A stretch of DNA of 64,000 bases from positions 1 through 64,000 of the forward strand of contig SEEM01000003.1 in NCBI GenBank assembly GCA_004144595.1, in the 5' to 3' direction. Origin of the DNA: Hyphomicrobiales bacterium (GTDB taxonomy: Bacteria > Pseudomonadota > Alphaproteobacteria > Rhizobiales > Beijerinckiaceae). The position numbers and the translations under genes were made by a program. Under the pieces are notes generated by a model. The model saw only the letters and a program-made list of their open reading frames with translations, searched no databases and was not told where the DNA came from. Of the stretch, positions 1 through 64,000 are shown piece by piece (the first letter of the stretch is position 1; each line of letters begins with the position of its first letter).

Positions 1-290
1 TGCCTGAACAGGCCATTCGGATCAGCCTCGGGGCGGAGCCCGATCAGAAGCGCCTTGACCACGGCCTCGTTCAGCTGACGAGAATTTTGCAGGGGCGCGC
101 GTGAGCGGCTCAACGCCGCTGACCATGAGATGGGTGACGCGATGCGCCAGCGTGGTTGTCTTACCTGAACCTGCACCGGCGATGGCAAGCAGAGGTGCGG
201 AAGCTGCCGCTCCGACGCCACGGGTCGCCGCGCGGCGCTTAGCCCGATTAAGAGCTTCTCGAGATACCCGAATGGCGTGACCGCGTTCAT
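1..290 (-). pseudogene. UvrD/Rep-type helicase N-terminus, frameshifted and truncated
   Basis: The ATG at 290 begins MNAVTPFGYLEKL, the usual opening of rhizobial UvrD-like helicases. Near 250 the homology moves to another frame (EALNRAKRRAATRGVGA, then LLAIAGAGSGKTTTLAHRV), so a frameshift lies there. The second part contains the Walker A motif GAGSGKT and the helix that follows. After HLMVSGVEPL, around 100, homology stops where the family would continue with a TFSRRAA-like motif Ia. From there to the window edge a third frame is open (QLNEAVVKALLIGLRPEADP), which I do not recognise. The start overlaps the stop of the upstream 84-aa gene by ATGA, so the two were once an operon. This is a dead remnant unless the frameshift is a sequencing error. 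Confidence 0.7.
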
Positions 291-541
291 GACTTCGGCT
301 CCAAACCCGGCCGCGCGCCGTCCGAAAACAGCCCGCGCAGGAAGCCGCGTGAGCACGACCGATCAGCATCGATCGCCAGCCGCTCGCTCTCCGACAGAAG
401 CATCAGATAGCTCTGCGCCAGAGCCCGAAATGCAGCTCGCTCGAAGCCCTCATGCTCATCGAGGAGATCCGCGATCAACGAGCTGATTTCTGCATCAAGC
501 GTCGAATCCTCGACCTGCTGTTCGGCGGGCTGGGCTGACAT
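287..541 (-). CDS. Hypothetical 84-aa protein upstream of the helicase remnant
   Basis: This is a short acidic, probably helical protein (MSAQPAEQQVEDSTLDAEIS...) with no motif I recognise. The start at 541 is supported by a GGGAG Shine-Dalgarno about 8 nt upstream. The stop overlaps the ATG of the broken UvrD-like gene at 290 (ATGA), so it was translationally coupled to the helicase. A perfect GAAC-N7-GAAC element at 562-576 sits about 20 nt before the start, suggesting SOS control by LexA. A helper role with the helicase is inference from position only. The C-terminus (GLFSDGARPGLEPKS) could be natural or cut short. Confidence 0.5.
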   Translation of the reverse strand: MSAQPAEQQVEDSTLDAEISSLIADLLDEHEGFERAAFRALAQSYLMLLSESERLAIDADRSCSRGFLRGLFSDGARPGLEPKS

Positions 542-561
542 CGATTTACTCCCGGTTATGA

Positions 562-576
562 GAACATAAGAGGAAC
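562..576. promoter_or_regulatory. Candidate LexA (SOS) box
   Basis: GAACATAAGAGGAAC is a perfect GAAC-N7-GAAC direct repeat, the reverse complement of the GTTC-N7-GTTC box known for alphaproteobacterial LexA. It lies 20 nt before the ATG at 541, where a repressor would cover the promoter or leader of the 84-aa/helicase operon. Confidence 0.55.
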
Positions 577-692
577 ATCGATGCGCTTTGAGTCAAGATG
601 CGAGTTCGCAACACATCCGCCAGGCAGTGGCCGGAACGTTCTTCATTCCTCGCTGTTTCTCAAAAATAGGCACCGCGACCCCGAGGCGAAAC

Positions 693-866
693 ATGACGAT
701 TCAGACAGCCGAAGATTACGAGGCCGCAATCGCTCGCCTCAGCGAACTCGGCCATGAGCCGGCAGAGGGTCCCGAGCAGGACGAGTTTTTTGCAATCAAT
801 GCGGCGATGGTCGACTTCGAAACGCGAGGTCACCCCGCCCTTATGGCAGGAGGCACTCATGATTGA
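693..866 (+). CDS. 57-aa mini-protein resembling a HigA antitoxin N-terminus
   Basis: The ATG at 693 has GAGG six nt upstream. The product begins MTIQTAEDYEAAIARLSELG, then an acidic stretch ending EFFAINAAMVDFETR. This resembles the roughly 45-residue N-terminal helical segment of HigA-type antitoxins (xYExAxxRixxL...eGxExexLxxLvexyE), but no helix-turn-helix follows. The next gene starts inside this one (ATG at 859) and encodes a similar protein, so the two form a coupled tandem pair. Earlier in-frame starts back to 588 lack a good ribosome site. Function is unknown; a stand-alone antitoxin-like domain is inference. Confidence 0.5.
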   Translation: MTIQTAEDYEAAIARLSELGHEPAEGPEQDEFFAINAAMVDFETRGHPALMAGGTHD

Positions 867-1029
867 GGCTACCAAGGCTATTGTTCGTTGTTCTGATGAC
901 TACGAACGAGCGAAAGAGCGGATTGCCGAGATCGGCTATACGCCGGCCACGGCCGAGGATGAGGCTGAGCTTTTTGGACTGATCGAGGCCGTCGAGAAGT
1001 GGGAAGCGCGGCATGATGAGTATGAGTAG
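859..1029 (+). CDS. 56-aa mini-protein, paralogue of the preceding gene
   Basis: The ATG at 859 overlaps the end of the previous gene by 8 nt and is preceded by a strong AGGAGG five nt away, so translation is probably coupled. The product (MIEATKAIVRCSDDYERAKE...) shares the layout of its neighbour: DYE-x-A, RI/RL-x-E-I/L-G, a proline break, an acidic E-rich turn, then a helix ending in W/F-E. It also resembles a HigA N-terminal segment without a DNA-binding domain. No toxin partner is visible nearby; the next gene is a MOSC protein on the opposite strand. Confidence 0.5.
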   Translation: MIEATKAIVRCSDDYERAKERIAEIGYTPATAEDEAELFGLIEAVEKWEARHDEYE

Positions 1030-1060
1030 CGTGGCGGGACGAAACCACACGTTCAACGCT

Positions 1061-1564
1061 CTACGTCTCTGGCTCTATCGGAGCGAGTTCATCATCGACC
1101 CTGACCGTTCCGATCGCGACCACGCGGGCGGTGATACCCCCAAGCCCGCGGACGGCATTATACCCGCCTGCGCCCAGAATTTCCTCCATCCGCGAACAGG
1201 GGTGGCACTCTCCCGTCGTCTCCAGGACGGCAGAACCGATCCTGAAGCGCTTTTCCTTCAGGGCGAGCAGGTTGATCCCACGAGTGACGATGTTTCGCCG
1301 CAGATCCGCAGGGCCAACTTCCGATCGCCCGAGGTGGCTGGCGATGGCTTCAAGATGCTCCGCTTGGATGAGTGTCACCTGCCGAGAGCCCGCGGCGCGG
1401 CTGTAGCGGTCGCCGATAACGCCCTGTGAAAGATCGAGATCGATTTTCTGAACCGGCACCACAGCCTCACGGCGACCCGGTCGGACACCGAGCCAGATAA
1501 TTCGTCCGGGCTTCACGGGTGCGTTCAGCAAGTGGAAGAGCGAGGATGAAGGGTTGAGAGGCAT
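1061..1564 (-). CDS. MOSC domain-containing protein
   Basis: This 167-aa protein has the MOSC fold (molybdenum cofactor sulfurase C-terminal type), which often handles sulfur or molybdopterin-linked substrates. Visible family features are VIGDRYSR near residue 68, the VTLIQAEHLE segment, NIVTRGINLL, and GECHPCSRMEE, whose conserved cysteine is the usual sulfur-carrying residue. The length fits stand-alone MOSC proteins. I chose ATG 1564; a longer reading to 1630 adds 22 unlikely residues that overlap the YihY remnant. It looks intact although its neighbours are degraded. Substrate is unknown. Confidence 0.75.
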   Translation of the reverse strand: MPLNPSSSLFHLLNAPVKPGRIIWLGVRPGRREAVVPVQKIDLDLSQGVIGDRYSRAAGSRQVTLIQAEHLEAIASHLGRSEVGPADLRRNIVTRGINLLALKEKRFRIGSAVLETTGECHPCSRMEEILGAGGYNAVRGLGGITARVVAIGTVRVDDELAPIEPET

Positions 1565-1971
1565 GGTGTCACGTGCTCTTTGATCGGGCTGAAGTGCCAA
1601 GCGCTTGGCGGCTGCCCGCGGCGTATCCATCCCTTACGATCGGCCGCATCGGCGCCTCTCATGCCGATTGGCATTGCGGGACCTGTAGTGGTCTCTTCGT
1701 CCGTCTGTCGCTCGCTTTCGCAGTTCACTTCGGCCCCGATCAGCACAATGGTCGCTGAGAGCGACCTCCAGATCAGAAGGCCGATGGCCGCGCCGATCGT
1801 GCCGTAGGTCTTGTTGTAGTCCTCGAGGTCGCCGACGTACCATGAGAGCATTAGCGAGCCCGCAAGCCACGCGATAGCGGCAAAAGCCGCGCCCGGACTG
1901 ACCCAGGACCATCGCGCTTCGGTTGCGCAGAGGCGCTCACGCGGATTAGGCGGGTCGCGTAAGCCCAGCAC
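1525..1971 (-). pseudogene. Truncated YihY/BrkB family inner-membrane protein (C-terminal part)
   Basis: The segment WSWVSPGAAFAAIAWLAG, then SWYVGDLEDYNKTYGTIG, GLLIWRSLSATIVLIGAE and TTTGPAMPIG is the C-terminal third of a YihY/BrkB family membrane protein. Members are usually around 280-330 residues with six membrane segments, so the first four helices are missing. The frame stays open to about 2054 upstream but that stretch (ending HWGVILSVLGLRDPP) is not convincingly YihY and has no ATG. The tail after residue ~110 is not conserved and runs into the MOSC start. I call it a deletion remnant. Confidence 0.65.
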
Positions 1972-2012
1972 CGACAGAATGACGCCCCAATGGCTGGGAG
2001 CCCGGACGATTT

Positions 2013-2258
2013 TTAGGAGCGATGATGCGTATCTCGCGTCCTGTCCGGTAAATCATCGACTGCCTCGTCGGCGCCTTGATCCTTGTCGAGCACGCCTTCA
2101 CGAAGCACCTTGGTCGCAGCATCGGCCTTTTTCTTGGGATCGGTGGGAATGGCCTTGGTCTCATCCGTTGCATGCAGGCCAATGTTCTCGGGCTTCTTCC
2201 CGTCGTTGCGGGCACTGGCTGCGAAGGTGGCGAGAGCTTCCGGTTGATCTTTAGCCAT
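2013..2258 (-). CDS. Hypothetical 81-aa hydrophilic protein
   Basis: The ATG at 2258 has AGGAG about 10 nt upstream. The product (MAKDQPEALATFAASARND...) is very rich in K, D, A and T, has no cysteine or hydrophobic core, and looks intrinsically disordered, like small stress or desiccation-related proteins. I recognise no family. It stands alone between the YihY remnant and a gene-poor stretch. Confidence 0.4.
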   Translation of the reverse strand: MAKDQPEALATFAASARNDGKKPENIGLHATDETKAIPTDPKKKADAATKVLREGVLDKDQGADEAVDDLPDRTRDTHHRS

Positions 2259-2669
2259 GGCAGGTGTCTCCTGTTTGGCTCGCAACCCTTCAGTGGTGTC
2301 GTTGTTCCTCCGGCACTACGGCGGCGACGAGCGACGCGCGGCTCGATTGATTAGCCGAGAAGGCTAGGAGCCACCGCATTCGATCCGCCAGATGGTGGCG
2401 GGCCCGCGCATAATCGCTCGTTTCCAGTGAAACTGCGCGAAACGCCCGGGTGAGCCGGACCTGAACGATTTAAGGCGAATTTGAAGATAGCAGCGTCCGC
2501 CTTCACGGCGGGAGAGATGCGACGAGCGGGCCACGCGAAGCCTCGAAAAAGAGAGGGATCGGTGTGAGACATCCCTGTGAGATGTCTCACAGTCCGCAGG
2601 TCCGAGACGCCCTGAAAATATCGACTGATTTCAGCATCTTGAACACGGTCGGAGGTTCAAGAAAGGAAG
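2259..2669. other. Gene-poor 411-bp stretch before tRNA-Met
   Basis: No convincing gene is visible. The 79-codon minus-strand frame at 2351-2590 lacks a ribosome site and looks random. The stretch contains a perfect 11-bp inverted repeat at 2563-2591. It borders the 3' end of the tRNA gene, where an element attachment site would be expected. Confidence 0.5.
2563..2591. repeat. Perfect 11-bp inverted repeat
   Basis: TGTGAGACATC (2563-2573) and GATGTCTCACA (2581-2591) are exact reverse complements around a 7-nt loop. There is no T-run, so it is not a standard terminator. It may be an operator, or the remnant of a mobile-element end. Confidence 0.6.
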
Positions 2670-2746
2670 TGGTAGCGGGAGAGGGACTTGAACCCCCGAC
2701 ACGCGGATTATGATTCCGCTGCTCTAACCAGCTGAGCTACCCCGCC
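2670..2746 (-). tRNA. tRNA-Met (anticodon CAT)
   Basis: A 77-nt cloverleaf on the minus strand begins GGCGGGGTAGCTCAGCTGG and ends CTCCCGCTACCA with encoded CCA. The anticodon arm GCGGA-ATCATAA-TCCGC gives anticodon CAT, and GGTTCAAGTCC forms the T-loop. It looks like the elongator Met tRNA; a tRNA-Ile2 whose C34 becomes lysidine cannot be excluded by eye. Its 3' end faces the accessory region 1-2669. Confidence 0.95.
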
Positions 2747-2813
2747 ACAGGGCCGAGGCCGGCAGAGCCGGCTCGTCTTCGAGGCGCGATATAGGCGTCG
2801 TGGCAGGGGTGCG

Positions 2814-3470
2814 TCAAGCCTTGGATTGCGCGCTATCGGCAGAAGCGTGCTTGCGCAGCCGGACAACCTTGAAATAGCCGCGCCCGACATGAACGGTCTC
2901 GTAGCGGCCCGTCGCCTTGGCCCAGTCGGTCAGGCGGCTGACCTTGAAGTCGGAGCTCCAGCCGACTGCCTTCGACAGCGGCGCGACCGCGCTCCAGAAC
3001 GGCGCCAGCAGGCCGCCATCGTCGACGAGGCGGCTGGAGATGATGATCTCGCCGCCGGGCTTCAGCACGCGGTCCATCTCGGCCAGCGCCTGCTCGGGGT
3101 TCGGCACCAGCGTAATGACGAATTGCGCGGTGACCGCGTCGAAGCGCTCATTGCCGAAGCCGAGCCGGCAGGCATCCATCACCATCAGCCCGCGGACATG
3201 GGCGAGCTTTTGGATATCCACCTTGCGATGAGCGACCTTGAGCATGTCGAGCGAGAGATCGGCGCCGAGCACATGCGAGCCCGGCGTGAAATAGGGCAGG
3301 GTGAGGCCAGTGCCCACGCCGATCTCGAGGATGTCCGGCCCGCAGGCGCAGGCCGCCGCGACCGCCTCGCGCTGCGGGCGCGCCAGCATGCGTTGATAGA
3401 TCTTGTCGTAGAACTTGGCCCAGGTCGCGTAGACGCGCTTCTGGCCGTCGAGGTCGTAGGTCACCGGCAT
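2814..3470 (-). CDS. Class I SAM-dependent methyltransferase, PmtA-like
   Basis: This 218-aa enzyme has a Rossmann methyltransferase fold: motif I ILEIGVGTGLTLPY at residues 47-60, the acidic ribose-binding GADLSLDML near 70, and motif IV/post-I regions DAVTAQFVITLV and VLKPGGEIII. The N-terminal YATWAKFYDKIYQ matches phosphatidylethanolamine N-methyltransferases of the Rhodobacter type, which make phosphatidylcholine. It lies 38 nt behind mnmA on the same strand and is probably co-transcribed. The substrate assignment is family inference; another small or lipid substrate is possible. Confidence 0.65.
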   Translation of the reverse strand: MPVTYDLDGQKRVYATWAKFYDKIYQRMLARPQREAVAAACACGPDILEIGVGTGLTLPYFTPGSHVLGADLSLDMLKVAHRKVDIQKLAHVRGLMVMDACRLGFGNERFDAVTAQFVITLVPNPEQALAEMDRVLKPGGEIIISSRLVDDGGLLAPFWSAVAPLSKAVGWSSDFKVSRLTDWAKATGRYETVHVGRGYFKVVRLRKHASADSAQSKA

Positions 3471-3508
3471 GGTCTGGGATCCGCGCGGAAGGGCTTGAGC
3501 CTGAACGG

Positions 3509-4693
3509 TCAGGACAGGGCGAGGGCGGCCGGCGAGGGCGCGGCCGGCAGGGCGAGCGGGCGCCGCAGGATGGTGCCACCGCCAAGGACGCGGGAACCCG
3601 GGCCGGCATCGGCATAGATCACGCAGGCCTGGCCGGGCGAGACGCCCTCCTCGTCGCTGGCGAGCTCGATGCGCAAGCCATCTGCGTCGCGGAAGAGGCG
3701 GGCTTCCCGGGGCGCGCGGGTCGAGCGGACACGCACGGCGACGTCGAGCCCTTCGGCCGGCAGGGCGTCGAGCGGCATCTCGCCGAGCCAGTTGAGATCG
3801 CGCAGGCGGATCTCGCGCACGCTCAAGGCCTCGCGCGGGCCGACGATGACGCGGGCGTCGTCGGCATCGAGGCGCAGCACATAGAGCGGCTCGCTGGCGC
3901 TGATGCCCAGTCCCTTGCGCTGGCCGACGGTGTAATGGAGCACGCCGTCGTGATGGCCGAGGATGCGGCCGTCGAGATGGACGATGTCGCCGGGGCGGGC
4001 GGCGCCGGGCTTCAAGCGCTCGATGACATCGGCGTAGCGGCCGTTCGGCACGAAGCAGATATCCTGGCTGTCGGGCTTGTCCGCGATGGCGAGACCGAGT
4101 TCGGCGGCGAGCGCGCGGGTCTGCTTCTTGTCGATATGGCCGAGCGGAAAACGCAGCAGGTCGAGCTGCTCCTGCGTCGTCGCATAGAGAAAATAGCTCT
4201 GGTCGCGGCTGGCATCGGCGGCGCGGAACAGGCCCCGATGGCCGTCGCCGAGATCGCGGCTGAGAACGTAATGCCCGGTCGCGAGCGCATCGGCGCCCAG
4301 TTCCCTGGCGAGATCGAGCAGGTCGCGGAACTTCACGGTCCGGTTGCACTCGACGCAGGGGATCGGGGTCTCGCCGGCGAGATAGCTCTCGGCGAAGCGC
4401 TCGATCACCGCGTCGCGGAAGCGGCTTTCGTAATCGAGCACGTAATGCGGGATGCCGATGGCCTCGGCGACGCGGCGGGCGTCGTGGATGTCCTGTCCGG
4501 CGCAGCACGAGCCCGCGCGGTGAACGGCAGCACCATGATCGTAGAGCTGGAGCGTGACGCCGACGACATCGTAGCCCTCGCGCTTGAGCAGGGCTGCGAC
4601 GACCGAGGAATCGACGCCGCCGGACATCGCCGCGACGACGCGTGTGGCCGCGGGCGGCTTGGCGATGTCGAGGGAATTGCGGAAAGCGGTCAT
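3509..4693 (-). CDS. mnmA: tRNA-uridine 2-sulfurtransferase MnmA
   Basis: MnmA thiolates U34 of Lys, Glu and Gln tRNAs using ATP and a relayed persulfide. The 394-aa product shows the PP-loop SGGVDSS at residues 24-30, the first catalytic cysteine in [11 protein letters not shown] (C116), the second in SQDICFVP (C213), and the tRNA-binding GHYVLS and VGQRKGLGI segments. I chose ATG 4693; the longer reading to 4831 adds 46 residues absent from the family. The C-terminus carries the usual beta-barrel region. It is followed closely by the methyltransferase. Confidence 0.95.
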
Positions 4694-4887
4694 TCTCGGT
4701 TGGATCGTCGCTGGCTCGGGAGGCTTGAAAGGCGGCGTCGGCGCGTCTGCCGGCTCTATACCGGCTTTGCTCCGATGTCGCCAGCCGGATCGGCAAATCC
4801 TGCCGGCCTGGGCTCGTGGAACCGGGTCCATATTGCCCGCTGCTCAGGGGAGATGGTGCTAAAGCCTTGATTCAGCAAGGGCCGTTC

Positions 4888-4904
4888 CTGGCTTGCAACT
4901 TGCT
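4888..4904 (+). promoter_or_regulatory. Candidate sigma-54 promoter for fliK-flgD
   Basis: CTGGCTTGCAACTTGCT matches the -24/-12 consensus YTGGCACGRNNNTTGCW at all core GG and GC positions with exact spacing. It ends 44 nt before the fliK ATG. The activator would be FlbD, encoded at 11505. Confidence 0.65.
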
Positions 4905-4948
4905 GGACATAGGCCGGGCGCGTTGTTGCCCGCGTCACGGAACCGTTC

Positions 4949-6445
4949 ATGCCGATCCAGTCTGTGTTCACCCATCAGGCCTCTGCCGAAGCGCCGGCTG
5001 CCCGGTCGCGCGCCGTCCAGACGGAAGCGCGCGAGGGCGGCGAGGTCTTCGCGCTGCCTGAGGCCGAGGCCGCAGCTGCCGGCGCAAACAAGGCCGGCGC
5101 GGCGGCGACGGGCGTTTCGGGCGCCGTCGAGGCGGCCAAGGACGCCGTTGCTGCCGAGCAGGTCATCGATCCCGCAAAGCTGCGGGCGCAGGTGGACGCG
5201 GCTCAGCCGGCCATTTCGGCCGTGGCGCCGGCAGCGACCTCCGTCCCTGCCGGCAAGCCTGCGCCCCAAACGGCGCCGGCCGATGCCAGGGGGATCGCAT
5301 TCCTGATCGCGATGGCCGCGGCCCAGACGGGCAATGCGACCGAGGTTGCCGGCAAGAACCCGGCAGCGGAGTCCGGAGCTGTCACAGGCGAGCTTCGCGA
5401 CGGCGTGACGAAGAAGGACGACAAGGCTGCGGTGAAGGGTGAAGGCGAGGCGGAGGCGGCGGTTGCCGCTTCGGTCGTCGACAGCCAGATTGTCGTGCCG
5501 GTTCCGGCCTTGATCCTGCCTGCGGTCGTCCTGCCCCTGGGCCCGCTGCTCGCAGCCGATGTGGCTGCCGAAGGGGCCGGGGAGGCGATGAACGCCGAAG
5601 GCGGGGCAAAGAAGGACACGGCCAAGCCGGCGCTTGCCGCCGCCACCGCAGGGCTGGCGCTTGCCGCGATACCGTCCGAGATCCCTCAGGCGGAAATCGC
5701 CGGGGCCATGGAGGGCAAGGTTGCGCCAGGCGGCGTGCATGCCGCCGGAGCAGCCGGACAGGGCATGCAGGAGCTTGCGGATAGTCTTGCGAAGGCCGAT
5801 CAGCCGGCTGCCACCAAAGGCACCCCGGCTTTGGCCGATGCGAAGGCGCTCGATGCCCAGCAGCAGCCGGCAGCACCGTTCGATCTCTCGACCCTGCTGC
5901 AGCAGGCGCCTGGTAAAGCCGGGCATGAGCGCCTCCTCCAGCCCCTCGATCCGAATGCTGCGCCGGGCACGGCTCCCGGAGCGTCGGGGCAGGGCACGAC
6001 GAGCGGGCCGCCGACGCCGATCCATGTCGTTCCGATCGAGATCGGCCTGCGCGCCATGTCGGGAGCGCGGCAATTCGATATCCGGCTCGATCCCGGTGAA
6101 CTCGGCCGCGTCGATGTCAGCCTGTCGATCTCCGACAAGGGCGAGGTCAGCGCCAGGTTGGTCGTCGACCGGGTCGAGACGCTTCACCTTCTCCAGCGCG
6201 ATGCGCGCACGCTGGAGCGCGCCTTCGAGCAGGCGGGCTTGAAGCCGTCCGACGGCGGCGTCGACATCACCTTGCGCGATCCGTCCGACCAATCGGCCTT
6301 CCGCCAGAACCGCCAGCAGGACGAGGCGCCCCAGCGTCCGCGCCAGCCGAACGGCAGCGAACTGGCCGAGGACGCCCCCCTTTCGATCGACCCCGCCCCG
6401 CAGCGCCGTCTCATCCGGCTCGGCGGCGTCGATCTCAGCATCTGA
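4949..6445 (+). CDS. fliK: Flagellar hook-length control protein FliK
   Basis: This 498-aa protein has the FliK layout: a long Ala/Pro/Gly/Lys-rich, low-complexity N-terminal ruler region (residues 1-350) and a conserved globular C-terminal Flg_hook domain (about 363-450) with FDIRLDPGELGRVDVSLS, VVDRVETLHLLQRDARTLE and GVDITLRD. FliK measures hook length and switches export specificity by contacting FlhB. The tail after 450 is Q/R/P-rich. It is 15 nt before flgD and lies behind a sigma-54 promoter-like site, as expected for a late gene. The N-terminal sequence is poorly conserved, so identity rests on the C-terminal domain and context. Confidence 0.85.
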   Translation: MPIQSVFTHQASAEAPAARSRAVQTEAREGGEVFALPEAEAAAAGANKAGAAATGVSGAVEAAKDAVAAEQVIDPAKLRAQVDAAQPAISAVAPAATSVPAGKPAPQTAPADARGIAFLIAMAAAQTGNATEVAGKNPAAESGAVTGELRDGVTKKDDKAAVKGEGEAEAAVAASVVDSQIVVPVPALILPAVVLPLGPLLAADVAAEGAGEAMNAEGGAKKDTAKPALAAATAGLALAAIPSEIPQAEIAGAMEGKVAPGGVHAAGAAGQGMQELADSLAKADQPAATKGTPALADAKALDAQQQPAAPFDLSTLLQQAPGKAGHERLLQPLDPNAAPGTAPGASGQGTTSGPPTPIHVVPIEIGLRAMSGARQFDIRLDPGELGRVDVSLSISDKGEVSARLVVDRVETLHLLQRDARTLERAFEQAGLKPSDGGVDITLRDPSDQSAFRQNRQQDEAPQRPRQPNGSELAEDAPLSIDPAPQRRLIRLGGVDLSI

Positions 6446-6460
6446 ACGAGGACAAGCGCC

Positions 6461-7132
6461 ATGGCGGTCTCAGGCACATCCGGCACCTCCGGTACATCGG
6501 GCACCAGCAACAGCACGGTGACTGGCTCCACGAGCGGCATTGCCAACAACTTCGACCAGTTCCTGACGCTGCTGACGACGCAGCTCAAGAACCAGTCGCC
6601 GCTGGACCCGCTCGACACGAACCAGTTCACGGCACAGCTCGTGCAGTTCGCCGGCGTCGAGCAGCAGCTCAAGACCAACGAAACGCTCGGCTCCCTGCTC
6701 AGCCTCAGCGCCGCGGGCACGGCGACGAACGCGGTCGGCTTCATCGGCGCCACCGTCACGGCGGATGGCACCACGACACGGCTGGCCAACGACAAGGCAG
6801 ACTGGAAGGTCAACATGCCATCGGCCGGCACGGCGACGATCACGATCAAGGATTCGAAGGGCAGCGTCGTCCAGACCATGACCAAGACGCTGACGGCCGG
6901 CGACCAGACCTTCAGCTGGGACGGATCGACCTCGCTCGGCACCAAGGCGCCGGCTGGCGAATACAGCATCACGATCGACGCCAAGAACGTCGCCGGCGAG
7001 GCCATCACGGCGAAGACCCAGGTCAGCGGCGTGGTCGACGGCGTCGACTTCACCTCGTCGATCCCGATGCTCAAGATCGGCTCGATCAGCATCCCGATCG
7101 ACAAGGTGAAGAGCGTGGTCCGCAGCGAGTGA
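6461..7132 (+). CDS. flgD: Flagellar hook-capping protein FlgD
   Basis: FlgD caps the growing hook and guides hook subunit assembly outside the cell. The 223-aa product has a Ser/Gly/Thr-rich start (GTSGTSGTSGTS), the conserved FLTLLTTQLKNQSPLDPLD motif at residues 34-52, NQFTAQLVQFAGVEQQ, and a C-terminal FlgD Ig-like/Tudor region with FSWDG and APAGEYSI. There is no cleavable signal; it is exported by the flagellar type III system. It is in one operon with fliK and directly precedes the sciP promoter region. Confidence 0.95.
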   Translation: MAVSGTSGTSGTSGTSNSTVTGSTSGIANNFDQFLTLLTTQLKNQSPLDPLDTNQFTAQLVQFAGVEQQLKTNETLGSLLSLSAAGTATNAVGFIGATVTADGTTTRLANDKADWKVNMPSAGTATITIKDSKGSVVQTMTKTLTAGDQTFSWDGSTSLGTKAPAGEYSITIDAKNVAGEAITAKTQVSGVVDGVDFTSSIPMLKIGSISIPIDKVKSVVRSE

Positions 7133-7171
7133 GCGGCCGCGAATCAGTCGTGGACATCCGATGCGATCGTT

Positions 7172-7186
7172 TTAGCCAATTCTTAA
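7172..7186 (+). promoter_or_regulatory. Candidate CtrA box upstream of sciP
   Basis: TTAGCCAATTCTTAA fits TTAA-N7-TTAA with one mismatch and lies about 53 nt before the sciP ATG. A GANTC methylation site (GAATC, 7141-7145) is just upstream. In Caulobacter sciP is transcribed under CtrA control, which agrees. Confidence 0.5.
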
Positions 7187-7239
7187 AGCCGCCCGCCTAT
7201 GCTGCCCTCAGTAGCTCTGTTGAGTTGTGTGAGAGTACC

Positions 7240-7515
7240 ATGACCGAGCCATTGCGACCGCGGGTGAAATACGTGATCGGACCGGACGGAAGTCCGCTGA
7301 CGATCGCGGATCTCCCGCCGATGAATACCCGGCGCTGGGTCATCCGGCGAAAGGCCGAGGTGGTGGCCGCCGTGCGCGGCGGACTGCTGAGCCTTGAAGA
7401 AGCGTGTCAGCGCTACACGCTGACCGTCGACGAGTTCCTGAGCTGGCAGATGTCTATCGACCAGCATGGGCTCGCCGGCCTGCGGACCACGCGGATTCAG
7501 CACTACCGCCAGTAA
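7240..7515 (+). CDS. sciP: SciP, CtrA inhibitory protein (DUF1153)
   Basis: SciP is a small helix-turn-helix protein that binds CtrA at promoters and blocks its activation during the swarmer phase in Caulobacter. The 91-aa product has the family core almost unchanged: PDGSPLTIADLPP, RWVIRRKAEVVAAVRGGL, SLEEACQRYTLTVDEFLSWQ and GLAGLRTTRIQHY. I chose ATG 7240, which matches the family length; the frame is open to 7129 but those residues are not conserved and would cover the promoter. It sits between flagellar operons and is followed by a strong hairpin. Confidence 0.93.
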   Translation: MTEPLRPRVKYVIGPDGSPLTIADLPPMNTRRWVIRRKAEVVAAVRGGLLSLEEACQRYTLTVDEFLSWQMSIDQHGLAGLRTTRIQHYRQ

Positions 7516-7540
7516 GAAACAGAAATTCCGGTTTCTTTTC

Positions 7541-7573
7541 AAAGGCGTCGGCCCTGACAGGGCCGGCGCCTTT
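7541..7573 (+). terminator. Hairpin terminator after sciP
   Basis: AAAGGCGTCGGCCCT (7541-7555) pairs with AGGGCCGGCGCCTTT (7559-7573) over 15 bp with one G-T wobble and a 3-nt loop. It begins 25 nt after the sciP stop. The T-run is short. Confidence 0.75.
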
Positions 7574-7625
7574 GGCGTTTGCGCTGCACGGCCCGCGAGA
7601 AAGATTAACGACCCGCCTGCAAAAA

Positions 7626-7640
7626 TTAACCGCCCGCTAA
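7626..7640 (+). promoter_or_regulatory. Candidate CtrA box upstream of fliF
   Basis: TTAACCGCCCGCTAA fits TTAA-N7-TTAA with one mismatch and is followed by CC, as in many CtrA sites. It is 77 nt before the fliF start. A CtrA-driven fliF operon would match the class II position of this operon in Caulobacter. Confidence 0.5.
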
Positions 7641-7717
7641 CCATGCACTGGGAAAAACTTGCCTAGTGGGTCGGAGCAGGTGCGCCGTCCCTGCGATTCT
7701 GTGGGACGGATGACGGC

Positions 7718-9397
7718 GTGAGCGGCCTGATCGAGCAGTTTGCCAAATTCGGCGCGGCGCGCCTGGCGGCCATGCTGGCCGTCACGCTGGTGCTCGTCGG
7801 CTTCTTCGGCTTCGTCATGCTCAAGATGTCTCAGCCTGCGATGAGCGTGCTGTTCTCGGAGCTCGGGAGCCAGGATGTCAGCGCCATCCTCAAGGATCTC
7901 GACGCGCGCGGCATCAAGTACGAATTGCGCGGCGACGGCCAGACCGTGCTGGTGCCGAAGGCCGACGTGCCGCGCCTGCGTCTCGACCTTGCCAGCAAGG
8001 GCATCCCGGCCGGAGGCGGCGTCGGCTACGAGATATTCGACAAGGGCGACGCCTTCTCCTCGACCAGCTTCGTCCAGAACATCAATCACCTGCGGGCGCT
8101 CGAAGGCGAATTGTCGCGCACCATCCGTTCGATCGGGCGGGTGCAGGCCGCGCGTGTCCATCTCGTCATCCCGGAGCGGCGCCTGTTCGAGCGCGACCGC
8201 GAGCCGCCGCGCGCCTCGATCGCGCTCAAGCTGGCGGGCGATCTCGACGCCGCGCAGGTCCGTGCCGTGCGCCACCTCGTCGCCTCGGCCGTGGATGGCC
8301 TGAAGCCGGAGCGCGTGTCGATCGTCGACGAACGCGGGCGGCTCCTGGCGGATGGCGCCCAGAGCGACCAGGGCCTGATCGGGCTCGGCATCGAGGAGCG
8401 CCAGACCGCGATCGAGAAGCGCATCAAGTCCCAGGTCGAGGATATCGTCGCCAGCGTCGTCGGCCATGGCCGGGCGCGGGTTCAGGTTTCGGCGGCGCTC
8501 GACACCAACCGGGTCGAGAGCCGCTCCGAGAGCTACGATCCGGAAAGCCGCGTCCTGCGCTCCAGCCAGAACCGGACGGAGGCTTCGACCACGACCGAGG
8601 GCGGCGGCGCGGTCACCGTCGGTAACGAGCTGCCTGGCGCACAGCAGACGCAAGGCGCCCAGCAGAACCAGCGCGAGAACTCCTCGAAGAACGAGGAGGT
8701 CTCGAATTTCGAGATCTCCCGCACGACCCGCACCGAGGTGCTGGAGGGCGGACGGGTCAAGAAGCTCTCGGTCGCCGTTCTCATCGACGGCAACTACGCG
8801 CGCAGCCCGGCTGGCGAACTGTCCTACCAGCCGCGCAACAACGAGGAACTGGAACGCATCGGCGAGCTGGTGCGCACCGCGGTCGGCTTCGACCAGGGGC
8901 GCGGCGACAAGGTCGAGGTCGTCAACCTGCGCTTCGCCGAGGCCCCGCCGGCGCCGTCCGAACTTTCCGAGCAGACGCTGCTGCAGCAGCTCACATCCTT
9001 CACCCGGGAGGACCTGATCCGCTTCGCCGAGCTCGGCGTCATCTCGCTGCTCACAGTGATCGTGTTGATGACGGTGGTGCGCCCGCTGCTGAAGCAGATC
9101 CTGGCCGCCGACAACAGCAACATCCGGGCGATCCCCACCTTCATGCGCAATGGCGGCGCCTTGGCAGGACCCGGGACAGGCGATCCGGCCGGCAGCGACG
9201 CGGTGGCCGGCGCCGATGGCCATCCGCTTTCCCTGGAGGTCGACGCCGGGCCGTCCGAGCGGATGTTGGCGATCGCTCAGGTCAAGGGGCAGCTCAAGGC
9301 GCAATCCGTGGAAAAGATCGGGGTTCTTGTCTCGCAGAATCCGGCCGACTCGGTCGCGGTGCTGCGGAGCTGGATCCACGAGAAGTCCGCGGCGTGA
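7718..9397 (+). CDS. fliF: Flagellar M-ring protein FliF
   Basis: FliF forms the MS ring in the inner membrane on which the motor and export gate are built. The 559-aa product has an N-terminal membrane segment (about 17-37), the ring-building YscJ/FliF domain with DLASKGIPAGGGVGYEIFD, ARVHLVIPERRLF and PPRASIALKL, a low-complexity linker, a second membrane segment near 440-460 (GVISLLTVIVLMTVVRPLL) and a C-terminal FliG-binding tail. The GTG at 7718 is the start, because the nearby ATG at 7710 stops after three codons. First gene of a five-gene operon, 14 nt before fliG. Confidence 0.96.
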   Translation: MSGLIEQFAKFGAARLAAMLAVTLVLVGFFGFVMLKMSQPAMSVLFSELGSQDVSAILKDLDARGIKYELRGDGQTVLVPKADVPRLRLDLASKGIPAGGGVGYEIFDKGDAFSSTSFVQNINHLRALEGELSRTIRSIGRVQAARVHLVIPERRLFERDREPPRASIALKLAGDLDAAQVRAVRHLVASAVDGLKPERVSIVDERGRLLADGAQSDQGLIGLGIEERQTAIEKRIKSQVEDIVASVVGHGRARVQVSAALDTNRVESRSESYDPESRVLRSSQNRTEASTTTEGGGAVTVGNELPGAQQTQGAQQNQRENSSKNEEVSNFEISRTTRTEVLEGGRVKKLSVAVLIDGNYARSPAGELSYQPRNNEELERIGELVRTAVGFDQGRGDKVEVVNLRFAEAPPAPSELSEQTLLQQLTSFTREDLIRFAELGVISLLTVIVLMTVVRPLLKQILAADNSNIRAIPTFMRNGGALAGPGTGDPAGSDAVAGADGHPLSLEVDAGPSERMLAIAQVKGQLKAQSVEKIGVLVSQNPADSVAVLRSWIHEKSAA

Positions 9398-9411
9398 CGG
9401 GGCGCTGAACC

Positions 9412-10491
9412 ATGGCCGAGACCCGATCAGTCGCGACGCGAAACCCCGGTCTGCCGGATGCCATCGAGGGCGGCGGCTTCGGTGTGACCACCGTCTCCGA
9501 GATGACCGGCCCGCAGCGTGCCGCCGTCATCCTGCTGGTGCTCGGCGAGGAGCATGGACGCAAGATCTGGCAGGAATTCGACGACGACGAGATCCGGATC
9601 ATCACGCGCTCCATGGCCGAGCTCGGCACGGTGGATGCCGACGAGGTCGAACGCCTGATGCTCGATTTCGTCGGGAAGCTCTCCAGCGCCGGGGCGGTGA
9701 CGGGCTCCTTCGACCGGACGATCTCGCTGCTGGAGAAGATCCTGCCCACCGATCAGGTGGCGCTGATCATGGAAGAAATCCGCGGACCGGCCGGCCGCAA
9801 TATGTGGCAGAAGCTTGGCAACATCGATGCGGTGGTGCTCGCGAACTTCCTCAAGAACGAATATCCGCAGACCATCGCGGTGATCCTGTCGAAAATCCGG
9901 CCGGAGCATTCGGCAAACGTGCTGCGCAACCTGCCGAACGATCTCTCGATCGAAGTCGTCGGGCGGATGCTGCGGCTGGAATCGGTGCAGAAGGAAGCGC
10001 TCGACCATATCGAGAACACGCTGCGGACCGAGTTCGTCTCGACCCTGACCCAGACCCGCCGGCGCGATCCGCACGAGATGATGGCCGAGATTTTCAACGG
10101 CTTCGACAGGCAGACCGAAGTCCGCTTCCTCTCGGCGCTCGATGCCTCGAACCAGGAAGCGGCCGAGCGCATCCGCGCCCTGATGTTCACCTTCGACGAC
10201 CTGGGCAAGCTCGACCCGGCCGGCCTGCAGACGCTGCTGAGCCAGGCCGACAAGGACACGTTGGCGCGTGCGCTCAAGGGCGCCAGCCAGTCGATGCGCG
10301 ACTTCTTCCTGGGCGCCATGTCACAGCGCGCCTCCAAGGTCATGCGGGACGATATCGAGGGCATGGGTCCGTTGCGGCTGAAGGATGTCGACGAGGCCCA
10401 GACCAAGCTCGTGCAGATGACCAAGGACCTCGCCGAAAAGGGCGAGATCGTGCTGTCCAAGGGCGGCTCCGACGACGAGCTGGTGTATTGA
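9412..10491 (+). CDS. fliG: Flagellar motor switch protein FliG
   Basis: FliG sits on the cytoplasmic face of the MS ring and couples stator torque to rotation. The 359-aa product shows the N-terminal FliF-binding domain (GPQRAAVILLVLGEEHG), the middle domain with the EHPQ-like patch (NEYPQTIAVILSKI), and the C-terminal charged torque helix region (FTFDDLGKLDPAGLQTLLSQ). The extra ~30 residues at the N-terminus resemble other alphaproteobacterial FliG. It lies between fliF (14-nt gap) and fliH (1-nt gap). Confidence 0.96.
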   Translation: MAETRSVATRNPGLPDAIEGGGFGVTTVSEMTGPQRAAVILLVLGEEHGRKIWQEFDDDEIRIITRSMAELGTVDADEVERLMLDFVGKLSSAGAVTGSFDRTISLLEKILPTDQVALIMEEIRGPAGRNMWQKLGNIDAVVLANFLKNEYPQTIAVILSKIRPEHSANVLRNLPNDLSIEVVGRMLRLESVQKEALDHIENTLRTEFVSTLTQTRRRDPHEMMAEIFNGFDRQTEVRFLSALDASNQEAAERIRALMFTFDDLGKLDPAGLQTLLSQADKDTLARALKGASQSMRDFFLGAMSQRASKVMRDDIEGMGPLRLKDVDEAQTKLVQMTKDLAEKGEIVLSKGGSDDELVY

Positions 10492-10492
10492 G

Positions 10493-11083
10493 ATGACGTC
10501 CGCGAAGAAATTCCTGTTCGGAACGGATTTCCGCGAGGGCAGCCGCAAGGCGGCCGGCGAAGCCGAGCTCGCCACGGCCCGCATGGAGGGTTTCCATGCC
10601 GGGCAGGACCAGGCGCATCGCGAGGCTCAGTCGCAGCTCGCCGGCTTGACCGGCCAGCTCGCACGCTCGGCCGAGAGGCTTTTCGCGCAGGAGGCGGCCC
10701 GGACGGCCGCGGTCGAGGAGCACGCGGCGCATGTCGCGATCACGGTGGCGAAGGCGCTGGCCGGGGCCGCGCTGGCGGAGAAGCCGCTGGCGGCCCTGTC
10801 CGGAGCGATTCGGGAGTGCCTGAGCCATGCGCGCACGGCGCCGCATCTGGTCCTGCGCGTCCATGACAGTGCCGTCGAGGCCGCCGAGGAACTGGTCCGG
10901 AAGCTCGGGTCGGAGAGCGGCTTCGCCGGCAAGCTGATCGTGCTCGGGCAATCCGACATCACGCCCGGCGACGGGCGCATCGAATGGGCCGAGGGCGGTT
11001 TCGTCCTCGACAGCCAGCAACTCACGGCTCTGGTCGAGCAGGCGGTCTCCCGCGTGTTCGGCCATGGCGATGCCGAACCATGA
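10493..11083 (+). CDS. fliH: Flagellar assembly protein FliH
   Basis: FliH regulates the export ATPase FliI and links it to the C-ring. The 196-aa product is weakly conserved but starts with KKFLFGTDFREGSR, continues with a long Ala/Gln/Glu coiled-coil region (about 20-85), and ends in a FliH/VirB-stator-like domain with GKLIVLGQSDITPGDGRIEW and GGFVLDS. Its place between fliG and fliN is where Caulobacter has flbE/fliH, which supports the call. It starts 1 nt after the fliG stop, so translation is coupled. Confidence 0.85.
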   Translation: MTSAKKFLFGTDFREGSRKAAGEAELATARMEGFHAGQDQAHREAQSQLAGLTGQLARSAERLFAQEAARTAAVEEHAAHVAITVAKALAGAALAEKPLAALSGAIRECLSHARTAPHLVLRVHDSAVEAAEELVRKLGSESGFAGKLIVLGQSDITPGDGRIEWAEGGFVLDSQQLTALVEQAVSRVFGHGDAEP

Positions 11084-11094
11084 AAGTCTGAGCC

Positions 11095-11445
11095 ATGAGC
11101 CAGGAGAACGATCTCAACCTGCCGCCTCTGAACCAGGCCGACCTGTCCTTCGATCAGGGCGAGATGTCGGTCGCGCGTTCGGGGCCGGTCCCTGTCAAGA
11201 CGGCAGAAGACCTCGAGCAGGTCTTCGACGTGCCAGTTACGGTGTCCGCCGTGCTCGGCTCCTCAAAGGTCGCGGTCGGTGACCTGCTCCAGATCGTGCC
11301 GGGCGCCGTGATCGAGCTCGACCGGCGCGTCGGCGAAGCCATCGACATCTTCGTCAACGAACGCCTCGTCGCGCGCGGGGAGGTCGTCGTCGTTGAGGAC
11401 CGGCTGGGCGTGACCATGACGGAAATCATCAAGGCGGACCGGTGA
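11095..11445 (+). CDS. fliN: Flagellar motor switch protein FliN
   Basis: FliN is part of the cytoplasmic switch ring that binds CheY-P with FliM. The 116-aa product has a variable, acidic N-terminus and the SpoA/FliN domain (about 45-115) with VFDVPVTVSAVLGSSK, GDLLQIVPGAVIELDRRVGE and VNERLVARGEVVVVEDRLGV. The length is normal. It sits 11 nt after fliH and is followed 59 nt later by flbD, reproducing the Caulobacter gene order. Confidence 0.95.
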   Translation: MSQENDLNLPPLNQADLSFDQGEMSVARSGPVPVKTAEDLEQVFDVPVTVSAVLGSSKVAVGDLLQIVPGAVIELDRRVGEAIDIFVNERLVARGEVVVVEDRLGVTMTEIIKADR

Positions 11446-11504
11446 GAGCCTGGGCTCTGAAATCGGGGCGGGTTTTTAGAATAGCAAGCGGAAGGACCTG
11501 AGCC

Positions 11505-12869
11505 ATGCGCCTCATCATCGTCGGCGGTCTCAAGGGACAGATCATCGCAGCCGCCAAGATCGCCATGTCCCGTGGCGCGGCCGTGACGCATACCGAGAGC
11601 CTCGACCAGACGCTCGCCGTGCTGCGCGCCAAGGGCGCCGACCTTCTCATGATCGATGTCGTGCAGCCGATCGCTGCCTATGTCGCGGCGCTGGATGCCG
11701 AGCGTATCCGCACGCCGATCGTCGCCTGCGGAACCTCGACCGATACCCGCGCCGCCGTCGCCGCGATCCAGGCCGGCGCGCGCGAATATGTCCCGCTGCC
11801 GCCCGATCCGGAGCTGATCGCGGCGGTGCTGGAGGCGGTCGCCGCCGACCAATCGAGCCTTATCTGGCGCGACCCCGCAATGGAGCGCGTCGTGCAGCTC
11901 GCCAATCAGATCGCGCGCTCGGAAGCCCCGGTGCTGGTGACCGGCGAGAGCGGTACCGGCAAGGAGGTGATCGCGCGTCACCTCCACCAGAAATCAGGCC
12001 GGAAGGACCGGCCTTTCGTCGCGGTGAACTGCGCGGCAATCCCCGACGCCCTGCTCGAATCCGAATTGTTCGGCCATGAGAAGGGCGCTTTCACCGGTGC
12101 CATCGCGCGGCGCATCGGCAAGTTCGAGGAGGCCAATGGCGGAACGCTTCTTCTCGACGAAATTTCGGAGATGGATGTCCGCCTGCAGGCGAAGCTCCTG
12201 CGCGCGCTACAGGAGCGCATGATCGACCGCGTCGGCGGCACGCAGCCGGTCAAGGTCGATATCCGGATCATCGCGACCTCGAACCGCAATCTCTCCGAGG
12301 CCGTGCGCGACGGCTCGTTCCGCGAAGACCTGCTCTATCGGCTCAATGTCGTGCATCTGCGCCTGCCGGCGCTGCGTGAGCGGCCGGCCGACATTCTGGT
12401 CCTGGCCGACCATTTCGCGAAGAAATATGCGGATCTGAACGGGCTGCCGCTGCGTCAGATCGCGAGCGATGCGCGCAAATTGCTGCTGACCAGCGCCTGG
12501 CGGGGAAATGTCCGCGAGCTGGAGAACACCATGCACCGGGCGGTGCTGCTGGCGAGCGGGCCGGAGATCGCGGCGACTGCCGTGCTCAGCCCGGAAGGAG
12601 AGGCGCTATCGCCCGCGCCCTCGCGCGATCCCGCAACAAGAGCCGTCCAGACGGCGGAGGCGATGACGCGGTCGCTGGTCGGGCATACCGTGGCCGATGT
12701 CGAGCGCGAGTTGATCCTCGATACGCTGGATCACTGCCTCGGCAATCGCACGCATGCGGCCAAGATTCTGGGAATCTCGATCCGCACGCTGCGCAACAAG
12801 CTCAGCGAATACACCTCGTCCGGCATCACGGTGGCTGAGCCGGGTCAGACGCGCATCAACGCCGCCTGA
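11505..12869 (+). CDS. flbD: Sigma-54-dependent flagellar regulator FlbD
   Basis: FlbD activates late flagellar sigma-54 promoters and represses the early fliF promoter in Caulobacter. The 454-aa product has an N-terminal receiver-like domain (1-115), a central AAA+ domain with Walker A GESGTGKE, the sigma-54 contact loop GAFTGA, and Walker B GGTLLLDEIS, and a C-terminal Fis-type helix-turn-helix (NRTHAAKILGISIRTLRNKL). The receiver starts MRLIIVGGLKG and so lacks the usual acidic pair, though an aspartate remains in LLMIDVV; control by phosphorylation is therefore doubtful. Last gene of the fliF operon. Confidence 0.93.
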   Translation: MRLIIVGGLKGQIIAAAKIAMSRGAAVTHTESLDQTLAVLRAKGADLLMIDVVQPIAAYVAALDAERIRTPIVACGTSTDTRAAVAAIQAGAREYVPLPPDPELIAAVLEAVAADQSSLIWRDPAMERVVQLANQIARSEAPVLVTGESGTGKEVIARHLHQKSGRKDRPFVAVNCAAIPDALLESELFGHEKGAFTGAIARRIGKFEEANGGTLLLDEISEMDVRLQAKLLRALQERMIDRVGGTQPVKVDIRIIATSNRNLSEAVRDGSFREDLLYRLNVVHLRLPALRERPADILVLADHFAKKYADLNGLPLRQIASDARKLLLTSAWRGNVRELENTMHRAVLLASGPEIAATAVLSPEGEALSPAPSRDPATRAVQTAEAMTRSLVGHTVADVERELILDTLDHCLGNRTHAAKILGISIRTLRNKLSEYTSSGITVAEPGQTRINAA

Positions 12870-12881
12870 CCCGGAACAGGC

Positions 12882-13193
12882 TTACCAGTAGCGCCGGCGA
12901 TAGTAGCGCGGCCGGGCGTAATAGCGCGGGCGAGCGTAGTAGCGCGGCCGGGCGTAATAGCGGGGGCGCGCATAGTAGCGCGGCCGGCGATAGTAGTAGT
13001 ACTGGCTGAATTCGGCGTCGGTCTGGTCGATCGCCTCCTTCATCTCGGCAGTCACCGCTTCCTCGCCCTTGTTGGGCTCGGTGTCCGGCAACGGCGCCAG
13101 CTTGGGCTGGGCCGCTTCGGCGACGGCGATGCCGCCCATGCCGGCTGCGGCAAAGCCACCGACCAGTGTCATCAGGAATGAGCGTCTGTCCAC
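12882..13193 (-). CDS. Small exported Tyr/Arg-rich repeat protein (twin-arginine signal)
   Basis: This 103-aa protein starts at GTG 13193, preceded by GGAGG; the frame is open further but this start puts a twin-arginine signal (DRRSFLMTLVGGFAAAG) at the N-terminus, as in the paralogue at 14856-15179. A linker with DQTDAEFSQYYYY is followed by tandem RPRYYA units and RRRYW. The mature part would be strongly basic and aromatic. I know no function; cell-surface or polyanion binding is inference. It ends 12 nt from flbD, convergent. Confidence 0.7.
   Translation of the reverse strand: MDRRSFLMTLVGGFAAAGMGGIAVAEAAQPKLAPLPDTEPNKGEEAVTAEMKEAIDQTDAEFSQYYYYRRPRYYARPRYYARPRYYARPRYYARPRYYRRRYW
12900..12986 (-). 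repeat. Tandem 18-bp coding repeat (RPRYYA units)
   Basis: Four full and one partial copies of an 18-bp unit encode RPRYYA inside the exported protein gene. The copies differ mostly at third codon positions, so the protein repeat is the selected feature. Confidence 0.85.
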
Positions 13194-13330
13194 GACCGCC
13201 TCCAGGCTGTTGTCACCACATCTCCAACGGCATTCATAGAGGGCGAATGCCAGCGTAGAATAATGCATTTAAATGATGCTTTGTTCCCGCGGTGCGGTTT
13301 TCGCGCGCTATGGTTACAGCCGCCCCCTGA

Positions 13331-14779
13331 TCAGTCGACGGCATTGAGCGGCCTCGCCACGCTTTCGAGGGGTTTGCGCTCCGCTCGAACCGCGAAGCGC
13401 GCGGCGATCACGGCTGCGATCAGCATCAAAGCTGCGCCCAGCAGGTAGCCGAGGAAGACGCTGCCGCGGGAGCCGGTGTCGATCAGGACGCCGAAGAGCC
13501 AGGGGCCGGCAATGCCGCCCGCGCCGGTGCCGACCGCGTAGAACATCGCGATGGCGAGCGCCCGCATCTCCACGGGGAAGGTTTCCGAAACTGTGAGATA
13601 GGCCGAACTCGCGGCTGCCGAGGCGAAGAAGAAGACAATGCTCCAACACAGGGTGAGCTGCGAGGCCGTCAGCCAGTCCCTCCAGAAGAGATAGCCGGTG
13701 CCGGTCAGCAGCAGGCCGGACAGGGCATAGGTCGCGGCGATCATCGCGCGGCGGCCGAGCGTGTCGAAGAGCCTGCCGATGAGGAGCGGCCCGAGGAAAT
13801 TGCCAGCAGCGAAGGGCAGGATGAACCAGCCGATATTCTGTGAGGGCACAGCGTAGAAATCGGTCAGGATCAGCGCGTAGGTGAAGAAGATCGCGTTGTA
13901 GAAGAAGGCCTGCGCCAACATCAGCGCCAAGCCCACCAGCGCGCGCTCACGATGGGCGACGAAGAGGACGTGAAAGACCTCGCCAAGCGGCGTCGCGGTG
14001 CGGGGGCGCAGCCGCGTCACGGGCAGGACCTCGCCGGCCGGCGGGATAAAGCCGGCGCGGCGCTCGATATCGGCGACGATGGCGGCGGCGCGCTCGGGCT
14101 GGCCATGGCTGATCAGCCAGCGTGGGCTTTCCGGAATCCATTGCCGCATGAACAGGATGATCAACCCCAGCGCCGCGCCGATGAAGAAGGCCAGGCGCCA
14201 GCCGTATTCCGGGTCGACCCGGGCGGGGTCGAGCAGGATGATCGAACCGAGCGCTCCCAAGGCCGCGCCGACCCAGAACGAGCCGTTGATGACGAGGTCG
14301 GTCCAGCCGCGCACGCGGGCCGGGACGAGTTCCTGGATGGTCGAGTTGATCGCGGTGTACTCGCCGCCGATGCCCATCCCGGTCAGGAAGCGGAAGAAAA
14401 TGAAGCTCCAGACGTTCCAGGAAAAGGCGGTTGCTGCCGCCGCGGAGAGATAGACGAGCACGGTGATCGTGAAGAGCTTCTTGCGGCCGAGCCGGTCCGT
14501 GAGCCAGCCGAAGAAGACGGCGCCGAGCACCGCGCCGGCAATATAGGCGGCACCGGCGAGACCGATCTCGGTATTGGTGAACTTGAGGGCAGGGCTTTCC
14601 TTGAGGGCGCCGGAGACAGAGCCGGCGAGCGTGACCTCGAGCCCGTCTAGAATCCAAGTGATGCCCAGCGCTGCGACCACGAGCGTGTGGAAGCGCGACC
14701 ATGGCAACCGGTCGAGCCGAGCGGGTACGTCGGTTTCGATGACGATAGGGGCTGCATCTCTCGGGGCAGGGGCCGTCAC
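13331..14779 (-). CDS. MFS transporter, sugar/aromatic-acid porter type
   Basis: This 482-aa protein has about twelve membrane segments in two halves. Diagnostic features are the loop 2-3 motif GWLTDRLGRKK, RFLTGMGIGGEYTAINS, QWIPESPRWLISHG before the central loop, and the second-half GRLFDTLGRRA. These fit the sugar porter and aromatic acid/H+ symporter branches of the major facilitator family. It is monocistronic, between the two small twin-arginine proteins. No regulator or catabolic gene nearby hints at the substrate. Confidence 0.8.
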   Translation of the reverse strand: MTAPAPRDAAPIVIETDVPARLDRLPWSRFHTLVVAALGITWILDGLEVTLAGSVSGALKESPALKFTNTEIGLAGAAYIAGAVLGAVFFGWLTDRLGRKKLFTITVLVYLSAAAATAFSWNVWSFIFFRFLTGMGIGGEYTAINSTIQELVPARVRGWTDLVINGSFWVGAALGALGSIILLDPARVDPEYGWRLAFFIGAALGLIILFMRQWIPESPRWLISHGQPERAAAIVADIERRAGFIPPAGEVLPVTRLRPRTATPLGEVFHVLFVAHRERALVGLALMLAQAFFYNAIFFTYALILTDFYAVPSQNIGWFILPFAAGNFLGPLLIGRLFDTLGRRAMIAATYALSGLLLTGTGYLFWRDWLTASQLTLCWSIVFFFASAAASSAYLTVSETFPVEMRALAIAMFYAVGTGAGGIAGPWLFGVLIDTGSRGSVFLGYLLGAALMLIAAVIAARFAVRAERKPLESVARPLNAVD

Positions 14780-14855
14780 GCTGTTCTCCCGGAGGACCGC
14801 CGCTTCCAGTGGAAGCGGCGGAAGGCTGATAAGAGGCGGCTGGAACCGCCGAGCG

Positions 14856-15179
14856 TCAGTAGACGCGGCGACGCGTCACGACGCGGCGCACGGGCCGGCC
14901 GAAGCGATCCCGACGCACGACGACGCGGCGATTGACGACGACAGGTCGCCCGCGACGGTTATGACGGATGATGCGCTCACGCCGGACGACCTGCGTAAAC
15001 TCGGCGTCGGCCTGATCGAGCTTGCGCGCGGTTTCGGCGTCTATCGCCTGCGGATCGGCGGCCGGAAGCGGCTGGGGAGCCGGAGCCGGGACTGCGCCCG
15101 TCTTGGCGAAGGCTGCGCCGCCGATGCTGGCGAGCGCGAGGCCACCGAACAGGCTGGTGATGAAAGAACGTCTATCCAC
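14856..15179 (-). CDS. Small exported Arg-rich protein, paralogue of the 12882 gene
   Basis: The 107-aa product starts at GTG 15179 with GGAGG six nt upstream. It has a twin-arginine-like signal (DRRSFITSLFGGLALASIG), a Pro/Ala linker, a DQADAEFTQV motif shared with the 12882 protein (DQTDAEFSQY), and a very basic tail of alternating VV and RR blocks ending RRRVY. The two genes flank the MFS gene, so this is a dispersed duplication with different C-terminal repeats. Function is unknown. Confidence 0.65.
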   Translation of the reverse strand: MDRRSFITSLFGGLALASIGGAAFAKTGAVPAPAPQPLPAADPQAIDAETARKLDQADAEFTQVVRRERIIRHNRRGRPVVVNRRVVVRRDRFGRPVRRVVTRRRVY

Positions 15180-15319
15180 TTGAATCCTCCGTTGGAGTCC
15201 GGCTCGAAGAGCCGGCTTGTCGGCCCGGCCCCAAGTCTCGGGGCGAATGCGGCCAGAACAGGGCCCTTCGATAACAGGATGTTCAGGGAAAGGTTCCAGA
15301 TGGAATTTTCAGGCCCGTC

Positions 15320-15334
15320 TTAACCACTCGTTCA
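15320..15334 (+). promoter_or_regulatory. Candidate CtrA box upstream of flhA
   Basis: TTAACCACTCGTTCA fits TTAA-N7-TTAA with one mismatch and lies 70 nt before the flhA ATG. This agrees with flhA being an early, CtrA-controlled gene in Caulobacter. Confidence 0.5.
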
Positions 15335-15404
15335 CCATACGCCCGGCAAGAATTGCCGAGCTGCGCCCCGCTCCGGGGCGCGCGGGCTTGGGGCGGAACG
15401 GTCG

Positions 15405-17534
15405 ATGACCGATGTGACGGCAGGGCAGGGCAAAGGGTTCTCCATACCCAATCGCGGGGCGCTCGCGAAGCTGCTGAACCGTCCGGACCTGTTCCTCGCC
15501 ATCGGCGTCATGGGCATCCTTGTGGTGCTCGTCTTCCCGATGCCGGCGATCTTGCTCGACCTGATGTTGGCGCTGTCAATCATCGTGTCCGTGCTGGTGC
15601 TGATGACCGCGCTCTTCATCGAGGAGCCGCTCGAATTCTCGGCCTTCCCGACTGTGCTGTTGATCGTCACGATGTTCCGGCTGGCGCTGAACCTCGCCTC
15701 GACCCGCCTCATTCTCGCCCATGGCCATGAGGGCACGGCGGCGGCGGGGCATGTCATCGAGGCCTTCGCCGGCTTCGTGATGAGCGGCAATTTCGTGATC
15801 GGCGTGATCGTCTTCACGATCCTGATCATCGTCAACTTCGTGGTCATCACCAAGGGCTCGGGCCGCATCGCCGAAGTCGCGGCCCGCTTCAGCCTCGATG
15901 CCATGCCGGGCAAGCAGATGGCGATCGACGCCGATCTCTCGGCCGGGCTGATCGACCAGGAGACCGCGAAGGTTCGCCGCAGGGCGCTGGAGGACGAATC
16001 CTCCTTCTTCGGCTCGATGGACGGCGCCTCGAAATTCGTGCGCGGCGATGCCATCGCCGGCCTGCTGATTACCTTCATCAACGTGCTCGGCGGCATCATC
16101 ATCGGCGTGGCGCAGCAAGGCCTGAGCTTCGGCCAGGCGGCGACGAACTACACGTTGCTCACCGTCGGCGACGGCCTCGTCAGCCAGGTTCCGGCGCTGA
16201 TCGTCTCGACGGCGGCTGGCCTGCTCGTCTCCAAATCCGGCGTGCGCGGCGCGGCCGACAAGGCGCTCGGCCAACAGCTCTCGGGCTATCCGAAGGCGCT
16301 CGGCATGTCGGCGGCGGTGATGCTGCTGATCGCGCTGCTGCCGGGCATTCCGATGATGCCGTTCCTGCTGCTGGCAGGCGGCGCCGGTTACCTTGCCTAT
16401 CGTTTCGGCAAGGCGGCCAAGGCGCGCGAGGCGCTGCTGGGCACCGTCGATCCGGCGCAGGCCGGCGGCGCGGTCTCGGCGGACGGCACGCCGCGCGAGG
16501 AGACGCTGAACGACCTCCTCAAGATGGACGAGCTCAAGATCGAGATCGGCTACGGACTTTTGCCGCTGGTCAATGCGCCGAGCGGGCAGGACCGGTTGAC
16601 AGACCAGGTCCGCGCGCTGCGCCGCCAGCTTGCGGCCGAGCTCGGCTTCGTCATGCCGGCGGTGCGCATCGTCGACAACGTCCAGCTCGACGCGAACCAC
16701 TACTTCATCAAGATCAAGGAGATCGATGCCGGGCAGGGCATCGTCTATGCCGGCCAGTACATGGCGATGGACCCGATGGGCGGCGCCGTGAACCTGCCGG
16801 GCCACAACGTGCTGGAGCCGACCTTCGGCCTGCCCGCGACCTGGATCGATGCGGCGCTGCAAGACGAAGCGCAACTGCGCGGCTACACCGTAGTCGACGC
16901 CGCGACCGTGATCTCGACGCATCTCACCGAGGTGCTGAAATCGAACATGCCGGAGCTGCTCTCGCATTCCGAGGTGCAGAAGCTCCTGCGCGAACTGCCG
17001 AAGGACCATGCCGATCTGGTCAAGGAGATCGTGCCGAGCCAGATCTCGACCACGGGTATCCAGCGCGTGCTTCAGCTCCTGCTCTCAGAGCGCATCTCGA
17101 TCCGCGACCTGCCGACGATCATCGAAGGGATCGCCGAGGTTTCGTCCAGCGTTCGCAGCCCGCGCGAGATCGCCGAGCATGTCCGGGCCCGGCTCGCCCG
17201 CCAGATCTGCGCCCAGTTCTCCAACATGCAGGGCGTGCTGCCGATCATCACGCTGTCGCCGGCCTGGGAAGGCGTCTTCGCCGAGTCGATCATCGGCCAG
17301 GGCGAGGACCGCCATCTCGCCATGCAGCCCTCGCGCCTGCAGGAATTCGTGCATCACGTCCGCGACAAGTTCGAGGACGCGGCCCGGATCGGCGAGATGC
17401 CCGCGCTGGTTACCTCGGCGATGGCGCGGCCCTTCGCCCGCCAGATCATCGAGCGCTTCCGCCGGGAGACGCCGGTGCTGTCGCAAGCCGAAATCCATCC
17501 GCGCATGCGGCTGAAGACGGTCGGAAGCGTCTGA
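15405..17534 (+). CDS. flhA: Flagellar export gate protein FlhA
   Basis: FlhA is the largest export-gate protein of the flagellar type III system. The 709-aa product has an eight-helix membrane part (about 25-330) containing the FHIPEP signature region FRLALNLASTRLIL and KQMAIDADLSAGLID, then a cytoplasmic substrate/chaperone docking domain (about 360-709) with IGYGLLPLV and RVLQLLLSERISIRDLPTIIE. The length is typical. It is preceded by a CtrA-like box and stands alone rather than next to flhB. Confidence 0.96.
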   Translation: MTDVTAGQGKGFSIPNRGALAKLLNRPDLFLAIGVMGILVVLVFPMPAILLDLMLALSIIVSVLVLMTALFIEEPLEFSAFPTVLLIVTMFRLALNLASTRLILAHGHEGTAAAGHVIEAFAGFVMSGNFVIGVIVFTILIIVNFVVITKGSGRIAEVAARFSLDAMPGKQMAIDADLSAGLIDQETAKVRRRALEDESSFFGSMDGASKFVRGDAIAGLLITFINVLGGIIIGVAQQGLSFGQAATNYTLLTVGDGLVSQVPALIVSTAAGLLVSKSGVRGAADKALGQQLSGYPKALGMSAAVMLLIALLPGIPMMPFLLLAGGAGYLAYRFGKAAKAREALLGTVDPAQAGGAVSADGTPREETLNDLLKMDELKIEIGYGLLPLVNAPSGQDRLTDQVRALRRQLAAELGFVMPAVRIVDNVQLDANHYFIKIKEIDAGQGIVYAGQYMAMDPMGGAVNLPGHNVLEPTFGLPATWIDAALQDEAQLRGYTVVDAATVISTHLTEVLKSNMPELLSHSEVQKLLRELPKDHADLVKEIVPSQISTTGIQRVLQLLLSERISIRDLPTIIEGIAEVSSSVRSPREIAEHVRARLARQICAQFSNMQGVLPIITLSPAWEGVFAESIIGQGEDRHLAMQPSRLQEFVHHVRDKFEDAARIGEMPALVTSAMARPFARQIIERFRRETPVLSQAEIHPRMRLKTVGSV

Positions 17535-17617
17535 GCGGCCAGCGCCTCCGGTTTCCACGGGGGCGCGATGCCTGCGGCGCAATGGTCAGCGCCATAGGCT
17601 GCGGCTAAGCGGAAGCC

Positions 17618-18505
17618 ATGTCGCGCAACGCAGCCCTCTTCGCCGTCATGTGCCTCGTCTGGGGCCTGACCTGGCTGCCGGTCAAAGTCGGGTCGACGCA
17701 TGTCCCGCCAGTGTTCCTGGCGGCGGCGCGCTTCTCGATCGCCGGCTTCCTGATGCTGCTCTGGGCCGGGCGCGACGTATCCAAGGTGCCGGCCGGGGCC
17801 TGGCCGCGCCTGATCGGCACGGCGCTGCTGCTCAACACCGCCAATTACACGCTGCTGTTCTGGGGCACGAAGCACGCGCCGACCGGGCTTGCGGCCATCG
17901 TCAATTTCGCGACGATCCCGATCTACACGCTGCTGGCGAGCCGGGCGATCGAGGGCGTGCGCATTGATGGGCGCAAGCTCGTGGCGATCGCGCTGGGCAC
18001 CGTCGGCCTCGGCTTCCTGTTCGCGACGCGGGCGCTGGGCGGGCTCTCGGCCGCGCAGGGTGACCCGCGGGAGATGATGGGGCTTGCGGCCGTTGCGATC
18101 GGTACGTTGTTCTACTGCGTCGGCGCGGTGCTCTCACGGCCGATCGCGGGGACGATGCCGACATTGACGCTCGCCGGCTGGCAGACGCTGATCGGGGGTA
18201 TCGGCCTTACAGCGGTATCGCTCGCGCTCGAGCCGGTCGGGCTGGCCGATCTCCGGGCGCTGGTGAGCTGGCCGGTGCTGCCGGCGCTCCTGTTCCTGAT
18301 CGTCGGCGGCTCGCTGATGGGCTTCACCATCTATATGCGGCTGCTGCGCGACTGGGGGGCTTTCCGGGCCGGGCTTTATGCCTTCGTCAGCCCGGCCATC
18401 GCGGTCGCGGTCGGCGTCGTCGTGCTCGATGAGCCCTTCGGCTGGTCGGAGGCGATCGGTGCGCTCCTGATGTTCGGGGCGGCCGCGATCGCGCTCAAGC
18501 GATAG
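17618..18505 (+). CDS. EamA-family (DMT) transporter
   Basis: This 295-aa protein has ten predicted membrane helices in two EamA repeats (about 5-130 and 150-290). It opens with LFAVMCLVWGLTWLPVKVG and ends with PAIAVAVGVVVLDEPFGWSEAIGALLMF, both typical of drug/metabolite transporters such as RhaT/PecM-type exporters. It lies behind flhA (84-nt gap) but is unlikely to be flagellar. Substrate cannot be deduced. Confidence 0.85.
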   Translation: MSRNAALFAVMCLVWGLTWLPVKVGSTHVPPVFLAAARFSIAGFLMLLWAGRDVSKVPAGAWPRLIGTALLLNTANYTLLFWGTKHAPTGLAAIVNFATIPIYTLLASRAIEGVRIDGRKLVAIALGTVGLGFLFATRALGGLSAAQGDPREMMGLAAVAIGTLFYCVGAVLSRPIAGTMPTLTLAGWQTLIGGIGLTAVSLALEPVGLADLRALVSWPVLPALLFLIVGGSLMGFTIYMRLLRDWGAFRAGLYAFVSPAIAVAVGVVVLDEPFGWSEAIGALLMFGAAAIALKR

Positions 18506-18506
18506 G

Positions 18507-18540
18507 GGCCCATTCGCGGGTCAAGCCCGAGCATGACGAG
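18507..18540. repeat. Rhizobiales-type intergenic palindrome fragment
   Basis: CGGGTCAAGCCCGAGCATGA lies between the convergent EamA and UPF0104-like genes. Related words occur at 26261-26358 and 50172-50262. This looks like one arm of a dispersed palindromic repeat and may also help terminate both genes. Confidence 0.5.
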
Positions 18541-18547
18541 GCGGCTG

Positions 18548-19585
18548 CTACGGCGGCGGGGCGATGCGGGTGTTGCGCTTGAGTTGCGCCCGCTCGAAGG
18601 CGAGCACGATCGGCAGCGAGATGACCAGCGGCAGGATGAGATAGAACATCCGCCAGACCAGCAGGGCTGCGAAGACGGCCGGTGCCGGCACGCCCGGCAT
18701 CACGGCGAGGAAGACCGCCTCCATCACGCCGACGCCGCCGGGGACCTGGCTGAGCAGGCCTGCCGAGAACGAGAGCAGGAAGGCACCGAGCACGATCAGG
18801 AAGCCCGGATTGCCCTGCTCGGGTAGTGCGAAATAAATGATGCCGGCCGCGCCCGCGAGCTCGATCGGGGCCGCGAGATATTGCCGGATGACGATCGGCA
18901 ATCGCGGATAGATGATCTCGACCTTGCCGATCTTCAGCGGCTTGAAGCGCAGCCAGGAACCGACCGTGTAGAGCGCGACGAAGGCCAGCATGCCGACGCC
19001 GATCCACCGGGCGGTGCTGTCGGTGATGGCGAACCATTTCGACATCCGTTCCAGTGGATGCAGGATCTGTGGCTCGTAGAGCAGCACGAGCCCCATCAGG
19101 AAGATCGTGCCGAAGGCGAAGGTGAAGGAGCAGAGCGCGACGAGGACCGCGACCTCGGCCGCCGTCAGCCCCTTCGCCGTATAGGCGCGGTAGCGCACCA
19201 TGCCGCCCGAGAAGACCGAGGCGCCGATATTATGCGAGAGCGCATAGGTCACGAAGGAGCACAGCGAGATATAGGGCCAGGAGATGTTCTTCTCCTTGCC
19301 GAGATGGATCAGCGCGATGCGGTCGTACCAGGCGAGCGCGGCATAGGCGACGAGGGTCGCCAGCGCCGCATGGAAGAAGGCCTCCTGCGGGATCACCGCG
19401 ATCTTGTGGCCGATACGGTGGGCGATGATCTTGATGCTCTGCCAGAGACCGGCATTTTCCAGCAGCGCCTCGATCGTGGCGTCGGAGCCGGCTTCCGCCT
19501 TGAGCTTGCTCCACAGCAGCTCGACGGACCAGACTACCGCGACGAGCCCGATGATCGGCCAGAGATAGTCGAGATAACGTTTCAT
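18548..19585 (-). CDS. Lysylphosphatidylglycerol synthetase-like membrane protein (UPF0104/YbhN)
   Basis: The 345-aa product (start ATG 19585, 27 residues inside the open frame) has about eight membrane segments and matches the flippase-like half of MprF and the YbhN family: LCSFVTYALSHNIGASVFSGGMVRYRAY, and LSFSAGLLSQVPGGVGVMEAVFL near the C-terminus. There is no lysyl-transferase domain. Stand-alone members are thought to move lipids across the inner membrane, but substrates are mostly unknown. Convergent to the EamA gene. Confidence 0.8.
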   Translation of the reverse strand: MKRYLDYLWPIIGLVAVVWSVELLWSKLKAEAGSDATIEALLENAGLWQSIKIIAHRIGHKIAVIPQEAFFHAALATLVAYAALAWYDRIALIHLGKEKNISWPYISLCSFVTYALSHNIGASVFSGGMVRYRAYTAKGLTAAEVAVLVALCSFTFAFGTIFLMGLVLLYEPQILHPLERMSKWFAITDSTARWIGVGMLAFVALYTVGSWLRFKPLKIGKVEIIYPRLPIVIRQYLAAPIELAGAAGIIYFALPEQGNPGFLIVLGAFLLSFSAGLLSQVPGGVGVMEAVFLAVMPGVPAPAVFAALLVWRMFYLILPLVISLPIVLAFERAQLKRNTRIAPPP

Positions 19586-19744
19586 GGAGGCCGCGGGCTC
19601 AGGACAGGTTGGTGACGGGCAGTGGGTGGCCCACGTCGTCACCGTTGCGGCGCGAACCTTTTTCATCTCTGCCAGCGAGGAAGGGCGAGAGCAAGCGGTT
19701 GAGGTCGCTCGCCCTCGCCCAAGGTCAGGGGACCGAAGCGGCTG

Positions 19745-20131
19745 CTACCTGCCGTTCTTCTTCAGCCAGTCCTTCATCATGGCGACTTCCTTTTCCTGAT
19801 CGCGGATGACGCTCTCGGCGAGCTTGCGGATCTCCGGATCCTTGCCATGTGCGAGAGCGATCCTGGCCATGTCGATCGCGCCCTGGTGATGCGGGATCAT
19901 CCCGCGGACGAAATCGGCATCGGCATCGCCGGAATAGGGGATGTCCATGTCCTTGTGCATCTTCGCATTGGCGTCGCGATAGGCCTTGGTCGAGGCGCTG
20001 TCGCCGGGTTTGGCCGCTGCGGGGGCTGCGCCGTGACCGGCATGTCCGCCCTGCGACTGCTGGGCCTGAGCAGTACCGGCGAGCAGGCCGGCCGCCAGAA
20101 GGGCCGCCAGGGAAATAGCATAACGCTTCAT
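19745..20131 (-). CDS. DUF305 (CopM-like) periplasmic protein
   Basis: This 128-aa protein has a clear signal peptide (MKRYAISLAALLAAGLLAGTAQA), a His/Gly-rich linker (GGHAGHG) and a DUF305 four-helix domain with DFVRGMIPHHQGAIDMA and EVAMMKDWLKK. The paired histidines and methionines fit metal binding; the cyanobacterial relative CopM binds copper. The next gene upstream encodes a small Cys/His-rich membrane protein, so a metal-handling pair is plausible. Confidence 0.85.
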   Translation of the reverse strand: MKRYAISLAALLAAGLLAGTAQAQQSQGGHAGHGAAPAAAKPGDSASTKAYRDANAKMHKDMDIPYSGDADADFVRGMIPHHQGAIDMARIALAHGKDPEIRKLAESVIRDQEKEVAMMKDWLKKNGR

Positions 20132-20203
20132 CTGTGCTTGTCCTTGATCGATGGATATCGGATCGCGCCGCAGGGCGGCATCGTGATCCGCGGAAAATCG
20201 GAT

Positions 20204-20632
20204 TCAGGCGAGACCTTCCGATCGCGGCGGGCGCCTTGCCGGCTCGGTCGAACGGCCCCAAGCGACAGCGGCCGGCCACGGCGGCAAGCGCGACCACCGG
20301 ACCGGGACCGGCAACATGGGCGCGGTAGGCGCTTCAGCGATCAGGCCGCAGCCGATGATACAGCAGGGTGGCGCTGCGGAGGCCGGGGCCTTGTCATTGC
20401 GGGTCTCATGACAGGGGCGAGCCGTCTCGGCCTGCTCGGCCGAAGACGCTTGCGGGCTCGCGGCATGGTGCACCGTGCCGGGGCCGGGCATGCGCATCAT
20501 GGTCGCCGCCAGCGTGAGATGCGGCAGCACGGCAAAGCACATCACCAACAGCCCGAACAGCCAGCCGGCGGGCCGGCCACGGCGTGGCAGGCGCCTCGAT
20601 CCATCGGTGCTCTCAGGCCGGGCATGCATCAT
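20204..20632 (-). CDS. Small Cys/His-containing membrane-anchored protein
   Basis: This 142-aa protein has one hydrophobic segment (GWLFGLLVMCFAVLPHLTLA) after a basic start, then a His/Met/Cys-bearing region: MMRMPGPGTVHHAA, ARPCHE and PPCCIIGCGL. The layout resembles DUF2946-type proteins found near copper or nickel genes, but I cannot confirm the family. It lies 72 nt upstream of the DUF305 gene on the same strand, probably in one transcript. A metal-related role is inference. Confidence 0.55.
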   Translation of the reverse strand: MMHARPESTDGSRRLPRRGRPAGWLFGLLVMCFAVLPHLTLAATMMRMPGPGTVHHAASPQASSAEQAETARPCHETRNDKAPASAAPPCCIIGCGLIAEAPTAPMLPVPVRWSRLPPWPAAVAWGRSTEPARRPPRSEGLA

Positions 20633-20706
20633 TGAGTCGTGATCTTTCGACCTCGATCATGTCATGATCGCGGCAGATTTCCTCGCGATCCGCCGAACGA
20701 TCTTTC

Positions 20707-21321
20707 ATGACCCAGAGCCTGACCATCACCCTGACGGGCACGACCGACCTGCCGCCCGGCAAGATCGCGACGATCGTGACATCTCTGGAGATGTTGGCGC
20801 GGCCGTCGGAACGGCCCGATCCCGCCGGGATAAAGGGTTTTTCGCTCGATGCGATTGGTCGCTCCGATGTGGAGCGCTATCTCGCCGTCTACCGGCTGCT
20901 CGGCGAGCGCTGGATGTGGTTCAGCCGCCTGACCAAGCCGCGGGCCGAGATCGAGGCGATCCTCGCCGATCCGGCGGTGGAATTTTACGCGGTTCGCTTC
21001 GAAGGCGGCGATGTCGGCCTGCTCGAGCTGGATTTCCGCGCGCCGGGCGAAGGAGAGCTCGCCTTTTTCGGGCTGGACGAGGCCGTGGTGGGGAAGGGCG
21101 CCGGCCGGTGGCTGATGAACCGGGCGTTGGCGCTGGCCTGGGCCAAGCCGATCTCGCGCTTCTGGGTACATACCTGCACCCTCGATCATCCTGCAGCGCT
21201 CGCCTTTTACCAGCGCTCGGGCTTCACGGTGTTCAAGCGCGGGGTCGAGGTCGACGACGATCCGCGCCTGACGGGCAAGCTGCGGCGCGATTCCGTCGAG
21301 CACCATCCCATCATCGCGTGA
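20707..21321 (+). CDS. GNAT-family N-acetyltransferase
   Basis: This 204-aa protein shows GNAT features: FYAVRFEGGDVGLLELDF, the acetyl-CoA loop region DEAVVGKGAGRWLMNRAL (Q/RxxGxG/A-like), and the C-terminal HTCTLDHPAALAFYQRSGF typical of the family's last strands. The N-terminal 60 residues are not part of the core. Substrate is unknown. It is monocistronic and ends in a shared terminator with fliJ. Confidence 0.85.
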   Translation: MTQSLTITLTGTTDLPPGKIATIVTSLEMLARPSERPDPAGIKGFSLDAIGRSDVERYLAVYRLLGERWMWFSRLTKPRAEIEAILADPAVEFYAVRFEGGDVGLLELDFRAPGEGELAFFGLDEAVVGKGAGRWLMNRALALAWAKPISRFWVHTCTLDHPAALAFYQRSGFTVFKRGVEVDDDPRLTGKLRRDSVEHHPIIA

Positions 21322-21357
21322 AAAAGGGGCGGCGTCCGTTGGACACCGCCCCTTTTA
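21321..21357. terminator. Bidirectional terminator between GNAT gene and fliJ
   Basis: AAAAGGGGCGGCGTCC pairs with GGACACCGCCCCTTTT with one mismatch and a short loop. A and T tracts on both sides let it serve both converging genes. Confidence 0.9.
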
Positions 21358-21377
21358 TCGAACTCCGGGAACCGGTC

Positions 21378-21782
21378 TCAGGCGCGCGAGCGCAGACCGA
21401 TTGCGTCCATCGTGGCCTGGTCGCGAGCGGCTTCCGCTGCGCGCTCCGAGGCGCGCTCGCGGTCGTCGAGGATCTCGACCTTCTTCATGTCCTCGAAGGC
21501 TTCCTGCAACTCGGCCTTGGCCTCGTCGAGCTGGCCCTTCAGGTTGTCGGCCGATTGGCGCAGGTTGTCGCGGCGGCCGAGCGCGGCCTTGGCATAGGTC
21601 GGATAGGCGAAATGGGCGGGGTCCGCGATGCCGGCGCGGGATTCCTCGGCCTGTATCTCACGATCGAGATCGCTCGCCATCCGATGAAAATCGGCAATCA
21701 TCATCTCGATCTGGCTTACCCGGCGACGCTTTTCGTCGACCTGGAAGCGCTTGAGCCGAAGAAGCGTGTCTCGCGACTTCAT
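21378..21782 (-). CDS. fliJ: Flagellar export chaperone FliJ
   Basis: FliJ is a small coiled-coil protein that fits into the FliI hexamer and couples export to the gate. The 134-aa product is almost fully helical and charged, starting MKSRDTLLRLKRFQVDEKRRRVSQIE, which is the FliJ-type opening, and lacks any globular motif. It is unusual that fliI is not adjacent: it lies at 23612-24958 on the same strand, with an MFS gene and a DUF1304 gene between. The call rests on length, N-terminal pattern and presence of fliI nearby. Confidence 0.8.
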   Translation of the reverse strand: MKSRDTLLRLKRFQVDEKRRRVSQIEMMIADFHRMASDLDREIQAEESRAGIADPAHFAYPTYAKAALGRRDNLRQSADNLKGQLDEAKAELQEAFEDMKKVEILDDRERASERAAEAARDQATMDAIGLRSRA

Positions 21783-21965
21783 GTCGTTTTCAACTCCTGA
21801 TTACGCATCGGCGCTGCCGACCCCTCGGCGCGCGCCAGAACTCCATCCGCGAGACGTGGAGCAACATGGCGCAAGGAGGTTGACCTTTCCTTACCGGGAT
21901 GGGCTGTCTTTTACGCATGATCAGGCCGCGTCGCGGCTGCTGCCGCAGCCTGTCGGGATGATCTA

Positions 21966-23225
21966 GTGACGTGGGGCTGCACCGCCTCTCGGCCGATTTG
22001 CTCTCCTGGATATCCTGCCTTGGCTGCCTCTTCTCGTTTCGGCGGGCACGGCCCCCTGCTGCTGGGCCTTGCGCTGACCCGCATCATCGGCTGGGGGTCG
22101 ACCTTCTATTCGCCCTCGGTGCTGGTCGGTGCACTCGATCGCGAGATCGGTCTCAATGCCGAGATCGTCTTCGGCGGCATCACCATCCTGCTGATCACCG
22201 GGGCGCTGGTCGCGCCCGCGATCGGGCGCATCCTCGACCGCGAGGGCACGCGCCGCTCGATGTGCGTGGGCGCGGTGATCTGCGCGCTCGGGCTTGCCGT
22301 GCTATCGCTGGCGCAGGGGCCGCTGAGCTATCTCGCGAGCTGGTTCGTTATCGGGCTCGGCCATGCGATGTCGCTCGCCAATACCGGCAACGTCACCGTC
22401 GCCCAATTGATGGGCGACCGGACGCGGCGGGTGATCGGCCTGATGATGCTGGTGACGGGGCTGGCCTCCAGCGTGTTCTGGCCCCTGACCGCCGTCTTGA
22501 TGAACGCCTTTGGCTGGCGAACGACATTGCTCGTGTTCGCGGTGATGCAACTCGTCATCGTATTGCCGATCTATGCGGCGATCCCGCGCTACCGGCATGC
22601 GCCGGTGACGGCGGCCAGGCCCGAGACGAACTCCGTCGGCGAACGCGGACGCGTCGCGCCGGGCGCCCGAAGGGCCGCGTTCTGGCTGGTCGCGCTCGCC
22701 TTCTCCGCCAGCGGGCTCGTCTCCTGGGGATTGCCGCTGCACCTGATCAGCCTGTTTCAGGAGGCTGGTCTGACGCAGGCCGAGGCGGTCTGGATCGCGA
22801 CGCTGAGCGGCCCCGCCACACTCGCCGCGCGCGCCATCGATGCGACGCTCGGCGAAAAGCTGCCGGCTGAAAAGGTGGCGCTGTTCGGCCTGCTGCTGGG
22901 GCCGGTCCTGTGCCTGGCGCTGCCCTTCGTGACGATGACGATCACGACCGCCGCGATTTTCATCGTGCTGTTCAGCGCAGCGCTCGGCGTGATCTCGATC
23001 GCGCGTGCGACGCTGCCGCTCGCCCTGTTTGGCCGCAACGGCTTCGCGTCGATGCTCGGCAAGCTCACCGTGCCGCAGAACATGACCTTCGCTGCGGCGC
23101 CGCTGCTGTTCGCGGTGATGGTCGAGCGGCTCGGGGCCAACCCGACGCTGATGATCTCGGCCGCGATTCAGGCGGTCGGGTTGGTGGCGATGTTTGTGCT
23201 GGTGCGGATGGTGGCGCGGAACTGA
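21966..23225 (+). CDS. MFS transporter
   Basis: This 419-aa protein has about twelve membrane helices: LLLGLALTRIIGWGSTFYSPSVLV, then GRILDREGTRRSM as the loop 2-3 motif, FVIGLGHAMSLANTGNVTVAQ, and a second half ending ISAAIQAVGLVAMFVLV. The GTG at 21966 is the longest start, but residues 1-19 look unlike membrane protein leader; a TTG at 22020 is an alternative. It runs against the DUF1304 gene (7-nt gap) and interrupts the fliI-fliJ pair. Substrate unknown. Confidence 0.8.
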   Translation: MTWGCTASRPICSPGYPALAASSRFGGHGPLLLGLALTRIIGWGSTFYSPSVLVGALDREIGLNAEIVFGGITILLITGALVAPAIGRILDREGTRRSMCVGAVICALGLAVLSLAQGPLSYLASWFVIGLGHAMSLANTGNVTVAQLMGDRTRRVIGLMMLVTGLASSVFWPLTAVLMNAFGWRTTLLVFAVMQLVIVLPIYAAIPRYRHAPVTAARPETNSVGERGRVAPGARRAAFWLVALAFSASGLVSWGLPLHLISLFQEAGLTQAEAVWIATLSGPATLAARAIDATLGEKLPAEKVALFGLLLGPVLCLALPFVTMTITTAAIFIVLFSAALGVISIARATLPLALFGRNGFASMLGKLTVPQNMTFAAAPLLFAVMVERLGANPTLMISAAIQAVGLVAMFVLVRMVARN

Positions 23226-23232
23226 GGCCGGG

Positions 23233-23586
23233 TCAGATCCGGGTCAGCAGGGCCGCGATGGCAAGCGCCGCAGGCAATGCCTGAATATAGAGGATCTTGC
23301 GGCTGGCGGTCGCGGCGCCAAACAGCCCGGCGATGAGGACGCAGGCCAGGAAGAACAGCTTGATCGCGAAGCCGCCCTCGCCGAGCCAGAGCCCCCAGGC
23401 GAGGCCGGCGACGAGGAAGCCGTTATAGAGCCCCTGATTGGCCGCGAGCACCTTCGAACGCGCCGCGAATTCCGGCGTGAGTCCAAAGGCCTTGTGGCCG
23501 CGCGGGGTATCCCACCAGAGCATTTCCAGGACGACGATATAGACATGGATCAGGGCGACGAGGCCCATCAGCAATGTGGCGATCAT
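23233..23586 (-). CDS. DUF1304 family membrane protein
   Basis: This 117-aa protein has four membrane segments and the DUF1304 pattern: ALIHVYIVVLEMLWWDTPRG, KVLAANQGLYNGFLVAGLAWG and LFGAATASRKILYIQALPA. The family is common and uncharacterised. It lies 25 nt downstream of fliI on the same strand, so it may be read through from the fliI promoter, but there is no reason to call it flagellar. Confidence 0.9.
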   Translation of the reverse strand: MIATLLMGLVALIHVYIVVLEMLWWDTPRGHKAFGLTPEFAARSKVLAANQGLYNGFLVAGLAWGLWLGEGGFAIKLFFLACVLIAGLFGAATASRKILYIQALPAALAIAALLTRI

Positions 23587-23611
23587 CGGGTCATGTCGTC
23601 CTGTGGCGAGC

Positions 23612-24958
23612 TCATACCGTCCCGCTCATGATGGCGGCGAGGCGGGTGTAGCATTCGCCCAGCGGTGTCGCATCGTCCTTGGCCTGCTTGAGGAAGGCTT
23701 CGAGCGCGGGATGAAGGCGGATCGCCTCGTCGACCTCTGCCGAGGCGCCCTGGCGATAGGCGCCGAGGCGAATCAGCTCTTCCATGTCGGCATAGGTCGC
23801 AAGCGTCGAGCGGGCTTTCTGCACGACGGGGTAATAGGCGGGGTCGCATGAGCGCGGCATCGTCCGCGAGACCGATTTCAGGATGTTCACCGCCGGGTAG
23901 CGCCCGCGCTCGGCGATGGAGCGCTCCATGACGATATGGCCGTCGAGGATGCCGCGCACGGCGTCGGCGACGGGTTCGTCATGGTCGCCGCCATCGACCA
24001 GCACGGTGAAGAGGCCGGTGATCGCGCCGTCGCCGGTGCCGGGGCCGGCGCGTTCGAGCAGGCGCGGCAGTTCGGCGAAGACCGTCGGCGTATAGCCCTT
24101 GGTCGTCGGCGGTTCGCCGGCCGCCAGGCCGATCTCGCGCATCGCCATGGCGAAGCGCGTCACCGAATCCATCAGGCACATCACTTGGAGGCCGCGGTCG
24201 CGAAAATATTCGGCGAGGGTCAGCGTCGTCAGCGCCGCCTGCTTGCGCATCAGAGCCGGCTCGTCCGAGGTCGCGACCACGACGATCGAACGGGCGAGGC
24301 CCTGCGGTCCGAGGTCCTCCTGGAGGAATTCCTGCACCTCGCGTCCGCGCTCGCCGACGAGGCCGATGATGTTCACGTCTGCCTGCGCATAGCGGGCGAG
24401 CATCGAGAGCAGCACGGACTTGCCGACGCCGGAGCCGGCGAAGATGCCCATGCGCTGGCCGATGCAGCAGGTCAGGAAGGTATTGAGCGCACGCACGCCG
24501 AGATCCAGCGGGCGGCCGACGCGGCGCCGCTTGTGGGCATTCGGGGGATCGTTGCGATAGGCGAAGAGCGTATCGCCCTGCGGCAAGGGCGGGCCGCCAT
24601 CGACCGGGCGGCCGAGCGCATCGACGACGCGGCCCAGCCAGGCCGGCGTCGGCCGGAGGCCCGGCTGGGCGCGGTCGACATGGACGGGGCAGCCGCGGCG
24701 GACGCCGTCGAGCCCGCCGAAGGGCATGACCAGCGCCTTGTCGCCGGAAAACCCGACGACCTCACAGGGAACCCGTGTGCCCGGTGCGATCTCGATACCG
24801 ACGCGCCCGCCCAGGCTCATCGTGCCGATCGGTCCGGCGACCTCGACGAGCAGGCCGCGCACGCCGATGACGCGGCCATAGATGGTCACGCCTTCGATCT
24901 GCTCGATGGCGGTCGCGAGGGCGGAAAGACGGACATGGCCGGAGGAAGGGGGATTCAT
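23612..24958 (-). CDS. fliI: Flagellar export ATPase FliI
   Basis: FliI is the F1-like hexameric ATPase of flagellar protein export. The 448-aa product has the N-terminal barrel (1-95), Walker [13 protein letters not shown] near 170, the [12 protein letters not shown] segment, Walker B-like [20 protein letters not shown], and the [25 protein letters not shown] region. The length is normal. It faces ctrA across a 435-bp divergent promoter region and is followed by DUF1304 rather than fliJ. Confidence 0.96.
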
Positions 24959-25393
24959 CGGGTTGATTCAACTTCGACGGCGGCGCGAGGGCAACCGAAT
25001 TCGGAGCCGGCCGGACCTGTGGATGATTTGGTAAGGGTTCCTAACAAATTGCGCTCATTTACCAGCTGTTAAGCTCTGTGGTTAACACTGCTTATCGAGG
25101 CTGCAGCGTGTCGCAGAGCCGTCATGGCCCTGTTCCCCGAGGCAATCCTTCGCGAAAGGCGCTTTCGCGGCCGAGAAGTTCAACGATCCGTGTCAAATTC
25201 GACTCACCTCGACAAGGATCGTTCACTTTCTCCGAGGAAGCGCTTGCGCTCGGGAATCACGGTTTGTTAACCAGTTTCTTTGTAGCGTGTCGCGTGGCGT
25301 TTCATCGGGCAAGTGCGTCGTCGTCCGGGACCGAACGGTCTGGGCGGAAACAACGGTCAAACCTGCCCTGCGGGCGAAATTGGGGACGTGGAC
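24959..25393. other. 435-bp divergent regulatory region between fliI and ctrA
   Basis: No gene is visible; short frames reading into ctrA lack ribosome sites. The stretch is locally AT-richer and holds several TTAA half-sites (25069, 25082, 25267), a CtrA-like box at 25058-25072, and two GANTC sites (25201 and 25254) that CcrM would methylate. This fits a long, multi-promoter ctrA leader like that of Caulobacter. Confidence 0.6.
25058..25072 (+). promoter_or_regulatory. Candidate CtrA box between fliI and ctrA
   Basis: TTTACCAGCTGTTAA fits TTAA-N7-TTAA with one mismatch. It could serve fliI (start 24958) and ctrA autoregulation (start 25394). Confidence 0.45.
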
Positions 25394-26095
25394 ATGCGGG
25401 TTCTGCTGATCGAGGACGATAGCGCGACCGCTCAAAGCATCGAGCTTATGCTCAAATCGGAGAGCTTCAACGTCTATACGACGGACCTCGGCGAAGAGGG
25501 CGTCGATCTCGGCAAGCTCTACGACTACGACATCATTCTGCTCGACCTGAACCTCCCCGACATGTCGGGTTACGAGGTGCTGCGCTCGCTTCGCGTCGCA
25601 AAGGTCAAGACACCGATCCTGATCCTCTCCGGCCTCGCCGGCATCGAGGACAAGGTCAAGGGCCTCGGCTTCGGCGCCGACGACTATCTCACCAAGCCGT
25701 TCCACAAGGACGAGCTGGTCGCCCGCATCCATGCGATCGTGCGCCGCTCGAAGGGCCATGCCCAGTCGGTCATCACCACCGGCGACCTCGTGGTCAACCT
25801 CGACACCAAGACCGTGGAAGTCGACGCCGCCCGCGTCCACCTCACCGGCAAGGAATACCAGATGCTGGAGCTGCTTTCGCTCCGCAAGGGCACGACCCTC
25901 ACCAAGGAGATGTTCCTGAACCATCTCTATGGTGGCATGGACGAGCCCGAGTTGAAGATCATCGACGTGTTCATCTGCAAGCTGCGCAAGAAGCTCGCCA
26001 ATGCGTCGGACGGCAAGAACTATATCGAGACCGTCTGGGGCCGCGGCTACGTGCTGCGTGAGCCGTCCGAGGTCGAGGAACGCATCCCGGCCTGA
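25394..26095 (+). CDS. ctrA: Cell-cycle response regulator CtrA
   Basis: CtrA is the OmpR-type master regulator of cell cycle, motility and polar development in alphaproteobacteria; it binds TTAA-N7-TTAA. The 233-aa product has a receiver domain (1-120) with acidic pair D8-D9, phosphoacceptor D51 in [15 protein letters not shown] and lysine in [10 protein letters not shown], and a winged-helix DNA-binding domain (about 130-225) with [17 protein letters not shown] and [10 protein letters not shown]. The short tail ends ERIPA, with two small residues last, as needed for ClpXP degradation. I chose ATG 25394, the family start. chpT, sciP and flbD are in the same window. Confidence 0.97.
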
Positions 26096-26191
26096 TATAT
26101 GGCCATGACCCGCCCGTCATCGGGCCGTCACGAAGCAACGCTAGACCAGTTCTTGACCTGATCGTCGGATGTACACGACAGGTCGACGGGG

Positions 26192-26216
26192 ACCCCGCCG
26201 AGAGGCGGGGTTTTTG
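26192..26216 (+). terminator. Intrinsic terminator of ctrA
   Basis: CCCCGCC pairs with GGCGGGG around a GAGA tetraloop and is followed by TTTTTGTTT. It is about 95 nt after the ctrA stop. Confidence 0.92.
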
Positions 26217-26260
26217 TTTGTGCGGGGTGCTCGGGGAGAGCGCCGGTTTCCATAGACGCA

Positions 26261-26358
26261 TGCCGTCATGCTCGCCCTCGTGGCGAGCATCCACGTCTTC
26301 AACACGACGTTCGGCAAGCGAAGGCGTGGATGGCCGGGACAAGCCCGACCATGACGAA
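26261..26358. repeat. Rhizobiales-type intergenic palindrome
   Basis: A perfect 9-bp hairpin (ATGCTCGCC-5 nt-GGCGAGCAT, 26268-26290) is followed by CCACG...CGTGG and then GGGACAAGCCCGACCATGAC, which mirrors the CGTCATG at the left. Similar words occur at 18507 and 50172, so this is a member of a dispersed repeat family. Confidence 0.6.
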
Positions 26359-26425
26359 GATACCGGTGTTCACCGGGCGCCGCATTTCGATCAGGCGAAG
26401 CCCCGGAACGAAAAGGCAGGCCGGC

Positions 26426-27313
26426 TCAGCCGCGCAGCCCTGAGCCGACGGCGGGGCGCGGCCGGAGATGCGGCGCGGAGGAGGCCGTGAGCGGGGCCGC
26501 CATCACGGCGTGCCGGTAGAGGCCGCGGTGCTGCGGGTCGCAGGTCATCTTCGTCGCCAGCCCGAGCACGGTCTCGGCGGCGCCGAGCAGGAATGCCCCG
26601 TCCGGCACCAGCCGCGGCGTCAGCAGTTCCAGCACCTTCACCTTGGTCGGCACGTCGAAATAGATCAGGACGTTGCGGCAGAAAATCACATCGAAACGGC
26701 CGAACTGATCATTGCGCTCCAGCAGGTTGTGCTGCTTGAACGTGACCATCGAGCGGATGCGCTGCGAAACCTGCCATTTGTCGCCGACCTGCTGGAAATG
26801 CTTCAGCAGCATCTGGATCGGTAGGCCGCGCTGGATTTCGAACTGGCTGTAGATGCCGGCCCGGGCCTTCTCCAGGATTTCCGCGGATATATCGGTTCCC
26901 AGGATCTCGATCTTCCAGCCGGCTAGCCGCTCGCCGAGCTCATCCAGCAGCATGGCCAGCGAATAGGCTTCCTGGCCGCTGGAGACGGCGGCGCACCAGA
27001 TCCGCAGCGAGCGGCTGGCGGCGTTGGCGGCAAGACGCTCGGGCAGAACGACGTCCCTGAACAGGTTGAACGGCGTCTGGTCGCGGAAGAATAGCGTCTC
27101 GTTGGTGGTCATGGCGTCGACCACGGCGCTCTCCAAGCCCGGGTCGCGGGAGAGCCTGAGCTGGCGGACGAGCGCTTCGAGATCGGCGATGCCGCGCCGG
27201 CGGCAGAGGATGCCGAGCCGGCTTTCGGCGAGATAGCGCTTGTCGGCGGTCAGCGACAGGCCGGAGCGCTGCTGCAGCAGGAGGCGCAGAAAGGAGAAAT
27301 CGGCCTCGTTCAT
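26426..27313 (-). CDS. cheR: Chemotaxis methyltransferase CheR
   Basis: CheR methylates glutamates of chemoreceptors with SAM. The 295-aa product has the N-terminal helical domain (MNEADFSFLRLLLQQRSGL), TTNETLFFRD, the SAM site region RIWCAAVSSGQEAYSLAMLL (with S replacing the more usual C/T-G residues), ILGTDIS, and FDVIFCRNVLIYFD. The C-terminus ends in an Ala/Pro/Arg tail. It overlaps cheB by ATGA and is last in the cheA-cheW-cheY-cheB-cheR operon. Confidence 0.95.
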   Translation of the reverse strand: MNEADFSFLRLLLQQRSGLSLTADKRYLAESRLGILCRRRGIADLEALVRQLRLSRDPGLESAVVDAMTTNETLFFRDQTPFNLFRDVVLPERLAANAASRSLRIWCAAVSSGQEAYSLAMLLDELGERLAGWKIEILGTDISAEILEKARAGIYSQFEIQRGLPIQMLLKHFQQVGDKWQVSQRIRSMVTFKQHNLLERNDQFGRFDVIFCRNVLIYFDVPTKVKVLELLTPRLVPDGAFLLGAAETVLGLATKMTCDPQHRGLYRHAVMAAPLTASSAPHLRPRPAVGSGLRG

Positions 27314-28425
27314 GCCGGCTGCACCCCGCGCACGAGGCAGCGGATCGAAGCGCCGATCTCGTCGAGCGCAACGATGATGCTGGCATGGCGGGCACGCACG
27401 ACCGAGCCGGGCATGCCCCAGATCGTGCTGCTCGGCTCGTCCTGGGCGATCACCGCGGCGCCGGCCTTGCGCAAGGCACCCGCGCCATCGGTCCCGTCGC
27501 TGCCCATGCCGGTGAGGACCAGGCCGAGCGCAGCCGGGCCGAGATGGCGGGCGGCGTCGCCGAACAGCACGTCGACGGCAGGGCGGCAGAAATTGACGGG
27601 CGGTTCGTCGCCGATGCGGGCGACGATATGGCCGAGCCGACGGTCGATGCCGAGATGGCGCCCGCCGGGGGCGACATAGACGGTGCCGCGCATCAGGCGC
27701 TCACCGTCGAAGGGCTCGCGGGCCGGGACCCCGATATGGTTGGCGACCTGCTCGGCGAAGGACGCGGTGAACAGCGGCGGCATGTGCTGGACGACGATCG
27801 TGGTCAGGTCGTTGAGACCCGCGCCGATGTCGAACAGTACCTTGGCGACGGCGCGGGGCCCGCCGGTCGAGGCGCCGATCACGAGATAGCGCGGCATCAC
27901 CGAGACGAGCGGGCGCAGGTTCGCCGGTCCGGAATGGGGCAGGTCGGTGTCGATCTCCGGCGGCAGAGAGCCGGGTTTGACCGGCGTCTGGACGATATTG
28001 CCGAGCTTCAGCAGGAACTCGCTGCGGAAATCGAGCGAAAGCGTCATGCCGCTGCGGCTGTCCGGCTTGGAGACCACGTCCATCGCGCCGCGCGTCATGC
28101 ATTCCAGCGCGATGCGGGTGTTGCGCTCATTCAGTGTGGCGGCGAGCAGGACACCCGTATTCGGGCTTTCCCTGAGAATCTGGGGCAGGGCGGCCGCGCC
28201 GTCGACGCCGGGCATGTCGAGGTCGAGCACCATCACGTCGGGCTTGAATCGCGTCGCATGGGCGACCGCAGTCTCGCCGTCGCCGGCAACCGCAACGACG
28301 TGGAAATTGCCGGCCTCGCCCAGCCAGCGCGCGAAGAGCCCCCGCACGACGACGGAATCGTCGGCGATCACCACGGTCTTGGGCCGTGATGCGGAGCTTG
28401 CTGGAATCGCGCGACGAGACAACAT
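27310..28425 (-). CDS. cheB: Chemotaxis methylesterase/response regulator CheB
   Basis: CheB demethylates and deamidates chemoreceptors when phosphorylated. The protein has a receiver domain (VVIADDSVVVRGLF with phospho-Asp near 68 in VMVLDLDMPGVDG), a linker, and a C-terminal methylesterase with the catalytic triad: Ser in IGASTGGPRAV (about 186), His in VVQHMPPLF (about 214), Asp in MGSDGTDGAGAL. I chose the ATG at 28425 (371 aa); a GTG at 28440 would add five residues. The stop overlaps the cheR start by 4 nt. Confidence 0.95.
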   Translation of the reverse strand: MLSRRAIPASSASRPKTVVIADDSVVVRGLFARWLGEAGNFHVVAVAGDGETAVAHATRFKPDVMVLDLDMPGVDGAAALPQILRESPNTGVLLAATLNERNTRIALECMTRGAMDVVSKPDSRSGMTLSLDFRSEFLLKLGNIVQTPVKPGSLPPEIDTDLPHSGPANLRPLVSVMPRYLVIGASTGGPRAVAKVLFDIGAGLNDLTTIVVQHMPPLFTASFAEQVANHIGVPAREPFDGERLMRGTVYVAPGGRHLGIDRRLGHIVARIGDEPPVNFCRPAVDVLFGDAARHLGPAALGLVLTGMGSDGTDGAGALRKAGAAVIAQDEPSSTIWGMPGSVVRARHASIIVALDEIGASIRCLVRGVQPA

Positions 28426-28553
28426 CGATATGTTTCTCACTGGGCCGGCGTTTTAGACGAAGGCGTCTTGGGCGAAGCCATCTCGGGCGAGGGCGACCCC
28501 AACGACGCCTCTCCGACGCGGATGCGTCGCCGCATCGCGGGGCGCCGCTTCAT

Positions 28554-28919
28554 TCAGAGCAATCCGACCTGATGGAATTTCGAAGCCACGATCTCCTTGT
28601 CGAAGGGCTTCATGATGTATTCGTCCGCGCCGGCATGCATGGCGCGCGCGATATGAGCGATGTCGTTTTCGGTGGTGCAGAACACCACCTTCGGCCGCTT
28701 TCCGCCCGGCATCTGGCGCAGCGTGCGCAGGAATTCGTAGCCGTCCATGATCGGCATGTTCCAGTCGAGGAGGACGGCATCGGGCATCTCACCCTTGCAG
28801 GCGTCGATGGCGCGTGCGCCGTCCTCGGCCTCGGCGATGCGGAACTGCAGCCCTTCCAGGATGCGACGGGCCACCTTTCGGATCACCGCGGAATCGTCGA
28901 CGACGAGGCAGTATTTCAT
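28554..28919 (-). CDS. cheY: Chemotaxis response regulator CheY
   Basis: This is a 121-aa single receiver domain with acidic pair D8-D9 (LVVDDSAVIRK), phosphoacceptor D52 (VLLDWNMPIMDGYEFL), conserved T/S in VVFCTTENDI and lysine in YIMKPFDKE. It would carry the signal from CheA to the FliM/FliN switch. It follows cheW by 30 nt and precedes cheB by about 130 nt. Confidence 0.93.
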   Translation of the reverse strand: MKYCLVVDDSAVIRKVARRILEGLQFRIAEAEDGARAIDACKGEMPDAVLLDWNMPIMDGYEFLRTLRQMPGGKRPKVVFCTTENDIAHIARAMHAGADEYIMKPFDKEIVASKFHQVGLL

Positions 28920-28949
28920 GATGAGGTCTCCAAAATGGTGGCGCCGCCG

Positions 28950-29447
28950 TCAGGCCGCGCTGCGAAGGTCGAGATCGAGGACGGCGTCGAGGTCGAGGAC
29001 GACGAGAAGTTCGCCGTCCAGGCGATGGATGCCCGTCGCCAGCGCCGCCCAGACGCGATCGAGATGAACCGGAAGCGGCTCGAAGGTGGACCGGTCGAGC
29101 CGGATGACTTCGCCGACAGCGTCGACGATGAGCGCATAGGCCTCGCCGGCATGGTCGATGCCGATCGCAGTCAATTCCTGGCGGCCCTGGCCGTCGAGCT
29201 TGATCTCGACCGGGCGGCCGAGCCGCTTGCGCAGGCAGATCGCGGTGACGATCCGGCCGCGCAGGTTGATCAGGCCGACGATCTCGTCGGGCGCGCGCGG
29301 GACGAGGGTAATGCGGTTGGTGATGAAGACGTCCTGGACGCGGCCGATCGGGAGGCCGAGCAGCTGCTCGCCGACGCGGATCGTCACATAGTCGAGCGAA
29401 TCGCCGAAGCCGGGCGCGGTGGGGGCCTGTGGTTCGCTCGAGATCAT
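28950..29447 (-). CDS. cheW: Chemotaxis coupling protein CheW
   Basis: CheW links chemoreceptors to CheA. The 165-aa product has the CheW double-barrel domain: YVTIRVGEQLLGLPIGRVQDVF, VPRAPDEIVGLINLRGRIVTAICLR and ALIVDAVGEVIRL. The length is normal. Its ATG overlaps the cheA stop (ATGA), so translation is coupled. Confidence 0.95.
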   Translation of the reverse strand: MISSEPQAPTAPGFGDSLDYVTIRVGEQLLGLPIGRVQDVFITNRITLVPRAPDEIVGLINLRGRIVTAICLRKRLGRPVEIKLDGQGRQELTAIGIDHAGEAYALIVDAVGEVIRLDRSTFEPLPVHLDRVWAALATGIHRLDGELLVVLDLDAVLDLDLRSAA

Positions 29448-32071
29448 GCCGCATGCCTCAGGTCGGCGCCGGCCGCGTTGAGCTCGCTCAGCAGGGCGCG
29501 GCGGTCGAATTTCGCGACGACGTCATCAAGCCCGGCCTGGACGGCCCTCATGTGCAGGTCGGGCGTGGCGCAGGTGGTCAGGCCGAGGATGCGCAGACGC
29601 TCGCCCTTGGCGCGTTCGCGCAGCAGGGCGGCAAAGGCGAAGGCGGCGTCCGCGTCGCGGTCGAGGTCGAGCAATGCGGTCAGGATCGGCTCGCCTGCGG
29701 CTGCCAGGCTCGCCTCGCTGAAATCGGCGATCGGCGCGATGATCCGGCCGGACGCCCTGAGGACCGGGCTCAGCATGTCGCGCAGAAAGTCGGAAGGCTC
29801 GACCAGCAGAATTCTGCCGGGAAGCGCGGCGTTGCGCCCGGCGGCGAGCCAGCCCGGCTCGTTCAGCGGCAGGTAGTGAGCGAGATCGAGGACGTCGGTG
29901 GCGCGGCCGCGGATCAGGGCAGAGCCGATGATGCCGCGGGCGTCTGCCGCCGCCATCTCGAGCTCGAAGGTCTCCTCGACGATGTCGACGATCGCCTCGA
30001 CGGCCAGCGCGACGGTGAGATCGCCGTTCGAGACGATGACGAGTGGCTGGATGCCCTCCGTACGCAGCTGCGTGTCCGCCACCGGCGTCACCGGGACGAG
30101 GCGTCCGCGGTAATGCAGCAGGATGCGGCCGCCGCTGCGCTGGAATTCGCCTGCCTCGATCTCCTCCAGCCGCGTCACGAGCGACAGGGGCAGGGCCTGG
30201 AGGCTGCCGGATCCGGCCCGGAAGACGAGCATCGTCATGCGCTCGCCGCGATCAACCTGGGCGGCCGCCTCGCGGGGCTCTTCCTCCGCCCTCTCGGACG
30301 TCGTCGCTCCGACCAGACGGGCGACGCCGTTGGGATCGACGATGAGGACGACGGTGCCGTCGCCGAGGATGGTGTTGCCGGAGAACAGGTGGATGTGACG
30401 CAGCTTGCTCGACATCGGTTTCACCACGATTTCCTCGGTGTGAAAGACGCTGTCGACGAGGATGCCGAACTGCTGTTCGCCTATCTGGGTGACGACGATG
30501 AAGCCTTCGCCGTCCGCCCGCCTGGCTGTTTCCCGGCCCGGACTGGCCATGAGTCCCGGCAGCGAAACGATCGGCAGGAGGCGCCCGCGCAGCCGCAGCA
30601 CCGGGGCGCCGTTGATCTCCTCGATGCGGTTGTCGTCGCCCGCCTTGGCCCGGACCAGCTCGCGCACCGCGATCTGGGGGATGGCGTAGCGGTCCTCGCC
30701 GGCGACCACGATCAGCGCCGAGATGATCGCCAGCGTGAGGGGGATCTTGATGGTGATGGTCGTGCCAAGGCCGGGGCGGCTGGCGACATCGACCGTGCCA
30801 CCGATCGAATCGACATTGGCCTTGACCACGTCCATGCCGACGCCGCGGCCAGAGACGGCGGTGACGCTGTCGGCGGTGGAAAAGCCGGGATGGAAGATGA
30901 AGCGGCCGATCTGAGCGTCGCTCAGCCTGTCCAGCTCGGCCTCGGTGGCGAGCCCCTTGGCGATGGCCTTCCCGCGGATGCGCTCGATATCGAGGCCGCG
31001 GCCATCATCCGCGATCGAGATCGTGACCGAGCCGCCCTCGTGATAGGCGGCGAGCCGGATCGTGCCGTGCTCGGGCTTTCCCGCCTCGCGCCGGTCGGCC
31101 GGCAGCTCGATCGCATGGTCGGCACAGTTGCGGACCATATGGATCAGCGGGTCCTTGATCAGGTCGAGGATCTGGCGGTCGAGCTCGGTCTCGGCGCCGT
31201 CGGTCAGAAGCTCGATGCGCTTGCCGAGTTCGGCACTGAGGTCGCGCACGATGCGCGGCAGCTTAGACCAGGCGTTGCCGATCGGCTGCATCCGCGTCTT
31301 CATCACGCCGTCCTGAAGTTCGGCGGTGATCAGCGACAGGCGCTGGAGCGGAGCCTTGAGGCCGGTATCCTCTTGCCGCTTGGCGACTTCGAGGAGCTGG
31401 TTGCGGGTCAGCACGAGTTCCGAGACCATCGTCATCAGATGCTCGATCGTGTCGACATTGACGCGCAGGGTGACCGGGCCACCGCCGCGCGGCGAACTCT
31501 GCGAATCCTCCGTGGGGACGGCCGTTTCGCGGGCTTCGATGCGGCCATCGCGCCCGCGCTGCGGGCCGGGTGCGCTGCGGAAGACGATATCCTCGGCACT
31601 TGTTGATGCCGGCGCGATCTGGCCGTGGCGGGCGAGATAGGCTGCGACGGGGTCGAGCGACGTTTCCGACGGAGCCTGCTGCTTCAGTTCGCCCTTGGCG
31701 TGCTCGGCCAGAGCGAACAGTTCGCCGATCAGCGTCTCGTCGTTGCCCTCGGGCTCCTGCCCCTTCTCGGCAAGCTCGGCGAGGATGTCCTTGATCCGGT
31801 CGATGGTCTCCAGGATCGCGGTGACGGCGAGGGAATTGACGGTGGCACCGTCGCGGAACTGCCCGATCACCGATTCCGCGGCATGGGTCAGCGCCTCGAG
31901 CCGGGGCAGGCCGATAAAGCCGCAGGTTCCCTTGACCGTGTGGACCAGCCGGAAAATGTTCCGCAGGATATCGCGGTCGTTGGGATCCTGCTCGAAGCGA
32001 ACGAGCTCCCGATCGACCGTGTCGAGATTCTCGCCGGTCTCAGTCAGGAACTCTTGCAGCAACTCGTCCAT
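29444..32071 (-). CDS. cheA: Hybrid chemotaxis histidine kinase CheA with C-terminal receiver
   Basis: CheA autophosphorylates and passes phosphate to CheY and CheB. The 875-aa protein has an N-terminal HPt domain (phospho-His H44 in RLVHTVKGTCGF), a linker, the dimerisation domain (VDTIEHLMTMVSELVLTRNQL), an HATPase domain (MVRNCADHAIE, SIADDGRGLD, GRGVGMDVVK), one or two CheW-like regulatory domains (about 490-730), and an extra C-terminal receiver-like domain (about 750-870: RILLVEPSDFLRDML, LTALLDLDRDAD, VVAKFD). Classic CheA is about 650-700 aa, so the receiver is an addition. First gene of the che operon, 95 nt after chpT. Confidence 0.94.
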   Translation of the reverse strand: MDELLQEFLTETGENLDTVDRELVRFEQDPNDRDILRNIFRLVHTVKGTCGFIGLPRLEALTHAAESVIGQFRDGATVNSLAVTAILETIDRIKDILAELAEKGQEPEGNDETLIGELFALAEHAKGELKQQAPSETSLDPVAAYLARHGQIAPASTSAEDIVFRSAPGPQRGRDGRIEARETAVPTEDSQSSPRGGGPVTLRVNVDTIEHLMTMVSELVLTRNQLLEVAKRQEDTGLKAPLQRLSLITAELQDGVMKTRMQPIGNAWSKLPRIVRDLSAELGKRIELLTDGAETELDRQILDLIKDPLIHMVRNCADHAIELPADRREAGKPEHGTIRLAAYHEGGSVTISIADDGRGLDIERIRGKAIAKGLATEAELDRLSDAQIGRFIFHPGFSTADSVTAVSGRGVGMDVVKANVDSIGGTVDVASRPGLGTTITIKIPLTLAIISALIVVAGEDRYAIPQIAVRELVRAKAGDDNRIEEINGAPVLRLRGRLLPIVSLPGLMASPGRETARRADGEGFIVVTQIGEQQFGILVDSVFHTEEIVVKPMSSKLRHIHLFSGNTILGDGTVVLIVDPNGVARLVGATTSERAEEEPREAAAQVDRGERMTMLVFRAGSGSLQALPLSLVTRLEEIEAGEFQRSGGRILLHYRGRLVPVTPVADTQLRTEGIQPLVIVSNGDLTVALAVEAIVDIVEETFELEMAAADARGIIGSALIRGRATDVLDLAHYLPLNEPGWLAAGRNAALPGRILLVEPSDFLRDMLSPVLRASGRIIAPIADFSEASLAAAGEPILTALLDLDRDADAAFAFAALLRERAKGERLRILGLTTCATPDLHMRAVQAGLDDVVAKFDRRALLSELNAAGADLRHAA

Positions 32072-32166
32072 GCAGGAACTTCACTCAACGCGGAACGCTG
32101 CAGGAACTAAAGCAGGAGAACGGTTTATGATCGGTTGAGATCGGGCCTCGACCGGTAAGGAATCGT

Positions 32167-32808
32167 TCAGGCTGCCTTGGCCGCCTTGATCGTTACGGTG
32201 TCGCCGTCGATGGCGAAGGAGATATCCATTCCCGCGGCGCGGGCGACCATGCCGGCGTAGAGCGGCTGGACGGCATGGGCGTCGATCGTGCCGGTCTCCG
32301 AGCGCCCGGCCAGGAGCTCCTCGACATGGGCGGGAATCCGGGCATGCGAGCCGGTCGCCGTAATGGTGAACGCGCCTTGCTCGCCCTCGACGGTGGCGCG
32401 CGAGACGAGCTTGCCGCCGCGCGGCACGGCCTGCGTCGCGATGACCAGCAGGTTGAGCAGCAGCTTGACCTGGTTCTTCGGCAGCAACGCGCGCGGCGCC
32501 TCCCAGTCGAGCGAAAGCTTTTCGTCGTTGAGGAAGCCGTTGGCGACGTTACCGGCATCGCCGAGATCGATCATTGCGCCGGCGGAGCCGGCCGCGCCGA
32601 AGGCGAGGCGAGCGAATTGCAGGCGGGCGGAGGCGGCGCGCGCACTCTTCTTGATCAACTCCAGCGCGAAATCGCGCATCGACGGGTCGTCTTCCTCCAG
32701 AACCTCGAGAGCGTTGACAATCGCGCCGACCGGGCTGATCACGTCGTGGCAGACGCGGCTGCAGAGAAGCGCAGCCAGATCGAGCGGCTCGAGCGAGATG
32801 TCGGTCAT
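32167..32808 (-). CDS. chpT: Histidine phosphotransferase ChpT
   Basis: ChpT takes phosphate from the hybrid kinase CckA and passes it to CtrA and CpdR. The 213-aa product has a DHp-like four-helix part with the phospho-His H21 in LLCSRVCHDVISPVGAIVNALEVLE-type sequence (family core SRVCHDVISPVGA), and a degenerate Bergerat-fold half (VKLLLNLLVIATQAVPRGGKL) lacking ATP-binding motifs. I chose ATG 32808, the family start; the frame is open to 33105 without homology. It lies upstream of cheA on the same strand. Confidence 0.92.
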   Translation of the reverse strand: MTDISLEPLDLAALLCSRVCHDVISPVGAIVNALEVLEEDDPSMRDFALELIKKSARAASARLQFARLAFGAAGSAGAMIDLGDAGNVANGFLNDEKLSLDWEAPRALLPKNQVKLLLNLLVIATQAVPRGGKLVSRATVEGEQGAFTITATGSHARIPAHVEELLAGRSETGTIDAHAVQPLYAGMVARAAGMDISFAIDGDTVTIKAAKAA

Positions 32809-32858
32809 GGGGGCAGGTCCTGGTAACGGCGAAGCGCCGGATTGATGCGGCGTTATCG

Positions 32859-32907
32859 CCTGATATGCTGCTATCTTGGTTTTCATGTGGTTAATCGCCA
32901 TATCAGG
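32859..32907. promoter_or_regulatory. Inverted repeat in the chpT/cysQ divergent promoter region
   Basis: CCTGATATG (32859-32867) and CATATCAGG (32899-32907) are exact reverse complements, 31 nt apart, between the divergent chpT and cysQ starts. The position suits an operator bound by a dimer at two sites, but no regulator is known to me. Confidence 0.35.
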
Positions 32908-32934
32908 GGGCGATGACGAGAAGGATGGGCCGCA

Positions 32935-33768
32935 ATGATCGGCCATGACGATTCCCGCCTGCGCGACCGCGACGGCCTGGGACGCAGGTTGGCGGACGCC
33001 GCCGCGATCAGTGCCGCCGTCCTGCTGGCGAAGCGGGCTGCGCGCGATGTCACGCTGAAGAGCGACGGCTCGCCGGTCTGCTCCGCCGACCTTGCAGCAG
33101 ACCATGCTGCAAAGGAGGCGCTGGCGCTTCTCTTGCCCGGCTTTCCGATCGTCAGCGAGGAAACCGCGCAGGATATCGCGCCCGGCGCCATTTTCATCCT
33201 GCTCGACCCGCTCGACGGCACGCGCGAGTTCCTCGCCGGCGGCGACAGTTATTGCGTCGCGATCGCTGTCATCTGCGACGGCAGGCCGATCGCAGGTGCC
33301 ATCGCTGCCCCGGCCACCGGGCGGCTCTGGTTCTCAGGCAAGCATGCCTATGAACAGGACTTCGCTGCGGACGGCGCTCTGCTCGGCGAAGCGCGGCGTG
33401 CGGGTGTTCGGGCGGTGCCGGGCGAGGGGCCCGTCGCGCTGGTCAGCCGGTTCCATGGCGACGGCCGCAGCGACGGCATCGCGGCCTCGATGTGTTGCAG
33501 CAAGGGCATTCCGGTCTCGTCGGCCGTAAAATTCGGCATGATCGCCTCGGGCGAGGCCGATATCCATGTCCGCTGCGGCCAGACGATGGAATGGGACATC
33601 GCGGCCGGCGACGCCATTCTTTCGGCGGCGGGAGGGATCGTGCTGACGCTCGAAGGCACCTTGCCGGATTACGGCCGCAGCGAGCGGCAGTTCCGCAATC
33701 CGCCCTTCGTCGCGGCCTCGAGCGAAGCCCTGGCGCGCCAGGCTATCGCCGGTGATTGCGGCGGCTAA
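32935..33768 (+). CDS. cysQ: 3'(2'),5'-bisphosphate nucleotidase CysQ
   Basis: CysQ removes the 3' phosphate of PAP and PAPS in sulfate assimilation. The 277-aa inositol-monophosphatase fold protein has the metal motifs PIVSEET, ILLDPLDGTREFLAGG and MEWDIAAGDAILSAAGG, plus the CysQ-type KSDGSPVCSADLAADH N-terminal segment. The GREFLAGG-like sequence after DPLDGT distinguishes CysQ from plain SuhB. It is divergent from chpT. Confidence 0.88.
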   Translation: MIGHDDSRLRDRDGLGRRLADAAAISAAVLLAKRAARDVTLKSDGSPVCSADLAADHAAKEALALLLPGFPIVSEETAQDIAPGAIFILLDPLDGTREFLAGGDSYCVAIAVICDGRPIAGAIAAPATGRLWFSGKHAYEQDFAADGALLGEARRAGVRAVPGEGPVALVSRFHGDGRSDGIAASMCCSKGIPVSSAVKFGMIASGEADIHVRCGQTMEWDIAAGDAILSAAGGIVLTLEGTLPDYGRSERQFRNPPFVAASSEALARQAIAGDCGG

Positions 33769-33780
33769 TCGGAACCCGGT

Positions 33781-34338
33781 TCAACGGGCGACGAAGCGCA
33801 GCACGGCTTTCCAGCGGCTTTCGGCCTGGGCCAGCAATCCGGCCTCCCTCAGGAAGCGCTGACGGTTGTCGGCCGAGCGGAACAGGAACAACCGCGATCC
33901 GACCACTGCGAATTGTCTGGGATCGCTCTCGACGGCGACGCCATTGGCGACGCCAGTCGGGTCGAAGCCGCCGAAGGCCGGCGTGTAGATCTCAGGGGCG
34001 TCGCGGAAGGCTTCGAGATTGGCCTGCGAGGCGAAGCGCCAGACGAATCCATTCACGATCAGCTCGTATTCGGCGCGTCCTGCCAGGGGCTGCGCGCCGA
34101 GCCGATAGGAAACCGGGTCGAAGCCCTTGATCGCGAGGCCGGTGCTGAGGTCGCGCTGCATCACCTCGCCGAGCGAGGGCAGGTCAGGCAGGCCCGGCGG
34201 CAGCGTCGCAGAAAGCGCCGGCACGGCTGCATCCGTCGCGGCGGGCGGGGAGCTTGCCAGCGCGGCCTGTCCGAGCAGGGGAACCAGGACGAAGCTCGCG
34301 GCAAGCGAGGTCCAGCGCTGCCTTGTTGCGGCCTTCAT
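33781..34338 (-). CDS. Exported YHS domain protein
   Basis: This 185-aa protein has a signal peptide (about 1-28, ending QAALASS) and a YHS-type domain: LAIKGFDPVSYRLGAQPLAG, WRFASQANLEAFRDAPEIYTPAFGGF. The YHS fold often binds metals; here the cysteine usually found after the GG(Y/F) is missing. Several alphaproteobacterial relatives are periplasmic with unknown role. It ends 12 nt from cysQ, convergent. Confidence 0.8.
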   Translation of the reverse strand: MKAATRQRWTSLAASFVLVPLLGQAALASSPPAATDAAVPALSATLPPGLPDLPSLGEVMQRDLSTGLAIKGFDPVSYRLGAQPLAGRAEYELIVNGFVWRFASQANLEAFRDAPEIYTPAFGGFDPTGVANGVAVESDPRQFAVVGSRLFLFRSADNRQRFLREAGLLAQAESRWKAVLRFVAR

Positions 34339-34631
34339 CGCGTCAAATCCTCAGGTAAGCCCATCCCGGGCCGAACGGCTCTCCGGAATCTTCACGCCTT
34401 GGATAGATTTGCGGCGTATCAAATCCGTTACCGCATTGATTCGCATTCGCCGGATGTCACGCTTCGACGTCCGGTCGGGCGGCGGATGGCCCAGGATCGG
34501 CCCGCCCCCCGGCCCGTATCGCACCCATTCCGAGCCGGCTGCCGTGCAGCCGCTGCCGGTACCGAGCGGACGGACGACCGAACCGCCCCGGCGCTCTGCC
34601 TTGTCTGGCGCCCTGCCTGGAGATGTCGCTG

Positions 34632-35219
34632 ATGACCCAGACCCGCCGCAACCTGATCACGGGCGGACTCGCCGTGGCCGGCGCGAGCCTGAGCGGGGTG
34701 CCGCTGTCGGCTTTCGCCCAGAACTACCAGAACCAGCAATCTTTCAGCCAGAACGAGCTCGTCGGCTCCGGGCACAAGTTCTTCGGCAACGTCTCGCGCG
34801 GCCTTGCGCTGACCATCGAGGAGGCCGTGCGTCGCTGGGGCGAGCCGAACGGCTACGTGCTGGGCCAGGAAGCCTCCGGCGCCTTCGTCGGCGGCCTGCG
34901 CTATGGCGAGGGCCAGCTCTACACGCGCAATGTCGGCGACCGCCGCGTGTTCTGGCAGGGACCTTCGATCGGCTTCGATTTCGGCGGCGAAGGTGCCCGC
35001 ACGATGATGCTGGTCTACAATCTGCCGGTGGTCGACGCGCTCTATCAGCGCTTCGCCGGCATCGATGGCTCTGCCTATTTCATCGGCGGCTTCGGCTTCA
35101 CTGCGCTGACGGCGGACGGCATTATGGTAGTGCCGATCCGCACCGGCGTCGGCTGGCGCCTCGGCGTCAATCTCGGCTACCTCAAGTTCACGCAACAGGC
35201 GACCTGGAACCCGTTCTAG
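34632..35219 (+). CDS. eipA: DUF1134/EipA-like envelope integrity protein
   Basis: DUF1134 proteins are periplasmic; Brucella EipA is needed for envelope integrity and is part of the CtrA regulon. The 195-aa product has a twin-arginine-like leader (TRRNLITGGLAVAGASLSG...AFA) and the family core: KFFGNVSRGLALTIEEAVRRWGEPNGYVLGQE, GGLRYGEGQLYTRNVG, and IRTGVGWRLGVNLGYLKFT. I chose ATG 34632, with GGAG nine nt upstream; ATG 34623 lies directly on that GGAG. Monocistronic. Confidence 0.85.
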   Translation: MTQTRRNLITGGLAVAGASLSGVPLSAFAQNYQNQQSFSQNELVGSGHKFFGNVSRGLALTIEEAVRRWGEPNGYVLGQEASGAFVGGLRYGEGQLYTRNVGDRRVFWQGPSIGFDFGGEGARTMMLVYNLPVVDALYQRFAGIDGSAYFIGGFGFTALTADGIMVVPIRTGVGWRLGVNLGYLKFTQQATWNPF

Positions 35220-35366
35220 CCGCAGCCGCGCGATGACCGGAGAACCGTCCCCGCCACGATCGGGCGATGGTCGCTGGCCATGATGCGGCCGCCATGGCAG
35301 ATTCGACCTCGGCCAGAATGCCGGACTGCATATCGCATTCAGTTCAGCACTCCGGTCCTTTGACTT

Positions 35367-35411
35367 TGCATCGGCTTTTCCCGAAAACGGCATTCCACTG
35401 TTCGGGCCGAT
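35367..35411. repeat. 45-bp palindromic intergenic repeat, copy 1
   Basis: The element runs from GCATCGGCTTTTCCCG to TTCGGGCCGATG and has inverted ends (GCATCGG/CCGATG) with inner CCCGAA/TTCGGG. Near-identical copy 2 is at 36776-36818 and a diverged copy 3 at 59876-59920. Confidence 0.8.
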
Positions 35412-35436
35412 GATCTGGAGCCGGGAGGCCTGAGAC

Positions 35437-36687
35437 TTGATCGAAGCCGCCATGCTGTTTGCGCTCGGCTTCCTCTGTGCCGCCCTGCTGGGCCTGGCGG
35501 CGGTGCCGGCGCTGGCGCGGCGGGCCGACAGGCTGGCCCGCAAGCGGGCCGAGGCGGCATTCCCCTTGTCGCTTGCCGAGATCGCTGCCGATCGCGACCA
35601 TCTGCGCGCCGATCTGGCCCTGCGCATGCGTTCAGCCGAACAGGATGCCGAACGCGGCTTTGCCGCGAAAGCCGGTGCGATGCAGGAACTCGGACGGCGC
35701 GACATGACGATCGGCCGGCTCGAACGCGAGCTTGGCGAGCGCGACAGCCGCATCGGCGGGCTCGATGGCGACCTGGCGACGACCCGCGCCGAACTGACCG
35801 CCACGCAGGCGGCGCTTGTAGCTGAACGGGCCGGCCACGGCGAAACGACCGCTATGCTGGAGAAGCGGGTAGCCGATCTCGCCAGCCTCGAACGCAATCT
35901 GGAAGAGACCCGCGCGGCGCTCACCGGCACCGGCGCCGATCTGGCCGCGCGCAGCGGCGAATTGGACCGGGAGCGCGAAACCGTCGGGCGGGTCGAGACC
36001 CTGCTGGCGGAACGGGAGCGGGAACTCGCCGAGAGCCGCAGCCAGGCCGAGAAGCTGCGGGTCGCACAGGTCGAGGACGGAACCCGCATCCTGATGCTGC
36101 AAACCAAGAGTGACGAGCTTGCCGGCAAGCTGGCTGCAACTGAGGAACGCCTCGACCACAGCGAGGTGGCGCTTCGTGCGATGACCGGCGAGCGCGATGG
36201 CGAGCGGATGCGGGCCGATGCTCTCGACGCCCGCGCCGCACAGGCCGAGGCCGGTCTGGCCGCGGCCGATGCCCGCGCCAGCGCGGCGGACGTGGCGGCG
36301 CGGCAGCTCGAGACGCAGCTTCGGCAGGAGCAGGCCGACCATGCCGCGACCAAGGAGATGCGCGCAGCATTGGACCTCGCGCTGGCGGCCGCGAAGGATG
36401 GCCATGAGGCGGTGAAGCGGCGGAATCGGGAGGAGATCGCGACCTTGCAGGACGCTCAGAACGAACGCGAAAGCCAGATCGAGATGCTGCGGGCCGAACT
36501 CCAGACGCTGCAAGGCGCCCTGACCCAGGCGAGGGCCGACCGAACTCAGCTGATGGACGAGATATCGGCTTTGCGCCGGGGCGGACCTGGAGGCGCGGCA
36601 GCCAATGACGCGGCCCTGCGCCAGGAGATCGTCAAGCTGGCGGACCGGCTGATGAATGCCGCTCCGAAGCGCGAAGCGGCGGAGTAG
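35437..36687 (+). CDS. Membrane-anchored coiled-coil protein of unknown function
   Basis: The 416-aa product has one N-terminal membrane helix (MLFALGFLCAALLGLAAVPAL) followed by a very long charged, Ala/Glu/Arg-rich coiled coil (about 40-390) with no globular domain and a short tail. It resembles the heptad-rich, rhizobial 'hypothetical' proteins that sit next to division or envelope genes, but I cannot name a family. The TTG/ATG choice is uncertain; ATG 35437 fits the membrane helix. Copies of the same palindromic repeat lie 25 nt before the start and about 90 nt after the stop. Confidence 0.75.
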   Translation: MIEAAMLFALGFLCAALLGLAAVPALARRADRLARKRAEAAFPLSLAEIAADRDHLRADLALRMRSAEQDAERGFAAKAGAMQELGRRDMTIGRLERELGERDSRIGGLDGDLATTRAELTATQAALVAERAGHGETTAMLEKRVADLASLERNLEETRAALTGTGADLAARSGELDRERETVGRVETLLAERERELAESRSQAEKLRVAQVEDGTRILMLQTKSDELAGKLAATEERLDHSEVALRAMTGERDGERMRADALDARAAQAEAGLAAADARASAADVAARQLETQLRQEQADHAATKEMRAALDLALAAAKDGHEAVKRRNREEIATLQDAQNERESQIEMLRAELQTLQGALTQARADRTQLMDEISALRRGGPGGAAANDAALRQEIVKLADRLMNAAPKREAAE

Positions 36688-36775
36688 GCGCGGCCACCCG
36701 GCGGGGCTCTCCGGCTGCCGAATTCTTCGCCGACACCGGATTTCACTTTGCCATTCGATGCAGGGCTTTGATCTC

Positions 36776-36818
36776 GCATCGGCTTTCCCGAAACCGCATT
36801 CCACTTTTCGGGCCGATG
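36776..36818. repeat. 45-bp palindromic intergenic repeat, copy 2
   Basis: The element runs from GCATCGGCTTTCCCG to TTCGGGCCGATG, in the same orientation as copy 1 at 35367 with a few differences. Together they bracket the coiled-coil gene. Confidence 0.8.
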
Positions 36819-36871
36819 CTCTAGGAAGGCTGCGCTTCCCGGCATTCCGCGCCATCTGAATGGTTTGAAAC

Positions 36872-37810
36872 GTGACCGACAGCCGCTTCGATCTCCTGTG
36901 CCTCGGCGAACCGCTCGGCGAGTTCAACGCGACCCGCGCCGAGAGCGGCGCCTTCCAGTTCGGCCATGGCGGCGACACTTCGAACTGTGCGGTCGCTGCG
37001 GCGCGTCAGGGCATGTCCGTCGGCTATCTCGGCGCGCTCGGCGACGACAGCGCCGGTCATTCGATCCGTGGCCTGTGGCAGCGCGAGGGTGTCGACGACA
37101 GCCAGGTCGCGACCCATCCGAGCGCGCCGACCGGCCTCTATTTCGTCGATCATGGCCCGTCCGGCCATGTCTTCTCATATCTGCGTGCCAGCTCGGCCGC
37201 GAGCCTCTACGGTCCGCGCGACCTGCCGCGCGACCTGATCCGCTCCGCCCGCATCATCCAGGCTTCCGGCATCAGCCAGGCGATCTCGGCCAGCGCCTGC
37301 GACGCGGTGTTCGATGCATTCGATACCGCGCGCAAGGCCGGCGTGCTGACCGCCTACGATACGAACCTGCGCCTAAAGCTCTGGCCGCTGACCCGCGCCA
37401 AGGCGATCATCCACGCCGCCTGCGCCATGTCCGACATCATCCTGCCCGGCCTCGACGACGCGACGCAGCTCACGGGCTTGAACAACCCCGATGCCATCGC
37501 CGATTTCTATCTCGGGCTCGGCGCGCGGGTCGTGGCTCTGACGCTCGGCCATGAGGGCTCGCTGGTGGCGACGCCGGTACGCCGCGAGCGCTTCCGGCCG
37601 ATCAAGGTCGATGCGATCGACGCGACCGGCGCTGGCGATTGCTATGACGGCGCCTTCCTCGCCGAATACCTGCGCACGGGCGACGCCTTCGCGGCCGGCG
37701 CCTATGCCAATGTCGCGGCGGCCCTGTCGACGCTGGGCTATGGCGCGGTGGCGCCGCTGCCGCGCCGGGCCGATGTCGAGGCGCGCATCGCCGCGGAGGC
37801 GCGTTCCTGA
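36872..37810 (+). CDS. kdgK: PfkB-family sugar kinase, 2-dehydro-3-deoxygluconokinase-like
   Basis: The 312-aa protein is a PfkB/ribokinase fold kinase: CLGEPLGEFN at the start, FGHGGDTSNCAVAAARQG (substrate loop), YDTNLRLKLWP, and the catalytic DATGAGDCYDGAF near 253. The LGEPLGEFN and YDTNLRLKLW segments fit KDG kinase, which phosphorylates 2-keto-3-deoxygluconate. Its stop overlaps the start of the HAD hydrolase gene (TGATG). Substrate is inferred from family. Confidence 0.8.
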   Translation: MTDSRFDLLCLGEPLGEFNATRAESGAFQFGHGGDTSNCAVAAARQGMSVGYLGALGDDSAGHSIRGLWQREGVDDSQVATHPSAPTGLYFVDHGPSGHVFSYLRASSAASLYGPRDLPRDLIRSARIIQASGISQAISASACDAVFDAFDTARKAGVLTAYDTNLRLKLWPLTRAKAIIHAACAMSDIILPGLDDATQLTGLNNPDAIADFYLGLGARVVALTLGHEGSLVATPVRRERFRPIKVDAIDATGAGDCYDGAFLAEYLRTGDAFAAGAYANVAAALSTLGYGAVAPLPRRADVEARIAAEARS

Positions 37811-38670
37811 TGAGCGTTCCGGTTCTGAAGCGGGCAGGCGATCTTCTCGCCCGCTACGATGTATTGATCAGCGATGTCTGGGGCGTCGTGCATGACGGGC
37901 TCTGGGCTCTGGAGCCGGCCTGCGAAGCCTTGATGGCCTATCGCGAGCGGGGCGGCACGGTGGTGCTGCTGTCGAATGCGCCGGGGCCGTCGAAGCAGGT
38001 TGCGGGATTGCTCGACGCCAAGCGCGTGCCGCGCGAGGCCTGGGACCGGCTCGTCACCTCGGGCGACGTCACGCGCGCGCTGATCGCGCAGAGCCATCAC
38101 AAGCGCGCCTATCATATCGGCTGGCAGAGCGACCGGGCCGTGTTCGAGGGGCTGGATGTCGCGCTCGTCGATGAGGACAAGGCCGATCTCGTCGTCGCGA
38201 CGGAGCTCAACGATTACCGCACCGAGACGCCGGAGCAGTACCGGCCATTGCTGGAGCGCTTCGCGCGGCGCGGCCTGCCCTTCATCTGCGGCAATCCCGA
38301 TCTCGTCGTGCATGTCGGCGAGGATCTGCTGCCCTGCGCCGGTGCGCTCGCGGCGATCTACGAGGAGCTCGGCGGCTCGGTCGCCTGGGCGGGCAAGCCT
38401 TATCGTCCGGCCTATGACCTCGCGCTAGCGGCGGCGGCCGATGCCCGTGGCGGCCGGTCGGTCGATCCCGGTAAGGTACTGGTGATCGGCGACGCGGTTC
38501 GTACCGACCTGGCCGGCGCGCGCCTGATGGGCTTCGACAGCCTGTTCATCGCTGGCGGCATCCACCGCGACGAGACGATGCGCGGCGGGGAGGTCGATCC
38601 GGCGGGGCTCGACAGAGTGGTGGCCGGATTGCCGGTCCAGCCGATCGCGGCGATGGGCGCGCTGGCCTGA
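37810..38670 (+). CDS. HAD-superfamily class IIA hydrolase (TIGR01459 type)
   Basis: This 286-aa protein has HAD motif I as LISDVWGVVHDG, motif II in VVLLSNAPGP, the class IIA cap, and motif III/IV as VLVIGDAVRTDLAGARLMGFDSLFIAGG, typical of the TIGR01459 branch related to NagD. It is coupled to the sugar kinase by a 1-nt overlap, so a sugar phosphate substrate is plausible but unproven. Confidence 0.85.
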   Translation: MSVPVLKRAGDLLARYDVLISDVWGVVHDGLWALEPACEALMAYRERGGTVVLLSNAPGPSKQVAGLLDAKRVPREAWDRLVTSGDVTRALIAQSHHKRAYHIGWQSDRAVFEGLDVALVDEDKADLVVATELNDYRTETPEQYRPLLERFARRGLPFICGNPDLVVHVGEDLLPCAGALAAIYEELGGSVAWAGKPYRPAYDLALAAAADARGGRSVDPGKVLVIGDAVRTDLAGARLMGFDSLFIAGGIHRDETMRGGEVDPAGLDRVVAGLPVQPIAAMGALA

Positions 38671-38689
38671 CAGGCAACAACGCGGTCCG

Positions 38690-41053
38690 CTATCCGGGCT
38701 GCATTGCCGGAGGCGTGCGCAGATGCGCGGCGATGTCGTGCCAGAGTCCTTGCAGCGGGCGGAAGACGAAGCGCACCGTCGACTTGCCGGGCGGCACGAC
38801 GACGGCGCGGAACAGGACATTGGCGCGCAGCAATTCGGCCGGCTGTCCGTCGACCTCGACCTGCCACCAATGATGCCAGACGTCGTTGAGCACGAGATAG
38901 CCACCGCGCGCCGTCTCTGACGCGAGCGTCACGGTCGTGGTGCCGTAGTCGAGGATCGCGACGCTGTCGGGTCCGAGCGGGCCGGTGGGCAAGGGCGGGG
39001 GATCGCGGTCGAGCACCACGGTGCGACGCGGGTCGAAACCCTGGGGCCACTCGCCGGTTTGCAGGATCGCGTCGAAATCCGCCTTCCGCGCATCTGTGAC
39101 CAGCAAAATGCGGGGCAAGGCGCGTGGGTTTTCGTAGACGAAAGCATCCTTGGTGCGGGCGATCTGTCGGAGGTCGCCGGGTTTCAGGCGCTTGTCGATC
39201 TGCTCGACCGGCACGCCTGTCGCGATGAAACGCAGCCCCAGCATGTCGGCGAGCAGCGAGCGGTATCCCGGCATCAGCGCCGAGAAGGTGCGCTGGTCGG
39301 GCAGGGCGACATGGTCTCCGGCGCCGGTCGCCTTGCTGTAAAGGCCGAGGCGCAGCGGATTGTAGCCCAGCGTATTGTCGAGATCGTGCACGAGGCTGGC
39401 ATTTGGCCAATGGAAGTCGATTCCGGCGAGTTCGATCCGGTCACGCCGGTCCGGGGCGGCGGTGCGAGCGGTCTCGCGCTTCAGCAGGGCTATGGTGTCG
39501 TTGCTGCTGTCCTTGCGCAGGACGTCATAGGTCTTGGCGGGCAGGGCGGTGGATTCGCTTGGGCCGTTATTGACCGCGAGATCGATGGTCAGCGTCGCTG
39601 CCAGGACCATGGTTGCGGCGATGACCGAGTTCCGTTTGGCGAGCCCGTGCGCGGCGACGAGGCCGCCGAGCGAAAGCACGGCGCATAAAGCGGCGACGAC
39701 GAGCGGCATGGTCGCGACCGTGATGCGGCCCACCGTCCAGGCCAGCCACAGTGCGAGAGCGAGAGCTCCCGTGAAAATCAGGGCTTCGAGGACGATCTGC
39801 CAAGGGCGTGCCTTGGGGGCGCTGCCGGTCATGACGAGATGGGTCAGGTAGCCGCCGAGCAGGGCAAGTAGCGCACCGAGGATGAAGAGCGCATCGGCCG
39901 GGCGTCTGTAGAAGCTGATGCCGGGCAATTCGAACAGCAGGCGAAAGGCCGGCGTGTAGCGGCCGAGCGCGAAGAGCAGGACGATGATCGCCGCGACGGT
40001 CAGCGGCACGATCTCGCGTCGCCAGAGCGCGCCACGCACGAGGCCGACCGTCAGGATCAGCGCCATCGGCAGCAGGCCGAGATAGAGCTGGCTCATGTTG
40101 CGGGCGAGGAAGAGGCTGAGCGGGCCGAAGCGCGCTTCCCAGGCCGGGCTCGGCGCGCCCCAAAAATCGGCGAGCGGGCCGGCGGCGCCATAGAGATTGG
40201 CGAATATTCCGGTCAGGAGTGCCGCCGGGTGCAGCGAGCCCTTGCCGGCCTCGACGAAATCGATGACGGGGCGGTTCGATTCCTGCGCGATGAAGGCGGT
40301 CAGCAAGATGGGGATGGTCGCGACCAGAATGGCGCCGAGCGTGCCGGCGATGAGCGCTGGCAGGCTGGCCCGGCAAGCGCGCCACGGGCTCTTCGCCATC
40401 AGGATCGCCGTGATGGTCAGGCCGGCGAGCACATAGACGCCCAGTAGTGCGACCTGGTCTCGCCCCAGCACCATGAAGCCGGAAACGATGCCGGCAGCGA
40501 AACCATATGCGATCGAGCCGCGCTCCAGCGCCCGCGAGAGCAGAGCGAGCGTGATCGCGAAATAGCCGAGGCTCAGCACCTGTCCGACATGCTGGATGCG
40601 CCAGGCGGCAGCGGCACCGAAGGCGAAGGACAAAGCCGCGACGGCGGCGCCAGCCGGGTGCCAGCCGCGATCGCGGAACATCACCACGATCGACAGGGCA
40701 CCGAGCAGCAAGGTGCCGAGCAGGGCGCCGTCGCTCCAGCGAAAATCCGGTGCCGGGTTCAGCGCAGCGATCAGGGCGAAGGAGGGCGAGAAGATCAGGG
40801 ATTGCGGATCGGCGACCTGCGGCGAGCCGGAGAAGACGTAAGGGGTCCAGAAGGGCGAGAGACCCTTGTGCCAGGCATCCGCGAGGAACTGGAGCTGGGG
40901 GTGGAAATGCGCCTTGGCATCCCAGGGAATGGTGAGCGTGCCCGAAAGCCAGGGCCAGGACAGCGCGAGCCAGGCGATTAACACGATCGCGCAGACGCTG
41001 GCCAGCGGCCAGCGTGCGGGATTGTCGGGCGAAAGGTTGTCGGGCTCCGGCAT
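38690..41053 (-). CDS. Large polytopic membrane protein, YfhO/GT-C-like
   Basis: The 787-aa product has about 12-14 membrane helices in its first 500 residues and a soluble C-terminal part. LSWPWLSGTLTIPWDAKAHF with the long first loop containing an acidic residue, PYVFSGSPQVADPQSLIFSP and PGISFYRRPADALFILG match YfhO-like and GT-C glycosyltransferase membrane proteins, which use polyprenyl-linked sugars. The C-terminus (VVPPGKSTVRFVFRPLQG) is the usual YfhO ending. Target glycan unknown. It converges on the HAD gene. Confidence 0.75.
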   Translation of the reverse strand: MPEPDNLSPDNPARWPLASVCAIVLIAWLALSWPWLSGTLTIPWDAKAHFHPQLQFLADAWHKGLSPFWTPYVFSGSPQVADPQSLIFSPSFALIAALNPAPDFRWSDGALLGTLLLGALSIVVMFRDRGWHPAGAAVAALSFAFGAAAAWRIQHVGQVLSLGYFAITLALLSRALERGSIAYGFAAGIVSGFMVLGRDQVALLGVYVLAGLTITAILMAKSPWRACRASLPALIAGTLGAILVATIPILLTAFIAQESNRPVIDFVEAGKGSLHPAALLTGIFANLYGAAGPLADFWGAPSPAWEARFGPLSLFLARNMSQLYLGLLPMALILTVGLVRGALWRREIVPLTVAAIIVLLFALGRYTPAFRLLFELPGISFYRRPADALFILGALLALLGGYLTHLVMTGSAPKARPWQIVLEALIFTGALALALWLAWTVGRITVATMPLVVAALCAVLSLGGLVAAHGLAKRNSVIAATMVLAATLTIDLAVNNGPSESTALPAKTYDVLRKDSSNDTIALLKRETARTAAPDRRDRIELAGIDFHWPNASLVHDLDNTLGYNPLRLGLYSKATGAGDHVALPDQRTFSALMPGYRSLLADMLGLRFIATGVPVEQIDKRLKPGDLRQIARTKDAFVYENPRALPRILLVTDARKADFDAILQTGEWPQGFDPRRTVVLDRDPPPLPTGPLGPDSVAILDYGTTTVTLASETARGGYLVLNDVWHHWWQVEVDGQPAELLRANVLFRAVVVPPGKSTVRFVFRPLQGLWHDIAAHLRTPPAMQPG

Positions 41054-41084
41054 CAGCCTGGCCTGATCGCAAACGGGGCCGCGG

Positions 41085-42212
41085 TCAATCCGTCGGGGCG
41101 GCGCGCGCCATCAACGCGTCCATGTCGATGAGATGGCCGGCGCGGTCGCGCTTGGAGGCGAGATAGCGAACGTTATGCGCGTTGGGGCGCCCAAGCACAC
41201 GCTGGGTCGCGGCAACCTCGAGCCCGGCGGCCTGTATTGCGCCGATCTTCTGCGGGTTGTTGGTCAGCGCCACGACACTGGAAATGCCGAGCTGCTTCAG
41301 CATCGTCGCCGCGAAGTCGAAATGGCGCTGGTCGAGATCGAACCCGAGCACCTCGTCGGCGTCATAGGTATCCCAGCCCTGGCTCTGCAATTTATAGGCG
41401 CGCATCTTGTTCGAGATGCCGTTGCCGCGGCCTTCCTGGTCGAGATAGAGCAGGACGCCGCCGGCGTTCTCGGCCATCCACTGCACGGTCTCGCGCAACT
41501 GGTCGCCGCAATCGCATTTGAGCGAGCCGAACAGATCGCCGGTGAGGCATGCCGAGTGCAGGCGCACCGGGACAGCGGTCGAAAGATCAGGCTTGCCGAC
41601 GATGATCGCGACCTGGTCGCGCAGGCCCTCGCCGCCGCGGAAGACGACAAATTCGGTATCGGGAGCGCCTTCGAGCGGCACCGGCGCGCGGCCGACGATC
41701 TTCAGCGTGGCAGCCTGCTCGGCGCGGTACCCGTCGACGGCGGCGATCTCGACCTCGATCAGCGGCTCGTTGGCGATGGCCTCGGCCGTGACGGGCACGA
41801 GGATCGCGGCCGGTAGCACGAGCGACAGGCGGGCCAGTTCCAGCGCGGCCTCGTCGAGGGCTGAGGCCGGGGCGACCGGCGCATCCATGCGGCCGTCGAT
41901 CTTCAGCGCGAGCGTCTCGATGCGGCCGTTGTCCATGCTGGGCAAGGCGAAGATGCCGGTCTCCAGGCGCCCCTTGGCGCCGAGGCGGCGCAAGCGCGCG
42001 GCGCTCAGCACGAGATGGCCCCGGCCCTGCGCCAGGGTGTCGAAGCGGCGAACCAGTTCATTGTCGGCGAGTTCGGCCGACAGGGCCAGCGCCAACCGGG
42101 CGCCTTCGCGAAGCAGCACGGGGCGGCCGGCGCGAAACTCGGCGATCGCCCGTTCGACCTTCACGAAATCCGTCTGGAGGGATGGGCCGAAGAGCGTACG
42201 CGACTCAGGCAT
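41085..42212 (-). CDS. ribA: RibA-type GTP cyclohydrolase II with degenerate RibB-like N-terminus
   Basis: GTP cyclohydrolase II opens GTP to the diaminopyrimidine precursor of riboflavin. The C-terminal half (about 190-375) keeps the zinc cysteines CLTGDLFGSLKCDCG, the QEGRGNGISNKMRAYKLQ segment with the catalytic tyrosine, and an arginine in LDQRHF, then LTNNPQKIGAIQAAG. The N-terminal half (AEFRAGRPVLLREGARLAL) follows the RibB (DHBP synthase) outline, but the acidic DDExRExE metal site is gone. It lies two genes from the PTPS-like operon. It may serve riboflavin or another GTP-derived path. Confidence 0.85.
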   Translation of the reverse strand: MPESRTLFGPSLQTDFVKVERAIAEFRAGRPVLLREGARLALALSAELADNELVRRFDTLAQGRGHLVLSAARLRRLGAKGRLETGIFALPSMDNGRIETLALKIDGRMDAPVAPASALDEAALELARLSLVLPAAILVPVTAEAIANEPLIEVEIAAVDGYRAEQAATLKIVGRAPVPLEGAPDTEFVVFRGGEGLRDQVAIIVGKPDLSTAVPVRLHSACLTGDLFGSLKCDCGDQLRETVQWMAENAGGVLLYLDQEGRGNGISNKMRAYKLQSQGWDTYDADEVLGFDLDQRHFDFAATMLKQLGISSVVALTNNPQKIGAIQAAGLEVAATQRVLGRPNAHNVRYLASKRDRAGHLIDMDALMARAAPTD

Positions 42213-42466
42213 GAAAAGTCCGTCAGATTGGGCCGGCTACCGGCCGAGGAGCATCCAGGGCGCCATCGGGTATCGATATAGGACCTTGCCGAGCGCTCTG
42301 CCAGCAACGTGGCCGGACTAGCGCTGGTTCCACGATCAAAACCACGTCAGTTGACATCTGTCGGCAGGCGAAAGCGGAAACGTCCGACATGGTGCGTCGT
42401 GCTATGGGCGCAGGCGCTTGAACGTGGGATGAATATCGTTCCGGAAGGAGGTCAGGAGGCTTACCG

Positions 42467-43030
42467 ATGCAAGGCGAGACGCCGGCAACACGCACCTACA
42501 GCCCGATCGCCCGCGCGCTGCACTGGGTCACTGTCGCGGCGGTCTTCGCGATGATCCCGGTCGGGCTCACCATGACCTATCGCGGCAATGTGCTGAACAT
42601 CTGGGATGGGCTGACGAACGGTCTCTACAGCGTGCACAAGCTCACCGGCTTTCTGCTGCTGTGGCTGATAGCCGGCAGGCTGGCCTATCGCCTGCTGCAT
42701 GGCGCGCCGCCCGACGAGCCGACGCTGGCCTGGTGGCAGAAGGCCGCCTCGCATCTGGTGCATTGGTTGCTGTACGGCCTGCTGCTGATGGTGCCGCTGC
42801 TCGGCTGGATCGGGGTCTCGCTGTTTCCGGCGCTGACGATCTTCGGCTTGTTCGACCTGCCGGCATTGGCGAAGCCCGATGAGGAGGCGGCCAAGCGCGT
42901 GCTCGATATCCACGGCAAGCTCGCGCTCGCGACCGGGGCGCTTGCGCTCCTGCATATCGGCGCAGCGCTGCATCATCACCTGATCCTCAAGGACGGCGTG
43001 ATGCGGCGGATGCTGCCTTGGTTGAGATAG
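42467..43030 (+). CDS. Cytochrome b561-type membrane protein
   Basis: This 187-aa protein has four membrane helices and heme-ligand histidines in the pattern of bacterial cytochrome b561: ARALHWVTVAAVFAMIPVGL (first His), SVHKLTGFLLLWLIAGRL (second), HLVHWLLYGLLLMVPLLGW (third), and DIHGKLALATGALALLHIGAALHHHL (fourth). These usually oxidise ubiquinol or reduce a periplasmic acceptor. It is divergent from ribA and ends 3 nt from the methyltransferase gene. Confidence 0.9.
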   Translation: MQGETPATRTYSPIARALHWVTVAAVFAMIPVGLTMTYRGNVLNIWDGLTNGLYSVHKLTGFLLLWLIAGRLAYRLLHGAPPDEPTLAWWQKAASHLVHWLLYGLLLMVPLLGWIGVSLFPALTIFGLFDLPALAKPDEEAAKRVLDIHGKLALATGALALLHIGAALHHHLILKDGVMRRMLPWLR

Positions 43031-43033
43031 AGC

Positions 43034-43873
43034 CTAGATCGGCCGGGCCCAGAGGTCCTGATGGCCGATCAGGGCCGAGCGGGCTTCGCGGCGGGCCGCG
43101 AGCCATTCCGCGATCGCCTTCGGGTCGAGGCGGCCGGTCTCGCCGACGGCGGCAGCGATGCCTTCGGCCAAGGACTCCTGCAACGGCCGGCGTTTCGCAT
43201 CGAGCAGCCAGTTGCTGTCGCCGCTCGAAACCGCGAAGCCGGATTTGCGGAAGGCTTCGGCCATGATCTCGCAGGCATCCGCGCCGGCTGCGGGGCCGAA
43301 TCCCTTGTCGCCGTGCTGGTGGTTGGTGAAGGCGGCGTGGATGCCCGCGTCGACCGGGTGCTCGGGCAACCAGGTCTCGCGGCCATCATGGGTCAGCGCC
43401 GCGTAGAGCGGGAGGTGCTGGCTGGCCAGCGCCGCGACGAAGCGCTCGATCCAGCGCCTGGAGACGAGATCGAAAAGCGCAGCGGCGGTGACGAGATCGG
43501 GCTGCCAGCCCAACACCCATTCCAGATCCTTGTTCAGGTCGACCTGGCGGGTATCGACCGTGATCGTCTTGCCGTCCTTGGCGAGGACGAGTTCTTCGCC
43601 CTGCTGGCGCGCCTCGTCGGCCCAGGCGGCGAGGCGGGCGCGTGCGAAGCCGAGCAGTTCGGCATCATGGTCGACCAGCGTCCAGTGCTGGCGATGGGGC
43701 AGGGCGGCGTAGGTGGCGCGCAGGTTCGAGCCCGCACCGCAGCCGAGATCGAGCACGGAAAGCGACGCCTTGTCGGCGAAATGGCCGCCAACGGCGGCCA
43801 GCACCTGCGGATTGCGCGCCTCGTGATCGGCCGGCTCGCGCAATGCGAGCCATTCCGGAGAGAAACCAGCCAT
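43034..43873 (-). CDS. Class I SAM-dependent methyltransferase (pterin-operon member)
   Basis: This 279-aa protein has methyltransferase motif I SVLDLGCGAGSNLRATYAAL near 40, WTLVDHDAELLGFARARL (ribose binding acid), and a long insert with DKDLEWV-like and NHQHGDKGFGPAAG segments. It ends with an unusual helical tail. The start overlaps the stop of the glycosyltransferase gene, and it is the last gene of the four-gene operon. The acceptor is unknown; relatives occur next to PTPS-like genes in rhizobia, as far as I recall. Confidence 0.8.
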   Translation of the reverse strand: MAGFSPEWLALREPADHEARNPQVLAAVGGHFADKASLSVLDLGCGAGSNLRATYAALPHRQHWTLVDHDAELLGFARARLAAWADEARQQGEELVLAKDGKTITVDTRQVDLNKDLEWVLGWQPDLVTAAALFDLVSRRWIERFVAALASQHLPLYAALTHDGRETWLPEHPVDAGIHAAFTNHQHGDKGFGPAAGADACEIMAEAFRKSGFAVSSGDSNWLLDAKRRPLQESLAEGIAAAVGETGRLDPKAIAEWLAARREARSALIGHQDLWARPI

Positions 43874-44937
43874 TACCCCACCTTTCGGCCGTCATCACGC
43901 AGGCACGCTGCCGCGACGATGCGCGCGGTCTCGCTCCAGCGTTGCAAATTGCCGGCCGCGGCCCACGCGGCATCGGCCCGCTGCCGACGCTCTGCCGGCG
44001 CATCAATCAGCCTTGCAAGCGCCTTGGCAAGTGCCGCGACGTCGCGAGGCGGAACCTTCAGCGCGGCAGCATCCGGGAGGGCTTCGGCCCCGGCCCCGCT
44101 CAGCGTCGTGACGATCGGCAGTCCGCGCGCCAGCGCCTCAGTCAGCACCATGCCATAGCCTTCGTAGAGCGAGGGCATGACGAAGAGGTCCGCCTGATCA
44201 TAAAGCTGGGCGAGCCTGTCGGTTCCGACACCCCCGGGCAACGCGATTCGCTCCGCCAGCCCTGCTCGGGCGATGCCGCCCCGCAGGTCGGCTGCGGTTG
44301 CGGGGGCGTAATCCGGCGAGCCGACGATGGTCAGGGTCCAGGGGCGGTCTGCAATGGCGGCCAGCGCCTCGAGGAGGGTGCCGTAGCCCTTGCGGGGAAT
44401 GAGCGATCCGACGGCAAGCAGGTGCGGCGTGTCGCTTTGGCCGGAGCCTTTGGCGCGCGGTGCGGAGTCCGTGCCGGGTATCGCGACCGCGATCTTGCCG
44501 GCGGGGACCTCGAACTCAGCTTCCAGGGCCGATCTTGTCGCGGGGCTGGTGGTCACGACCCCGCGCGCGTGGCGCAGCGCCAATGTTTCGCTTCGCCGCA
44601 AGGCGTCAGCCGCGTCGCAGCCGAGGCCGGTCTCCAGCGCCAGCGGATGATGCACCAATGCGACCAGCCGATCGGCGAAACGCGCAGCCAGCGCTCCAGT
44701 GAAGGCACCGCAGGCGAGGCCGTCGACGAGCAGGACGTCATCGGGCGCGGTTTCGGCGAGCAAGCGCTCGGTCGCCGCGAGATCGGCTTCGGTCGGGAAG
44801 GGGAAGGAGCCGGGCAGGGCGAGGTGGCGCGCCTCGATGCCGGCCTTGCCCCATTCGCTCAGCAGGCGCCGGTCGTAGCCGTAGCCGCCTGTCGGCGCAT
44901 CGATATCGCCGGGGATGGCGAAGACGATGGCGCTCAC
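43873..44937 (-). CDS. Glycosyltransferase family 4 (GT-B)
   Basis: This 354-aa enzyme shows GT4 features: FAIPGDIDAPTGGYGYDRRLL at the start (Gly-rich loop), RHARGVVTTSPATRSALEAEF, LAVGSLIPRKGYGTLLEALA, and the C-terminal EX7E motif in PSLYEGYGMVLTEALARGLPIV. It is soluble. It overlaps the PTPS-like gene by ATGA upstream and the methyltransferase by 1 nt downstream, so the four are co-translated. The acceptor may be the product of the PTPS-like step. Confidence 0.9.
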   Translation of the reverse strand: MSAIVFAIPGDIDAPTGGYGYDRRLLSEWGKAGIEARHLALPGSFPFPTEADLAATERLLAETAPDDVLLVDGLACGAFTGALAARFADRLVALVHHPLALETGLGCDAADALRRSETLALRHARGVVTTSPATRSALEAEFEVPAGKIAVAIPGTDSAPRAKGSGQSDTPHLLAVGSLIPRKGYGTLLEALAAIADRPWTLTIVGSPDYAPATAADLRGGIARAGLAERIALPGGVGTDRLAQLYDQADLFVMPSLYEGYGMVLTEALARGLPIVTTLSGAGAEALPDAAALKVPPRDVAALAKALARLIDAPAERRQRADAAWAAAGNLQRWSETARIVAAACLRDDGRKVG

Positions 44938-45335
44938 GCGAGGGCGCCCTCATAGCTGGCGCGGGCGAGATCGGTCTCGTGCAGGGTCACGCGGATCTTG
45001 CTGAGCCCTGCGCCATCGGCGCCGAGCGCGCCGGATTTCGCTGCCGACGCCATGGCGTCGAAGACGTGCTTGCAGAGGAATTCGGTGGTGGTCAGCACAT
45101 CAGCGAATTGCGGGAGCGCGTCGAGATTCTGGTATTTCAGCGGCTTCAGCGTCTCGGCGAGAATGTCGAGCGCGGCGCCGATATCGACGACGACATTCTG
45201 CCTGTTCAGGGTCTCCCGAAAGAAGGCGACATCGACCACGAAAGTGGCGCCGTGCATGTTCTGCGCCGGCCCGAAGAAGGGATCGGGCAGGGAATGACCG
45301 ATCATGATGCGGTCGCGGACTTCGACGGAAAACAT
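44934..45335 (-). CDS. PTPS/QueD-fold protein lacking the classical catalytic residues
   Basis: This 133-aa protein has the 6-pyruvoyltetrahydropterin synthase fold: FSVEVRDRIMIGHSL (first zinc His), MHGATFVVDV in place of the usual HGHxY, VVVDIGAALDIL, and TTEFLCKHVFDAM with the pterin-binding Glu. However, the catalytic Cys before HGH is missing (PAQNMHG), the second His of HGH is Ala, and the Asp-His of LDHxxLN is changed (LKYQNLD). It may therefore bind a pterin but carry out another reaction. Operon order: dehydrogenase, this gene, glycosyltransferase, methyltransferase. Confidence 0.8.
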   Translation of the reverse strand: MFSVEVRDRIMIGHSLPDPFFGPAQNMHGATFVVDVAFFRETLNRQNVVVDIGAALDILAETLKPLKYQNLDALPQFADVLTTTEFLCKHVFDAMASAAKSGALGADGAGLSKIRVTLHETDLARASYEGALA

Positions 45336-45371
45336 GCGATCTCCCGGTGATGGGTTGGCAACAGGGCGCGG

Positions 45372-46391
45372 TCAGGACCGCGTTTCATAGCAAATCGCGG
45401 CGGTCAGGCCAGCGGCGCCCGGCGCAAGCAGGCCGGGCAGGCGCCTGGCCAGGTCGCCGAACGCGATCTCGTCGGTGATCAGCGCATCGAGCCGGTCGTC
45501 GGCCAGCAGGGCCATCGCCGCTTCGGCCCGGCGAGCATAGCTCCAGCGCACACGCCGCGCGGCCGATACCAGCCCGACCTGCGAGGAGATCAGCTGCAGG
45601 CGGCGGGCATGGAAGGCGCCGCCGAGCGAAGCGGGAACGGCGCCCTCGCCATACCAGCTCAGCTCGATGATCCGCGCTTCCGTGCCGGCGGCTGCGATAG
45701 CGGTCGCAAGACCGGCTGCGGTCGCGCTGGCATGGAAGACGATGTCGGCATCGCGCGGCGCGGCATCGGGCAAGGCGAAACCGAAGCCGAGCTTCGCGGC
45801 AAACGCTGCTCGGCCGGGTTCGACATCGACGAGCGTGACCTCGGCTCCAGGCAGGCGCGCGGCGAGCCAGGCGACCAGCAAGCCGATCAGGCCACCGCCG
45901 ACGATCACGATCCTGTCAGCGGGGCCGGAACCGGCATCCCAATGGGCATTCAGCGCCGTCTCCATGTTGGCGGCGAGGATGGCGCGCCGGGCGGGAACTC
46001 CATCCGGCACGGGGACGAGGCTGCCGCGCGGCGCTACGAAACGGTCCTGATGCGGATGCAGGCAGAAGACGATGCGGCCGAGTGTATCCTGCGGACCCGC
46101 GTCGATCCGGCCGACCGCGCAGTAGCCGTATTTGACCGGAAACGGGAAATCGCCCTGCTGAAACGGCGCGCGCATGCGTTCATGCTCGGAGCAGGGCACG
46201 CGGCCCTCGCAGACCAGTCGCTCCGTGCCCCGGCTGACGCCGCTCCAAAGCGTGGTCACCAGGCAGTCGTCCGGTCCGAGCGCGGGCAGGGCAACCTCAT
46301 TCAGGTTGCATTCACGGGGCGCTGTATACCAAAGCGCAAGAGCCTTTGTCCTTGCGTCAGTCGGTGTTGCAGGCTTTAGCTCCCGCGCCAT
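45372..46391 (-). CDS. BchC-like medium-chain dehydrogenase (non-zinc type)
   Basis: This 339-aa protein is in the alcohol-dehydrogenase superfamily: TTLWSGVSRGTERLVCEG, FPFPVKYGYCAVGRID in place of the catalytic GHE zinc motif, HPHQDRFVAP, and a Rossmann nucleotide site RIVIVGGGLIGLLVAWLAA. The SGVSRGTE/VKYGY pattern resembles BchC, a bacteriochlorophyll dehydrogenase, but no other photosynthesis gene is here. I chose ATG 46391; the frame is open far upstream as an antisense shadow of opgH. First gene of the operon, 36 nt before the PTPS-like gene. Confidence 0.85.
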   Translation of the reverse strand: MARELKPATPTDARTKALALWYTAPRECNLNEVALPALGPDDCLVTTLWSGVSRGTERLVCEGRVPCSEHERMRAPFQQGDFPFPVKYGYCAVGRIDAGPQDTLGRIVFCLHPHQDRFVAPRGSLVPVPDGVPARRAILAANMETALNAHWDAGSGPADRIVIVGGGLIGLLVAWLAARLPGAEVTLVDVEPGRAAFAAKLGFGFALPDAAPRDADIVFHASATAAGLATAIAAAGTEARIIELSWYGEGAVPASLGGAFHARRLQLISSQVGLVSAARRVRWSYARRAEAAMALLADDRLDALITDEIAFGDLARRLPGLLAPGAAGLTAAICYETRS

Positions 46392-46430
46392 TCGCGTCCG
46401 ATCCCGTTTGCCCGAGCCTGTCTGCCTACC

Positions 46431-48260
46431 ATGACAGAGACCGCCATGAACCCGCGTCCCGCTCCGACCACGTTCCGGCGGGCGACGCAAGAGGCTGGGC
46501 CTGATGGTCTGACCCCGGCCGGGCTGCAGGCGGAAACGGCGCTGCGCCGCCGCCGGTTCCTCGTCCTCGCCCTCAATCTCGTCACGCTGGCACTGCTGCT
46601 GGCCGGCCTTGCGCGCGTGCTCGGAACCGGTGGCTGGAGCGCCGCGGATGTCGCGATCTTCGTCGCTTTCCTGTTCGGTGCGCCCTGGACCGTGCTCGGC
46701 TTCTGGAACGCGGCGATCGGGCTCTGGCTGATCCACCGCAAGGCAGACGGGCTCGCCGAGGTCGCGCCCTTCGCTGTCGCGGGCAAGGAGGCGCGATCGC
46801 TGACGCTGCGCACCGCCGTCCTGATGACCTTGCGCAACGAGGATCCGGCGCGCGCGTTCCGCCGGCTCAAGGTTGTGAAGGACAGCCTCGATGCGACCGG
46901 CGAGGGCGCCTGGTTCGATTATTTCGTGCTGTCGGACAGCAATGATCCGGTCGTTGCCGCGGCCGAAGAGGAATTGGCCGGGGCGTGGGCGCGCGAACTC
47001 GGCCAGCCGGTGCGCGTGACCTATCGCCGCCGCAGCGACAATGCCGGGTTCAAGGCCGGCAATCTCCGCGATTTCTGCGAGCGCTGGGGCGAGCGCTACG
47101 AATTGATGCTGCCGCTCGACGCCGACAGCGTGATGTCGGGCGACACGATCCTCGCCATGGCCCGAATGATGCAGGTGCATCCGAAGCTCGGAATCCTGCA
47201 AAGTCTCGTGGTCGGCATGCCCAGTCGTTCGGCCTTCGCCCGTATCTTTCAGTTCGGCATGCGCCACGGCATGCGGCCCTACACCATGGGCTCGGCCTGG
47301 TGGGGCGGCGATTGCGGGCCGTTCTGGGGGCATAACGCGCTGGTGCGGATCGCACCCTTCCGCGACCATTGCCATCTGCCGGTCCTGCCCGGTGGACCGC
47401 CGCTCGGTGGGGCCGTGATGAGCCATGACCAGGTCGAGGCGACATTGATGCGCCGGGCCGGTTACGAGGTGCGCGTGCTGCCGGTCGAGGGCGGAAGCTG
47501 GGAGGAGAACCCCCCGACCATGCTTGATTTCGCCAAGCGCGACCTGCGCTGGTGCCTCGGCAACCTGCAATATCTCAAGCTGCTCGGCCTGCCCGGCCTC
47601 AAACCGATGAGCCGCTTCCAGCTGATCTGGGCGGTCCTGATGTTCCTCGGCCTGCCGGCCTGGACATTGATGATCGCGCTGCTGCCGCTCAAGGTGATCG
47701 AGGACCGGGCGATCGCCGAATATCCGGTCGTGCTTGCAGGCGGCCTCTACCTGCTGTTCCTGGCGATGTATCTCTCGCCGAAGCTCGCTGGCTTTGCCGA
47801 CATCCTGCTGACGCGTGGCGGCGTCGCGCGCTATGGCGGCAAGGCGCGGTTCCTGGTCTCGGCGGTGATCGAACTGGTATTCTCCTTCCTGCAGGGCGCG
47901 GTGTCGAGCTTCCGGACGACGCTGTTCATGATCGGCCTGGTCTTCGGTCGGGCCAGTATCGGCTGGAACGGGCAGGCGCGGGACGCCCATGCCCTGTCCT
48001 TCGCGACGGCTTTCGCCGGCCTTTGGCCGCATCTGCTGTTCGGGGCCTATATCTTCGTCGCGCTGGGCGTGATGGCGCCGGCGGTGCTGATCTGGTCGCT
48101 GCCGCTGACGGCCGGCTACGTGCTGGCGATCCCCTTCGCCATGCTGACGGCTGCGCCCGCCTGCGGCGCCTGGCTGGCGCGGCGCGGGCTCTGCGGCATA
48201 CCCGAGGATTTCGACCTGCCGCCGGTGCTCGCCGCGATCCGCGACAAGGAGGCGGCATGA
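46431..48260 (+). CDS. opgH: Glucan biosynthesis glucosyltransferase OpgH (MdoH)
   Basis: OpgH makes and exports the backbone of osmoregulated periplasmic glucans. The 609-aa product has two N-terminal helices, a cytoplasmic GT2 domain with LMTLRNEDPARAFRRL, MLPLDADSVMSGDTIL (DxD), MSHDQVEATLMRRAGY and the RxxRW motif in KRDLRWCLGNL, and about six C-terminal helices. It is shorter than E. coli MdoH (847 aa) but similar to short alphaproteobacterial forms. No opgG is adjacent. Its stop overlaps the FkbM gene by ATGA. Confidence 0.92.
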   Translation: MTETAMNPRPAPTTFRRATQEAGPDGLTPAGLQAETALRRRRFLVLALNLVTLALLLAGLARVLGTGGWSAADVAIFVAFLFGAPWTVLGFWNAAIGLWLIHRKADGLAEVAPFAVAGKEARSLTLRTAVLMTLRNEDPARAFRRLKVVKDSLDATGEGAWFDYFVLSDSNDPVVAAAEEELAGAWARELGQPVRVTYRRRSDNAGFKAGNLRDFCERWGERYELMLPLDADSVMSGDTILAMARMMQVHPKLGILQSLVVGMPSRSAFARIFQFGMRHGMRPYTMGSAWWGGDCGPFWGHNALVRIAPFRDHCHLPVLPGGPPLGGAVMSHDQVEATLMRRAGYEVRVLPVEGGSWEENPPTMLDFAKRDLRWCLGNLQYLKLLGLPGLKPMSRFQLIWAVLMFLGLPAWTLMIALLPLKVIEDRAIAEYPVVLAGGLYLLFLAMYLSPKLAGFADILLTRGGVARYGGKARFLVSAVIELVFSFLQGAVSSFRTTLFMIGLVFGRASIGWNGQARDAHALSFATAFAGLWPHLLFGAYIFVALGVMAPAVLIWSLPLTAGYVLAIPFAMLTAAPACGAWLARRGLCGIPEDFDLPPVLAAIRDKEAA

Positions 48261-49015
48261 ACGCCGTCACCTATCCGAAGGGGACCGTGAAGGCGCTGTC
48301 GCGCTCCTTGCGGGTTTATCACGGCGACAAGCAGCGCCGTGCGGCGATGGACCGGCTCTATGGGACCTTCCTCGCGCCGGGCGACCTTGCCTTCGATATC
48401 GGCGCCCATGTCGGTGACCGGGTTTCGTCCTTCCGCCGGCTGGGCGCGCGGGTCGTCGCGCTTGAGCCGCAGCCCGGTCCGGCCCGCGTCATCCGCCTGA
48501 TCCACCGCCGCGACCCGCTGGTGACGCTGGTCGAGGCAGCCTGCGGCGTCCATGAGGGCTCGATCACGCTCCGGATCAACAGCCTGAACCCAACGGTCTC
48601 GACCGCGTCGGCCGCGTTCATCGGGGCCGCCGCAGGTGCCAGCGGCTGGGAGGGCCAGGTCTGGGACCGCGAGATCGCGGTGCCCTGCACGACGCTCGAC
48701 CGATTGATCCTGCGCTATGGCCTGCCGAAGCTGCTCAAGATCGACGTCGAGGGCTTCGAGGCGCATGTGCTGGCGGGGTTGACCAAGGCAGTGCCGGTGA
48801 TCTCCTTCGAGTTCACGACGATCCAGCGCGAGGTCGCCGAGGCCTGCCTCGTCCTGCTGGAGACGCTCGGCCCCTATCGCTTCAATGTCGCGATCGGAGA
48901 GAGCCAGGCGCTGGAGCTTGCGGAGCCGGCAAGTGCCGAGGCGATGGGCGACTACTTGCGCAGCTTGCCGCATGAGGCCAATTCGGGCGACGTCTACGCC
49001 ATCCTGAAGGCTTGA
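48257..49015 (+). CDS. FkbM-family methyltransferase
   Basis: This 252-aa protein has the FkbM outline: GDLAFDIGAHVGDRVSSFRRLGARVVALEPQP (SAM site), VEAACGVHEGSITLRI, CTTLDRLILRYGLPKLLKIDVEGFEAHVLAGL and FEFTTIQREVAEAC. FkbM enzymes O-methylate sugars and polyketides. Translation is coupled to opgH (4-nt overlap), which suggests a modifying role on the periplasmic glucan, but that is inference. Confidence 0.9.
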   Translation: MNAVTYPKGTVKALSRSLRVYHGDKQRRAAMDRLYGTFLAPGDLAFDIGAHVGDRVSSFRRLGARVVALEPQPGPARVIRLIHRRDPLVTLVEAACGVHEGSITLRINSLNPTVSTASAAFIGAAAGASGWEGQVWDREIAVPCTTLDRLILRYGLPKLLKIDVEGFEAHVLAGLTKAVPVISFEFTTIQREVAEACLVLLETLGPYRFNVAIGESQALELAEPASAEAMGDYLRSLPHEANSGDVYAILKA

Positions 49016-49201
49016 GACACCTCACGGTGATTCTGCGCGAGAGCTCGAGCTCTGCTCGGAACGTTGCTGCTTGTCGACAGTTGCCGGAAGATCCGAAAGG
49101 AGCCGGGCTGCGGCCGCCGCAGTCCTGTCTGCCCAGCACGGTCAGCCGAGGTTCATCTGGCTGGTATCAGGCTGCTTCGGACATCATCGCCAGGGATTGC
49201 C

Positions 49202-50170
49202 ATGACTCGTTTTCTTCGCTCGCTTGCGGTTTCGGCTGCTCTTCTCGCCTCGCTGACGATAGCGCGGGCTGCCGGCGACGTGGCCGTAGAGGTGAAGAAC
49301 GAATCCGAGCCGGTGCTCTGCGCCGAGAAGGACAACGTCACGATCAAGGCGATCTCGCCGGAAGTCCGGCGCTTCCAGATCGAGGCGGCGCATCCGGCTT
49401 ATGTCGCGGGGCTCGTTCGCGACAACTGGGATGCCGACTGGACGAGTTGCGACATGAAGGGCGATCCGTCCTTCGCGCCGCCGACGCCGCCGCGCCGCGT
49501 GACCTTCTACGAATCGATCGACTACTGGCTGGTCGGCTACACCTTCCCGAGCTTCTGGCGGCCGGCTGAGACGACCTTCCGCGTCGGCGACCGCGTGGAG
49601 AAGGGCTTGCACCTCGTGCAACTCTGGAAGCTCGGCAAGGACAAGTCCCATGAGGTGCTCGTCGTCTATCCGCAGGACGGCAACTGGCGCGCCCGGCCGC
49701 TGCCGCCGGAGCATCTGGGCTTCTCCTCCTACGGCTCCTCGTTCCTGTTCGGACCGATCGAGCAGGAGGGGCGCCCCGTCGTGAACATCAAGGAGATCGT
49801 GTTCGACCCGCAGACGCTGACCTTCAAGCTGAACTTCAAGGATGGCTCGTCCGGCAGCCTCAAGCTGGACAGCGTCGACGAGAACCGGATGGTGCTCGAC
49901 GCGGTGCTCGATCAGCCGGTGACCGGCGGAAAGGGCTTCGTCGCGCTGCGCTCGATGTACGTCACCGAGTTCAACAACGACGTTGCCCGCATCGGGCTGC
50001 GCGAGCCCGGCGCCAAGGGTTGGCGCGAGGAAGCGCTGATGTCCTATCCCGGCGGCAAGGCGACCGACATCTGGATGGGGCGCACGACGCATTCGCGCCA
50101 CAACACGTCCTCGCCCGACATGGTGTTCCGCCGCTTCTCGACCGATCCGAACCCGCCGCCGAAGCCCTAA
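49202..50170 (+). CDS. Exported protein of unknown function
   Basis: The 322-aa product starts at ATG 49202 with a signal peptide (MTRFLRSLAVSAALLASLTIARA) and is a mostly beta, Trp- and charge-rich periplasmic protein (VCAEKDNV-like Cys at about 38, Cys near 83). No domain is familiar, and it is shorter than OpgG (about 500 aa) so is not an OpgG. It lies 186 nt behind the opgH-FkbM pair. The KGFVALRSMYVTEFNNDVAR segment looks structured. Conserved rhizobial unknown. Confidence 0.6.
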   Translation: MTRFLRSLAVSAALLASLTIARAAGDVAVEVKNESEPVLCAEKDNVTIKAISPEVRRFQIEAAHPAYVAGLVRDNWDADWTSCDMKGDPSFAPPTPPRRVTFYESIDYWLVGYTFPSFWRPAETTFRVGDRVEKGLHLVQLWKLGKDKSHEVLVVYPQDGNWRARPLPPEHLGFSSYGSSFLFGPIEQEGRPVVNIKEIVFDPQTLTFKLNFKDGSSGSLKLDSVDENRMVLDAVLDQPVTGGKGFVALRSMYVTEFNNDVARIGLREPGAKGWREEALMSYPGGKATDIWMGRTTHSRHNTSSPDMVFRRFSTDPNPPPKP

Positions 50171-50171
50171 G

Positions 50172-50262
50172 CGCCGTCATTCCGGGGATTGATCCAAGCA
50201 TCGCCTGATGAGCTGGCTCTGGTTTCCAAGATGCTCGGGTCAAGCCGGAGCATGAAGCGGAA
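50172..50262. repeat. Rhizobiales-type intergenic palindrome, diverged copy
   Basis: GCGCCGTCATTCCGGGGATT...GATGCTCGGGTCAAGCCGGAGCATGA carries the same CGTCAT, GCTCGGGTCAAGCC and GCATGA words as 18507 and 26261. No open frame of interest is present. Confidence 0.5.
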
Positions 50263-50370
50263 CACGGCCGGTGCGGAACGCATTGCCTCCCTGCCGCGTT
50301 TGGCGATGACGCGTCGGGCGATATCGGTTTAGCCTGCCGCGACCGATATCGCCCAGCCTGCGAGAGACTC

Positions 50371-51150
50371 ATGCCGCGTTTCGCCGCCAATCTGTCGATG
50401 ATGTTCACCGAGTGGGAATTCCTCGATCGCTTCAAGGCAGCCACCGAGGCCGGTTTCGAGGCGGTCGAGTTCCTCTTCCCCTATGACTATACGCCCGAGC
50501 AGGTCGGGCTCGCGCTGGCGGGCGGCGAGTTGACGCAGGCGCTCTACAACCTGCCGCCCGGCGATTTCGCCAAGGGCGAGCGCGGCATCGCCTCTCTGGC
50601 GGGTCGCGAGGACGAGTTCAGGGCTTCGGTCGACACGGCGCTGGCCTATGTCCACGAGACCGGGGTCAAGCGCCTTCATATGATGGCGGGGCTGGCAGAC
50701 CCTAGCGACCCCGTTGCGCAGAAGACCTATCGGGCCTCGCTCGCCTACGCCGCCGACAAGCTCGGCGAGCAGGGCATCGACCTCCTGCTGGAACCGATCA
50801 ACGGCAAGGACATGCCGGGCTATTTCCTTAATGATTTCGACCAGGCTGCAAGTTACGTCCGCGAATCCGGCCGTCCGAATGTCCGGCTGCAGTTCGACAT
50901 GTATCATTGCGAGCTTATCCATGGCGAGGTCTCGGCCAAACTGAATGAACTCTATCCGCTCATCGGCCATGTCCAGATCGCCCGCGCCAATGGACGGCAC
51001 GAGCCGGATGCCTCCGGGCCCGATTATCCGACGCTCTTCAACGAGCTCGACGGTCTCGGCTATGACGGCTTCGTGGGCTGCGAGTACCGGCCGGAAGCCG
51101 GAACGCTCGAAGGCCTAGGCTGGTTCGCGCCCTGGCGGAAGCCGCTCTGA
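50371..51150 (+). CDS. hyi: Hydroxypyruvate isomerase family protein
   Basis: Hyi interconverts hydroxypyruvate and tartronate semialdehyde; close homologues (OtnI) act on 2-oxo-tetronate. The 259-aa TIM-barrel product has MPRFAANLSMMFTEWEFLDRF, FEAVEFLFPYDY, LLLEPINGKDMPGYFL, LQFDMYHCEL and VGCEYRPEAGT, including the metal-binding glutamates and histidine. Length is normal. Its stop overlaps the glk start (TGATG). Confidence 0.88.
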   Translation: MPRFAANLSMMFTEWEFLDRFKAATEAGFEAVEFLFPYDYTPEQVGLALAGGELTQALYNLPPGDFAKGERGIASLAGREDEFRASVDTALAYVHETGVKRLHMMAGLADPSDPVAQKTYRASLAYAADKLGEQGIDLLLEPINGKDMPGYFLNDFDQAASYVRESGRPNVRLQFDMYHCELIHGEVSAKLNELYPLIGHVQIARANGRHEPDASGPDYPTLFNELDGLGYDGFVGCEYRPEAGTLEGLGWFAPWRKPL

Positions 51151-52154
51151 TGCGCCCGCCCTCGATCTCCTACCCGGTGCTGGTCGCGGATATCGGCGGC
51201 ACGAACTGCCGCCTGTCGCTGGTCAGCGATGGCGAGTGTGCGCATCGCCCGCTGGCGCGGATCGGGACGGGCAGCTATCCGACGGCGGAAGCCGCTTTCG
51301 CCGCCGTGCTGGCCGACCTTCCTGAAAAGCCACGTTCGGCGGTGCTCGCGGTCGCCGGCCCGCTCGAAGGCCGGCAGGCACAGTTGACCAATGCCGTCTG
51401 GCATCTCGACGGGCCGCAGATCGCCGGGGCACTCGGCCTTACTCAAGGGCTGATGGTCAATGATTTCGAGGCGCTGGCGGCTTCGCTGTCAGTCCTGAAG
51501 CCGGGCGACCTCTCGACCCTGGTCGATGGCGATCCCGAACCTGACGGCGTGAAGCTGGTGCTCGGGCCAGGCACGGGCTTCGGAGCCGCGGCGCTCCTGA
51601 TGAGGGGAGAGCGCGGTGTGCTGATCCCGACCGAATCCGGCCATATCGGCATCGGGCCCGAAGACCAGACCGAGCAACGCATCTGGCCGGCGCTGAGCGA
51701 GGGCATCCCGCGCCTGACCGTCGAGCATCTGCTGAGCGGCGATGGGCTCGTGCGTCTGCACAAGGCGGTGGCCCACACGTCCGGCATGCTGGAGGCTGAC
51801 GTGAGCGCCGCCGATATCTCCCGGCTCGCCCATGACGGCGACCCGGCGGCGCTGATGGCGGTGGTTTGCTTCTGGCGCCTGCTGGGACGGGTCGCCGGCG
51901 ATCTCGCGCTGGTCTTCAAGGCGACGGGCGGTGTCTTCATCGCAGGTGGGATCGCGCCGCATCTCCTGCCGCTGGCGGACAAGGCGGCGATTCGTGCGGC
52001 CTTCGCCGGCAAGCCGCCGATGGAAGACCTGGCGGAGCGCTTTGCCCTGCATGTGATCACCGCGACGGACGCGGCCGAGCAGGGGCTGGCGGCTATCGCC
52101 GCCAATCTCCATCGCTTCGGGCTCGACGATCCCAAGCGGCTGTGGTTTGGCTGA
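51150..52154 (+). CDS. glk: Glucokinase
   Basis: This 334-aa ROK/glucokinase-type enzyme phosphorylates glucose with ATP. Motifs: VADIGGTNCRLSLV (phosphate 1), VAGPLEGRQAQLTNAVW, NDFEALAASL, LGPGTGFGAAALL (substrate/phosphate 2), ESGHIGIG and GGVFIAGGIAPHLL (adenosine). It matches bacterial Glk. It follows hyi with a 1-nt overlap and precedes an acyltransferase gene by 31 nt. Confidence 0.92.
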   Translation: MRPPSISYPVLVADIGGTNCRLSLVSDGECAHRPLARIGTGSYPTAEAAFAAVLADLPEKPRSAVLAVAGPLEGRQAQLTNAVWHLDGPQIAGALGLTQGLMVNDFEALAASLSVLKPGDLSTLVDGDPEPDGVKLVLGPGTGFGAAALLMRGERGVLIPTESGHIGIGPEDQTEQRIWPALSEGIPRLTVEHLLSGDGLVRLHKAVAHTSGMLEADVSAADISRLAHDGDPAALMAVVCFWRLLGRVAGDLALVFKATGGVFIAGGIAPHLLPLADKAAIRAAFAGKPPMEDLAERFALHVITATDAAEQGLAAIAANLHRFGLDDPKRLWFG

Positions 52155-52185
52155 GCGGCCTTCCCACCACGTCGCATAGGTCCGC

Positions 52186-53232
52186 GTGCAGCCCATCCAT
52201 TCGATCCAGGTCCTGCGCGCGCTCGCGGCCTTCATGGTCGCGATCCACCATGTCCAGCCGGATGCGGCCGTGGTCGCGGCGCATGCAGGCCTGAGCTTCA
52301 CGCGCAGCGACCTGCTGCCCTGGATGGCGGGCGTCGACATCTTCTTCGTCGTCTCCGGCTTCATCATGGTCCATGCCTCGCAGGACCTGTTCGGGCGGGA
52401 CGGCGCTGCGGGCCTGTTCCTGAAGCGCCGCCTGGCCCGCATCGTGCCGCTCTACTGGACGGTGACGACCGTGTTCCTGCTGGTCGGGCTCGCGGTCCCC
52501 GCCATGCTCAATTCCGGCGTGCCGAGCCTCCAGCAGATCATCGGTTCCTACATGTTCTGGCCGGTCTTCTCGACGCAAGGCCTCGTCCAGCCGGTCTATT
52601 CGCTAGGCTGGACGCTGAATTACGAGATGCTGTTCTACGCCCTGTTCGCGGCCGGCCTGATGCTGCCGCCGCGCTGGACCTTGCCGGCGACCGCGCTGTT
52701 GCTGGCGCTACTGGTCGGCACGGAGAGCCTGCACGGACCGCTTCCGCTACCCTTCGGCTTCTGGGGCCAGCCGATCGTGCTGGAATTCGCCGCGGGCATG
52801 GGCATCGCAGTCCTCCGGCAGAAGGGCTTGCGCCTGCACGGGGCGTTGCGGATCGCCGTCGCACTCGCCGGTGCCAGCTTGTTGGTCGCGGCTGCCCATG
52901 TCCCGGGCGCGGACGGCGCCTGGAGCAGCGTGCTGTGGCGCGGCGGGGGCGCCGTCTTCCTGATGCTCGCTGCCGGTTGCGGCCGCGAGGGCATCGTGCC
53001 GCCATGGCCTGTCAAGGCGCTGGCCGCGGTGGGCGATGCGTCCTATGCGCTCTATCTCGTCCACCCGTTCGTAATCCGGGGTATGCGCGAGGTGGTGCTG
53101 CGGCTCGGCCTGCAGTCACCGGCGCTGTATATCGCGCTCGCGCTCGCCGGTTCCGTGGTGGCCGCGCTGCTGCTCCACCGCTTCTTCGAGAAGCCGGCGA
53201 CCCGGCTGGCCCGGCGGTGGTTGGAAGGCTGA
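52186..53232 (+). CDS. Acyltransferase 3 family membrane protein (OafA/YrhL-like)
   Basis: This 348-aa protein has about ten membrane helices and the acyltransferase 3 signatures: IHSIQVLRALAAFMVAIHH (R and H motif), GVDIFFVVSGFIM, FLKRRLARIVPLYW and DASYALYLVHPFVI. Such proteins O-acylate polysaccharides or other sugars in the envelope. The GTG at 52186 is the start. It may be co-transcribed with glk but has no obvious link to it. Confidence 0.88.
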   Translation: MQPIHSIQVLRALAAFMVAIHHVQPDAAVVAAHAGLSFTRSDLLPWMAGVDIFFVVSGFIMVHASQDLFGRDGAAGLFLKRRLARIVPLYWTVTTVFLLVGLAVPAMLNSGVPSLQQIIGSYMFWPVFSTQGLVQPVYSLGWTLNYEMLFYALFAAGLMLPPRWTLPATALLLALLVGTESLHGPLPLPFGFWGQPIVLEFAAGMGIAVLRQKGLRLHGALRIAVALAGASLLVAAAHVPGADGAWSSVLWRGGGAVFLMLAAGCGREGIVPPWPVKALAAVGDASYALYLVHPFVIRGMREVVLRLGLQSPALYIALALAGSVVAALLLHRFFEKPATRLARRWLEG

Positions 53233-53244
53233 GGCGCCGGAGCT

Positions 53245-53601
53245 CTAGCTCAGCTTCGTGCCCTTCAAGGATTGGCCGACCACGCCGCCATCCTTGCGGC
53301 GCTGCGCCCGCTTCGACTTGATCGTGGCGACATGCTCGGGCTGCGGATAATAGCCGCGCTCCATGATCTCCAGCGAGTATTCCTCATAGGTGAGGCCGAG
53401 AGCCGAAGCGTTTTCCTCGCGCCTGAGCGCGATCTCGCGCGGCTTCTTCCAGGCCTTGCGATGAGCGAAGCGCCAATCGAAATAGCGGCCGATCGTGCCC
53501 GAGCCGGTGGCGGCGCGGCGCTTGCGTTGCTTCAGCGGAGGGCCGCCGTTGTGGCCTATCCCGATCGGGCGTTCGCGGGGCATCGCTCTTTTAGGACTCA
53601 T
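53245..53601 (-). CDS. Conserved hypothetical protein with GIGHNGGPPL motif
   Basis: This 118-aa basic protein begins MSPKRAMPRERPIGIGHNGGPP and continues with an RKR-rich segment (QRKRRAATGSGT), WRFAHRKAWK and LGLTYEEYSLEIMERGYYP. The HNGGPPL word recurs in many small rhizobial proteins near phage or nucleic-acid genes; its meaning is unknown to me. A nucleic-acid-binding role fits the basic charge only. It converges on the acyltransferase gene. Confidence 0.65.
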   Translation of the reverse strand: MSPKRAMPRERPIGIGHNGGPPLKQRKRRAATGSGTIGRYFDWRFAHRKAWKKPREIALRREENASALGLTYEEYSLEIMERGYYPQPEHVATIKSKRAQRRKDGGVVGQSLKGTKLS

Positions 53602-53720
53602 CAGGGCTCGATCCCATCACGATAAGGCGCGCAACGATGCTGGCAAGGGGCGTGCCAGGCTTGCGGACGTGACAGGGCGGCGGCGGCGGTCTATCCCGCA
53701 GGCCGAACATAGGACGGATC

Positions 53721-55526
53721 ATGGCCCCCTTGCTGCATCTGCGCGACGTCGCGCTCACCTTTGGCGGACAGCCGCTGCTCGAAGCCGCCGAGATCGCGGT
53801 CTCGGCCGGAGAGCGAGTCTGCCTTGTCGGCCGTAACGGATCGGGCAAATCGACGCTTCTGAAGATTGCGGCGGGGTTGGTCGATCCCGATCATGCCGAG
53901 CGCTTCGTCCAGCCGGGCTCGACCATCCGATACCTGCCCCAGGAGCCGGATTTCACCGGCTACCGGACTTCGCTCGCCTATGTCGAGGCGGGGCTCGGGC
54001 CGGGCGACGACGCCTATCGCGCGCAATATCTGATCACGGAACTCGGCCTGACCGGCGAAGAGGACCCCGCCACCATGTCCGGCGGCGAATCGCGCCGCAC
54101 GGCACTGGCGCGGGTGCTGGCGCCGGAGCCCGATATCCTGTTGCTGGACGAGCCGACCAACCATCTCGACCTGCCGGTGATCGAATGGCTGGAGCAGGAA
54201 TTGCAGTCGCTGCGCTCGGCCATGGTCCTCATCAGCCATGACCGGCGCTTCCTGACTTCGCTGTCGCGCGCGACGATCTGGCTCGATCGCGGCGTGACGC
54301 GGCGGGCCGAGAGAGGATTCGGCGAGTTCGAAGCCTGGCGCGACGAGGTGCTGGCGCAGGAGGAACTCGACCGCCACAAGCTCGACCGCAAGATCGCCCG
54401 CGAGGAGGACTGGCTGCGCTACGGCGTCAGCGCCCGGCGCACGCGCAACCAGCGTCGGCTCGGCGAACTCCATTCGCTGCGCGACCAGCGCCGCACGGCG
54501 CGGGCCGCTCAGGGCAATGTCCGGCTGGAGGCGAGCGAGGCGCAGACCTCCGGCAAGCTCGTCATCGAGGCGATCGACGTTGCCAAGGCCTATGGCGACA
54601 ATGTCGTGATCAAGAACCTGTCGCTGCGCGTCGCACGCGGTGACCGGATCGGCATCGTCGGGCCGAACGGCGCCGGCAAGACCACATTGATCAACCTGCT
54701 GACCGGGGCGCTCGCGCCCGATAGCGGCACGGTGAAGCTCGGCACAGCGCTGGAGATGGTGACGCTCGACCAGCGTCGCGAGAGCCTCGACCCGGCGACG
54801 CCGCTCGGCGACGCGCTGACCGGGGGCGGTTCCGACCAGGTGATGGTCGGCGACACGCCGCGTCATGTCATCGCCTATATGAAGGACTTCCTGTTCCAGC
54901 CGTTGCAGCGGCGTACGCCGGTCGGAGCGCTCTCCGGCGGCGAGCGTGGACGCCTGATGCTGGCGCGGGCGCTGGCCAAGCCCTCCAACCTGCTCGTGCT
55001 GGACGAGCCGACCAACGATCTCGACCTCGAGACGCTCGACCTGCTGCAGGAACTGCTCGCCGATTACCAGGGCACGGTGCTGCTGGTCAGCCATGACCGC
55101 GACTTCATCGACCGTGTCGTCTCGGCGGTGCTGATCTCGGATGGCGACGGGGTCTGGACCGAATTCGCCGGCGGCTATTCCGACATGCTGGCCCAGCGCG
55201 GGCGCGGTGTCGGGGCCAAGGCGCGGCCGATCGAGAAGGCATCGGTTGCGGTGTCGAAGGCTGCGGCGGCGCCGGCCGCATCCGCCTCCAAGCGCAAGCT
55301 CTCCTTCAACGAGAAGCATGCGCTGGAGACGCTGCCGAAGAAGGTCGAAGCACTGCAGGCGGAGGCCGCGAAGCTCAATGCCGCCGTGGCAGGCGATCTC
55401 TATACGCGCGATCCGAAGCTCTTCGCCAAGGCGACGGCGCGGCTGGAAGAGGTCGCACGCGAGATCGGCGACGCCGAGCAGCGCTGGCTGGAGCTGGAAA
55501 TGCTACGCGAGGAGATCGGGGCGTAG
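53721..55526 (+). CDS. ABC-F family ATPase (Uup-like)
   Basis: The 601-aa soluble protein has two ATP-binding cassettes: Walker A GRNGSGKST at about 37, signature MSGGESRR, then the ABC-F linker (about 190-270), a second Walker A GPNGAGKTT, signature LSGGERGR, and a C-terminal coiled coil (residues 520-601). No membrane part exists. ABC-F proteins act on the ribosome; the C-terminal coiled coil points to Uup rather than EttA. Monocistronic. Confidence 0.92.
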   Translation: MAPLLHLRDVALTFGGQPLLEAAEIAVSAGERVCLVGRNGSGKSTLLKIAAGLVDPDHAERFVQPGSTIRYLPQEPDFTGYRTSLAYVEAGLGPGDDAYRAQYLITELGLTGEEDPATMSGGESRRTALARVLAPEPDILLLDEPTNHLDLPVIEWLEQELQSLRSAMVLISHDRRFLTSLSRATIWLDRGVTRRAERGFGEFEAWRDEVLAQEELDRHKLDRKIAREEDWLRYGVSARRTRNQRRLGELHSLRDQRRTARAAQGNVRLEASEAQTSGKLVIEAIDVAKAYGDNVVIKNLSLRVARGDRIGIVGPNGAGKTTLINLLTGALAPDSGTVKLGTALEMVTLDQRRESLDPATPLGDALTGGGSDQVMVGDTPRHVIAYMKDFLFQPLQRRTPVGALSGGERGRLMLARALAKPSNLLVLDEPTNDLDLETLDLLQELLADYQGTVLLVSHDRDFIDRVVSAVLISDGDGVWTEFAGGYSDMLAQRGRGVGAKARPIEKASVAVSKAAAAPAASASKRKLSFNEKHALETLPKKVEALQAEAAKLNAAVAGDLYTRDPKLFAKATARLEEVAREIGDAEQRWLELEMLREEIGA

Positions 55527-55629
55527 AACCCTTCCATCCGATTTCCGCATCCGCCCGCGCGCAAAAGCGCATTTACGGCCGCGCTCATTCGTTTCAAACA
55601 TCGTGACATCAAGATCGCAGGGAATGACC

Positions 55630-56376
55630 ATGAGACTGAAGGGCAAGACGGCGCTGGTCACCGGCGCGGCGCAGGGGTTCGGTTTCGGCATCGCCGAGAC
55701 CTTCGTGCGTGAGGGCGCGCGCGTTGCGGTGCTCGACATCAATGGCGACAAGGCCAAGGAAGCCGCCAAGGCGATCGGCCGCAAGGCCTTTGCCGTGACC
55801 TGCGATGTCGGCAAGGCCAAGAGCGTCGACAAGGCGGTCGAGAAAATCCTCGCCAAGGTCGGACGGCTCGACATCGTCGTGAACAACGCCGGCACCACCC
55901 ATCGCAACAAGTCGATGATCGAGGTGACCGAGGAGGAGTTCGACCGGGTCTTCGCGGTGAACGTGAAGTCGATCTACCTGATGGCGCGGGCGACGGTGCC
56001 GCATTTCCGGCAGCATGGCGGCGGCGTGATCCTGAATATCGGCTCGACGGCGGGCCTGCGTCCGCGCCCGGGCCTGACCTGGTACAACGGCTCGAAGGGG
56101 GCGGCGAACCTGATCTCGCAGTCGATGGCGGTGGAACTGGCGCCGGACAAGATCCGCGTCAACGCGATCGCGCCGGTCGCGGGCGAAACGCCGCTGCTCG
56201 CCACCTTCATGGGCGAGGATACGCCGGAGCGCCGCGCGCAGTTCACGGCCTCCATCCCGTGGGGCCGGTTCTCGACGCCGCAGGACATCGCCAACGCGGC
56301 GCTGTTCCTGTGCTCGGACGAGGCCGACATGGTCACGGGCTCGGTGCTGGCGGTCGACGGCGGCCGCTGCGTCTGA
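55630..56376 (+). CDS. SDR-family oxidoreductase
   Basis: This 248-aa short-chain dehydrogenase has TGAAQGFGFG at 11-20 (TGxxxGxG), NNAGTTH, the serine in ILNIGSTAGL and YNGSK (YxxxK) near 155, and the C-terminal PQDIANAALFLCSDEADMVTGSVLAVDGG. I chose ATG 55630, six nt after GGGA; ATG 55624 is too close to it. The aspartate after the second strand (LDINGDKA) suggests NAD(H). Substrate unknown; 3-oxoacyl-type or sugar alcohol are common. Confidence 0.9.
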   Translation: MRLKGKTALVTGAAQGFGFGIAETFVREGARVAVLDINGDKAKEAAKAIGRKAFAVTCDVGKAKSVDKAVEKILAKVGRLDIVVNNAGTTHRNKSMIEVTEEEFDRVFAVNVKSIYLMARATVPHFRQHGGGVILNIGSTAGLRPRPGLTWYNGSKGAANLISQSMAVELAPDKIRVNAIAPVAGETPLLATFMGEDTPERRAQFTASIPWGRFSTPQDIANAALFLCSDEADMVTGSVLAVDGGRCV

Positions 56377-56440
56377 GCGACGATGTCTTCCCGTCGTGCT
56401 GCGGCGCGCGGTGTCGCAGCGCAGACAAGGACGACGCCGT

Positions 56441-57331
56441 TCAGGTGGCTTTCATCAGGGTGATTTCCTGACGGAGCATGACGGTGCCGTCCGGCTCGAA
56501 GCCGCGCTGCTCCAGCGTGATGCCAGGGTGCTTCGCATCGCCTTCGATGCGGAAGAGATGCCAGGAGCCGCGTTCGCCATGGCCGCGCGGGCCGATCGAC
56601 GCCGAAGGTACGCCGATGATCGGCACGTCGCGTTGGAGGCCGGCCCGCCAGGCCAGCGAGAAGCTGTGATTGTGGCCGTGCAGGACGAGGTCGGCACCCT
56701 TGCGCTTCAGCATCGCCTCGAAGGCGGCGGCATCGACCAGCTCGCGGCCGCGCTTGGCGCCGCCGACATAAGGCGGGTGGTGGATCAGCACGACGCGAAT
56801 CAGGCCTTCGTCGCGGGCGCGGTCCAGCAGCGCTTCGGTCCGGGCGATCTGCTCGCTGCCGACGCGGCCCGTCGCCATCAGGGGCAGGGTCGGCACGCCG
56901 CTGTTGACCCCGATCAGCGCGACGGGCCCGCGGCGGCGATACCAGGGATAGCCCGCCTTGCCCTCGTCATCGGCGATCCAGGGCGCGAGCAGCCCGGCCA
57001 GCGGCTTCAGCGACGAGCGGGCGTAGGTATCGTGATTGCCTGGCACGAAACTGACCGTATCGCGCGGGCCGAGCGTGTCGAGGAACGCAATCGCGGTCTT
57101 GAATTCGTTGGGCAGGCCGATATGGGCGACGTCGCCTGTGCAGGCGACATGATCGGGAGCCTGGGAATGAATATCGGCGACGATGCGCGCCAGGACATCC
57201 ATGTCATGGGCATGTCGGCGCTTACGCCGCCAGTTGACGTAGCCGGTCGCGCGCTTGCCCAGAAGCTGATGCAGGGAAAACCCGGCGAGCGGGCCGAGAT
57301 GCGGGTCGGACAGATGCGCGAGCTTGAACAC
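56441..57331 (-). CDS. Calcineurin-like metallophosphoesterase
   Basis: This 296-aa enzyme carries all metal motifs: DPHLG near residue 9, CTGDVAHIG, VPGNHDTYA, VVLIHHPPYVGG and VLHGHNHSFS. It resembles the CpdA/3',5'-cyclic nucleotide phosphodiesterase-like branch but substrate cannot be fixed. It is monocistronic, converging on the SDR gene. Confidence 0.9.
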   Translation of the reverse strand: MFKLAHLSDPHLGPLAGFSLHQLLGKRATGYVNWRRKRRHAHDMDVLARIVADIHSQAPDHVACTGDVAHIGLPNEFKTAIAFLDTLGPRDTVSFVPGNHDTYARSSLKPLAGLLAPWIADDEGKAGYPWYRRRGPVALIGVNSGVPTLPLMATGRVGSEQIARTEALLDRARDEGLIRVVLIHHPPYVGGAKRGRELVDAAAFEAMLKRKGADLVLHGHNHSFSLAWRAGLQRDVPIIGVPSASIGPRGHGERGSWHLFRIEGDAKHPGITLEQRGFEPDGTVMLRQEITLMKAT

Positions 57332-57410
57332 GCTCTAGCGCTTGCCCCCGCATGAGGCCGTCAGTCAAGCGCGCCGTGGCGCGCCTGGACTGCGAAAGGG
57401 TCCGAAGACC

Positions 57411-57527
57411 TCAGTTGGCGGCGCCGGTCAGTTCCGACACGATACGCGAATCGGTCATGGTGACGGCGGGCTTCCAGACATAAGCCGGCTTGGCCCTGAG
57501 GCGGGCAATGATGAAAGAGAGAAGCAT
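57411..57527 (-). CDS. Possible 38-aa small protein (DUF1127-like start)
   Basis: The ATG at 57527, with AGGA about 10 nt upstream, opens MLLSFIIARLRAKPAYVWK and ends SELTGAAN. The opening resembles DUF1127 proteins (MLLSLIxAKIRxWxRY...), which in rhizobia can bind RNA or act in phosphate and carbon use, but the usual LSDRELxDIGI ending is absent. It may be a decayed or unrelated member. Longer in-frame start at 57602 lacks a ribosome site. Confidence 0.4.
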   Translation of the reverse strand: MLLSFIIARLRAKPAYVWKPAVTMTDSRIVSELTGAAN

Positions 57528-57663
57528 GGTCGTGGTGTCCTGTGGGATCGGCGGCGGTATCTGCCTCATTTGGGGCGCGTTTGTGGCAGAACAACCGATC
57601 AACTTGACGGTCCGTCATGCGGTTTTTGCATAGACAATTAACTCGGCCTTGAGAATCCTCGGG

Positions 57664-58176
57664 ATGCAATCAGCGACACCTCCGCCAGCCGCTATCGATC
57701 CGGAGAAGCCGCGCTCGATGGGGCAGCGCGCGCTGACGCGGTTGTTGCATCTCTATTTCCGCTTCGCGCGCGGCATGACATTCGGCGTGCGCGCCGTCGT
57801 GCTGAACGATCGCGGCGAGGTCTTCCTGATCCGCCACACCTATGTGCCCGGCTGGCATTTCCCGGGCGGCGGGGTCGAGGTCGGCGAGACCGCGGAATTG
57901 TCGTTGGAGCGCGAATTGTCGGAGGAGGCAGGCATCGCCCCGACCGCGCGGCCGGTCCTGCACGGGCTGTTCTTCAACCGCAGGATTTCGCGGCGCGACC
58001 ATGTCGCCGTTTATGTCCTGCGGCAGTTCCGGGTCGACACCGTCAAGCAACCCGACCGCGAGATCGCCGCAGCCGGCTTCTTCCCGCTGGCCAATTTGCC
58101 GGAGGGTACGACACCGGCGACGCGGCGGCGGCTGGCGGAGATCATCTCCGGGCAGCCGCCCTCGACGGAGTGGTGA
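57664..58176 (+). CDS. NUDIX hydrolase
   Basis: The 170-aa product has the NUDIX box GGGVEVGETAELSLERELSEEAGI (matching Gx5Ex7REUXEEXGU in outline) around residue 75, preceded by RGEVFLIRHTYVPGWHFPG. The N-terminal 40 residues are a helical extension. I chose ATG 57664; a TTG at 57649 adds five residues. Substrate unknown (nucleoside diphosphate derivatives are typical). It converges on the lyase-like gene with a shared hairpin. Confidence 0.88.
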   Translation: MQSATPPPAAIDPEKPRSMGQRALTRLLHLYFRFARGMTFGVRAVVLNDRGEVFLIRHTYVPGWHFPGGGVEVGETAELSLERELSEEAGIAPTARPVLHGLFFNRRISRRDHVAVYVLRQFRVDTVKQPDREIAAAGFFPLANLPEGTTPATRRRLAEIISGQPPSTEW

Positions 58177-58187
58177 GGGCGGCTGCC
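58151..58187. terminator. Perfect 13-bp hairpin between NUDIX and lyase-like genes
   Basis: GGCAGCCGCCCTC (58151-58163) and GAGGGCGGCTGCC (58175-58187) pair exactly around an 11-nt loop that contains the end of the NUDIX gene. It could terminate both convergent genes; there is no T-run. Confidence 0.55.
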
Positions 58188-58194
58188 GGGCCTG

Positions 58195-59718
58195 TCAGTT
58201 GGCGCTTTTCGCCAGCGTGCCGAAATCGGCGTCGAGCTTCGCCAGGCCAGCCGTGATCTTCGCACGGCGGTCCTTGATCCAGCCGTCCTGGCGATCGAGC
58301 CGCTGCTTCGCTTCTGCCAGCATCCGATCCATCTCGGCCGGCTGGGGGCCTCCCGACGTGGCGCGGTTCTTGATGATCGCGATGGGATCGAGCGTCGAGC
58401 GGAACTCGGCCTCGCTCATCGGCAGCTCCGTCGCGGCGAGCCCCATCTCTGGCGCCGCCTTGCGATAGATCGCCTGCGCCTGCGCATAGGGAAACTCGGT
58501 CGGCTTGATGTTGTTCAGCTTGGCGTAGTCGACGACCTCGGACGCGAAGTGGTGGCCCGCGCGGAAGGGCAGCTTGTATTTCCGCATCAGCACGTCGGCG
58601 AGTTCCTGCGACGCCGTCCAGTCGCTGTTGAGCTCTTCCAGCGCGCGTTCCGGATCGATGGCGAGCGCCTTCAGGATGCGGTCGAGCCCCTGCAGGGCCT
58701 TGGTGGCGCTGTCGGTCATGGCGCTGTTCGCCTTGGCGTCCTTGGCATCGGGCATGCCGGGCGGGATGTTATGCGCCCTGAAGACCGGGCCCATCGCCAG
58801 CGAGAGCACGGTCGAGGCGTCCTCTCGCGTGCCGTTCAGCAGACCCGGATTCCGCTTCTGCGGCATGGCGCTTGAGACGTAGGTATTGCCGCCGCCTTCG
58901 CGCAGGATGATCCAGGGCCGCGACTGCGCATATTGCGTCATCACGTCCTCGATGAAGCCGCCGACATGCAGGGCGATGCCGGTGACGATGCCGCTGATTT
59001 CGACCGGCAGGTCGGCCGCGGCGATCTGCGAGGCATCATAGGCATTGTCGACAAGGGCGGCGAAGCCGAGATAATCCGCCATGCGCTGGCGATCGAGCGG
59101 CCAGCTCGTCCCGTTAAGCACGGTCGTGCCCATCGGCGAGCGATCGACACGGGCATAAGTCTCGCGGATGCGCTGTGCGTCGCGATCGAGCCCGGCGGCG
59201 AGGCCGAGCAGGTAATGCCCGTAGCTGTTGGGCTGGGCAGCGACACCGTTGGTGTAATTCGGCACGATGGTGTCGCGATGGGCCGCAGCCAATTCGACCA
59301 TGGTCCGCGTCGCCCGGTTCAGCTGGTCGGCCAGCGTCAACAGCCGGTCGCGCATGATCGCGGCGCGATAGGTCGCGTGCATGTCCTGGCTGGAGCGGCC
59401 GGCATGGATCAGGGTGACCTCGACCCCGGCTTCCTTGATCATCAGGGGCTCGAAGCTGATGACGGTCGAAGGCCGCCTCGCCCAGGGCTGGTTGCCGGCC
59501 TCGATCACCTTGGCGATGCCCTGCGCCAGCTTCGGCGCCAGCGCCCGGTCGAGCAGGCCCTGCTCGGCATTGATGACCGTGCTCGCCTTGTTCATCTCGC
59601 CAAGCCAGAAGAATTCGTCCCGGATGGGCTCCTTCGGCGGCGCCGGCTGCTGGGCGTGAGCGGGCAAGGCAATCGCCACCAGTAACAGGGCGGTCGCAAG
59701 CGGCTTATATCCGGACAT
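58195..59718 (-). CDS. Exported argininosuccinate-lyase-like protein
   Basis: The 507-aa product starts at ATG 59718 with a signal peptide (MSGYKPLATALLLVAIALPAHAQ) and belongs to the fumarase/aspartase superfamily: EVTLIHAGRSSQDMHATYR, a long helical core, and the signature SSAMPQKRNPG around 280. In place of the family's catalytic YTHLQxAQP it has YTNGVAAQP, so the usual His is Asn. Cytoplasmic lyases are about 460 aa and have no signal peptide. A periplasmic location and changed active site suggest a different substrate. Monocistronic. Confidence 0.85.
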   Translation of the reverse strand: MSGYKPLATALLLVAIALPAHAQQPAPPKEPIRDEFFWLGEMNKASTVINAEQGLLDRALAPKLAQGIAKVIEAGNQPWARRPSTVISFEPLMIKEAGVEVTLIHAGRSSQDMHATYRAAIMRDRLLTLADQLNRATRTMVELAAAHRDTIVPNYTNGVAAQPNSYGHYLLGLAAGLDRDAQRIRETYARVDRSPMGTTVLNGTSWPLDRQRMADYLGFAALVDNAYDASQIAAADLPVEISGIVTGIALHVGGFIEDVMTQYAQSRPWIILREGGGNTYVSSAMPQKRNPGLLNGTREDASTVLSLAMGPVFRAHNIPPGMPDAKDAKANSAMTDSATKALQGLDRILKALAIDPERALEELNSDWTASQELADVLMRKYKLPFRAGHHFASEVVDYAKLNNIKPTEFPYAQAQAIYRKAAPEMGLAATELPMSEAEFRSTLDPIAIIKNRATSGGPQPAEMDRMLAEAKQRLDRQDGWIKDRRAKITAGLAKLDADFGTLAKSAN

Positions 59719-60062
59719 CGGTCGTCTCCGTTCGGACAGGCGAGATCGCCTGTGGCTTCCCTGGGCTGTTCCCCCGCCTGGAACCTGGAGTTGAGACCAT
59801 AGCGACGCAGCCGACAAGTCACCTCAAGCGATCAAAGCCGAATGGATGCAGGGCGCTCGAGTGCCGTATCGCTGCGCATCAGATTTTTAGAAAAGGAGAT
59901 TCCACATTGCGGTCTGATGCTGTAGAGGCGCTTTCATGATGATCCGCCCGAGCCTGCGAGACCTGCGACGACCGGCGCGCTGAATGCGCCCTCCCGGTCA
60001 TGCGCCCGCACGCGCCTGGCTTCGCTCAGCCGATCCGCCTCCCGCGCCAGACGTCGATCATC
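59719..60062. other. 344-bp gene-free divergent region with repeat
   Basis: It separates the lyase-like gene (minus) from the GNAT gene (plus) and contains copy 3 of the 45-bp palindromic repeat at 59876. No further gene is visible. Confidence 0.6.
59876..59920. repeat. 45-bp palindromic intergenic repeat, diverged copy 3
   Basis: It starts GCATCAGATTTTTAG and ends CGGTCTGATGC, with perfect 8-bp ends (GCATCAGA/TCTGATGC) and the same GAAAA...ATTCCAC interior as copies 1 and 2. It has kept pairing while changing sequence. Confidence 0.65.
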
Positions 60063-60578
60063 ATGACATCCCTGCCTCTGACCATCCGCCACGAACTCCC
60101 CGTGGACGCCGCCGCGATCGAGCGCCTGCACGAGCGCGCCTTCGGCCCCGGCCGCTTTGCCCGCACAGCCTTCCGCCTGCGCGAGGGCGTGCCGCCCGAT
60201 CACGGCCTGTCCTATGCCGCCCATGTCGGCACCTTCCTCGTCGGTTCGGTGAAGGTGACGGCGGTTCTCGCCGGCGGCCACAAGGCGCTGATGCTCGGCC
60301 CGCTCACCGTCGATCCCGCTTTCGAGGGCCGGGGCATCGGGGCTGCGCTGATGAACCGCTCGATCGACGCGGCGCGCGAGGCCGGACATGACCTGATCAT
60401 GCTGATCGGGGACGCGCCCTATTACGCCCGCTTCGGCTTCAAGGTTCTGCCGCCAGGCCAGCTCGTGCTGCCGGGGCCGGCCGATCCGGCGCGCTTCCTC
60501 GCACTGGAACTGGTCGAGGGCGTGCTGAAACAGCGCAGCGGGGCGGTGACCTCGATGCGCTTCAGCTCTGACGCCTGA
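60063..60578 (+). CDS. GNAT-family N-acetyltransferase (YhbS-like)
   Basis: This 171-aa enzyme starts at ATG 60063. It has IRHELPVDAAAIERLHERAFG, the acetyl-CoA loop LTVDPAFEGRGIGAALMNRSI and the C-terminal IMLIGDAPYYARFGFKVLPP, which matches YhbS-type GNATs. The longer frame from 60000 lacks a ribosome site. Substrate unknown. It overlaps the next gene's 3' end (62652 to 60562) by 17 nt, convergent. Confidence 0.88.
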   Translation: MTSLPLTIRHELPVDAAAIERLHERAFGPGRFARTAFRLREGVPPDHGLSYAAHVGTFLVGSVKVTAVLAGGHKALMLGPLTVDPAFEGRGIGAALMNRSIDAAREAGHDLIMLIGDAPYYARFGFKVLPPGQLVLPGPADPARFLALELVEGVLKQRSGAVTSMRFSSDA

Positions 60579-62652
60579 GGCGCCGCCCGCTCTCGCCGAG
60601 CCAGCCGGCGACGAGAGCCCCGAACAGCACGGCCAGGCCGAGCAATCCGATGAAGAGCGGCGAGATGCGCACGCCTCGCACGATGCCGGAATCGCTGATC
60701 CTGAGGCCGATCCAGTCATTGCCGGCGAACTGGCTGCCGGAGCGCACCGGCACGATGCGCGGCAGGTTGACTGCGGAGCCGCTCTCGCGGCCGATGCGGC
60801 GCGAGGAGCCGCCGGTGGCCTGCGCCAGCGCCTGGAGCGCGGCGGGATCGCTGACCACCTCCATCAACTCGCGAGGGTTTTCGGGGCCGACGCTGGCGAA
60901 GGCGGTGAGGTTGTCCGCTGTCAAACGGTAAAGGCCGAGTTCGCTGGTCGGGATGCGGGCGGTGAACAGGCCGGGGCGACCTGCGTCCAGCGTCACCGTG
61001 CGCGACTGGCCGTCCGGGCCGGTGATGGTGATGGGGCCTGGGTTGTCGCGCAGGGTCTGGCGCTCGACCTCGACGGTCGCGCCGCGGACGGTGGCGCGCA
61101 GGGCCTCCTCCTCCAGCTCCGGCTCCTTCATCAGCCAGTGGCTGAGGCGGCGCAGCAGGTCGAGATAGGGGCCGCCATCGCGGAAGCCCCGCGCCCAGAG
61201 CCAGGCATGGTCGGAGAGGAAGAGCGCGACACGGCCCTTCTGCTCGCGGGCCAGCATCAGGAGCGGGCGGTCGCCAGGGCCGGTCATGACAGGCGCGCCG
61301 CCGGCCCGCGCCTGGGCGCCGACCATGCGCAGCCATTCGCCCCAGCGCGGCGGCGAGACTTCCGAACCCGGCAGGTCGCGCGTGACAGGGTGGCGCTTCC
61401 CGGGCTCGCTGACCTGCGCACGATAGGCCTCGTCGATGACGCTGCCATCGGGCAGGGCGGGCAGGATCTGGCCGAGCGGCGTGCGCGCCAAGGTCTGCGA
61501 GCCCGCGTATTCGGGACCAGCCGCGACCAGGAGCGCGCCGCCGTCGCGGACGTAGCGAACGATGTTTTCGAAATAGAGCAGCGGCAGGATCGACTGGTTG
61601 GCGTAGCGGTCGAAGATGATCAGGTCGAATTCCTTGATCTTGACCTGAAACAGCTCGCGCGTCGGGAAGGCGATCAGCGATAGCTCGTTGATCGGCGTGC
61701 CGTCCTGCTTCTCCGGCGGGCGCAGGATGGTGAAATGCACGAGGTCGACATTGGCGTCGGCCTTGAGGAGATTGCGCCAGGTGCGCTCGCCCGGATGCGG
61801 CTCGCCCGATACCAGCAGCACGCGCAGCTTATCGCGCACGCCATCGATGGTGATGACGGCGCGGTTGTTCGCCAGCGTCAATTCGTTGTCGATGGCTTGC
61901 GCCTCGATCTCGACGACGTTCGGCCCGCCCCGGTCGATGCGGACGGGAACCTGCACGGTCTGGCCGGTCGCGACCTCGCGGCGGGCGATGATCTCGCCGT
62001 CGCGGCGGATGGTGAGGCCTGCACGGCCGGGGCCGCCCTTGTCGACGACGCGCAGGCGGATGGTCTGGTCCTTGCCGACGATGCCGAAGCGCGGCGAATC
62101 GACCAGCACGATGCGTCGGTCGATCTCGGCATTGCGGCCGGTGGTCAGGACATGCAGCGGCGCGCGCAGGCCGAGCGCCTCGGCATTGGGCGGCGCGTCA
62201 TGGGCAAGGCCGTCGGTTATCGCGATCGCGCCGGCGACGCGCTCGGAAGGAACGTCGGCGAGGCTCGACGCCAGCGCCTCGAACAGGCGGGTGCCGTCAT
62301 TGCTGCCTTGCGCATCGCGCAGATCGACGATCCGCGGCTCGACATTGGGGATGCCGCGCAATTGCCGCTCGATCTCCGCGACTGCGGCATCGGTCTGCGC
62401 CGAGCGGTCGGCGAGGCGGTTCGAGGCCGAGCGGTCGACCACGACGGAGACGACATCCTTGACCGGCTCACGATCCTCGAAGACGAGCGAGGGATCGGCG
62501 AGTGCGACCGTCAGCACGGCCAGCGCGAGCGCGCGCAGGATGGCGCTGCGGCCGGCGAGCACGATGGCGGCGCCTGCGGCGAGCGCTGCGAGCACGGCAA
62601 GCCCGATCAGCAGCGGCAAGGGCACCAACGGGGCGAGGGAGACGCTCCACAT
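60562..62652 (-). CDS. Membrane-anchored GATase1-like/VWA-type protein
   Basis: The 696-aa product has two N-terminal helices (LAPLVPLPLLIGLAVLAALAA, AILRALALAVLTVALADPSL), a VWA-like region with VVSVVVDRSASNR (MIDAS-like DxSxS), Ig-like beta region, a glutamine-amidotransferase-like domain around 360-480 (DLIIFDRYANQS, GGALLVAAGPEYAGSQ), and a C-terminal helix with a basic tail. This layout is found in operons with MoxR ATPase, DUF58 and DUF4159 proteins. Exact function unknown; envelope stress or assembly is a guess. Confidence 0.8.
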   Translation of the reverse strand: MWSVSLAPLVPLPLLIGLAVLAALAAGAAIVLAGRSAILRALALAVLTVALADPSLVFEDREPVKDVVSVVVDRSASNRLADRSAQTDAAVAEIERQLRGIPNVEPRIVDLRDAQGSNDGTRLFEALASSLADVPSERVAGAIAITDGLAHDAPPNAEALGLRAPLHVLTTGRNAEIDRRIVLVDSPRFGIVGKDQTIRLRVVDKGGPGRAGLTIRRDGEIIARREVATGQTVQVPVRIDRGGPNVVEIEAQAIDNELTLANNRAVITIDGVRDKLRVLLVSGEPHPGERTWRNLLKADANVDLVHFTILRPPEKQDGTPINELSLIAFPTRELFQVKIKEFDLIIFDRYANQSILPLLYFENIVRYVRDGGALLVAAGPEYAGSQTLARTPLGQILPALPDGSVIDEAYRAQVSEPGKRHPVTRDLPGSEVSPPRWGEWLRMVGAQARAGGAPVMTGPGDRPLLMLAREQKGRVALFLSDHAWLWARGFRDGGPYLDLLRRLSHWLMKEPELEEEALRATVRGATVEVERQTLRDNPGPITITGPDGQSRTVTLDAGRPGLFTARIPTSELGLYRLTADNLTAFASVGPENPRELMEVVSDPAALQALAQATGGSSRRIGRESGSAVNLPRIVPVRSGSQFAGNDWIGLRISDSGIVRGVRISPLFIGLLGLAVLFGALVAGWLGESGRRLRRQS

Positions 62653-62654
62653 GG

Positions 62655-64000
62655 CTATTGCCCCAGCCTTTCGAGCAGGGCCGGGACATGGACCTGGTCG
62701 GCCTTGTAGTTGCCGGTCAGCGCGTACATCACGAGGTTGACGCCGGCGCGCAATGCCATTTCGCGCTGGCGCGGATCGCCACCCGAAAGAGGCACCAGCC
62801 CTTCGCCGCGCCGGTCGGTCGCCCAGGCGGCGGCAAGGTCGTTGGCTGTGATGACGATGGGCGAGACATTGTCGCCGGCCCGCGCCGGGCGGCGCCCGTC
62901 GCTGTCGGCCGGGGGCAGGGTCTCGACCCAGGTCGTGCCGGTGTCGTAGCGACCGACCAACTCGTCGAGGATGTAGAAGGTCTTGGTCAGGACGTGGTCG
63001 CGCGGCAGCGGCTCAAGCTCGGGGATGTCGAGCGTCTGCAGCATGCGCTTGAGCTGGTCGCCCTCTGGCGTTGTGCCGCCGCCGGGGCGCGCGCTCATCG
63101 CGTCGCGGGTATCGAAGATCACGAGTCCGCCACCCTTCATATAGGCTTCCAGCTTGCGCAAAGTCTCGGCCGAAGGCAGCGGCCGGCCGGCGACGATCGG
63201 CCAGTAGAGCACCGGGAAGAAGGCGAGTTCGTCGCGCTCCACGCTGACGCCGACCGGCTCGCCCGGTTCCAGCGCCGTGCGAGCGCCGAGGACGGTGTTG
63301 AGCCCGGTCAAGCCTGCCTTCGACATGTCGTCGACGGGCTTGTCGCCGGTCACGACATAGGCAAGCCGCGTCATCGCGCCATTGGCGAGCAGGGCACGGG
63401 GAATCGGCGGGCGGGTATCGGCCTGTGCGTTCGGGGCGGGCTGCTGGGCACGGGCGTGATCGGATGTCACCGCGAAGGAGGCGGTGAAAGCGATCAGGAT
63501 CGCGGCCGGCGCCGCCACCTTGCGCAGGCGAGCGACATTCAGGCGCCCGCCGAGCCAGAGCGTCGCAAGCGTATCGGCGACGAGCAGCAGCAGGGCAAGC
63601 ACGAGCAGCGGCGGGCGGATGTCGCGCGCCACCGGCTCGTCGATCGGCAGCACGGTGACGCCGAGGCTCGCAAGGTCGAGCGCCGCGAGCGTATCGGTGG
63701 GCATCAACGCGTTGACCGCGAGCGAGCCGTCGGCCGGACCGTAGAGGCCGGGCGGATGGGCGAGCGTCGCGCGGCCGGCAAAGTTGCGCGCCACCGGCTG
63801 GGCCGTTGCGGGAGCAGAGCGGAACTGGCCGATTCCGTCGAGCACGCGGGCGGGCGACAGGGTCTCGACGCGCGTCTCGTCGCCTTGCGCTTCGGTGGCC
63901 GCGGGGCCGTTCCCGGCGAGGTTGACGATCTTGCGGAGCATGTCGACGAAAAGGCCCGAGAGCGGAAGGTTCGACCAGGTGGTGTCGGCGGTGACATGGA
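62655..64000 (-). CDS. DUF4159 domain protein, 5' end off the window
   Basis: The frame stays open through the window edge (…WSNLPLSGLFVDMLRKIVN reads on past 63941), so the ATG at 63941 is internal. The visible ~448 residues include two membrane helices (about residues 115-160 of the visible part: LLVLALLLLVADTLATLWLGG) and a C-terminal DUF4159 domain with VVTGDKPVDDMSKAGLTGL, FFPVLYWPIVAG, GGLVIFDTRDA and YKADQVHVPALLERLGQ. Members usually have an N-terminal BatA region and are near 900 aa. It ends 2 nt before the next gene. Confidence 0.85.
   Translation of the reverse strand, partial: HVTADTTWSNLPLSGLFVDMLRKIVNLAGNGPAATEAQGDETRVETLSPARVLDGIGQFRSAPATAQPVARNFAGRATLAHPPGLYGPADGSLAVNALMPTDTLAALDLASLGVTVLPIDEPVARDIRPPLLVLALLLLVADTLATLWLGGRLNVARLRKVAAPAAILIAFTASFAVTSDHARAQQPAPNAQADTRPPIPRALLANGAMTRLAYVVTGDKPVDDMSKAGLTGLNTVLGARTALEPGEPVGVSVERDELAFFPVLYWPIVAGRPLPSAETLRKLEAYMKGGGLVIFDTRDAMSARPGGGTTPEGDQLKRMLQTLDIPELEPLPRDHVLTKTFYILDELVGRYDTGTTWVETLPPADSDGRRPARAGDNVSPIVITANDLAAAWATDRRGEGLVPLSGGDPRQREMALRAGVNLVMYALTGNYKADQVHVPALLERLGQ

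Follow-up and report, generated by a model that had tools for sequence, protein, structure and literature searches.

Among described systems, the SCO6650/SCO6655 region of Streptomyces coelicolor encodes a PTPS-fold protein of the same subfamily, and with the same HGA motif, as the one analysed here, and also a paralog of GTP cyclohydrolase II (GCH II); it was reportedly studied by the Bandarian group in 2006 and 2008. We know of no product of any cluster of this subfamily, PTPS-IV. Its neighbourhood with GCH II and RibD-C is already known: PF00925 and PF01872 neighbours were reported in 2017 in AGeNNT (PMC5445326). The available part of that article gives FGPAQ as the PTPS-IV signature, labels PF00925 as FolE2 and assigns the subfamily no function (PMC5445326). 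Our locus shares the FGPAQ signature with that description and has a GCH II beside its operon with no RibD-C there, whereas the same part of the text mentions no dehydrogenase, GT4, methyltransferase, OpgH or CDP-alcohol set (PMC5445326). In the literature searched, outside which most subscription papers lay, neither a product for the PTPS-IV cluster nor a report pairing PTPS-IV with OpgH or CDP-alcohol phosphatidyltransferase was found.

The present locus lies in a 64,000-nucleotide stretch of DNA (the window), whose host is, going by nearest relatives, a soil bacterium of the genus Bosea. Its operon is part of a cluster, found in many bacteria, that probably converts GTP to a methylated, sugar-bearing pterin-like molecule. 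The map of this cluster amounts to a testable pathway, with member genes, a starting metabolite and a possible destination of the product.

The PTPS-IV operon and its conserved neighbourhood

As the first-pass annotation had proposed and the coordinates confirm, the operon consists of four packed minus-strand genes (Table 1), with a gap of 36 nt between the dehydrogenase and PTPS genes, an overlap of 4 nt between those of PTPS and GT4, and one of 1 nt between those of GT4 and the methyltransferase. Another 4-nt overlap joins the OpgH paralog and FkbM genes. The ribA gene, earlier placed 0.8 kb away on the same strand, was measured at 821 nt downstream of the methyltransferase gene; since a convergent cytochrome b561 gene, not noted in the first-pass annotation, intervenes (plus strand, 3 nt from the methyltransferase gene), ribA is unlikely to belong to the transcription unit of the operon. 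Membership of the YfhO-like protein in the cluster is doubtful.

Table 1. Features of the operon and its surroundings (window coordinates).
Feature	Position	Strand	Basis or remark
YfhO-like membrane protein, after ribA	38690-41053	-	found in 15 of 117 PTPS-IV loci
RibA (GTP cyclohydrolase II)	41085-42212	-	GTP_cyclohydro2 and NF006456 matches
Cytochrome b561, convergent to operon	42467-43030	+	family found in 58 of 117 PTPS-IV loci
Class I SAM methyltransferase, 279 aa	43034-43873	-	weak family match and predicted model
GT4 glycosyltransferase, 354 aa, GTG start	43873-44937	-	Glyco_trans_1_4 match
PTPS-IV protein, 133 aa, motifs FGPAQ and HGA	44934-45335	-	PF01242 match and alignment
MDR-superfamily dehydrogenase, 339 aa, operon gene 1	45372-46391	-	ORF and family matches
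39-nt stretch separating divergent start codons, dehydrogenase/OpgH paralog	46392-46430
OpgH/MdoH-type membrane glucosyltransferase (paralog)	46431-48260	+	NF003963 match
FkbM-family methyltransferase	48257-49015	+	family found in 46 of 117 PTPS-IV loci
Protein without Pfam or NCBIfam match	49064-50170	+	start uncertain; 49130-50170 used for search

The PTPS-fold protein matched PF01242 at 73 bits (Pfam cut-off 22.4) and the GT4 matched Glyco_trans_1_4 at 103.3 bits (Pfam cut-off 27). The operon methyltransferase gave a weak family match (27.2 bits against a cut-off of 27) and belongs to an unnamed family whose conservation extends from Bosea to Streptomyces; its predicted model (pLDDT 97.2) resembled class I SAM methyltransferases in a fold search, which indicated no substrate. 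A defence system was rejected: PADLOC, run on five proteins, matched only the methyltransferase, and that weakly, to mad2 (2.9e-07), which probably reflects the shared methyltransferase fold. In the dehydrogenase, a Ser takes the place of the usual catalytic-zinc Cys, and S53-R-G-T-E57 and Y88-G-Y90 are invariant in an alignment of 24 rows. The initial description of this enzyme as BchC-like holds as a distant likeness and not as a function, its score against TIGR01202 being 50.7 bits with a cut-off of 291.25.

The four families occur together in 48 of the 54 neighbourhoods of the host's order and in 123 of 148 mapped loci, and the gene set, at times rearranged, is also present in Rhodobacterales, Gammaproteobacteria, Betaproteobacteria and actinomycetes. 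Of 117 loci around PTPS-IV, 112 have the dehydrogenase, 107 have GT4 and 109 have the methyltransferase, while the 18 families sought gave zero matches in 20 control stretches (18 kb each, from 20 of the same genomes); the synteny search suggested earlier thus found the four genes conserved together in other genomes. Unsupervised clustering of the remaining neighbours revealed no other constant partner, the maximum being an ABC ATPase family in 15 of 117 loci. The protein lacking family matches (Table 1) belongs to a family present in 31 of 117 loci, every one of which also carries an OpgH-type gene. PTPS-IV relatives are encoded in at least 587 stretches of a species-level genome collection, and a sample of 398 Pseudomonadota genomes contained 27 with PTPS-IV.

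Among 144 distinct sequences, 143, the window's among them, bear the FGPAQ signature, and the PTPS-like protein is on this evidence assigned to the known orphan subfamily PTPS-IV. HGH, part of the canonical PTPS/QueD zinc-site motif (CxxxHGH or CxxxxxHGH), is absent from all 144 sequences and HGA takes its place in each, replacing a zinc His by Ala. The catalytic His position is occupied by Tyr (141 of 144) or Phe (3 of 144). At the position of the Asp which, with His, forms part of the PTPS catalytic triad, 143 of 144 have N, A, R, K, T or S and one has D. Thr84 (143 of 144), Glu85 (144 of 144) and Glu120 (144 of 144), the pterin-anchoring positions, are kept. These residues mark PTPS-IV as a pterin-binding fold with an incomplete zinc site, distinct from an ordinary PTPS or QueD. 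The supposition that the protein is a usual enzyme of GTP or dihydroneopterin triphosphate finds no support, as the zinc site and catalytic His are missing in 144 of 144.

Links to GTP ring opening and to envelope genes

The window RibA keeps three of three zinc Cys and the equivalents of Tyr105 and Arg128 in the alignment, and scores 158.9 bits for GTP_cyclohydro2 (cut-off 23.3) and 505.4 for NF006456 (cut-off 464); its N-terminal domain has a DHBP-synthase-like fold and no PF00926 match. PF00926 (RibB) was found nowhere in the Bosea draft, but all 11 other genomes examined had it, five of them reached via Bosea loci. Because an assembly gap is the likely cause, the idea of the window RibA as a stand-in for RibB was dropped. 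An FMN riboswitch near ribA, which would be a housekeeping sign, was sought with Rfam over five sources, and the only match was a single tRNA.

Within 9 kb of PTPS-IV, RibA was found in 52, RibD-C (an ArfC-like reductase) in 68 and at least one of the two in 76 of the 117 loci; these 76 include loci of Streptomyces, Xanthomonas and Rhodobacter. The window operon is adjoined by RibA, with no RibD-C there. The ArfC-like reductase (called at E <= 7.5e-45; next match 2e-28) is encoded in 40 of 54 PTPS-IV genomes versus 1 of 145 others. Contrasted by family, in the subset of the 199 genomes with family codes recorded, it is more frequent among PTPS-IV genomes in 10 of 12 families, less frequent in none and tied in two. 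In 12 of the 40 genomes it is distant from PTPS-IV, and in six of these 12 (G065, G070, G100, G106, G167 and G183) it lies beside a RibA/GCH II match. Its closest solved relative is ArfC (2,5-diamino-6-ribosylaminopyrimidinone 5'-phosphate reductase; TIGR01508), which feeds riboflavin and not a PTPS-IV cluster; with MJ0671 (2azn) as best PDB match (9.2e-23) and a TIGR01508 score of 109.1 bits against a cut-off of 186.45, the enzyme may be said to work like ArfC rather than to be ArfC. It is missing in 14 of 54 PTPS-IV genomes; the Bosea genome lacks it, having only RibD, which is bifunctional, and a DHFR-like RibD_C protein.

Long RibA, present in 30 of 54 PTPS-IV genomes versus 6 of 145 others, is tied less tightly to PTPS-IV than the reductase is (by family, in the same subset, 5 higher, 1 lower and 6 ties; p 0.22), and 7 of the 54 genomes have neither. 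The first-pass annotation had linked ribA to the operon by distance only. RibA is indeed nearby, but the link to GTP ring opening is more than distance, because 76 of 117 loci have GCH II or the reductase within 9 kb and the latter hardly occurs outside PTPS-IV genomes.

The GT2 of the window passes the NCBIfam equivalog model NF003963 (938.5 bits, cut-off 884) of OpgH/MdoH osmoregulated glucan glucosyltransferase, yet it is a separate, PTPS-IV-tied paralog: it is 37% identical to the genome's second OpgH, and the cluster type occurs in 44 of 54 PTPS-IV genomes versus 2 of 145 others. Other PTPS-IV loci carry a CDP-alcohol phosphatidyltransferase set in its place, with both sets in one of 117 loci. 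This mutual exclusion is strong by locus (p 6e-12) but not significant after relatedness, amounting to about four changes on the tree (independent-pairs test, median p 0.5).

A candidate pathway and competing readings

Our best reading of the product is a glycosylated, methylated diaminopyrimidine or pteridine, perhaps envelope-bound. The operon may quite possibly form the core of a dedicated pathway branching from early riboflavin synthesis, although the full scheme is put forward tentatively. The analysis establishes which genes are present, how they are linked and co-occur, which residues have changed and that RibA keeps its catalytic residues; the substrates and step order, together with ring closure and destination, are inferred, as follows. 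RibA would convert GTP to 2,5-diamino-6-ribosylamino-4(3H)-pyrimidinone 5'-phosphate (DARoPP), and the ArfC-like reductase, which has no deaminase domain, would turn the ribosyl of DARoPP into ribityl and retain the pterin-typical 2-amino group, a step whose enzyme is absent in Bosea and present in most relatives. PTPS-IV, lacking the zinc site and catalytic residues, could then bind this pterin-like ring where pterins were formerly bound and exert acid-base or templating chemistry, possibly closing the second ring; by that presumed ring the product would be a pterin in the strict sense. Neighbour clustering over 117 loci revealed no constant enzyme supplying second-ring carbons. This counts against the scheme, as do the missing reductase in Bosea and in 14 of 54 PTPS-IV genomes, the sub-threshold TIGR01508 score, the looser tie of long RibA and the convergent gene that parts RibA from the operon. 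The dehydrogenase would oxidise a hydroxyl, GT4 would add a sugar and the methyltransferase a methyl. The product would be carried to the envelope, or anchored there, by the OpgH paralog in the case of Bosea and by the CDP-alcohol phosphatidyltransferase/flippase set in others. What survives of the decorated pterin-type pathway suggested at the outset is thus the conserved gene set and the GTP ring-opening link, and not the usual PTPS chemistry or the BchC function.

By a wider conjecture, which we regard as a long shot, such products constitute an undescribed, widespread class of envelope-linked, GTP-derived pteridines or diaminopyrimidines, ribitylated, glycosylated and methylated, with a periplasmic glucan as carrier in OpgH-paralog lineages and a phospholipid-like anchor in CDP-alcohol lineages. 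If true, envelope-linked pteridines would represent a surface-bound redox- or light-active cofactor for bacteria.

Alternatively, RibA and the ArfC-like reductase could be riboflavin helpers, with the operon acting on some unrelated substrate, for example an envelope glycan or lipid, and PTPS-IV binding another ligand, which is unlikely yet carries real weight. The OpgH paralog, FkbM, CDP-alcohol phosphatidyltransferase, LPG-synthase-type flippase and sulfatase-like neighbours are consistent with it, as is the separation of RibA from the operon; moreover, the RibB-type protein of a Bosea relative (L187) is without the GCH II zinc Cys positions, and therefore the window RibA could serve riboflavin. 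However, five same-family genomes without the operon are also without a RibA match, and therefore a riboflavin need for RibA is not general. The near-confinement of the reductase to PTPS-IV genomes (40 of 54 versus 1 of 145) is unlike that of a riboflavin enzyme, and the proximity of RibA or reductase to PTPS-IV in 76 of 117 loci, along with the conserved pterin-pocket residues, also argues against this alternative. A secreted product, namely a glycosylated pterin or lumazine serving as signal, pigment or redox shuttle and not as an envelope part, with the OpgH paralog a mere regional neighbour, is distinctly improbable: pterin glycosides occur in cyanobacteria, and GT4, the methyltransferase and cytochrome b561 (58 of 117 loci) would fit a soluble decorated redox molecule, but a cluster-type OpgH in 44 of 54 versus 2 of 145 genomes is hard to see as a bystander.

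An ordinary pterin pathway, as suggested by the PF01242 fold and by automatic annotation of PTPS-IV members as 6-carboxytetrahydropterin synthase or PTPS, is very improbable. Those names are not supported by the residues (HGA and not HGH, 144 of 144); the window protein scores 30.4 bits against the QueD model (cut-off 89.25), and the best solved relative of PTPS-IV, SCO6650 (PDB 3d7j; E 1.5e-36 over 132 residues), is not known to have PTPS activity. Queuosine, folate and tetrahydrobiopterin were rejected on these residues and cut-offs. Service to cofactor F420 or a deazaflavin precursor, to which one review assigns PTPS-IV on unpublished evidence and with which a ribitylated pyrimidine might be held in common, is scarcely credible, an F420 product being rejected on the co-occurrence of the ligase PF01996 (5 of 54 PTPS-IV genomes versus 20 of 145 others, and none in the Bosea genome).

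The RibA switch residue in two Streptomyces loci

Two Streptomyces loci have RibA (L171 and L183), both with Met at the RibA switch and an adjoining creatininase-family gene, whereas in Bosea the switch residue is Tyr, no creatininase was found near the window operon, and the OpgH paralog is present. This Met is the residue reported to make SCO6655 stop at the formylated intermediate. The Met/creatininase pairing is confined to these two loci; among 54 Tyr-type RibA rows, a creatininase is present in the locus for two, directly beside ribA in one case (L081), and the three Leu-type rows have none.

A creatininase-family enzyme of riboflavin synthesis in Sinorhizobium and others, BrbF, has been shown to deformylate the first GTP-derived intermediate to DARoPP (PMC9478397), the same deformylation as proposed for the Streptomyces neighbour. 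BrbF is a housekeeping riboflavin enzyme (PMC9478397) outside the Bosea locus, likened to the Streptomyces neighbour by family and proposed reaction. Because BrbF deformylates the formylated intermediate, Met-type RibA with a creatininase and Tyr-type RibA would both yield DARoPP. The two loci, with a Met-type GCH II beside a gene from a deformylase-containing family, offer a possible answer to a question that the SCO6655 work reportedly left. The L171 creatininase itself scores 37 bits against the ArfB model NF033501 (cut-off 180), and its best model is MftE (141 bits, cut-off 172).

Conservation of the four-gene cluster

The four-gene cluster is real and conserved. Rechecking of the coordinates in the window confirmed the five genes and the spacings given in the first-pass annotation; the genes encode an MDR dehydrogenase, PTPS-IV (an orphan PTPS subfamily), a GT4 glycosyltransferase, a class I methyltransferase and RibA. 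Missing from that list was a cytochrome b561 gene, convergent, which separates the methyltransferase gene from ribA. The PTPS gene is single-copy in the window's genome, and its nearest named relatives, the best among the matches listed, are from Bosea or Boseaceae (85–95% identity); judged by sequence, the host is probably a Bosea.

A PTPS protein match was found in 54 of 199 genomes of the order (one of the 54 being a fragment), and 54 neighbourhoods were taken from the 53 genomes with a non-fragment match. All four proteins were present in 48 of these (E 1e-8), including L059, where the dehydrogenase is ~5 kb away; among the remaining six, L036 and L084 are at contig ends, L047 is a second, lone copy, and L066, L070 and L079 are without the methyltransferase. 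A scan of named genomes yielded at least 587 PTPS relatives, of which 80 of those listed were retained for locus mapping, their titles including Hyphomicrobiales, Rhodobacterales, Azospirillum, Elstera, Caulobacteraceae, Xanthomonas, Pseudohaliea, Alcaligenaceae and Polynucleobacter. All four families, in some cases rearranged, were found in 64 of the 80 stretches, and some of the other 16 end at contig ends. Plasmid records (20) added Streptomyces, Microbacterium, Arthrobacter, Thiodictyon, Methylosinus, Rhodobacterales and rhizobia, with all four families in 10 of the 14 examined.

Neighbours were counted in 117 loci whose PTPS sequences are distinct and whose flanks reach 7 kb or more on both sides. 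The dehydrogenase, GT4 and methyltransferase were near PTPS-IV in 112, 107 and 109 loci, respectively, followed by OpgH-type GT2 (75), RibD-C reductase (68), cytochrome b561 (58), RibA (52), FkbM (46), CDP-alcohol phosphatidyltransferase (24), sulfatase-like (17) and LPG-type flippase (15) genes, counts that are biased upward by HMMs built from the same loci and by the inclusion of close relatives; each of these families was found 0 times in 20 control stretches.

Two Streptomyces loci (L170 and L176) carry the PTPS gene without the cluster; these plasmid copies neighbour MEKHLA, cupin, MBL-fold and sigma-factor genes, and a different role is possible for them. In L139, L152, L166, L167 and L169, most of which have titles naming Betaproteobacteria, GT4 is not followed by the methyltransferase gene, which is found past the OpgH paralog.

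PTPS-IV and its partner enzymes

The best solved relative of the window PTPS is SCO6650 (1.5e-36), human PTPS reaching just 4e-4. Across 144 distinct sequences, the window's included, the zinc motif is HGA throughout, with Ala replacing one zinc His; the catalytic-His position holds Tyr in 141 and Phe in 3, and the Asp preceding it is retained in 1, while Thr84 (143/144), Glu85 and Glu120 (144/144 each) are kept. The roles named for these positions are those of PTPS in general.

The cluster was already known in part, as PTPS-IV with GCH II and RibD-C neighbours: the AGeNNT paper gives FGPAQ as the PTPS-IV signature, with PF00925 and PF01872 in the vicinity (PMC5445326). The full core, its spread and its co-occurrence with the ArfC-like reductase are new as far as the literature was searched. 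A 2016 review ties PTPS-IV to F420, citing unpublished work (PMC5041015). Such a role was rejected, F420 ligase being found in 5 of the 54 PTPS-IV genomes versus 20 of the 145 others and not in Bosea.

The ArfC-like cluster reductase of relatives is a RibD-C protein without the deaminase domain, and its closest PDB entry is MJ0671. It occurs in 40 of 54 PTPS-IV genomes versus 1 of 145 others (that one 56% complete), and is absent from the Bosea genome and from 5 of 6 sampled genomes of a family taken as Phreatobacter (f20). The dehydrogenase family has Ser at the position of the zinc Cys usual in the MDR motif. The methyltransferase has the class I fold with W8, D42, D68, H271 and D273 invariant in 41 rows, and Foldseek on its model indicated no substrate.

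RibA and a candidate route from GTP

Compared with E. coli RibA, the window RibA keeps all three zinc Cys as well as Tyr105 and Arg128. Its model (pLDDT 89.3) resembles E. coli GCH II at a TM of 0.92 and, less closely, DHBP synthases at a TM of ~0.6 (both by target). The N-terminal half has a DHBP-synthase-like fold, and PF00926 has no match in the protein. The arrangement is a mirror image of RibBX: here the RibB half is degenerate and GCH II is retained. Long RibA was found in 30 of 54 PTPS-IV genomes versus 6 of 145 others (E <= 2e-50; next match 6e-45), and is tied to PTPS-IV less strictly than the ArfC-like reductase.

Among 61 RibA rows near PTPS-IV, the residue at the Tyr105 position is Tyr in 54, Leu in 3 and Met in 2, with 2 fragments. 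Met is found in the two Streptomyces loci having RibA, and a creatininase adjoins RibA in each, a pairing (two loci) that is new within the literature searched. Exceptions are two Tyr rows with a creatininase in their loci, adjoining ribA in L081; L123 has a creatininase and no RibA. In 2006 work in Biochemistry, Met reportedly halts the SCO6655 reaction once the formylated product has formed. BrbF, of the creatininase family, takes off the formyl group, according to PMC9478397. The Streptomyces creatininase scores 37 against 180 bits with the ArfB model, below the cut-off, and the model does not call it ArfB; its deformylating role is putative.

The simplest account of the observed genes, residues and co-occurrences is a route in which GTP would be converted to DARoPP (2,5-diamino-6-ribosylamino-4(3H)-pyrimidinone 5'-phosphate), whose sugar would be reduced; the PTPS-IV pocket would bind, and perhaps cyclise, the intermediate, and oxidation, glycosylation and methylation would precede export or anchoring of the product.

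The RibA-like proteins of L051, L058 and L146, where the reductase is present and the creatininase absent, carry Leu in place of Tyr105, and their motif is altered (AKLDCLALQ). The RibB-type proteins of L187 (a Bosea relative) and L186 (another genome of the same family) are without the GCH II zinc Cys positions. At L086 (own genome, C72) a second GCH II-like gene is followed by a second ORF, a pair that we take to resemble URC1/URC4 of uracil catabolism.

The OpgH paralog and a possible envelope link

The association of OpgH with PTPS-IV is the most unexpected result, and neither it nor the dedicated OpgH paralog was found in the literature searched. The paralog is 37% identical to the genome's other OpgH (G000:C246). 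Within the order, OpgH-type copies fall into two clear classes separated by a gap, the first with a copy at E <= 8.3e-147 in 46 genomes and the second from 7e-96 upward. First-class OpgH is present in 44 of 54 PTPS-IV genomes versus 2 of 145 others (G076 and G111); when families are contrasted one by one, PTPS-IV genomes have it more often in 9 of 12, and 3 are ties. Ten PTPS-IV genomes lack it, and five of these (G037, G038, G058, G095 and G155) have a CDP-alcohol phosphatidyltransferase near PTPS-IV in its place. The OpgH-type and phosphatidyltransferase/flippase sets occur together in just 1 of 117 loci, an exclusion that comes down to some four changes on the tree and falls short of significance once relatedness is considered.

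Features of the window with their coordinates
Feature	Coordinates	Strand	Remark
RibA	41085-42212		
OpgH paralog	46431-48260	+	Divergent gene, separated by 39 nt from the operon; OpgH equivalog by model
Protein without Pfam or NCBIfam match	49064-50170		In 31 of 117 loci, only those also with an OpgH-type gene
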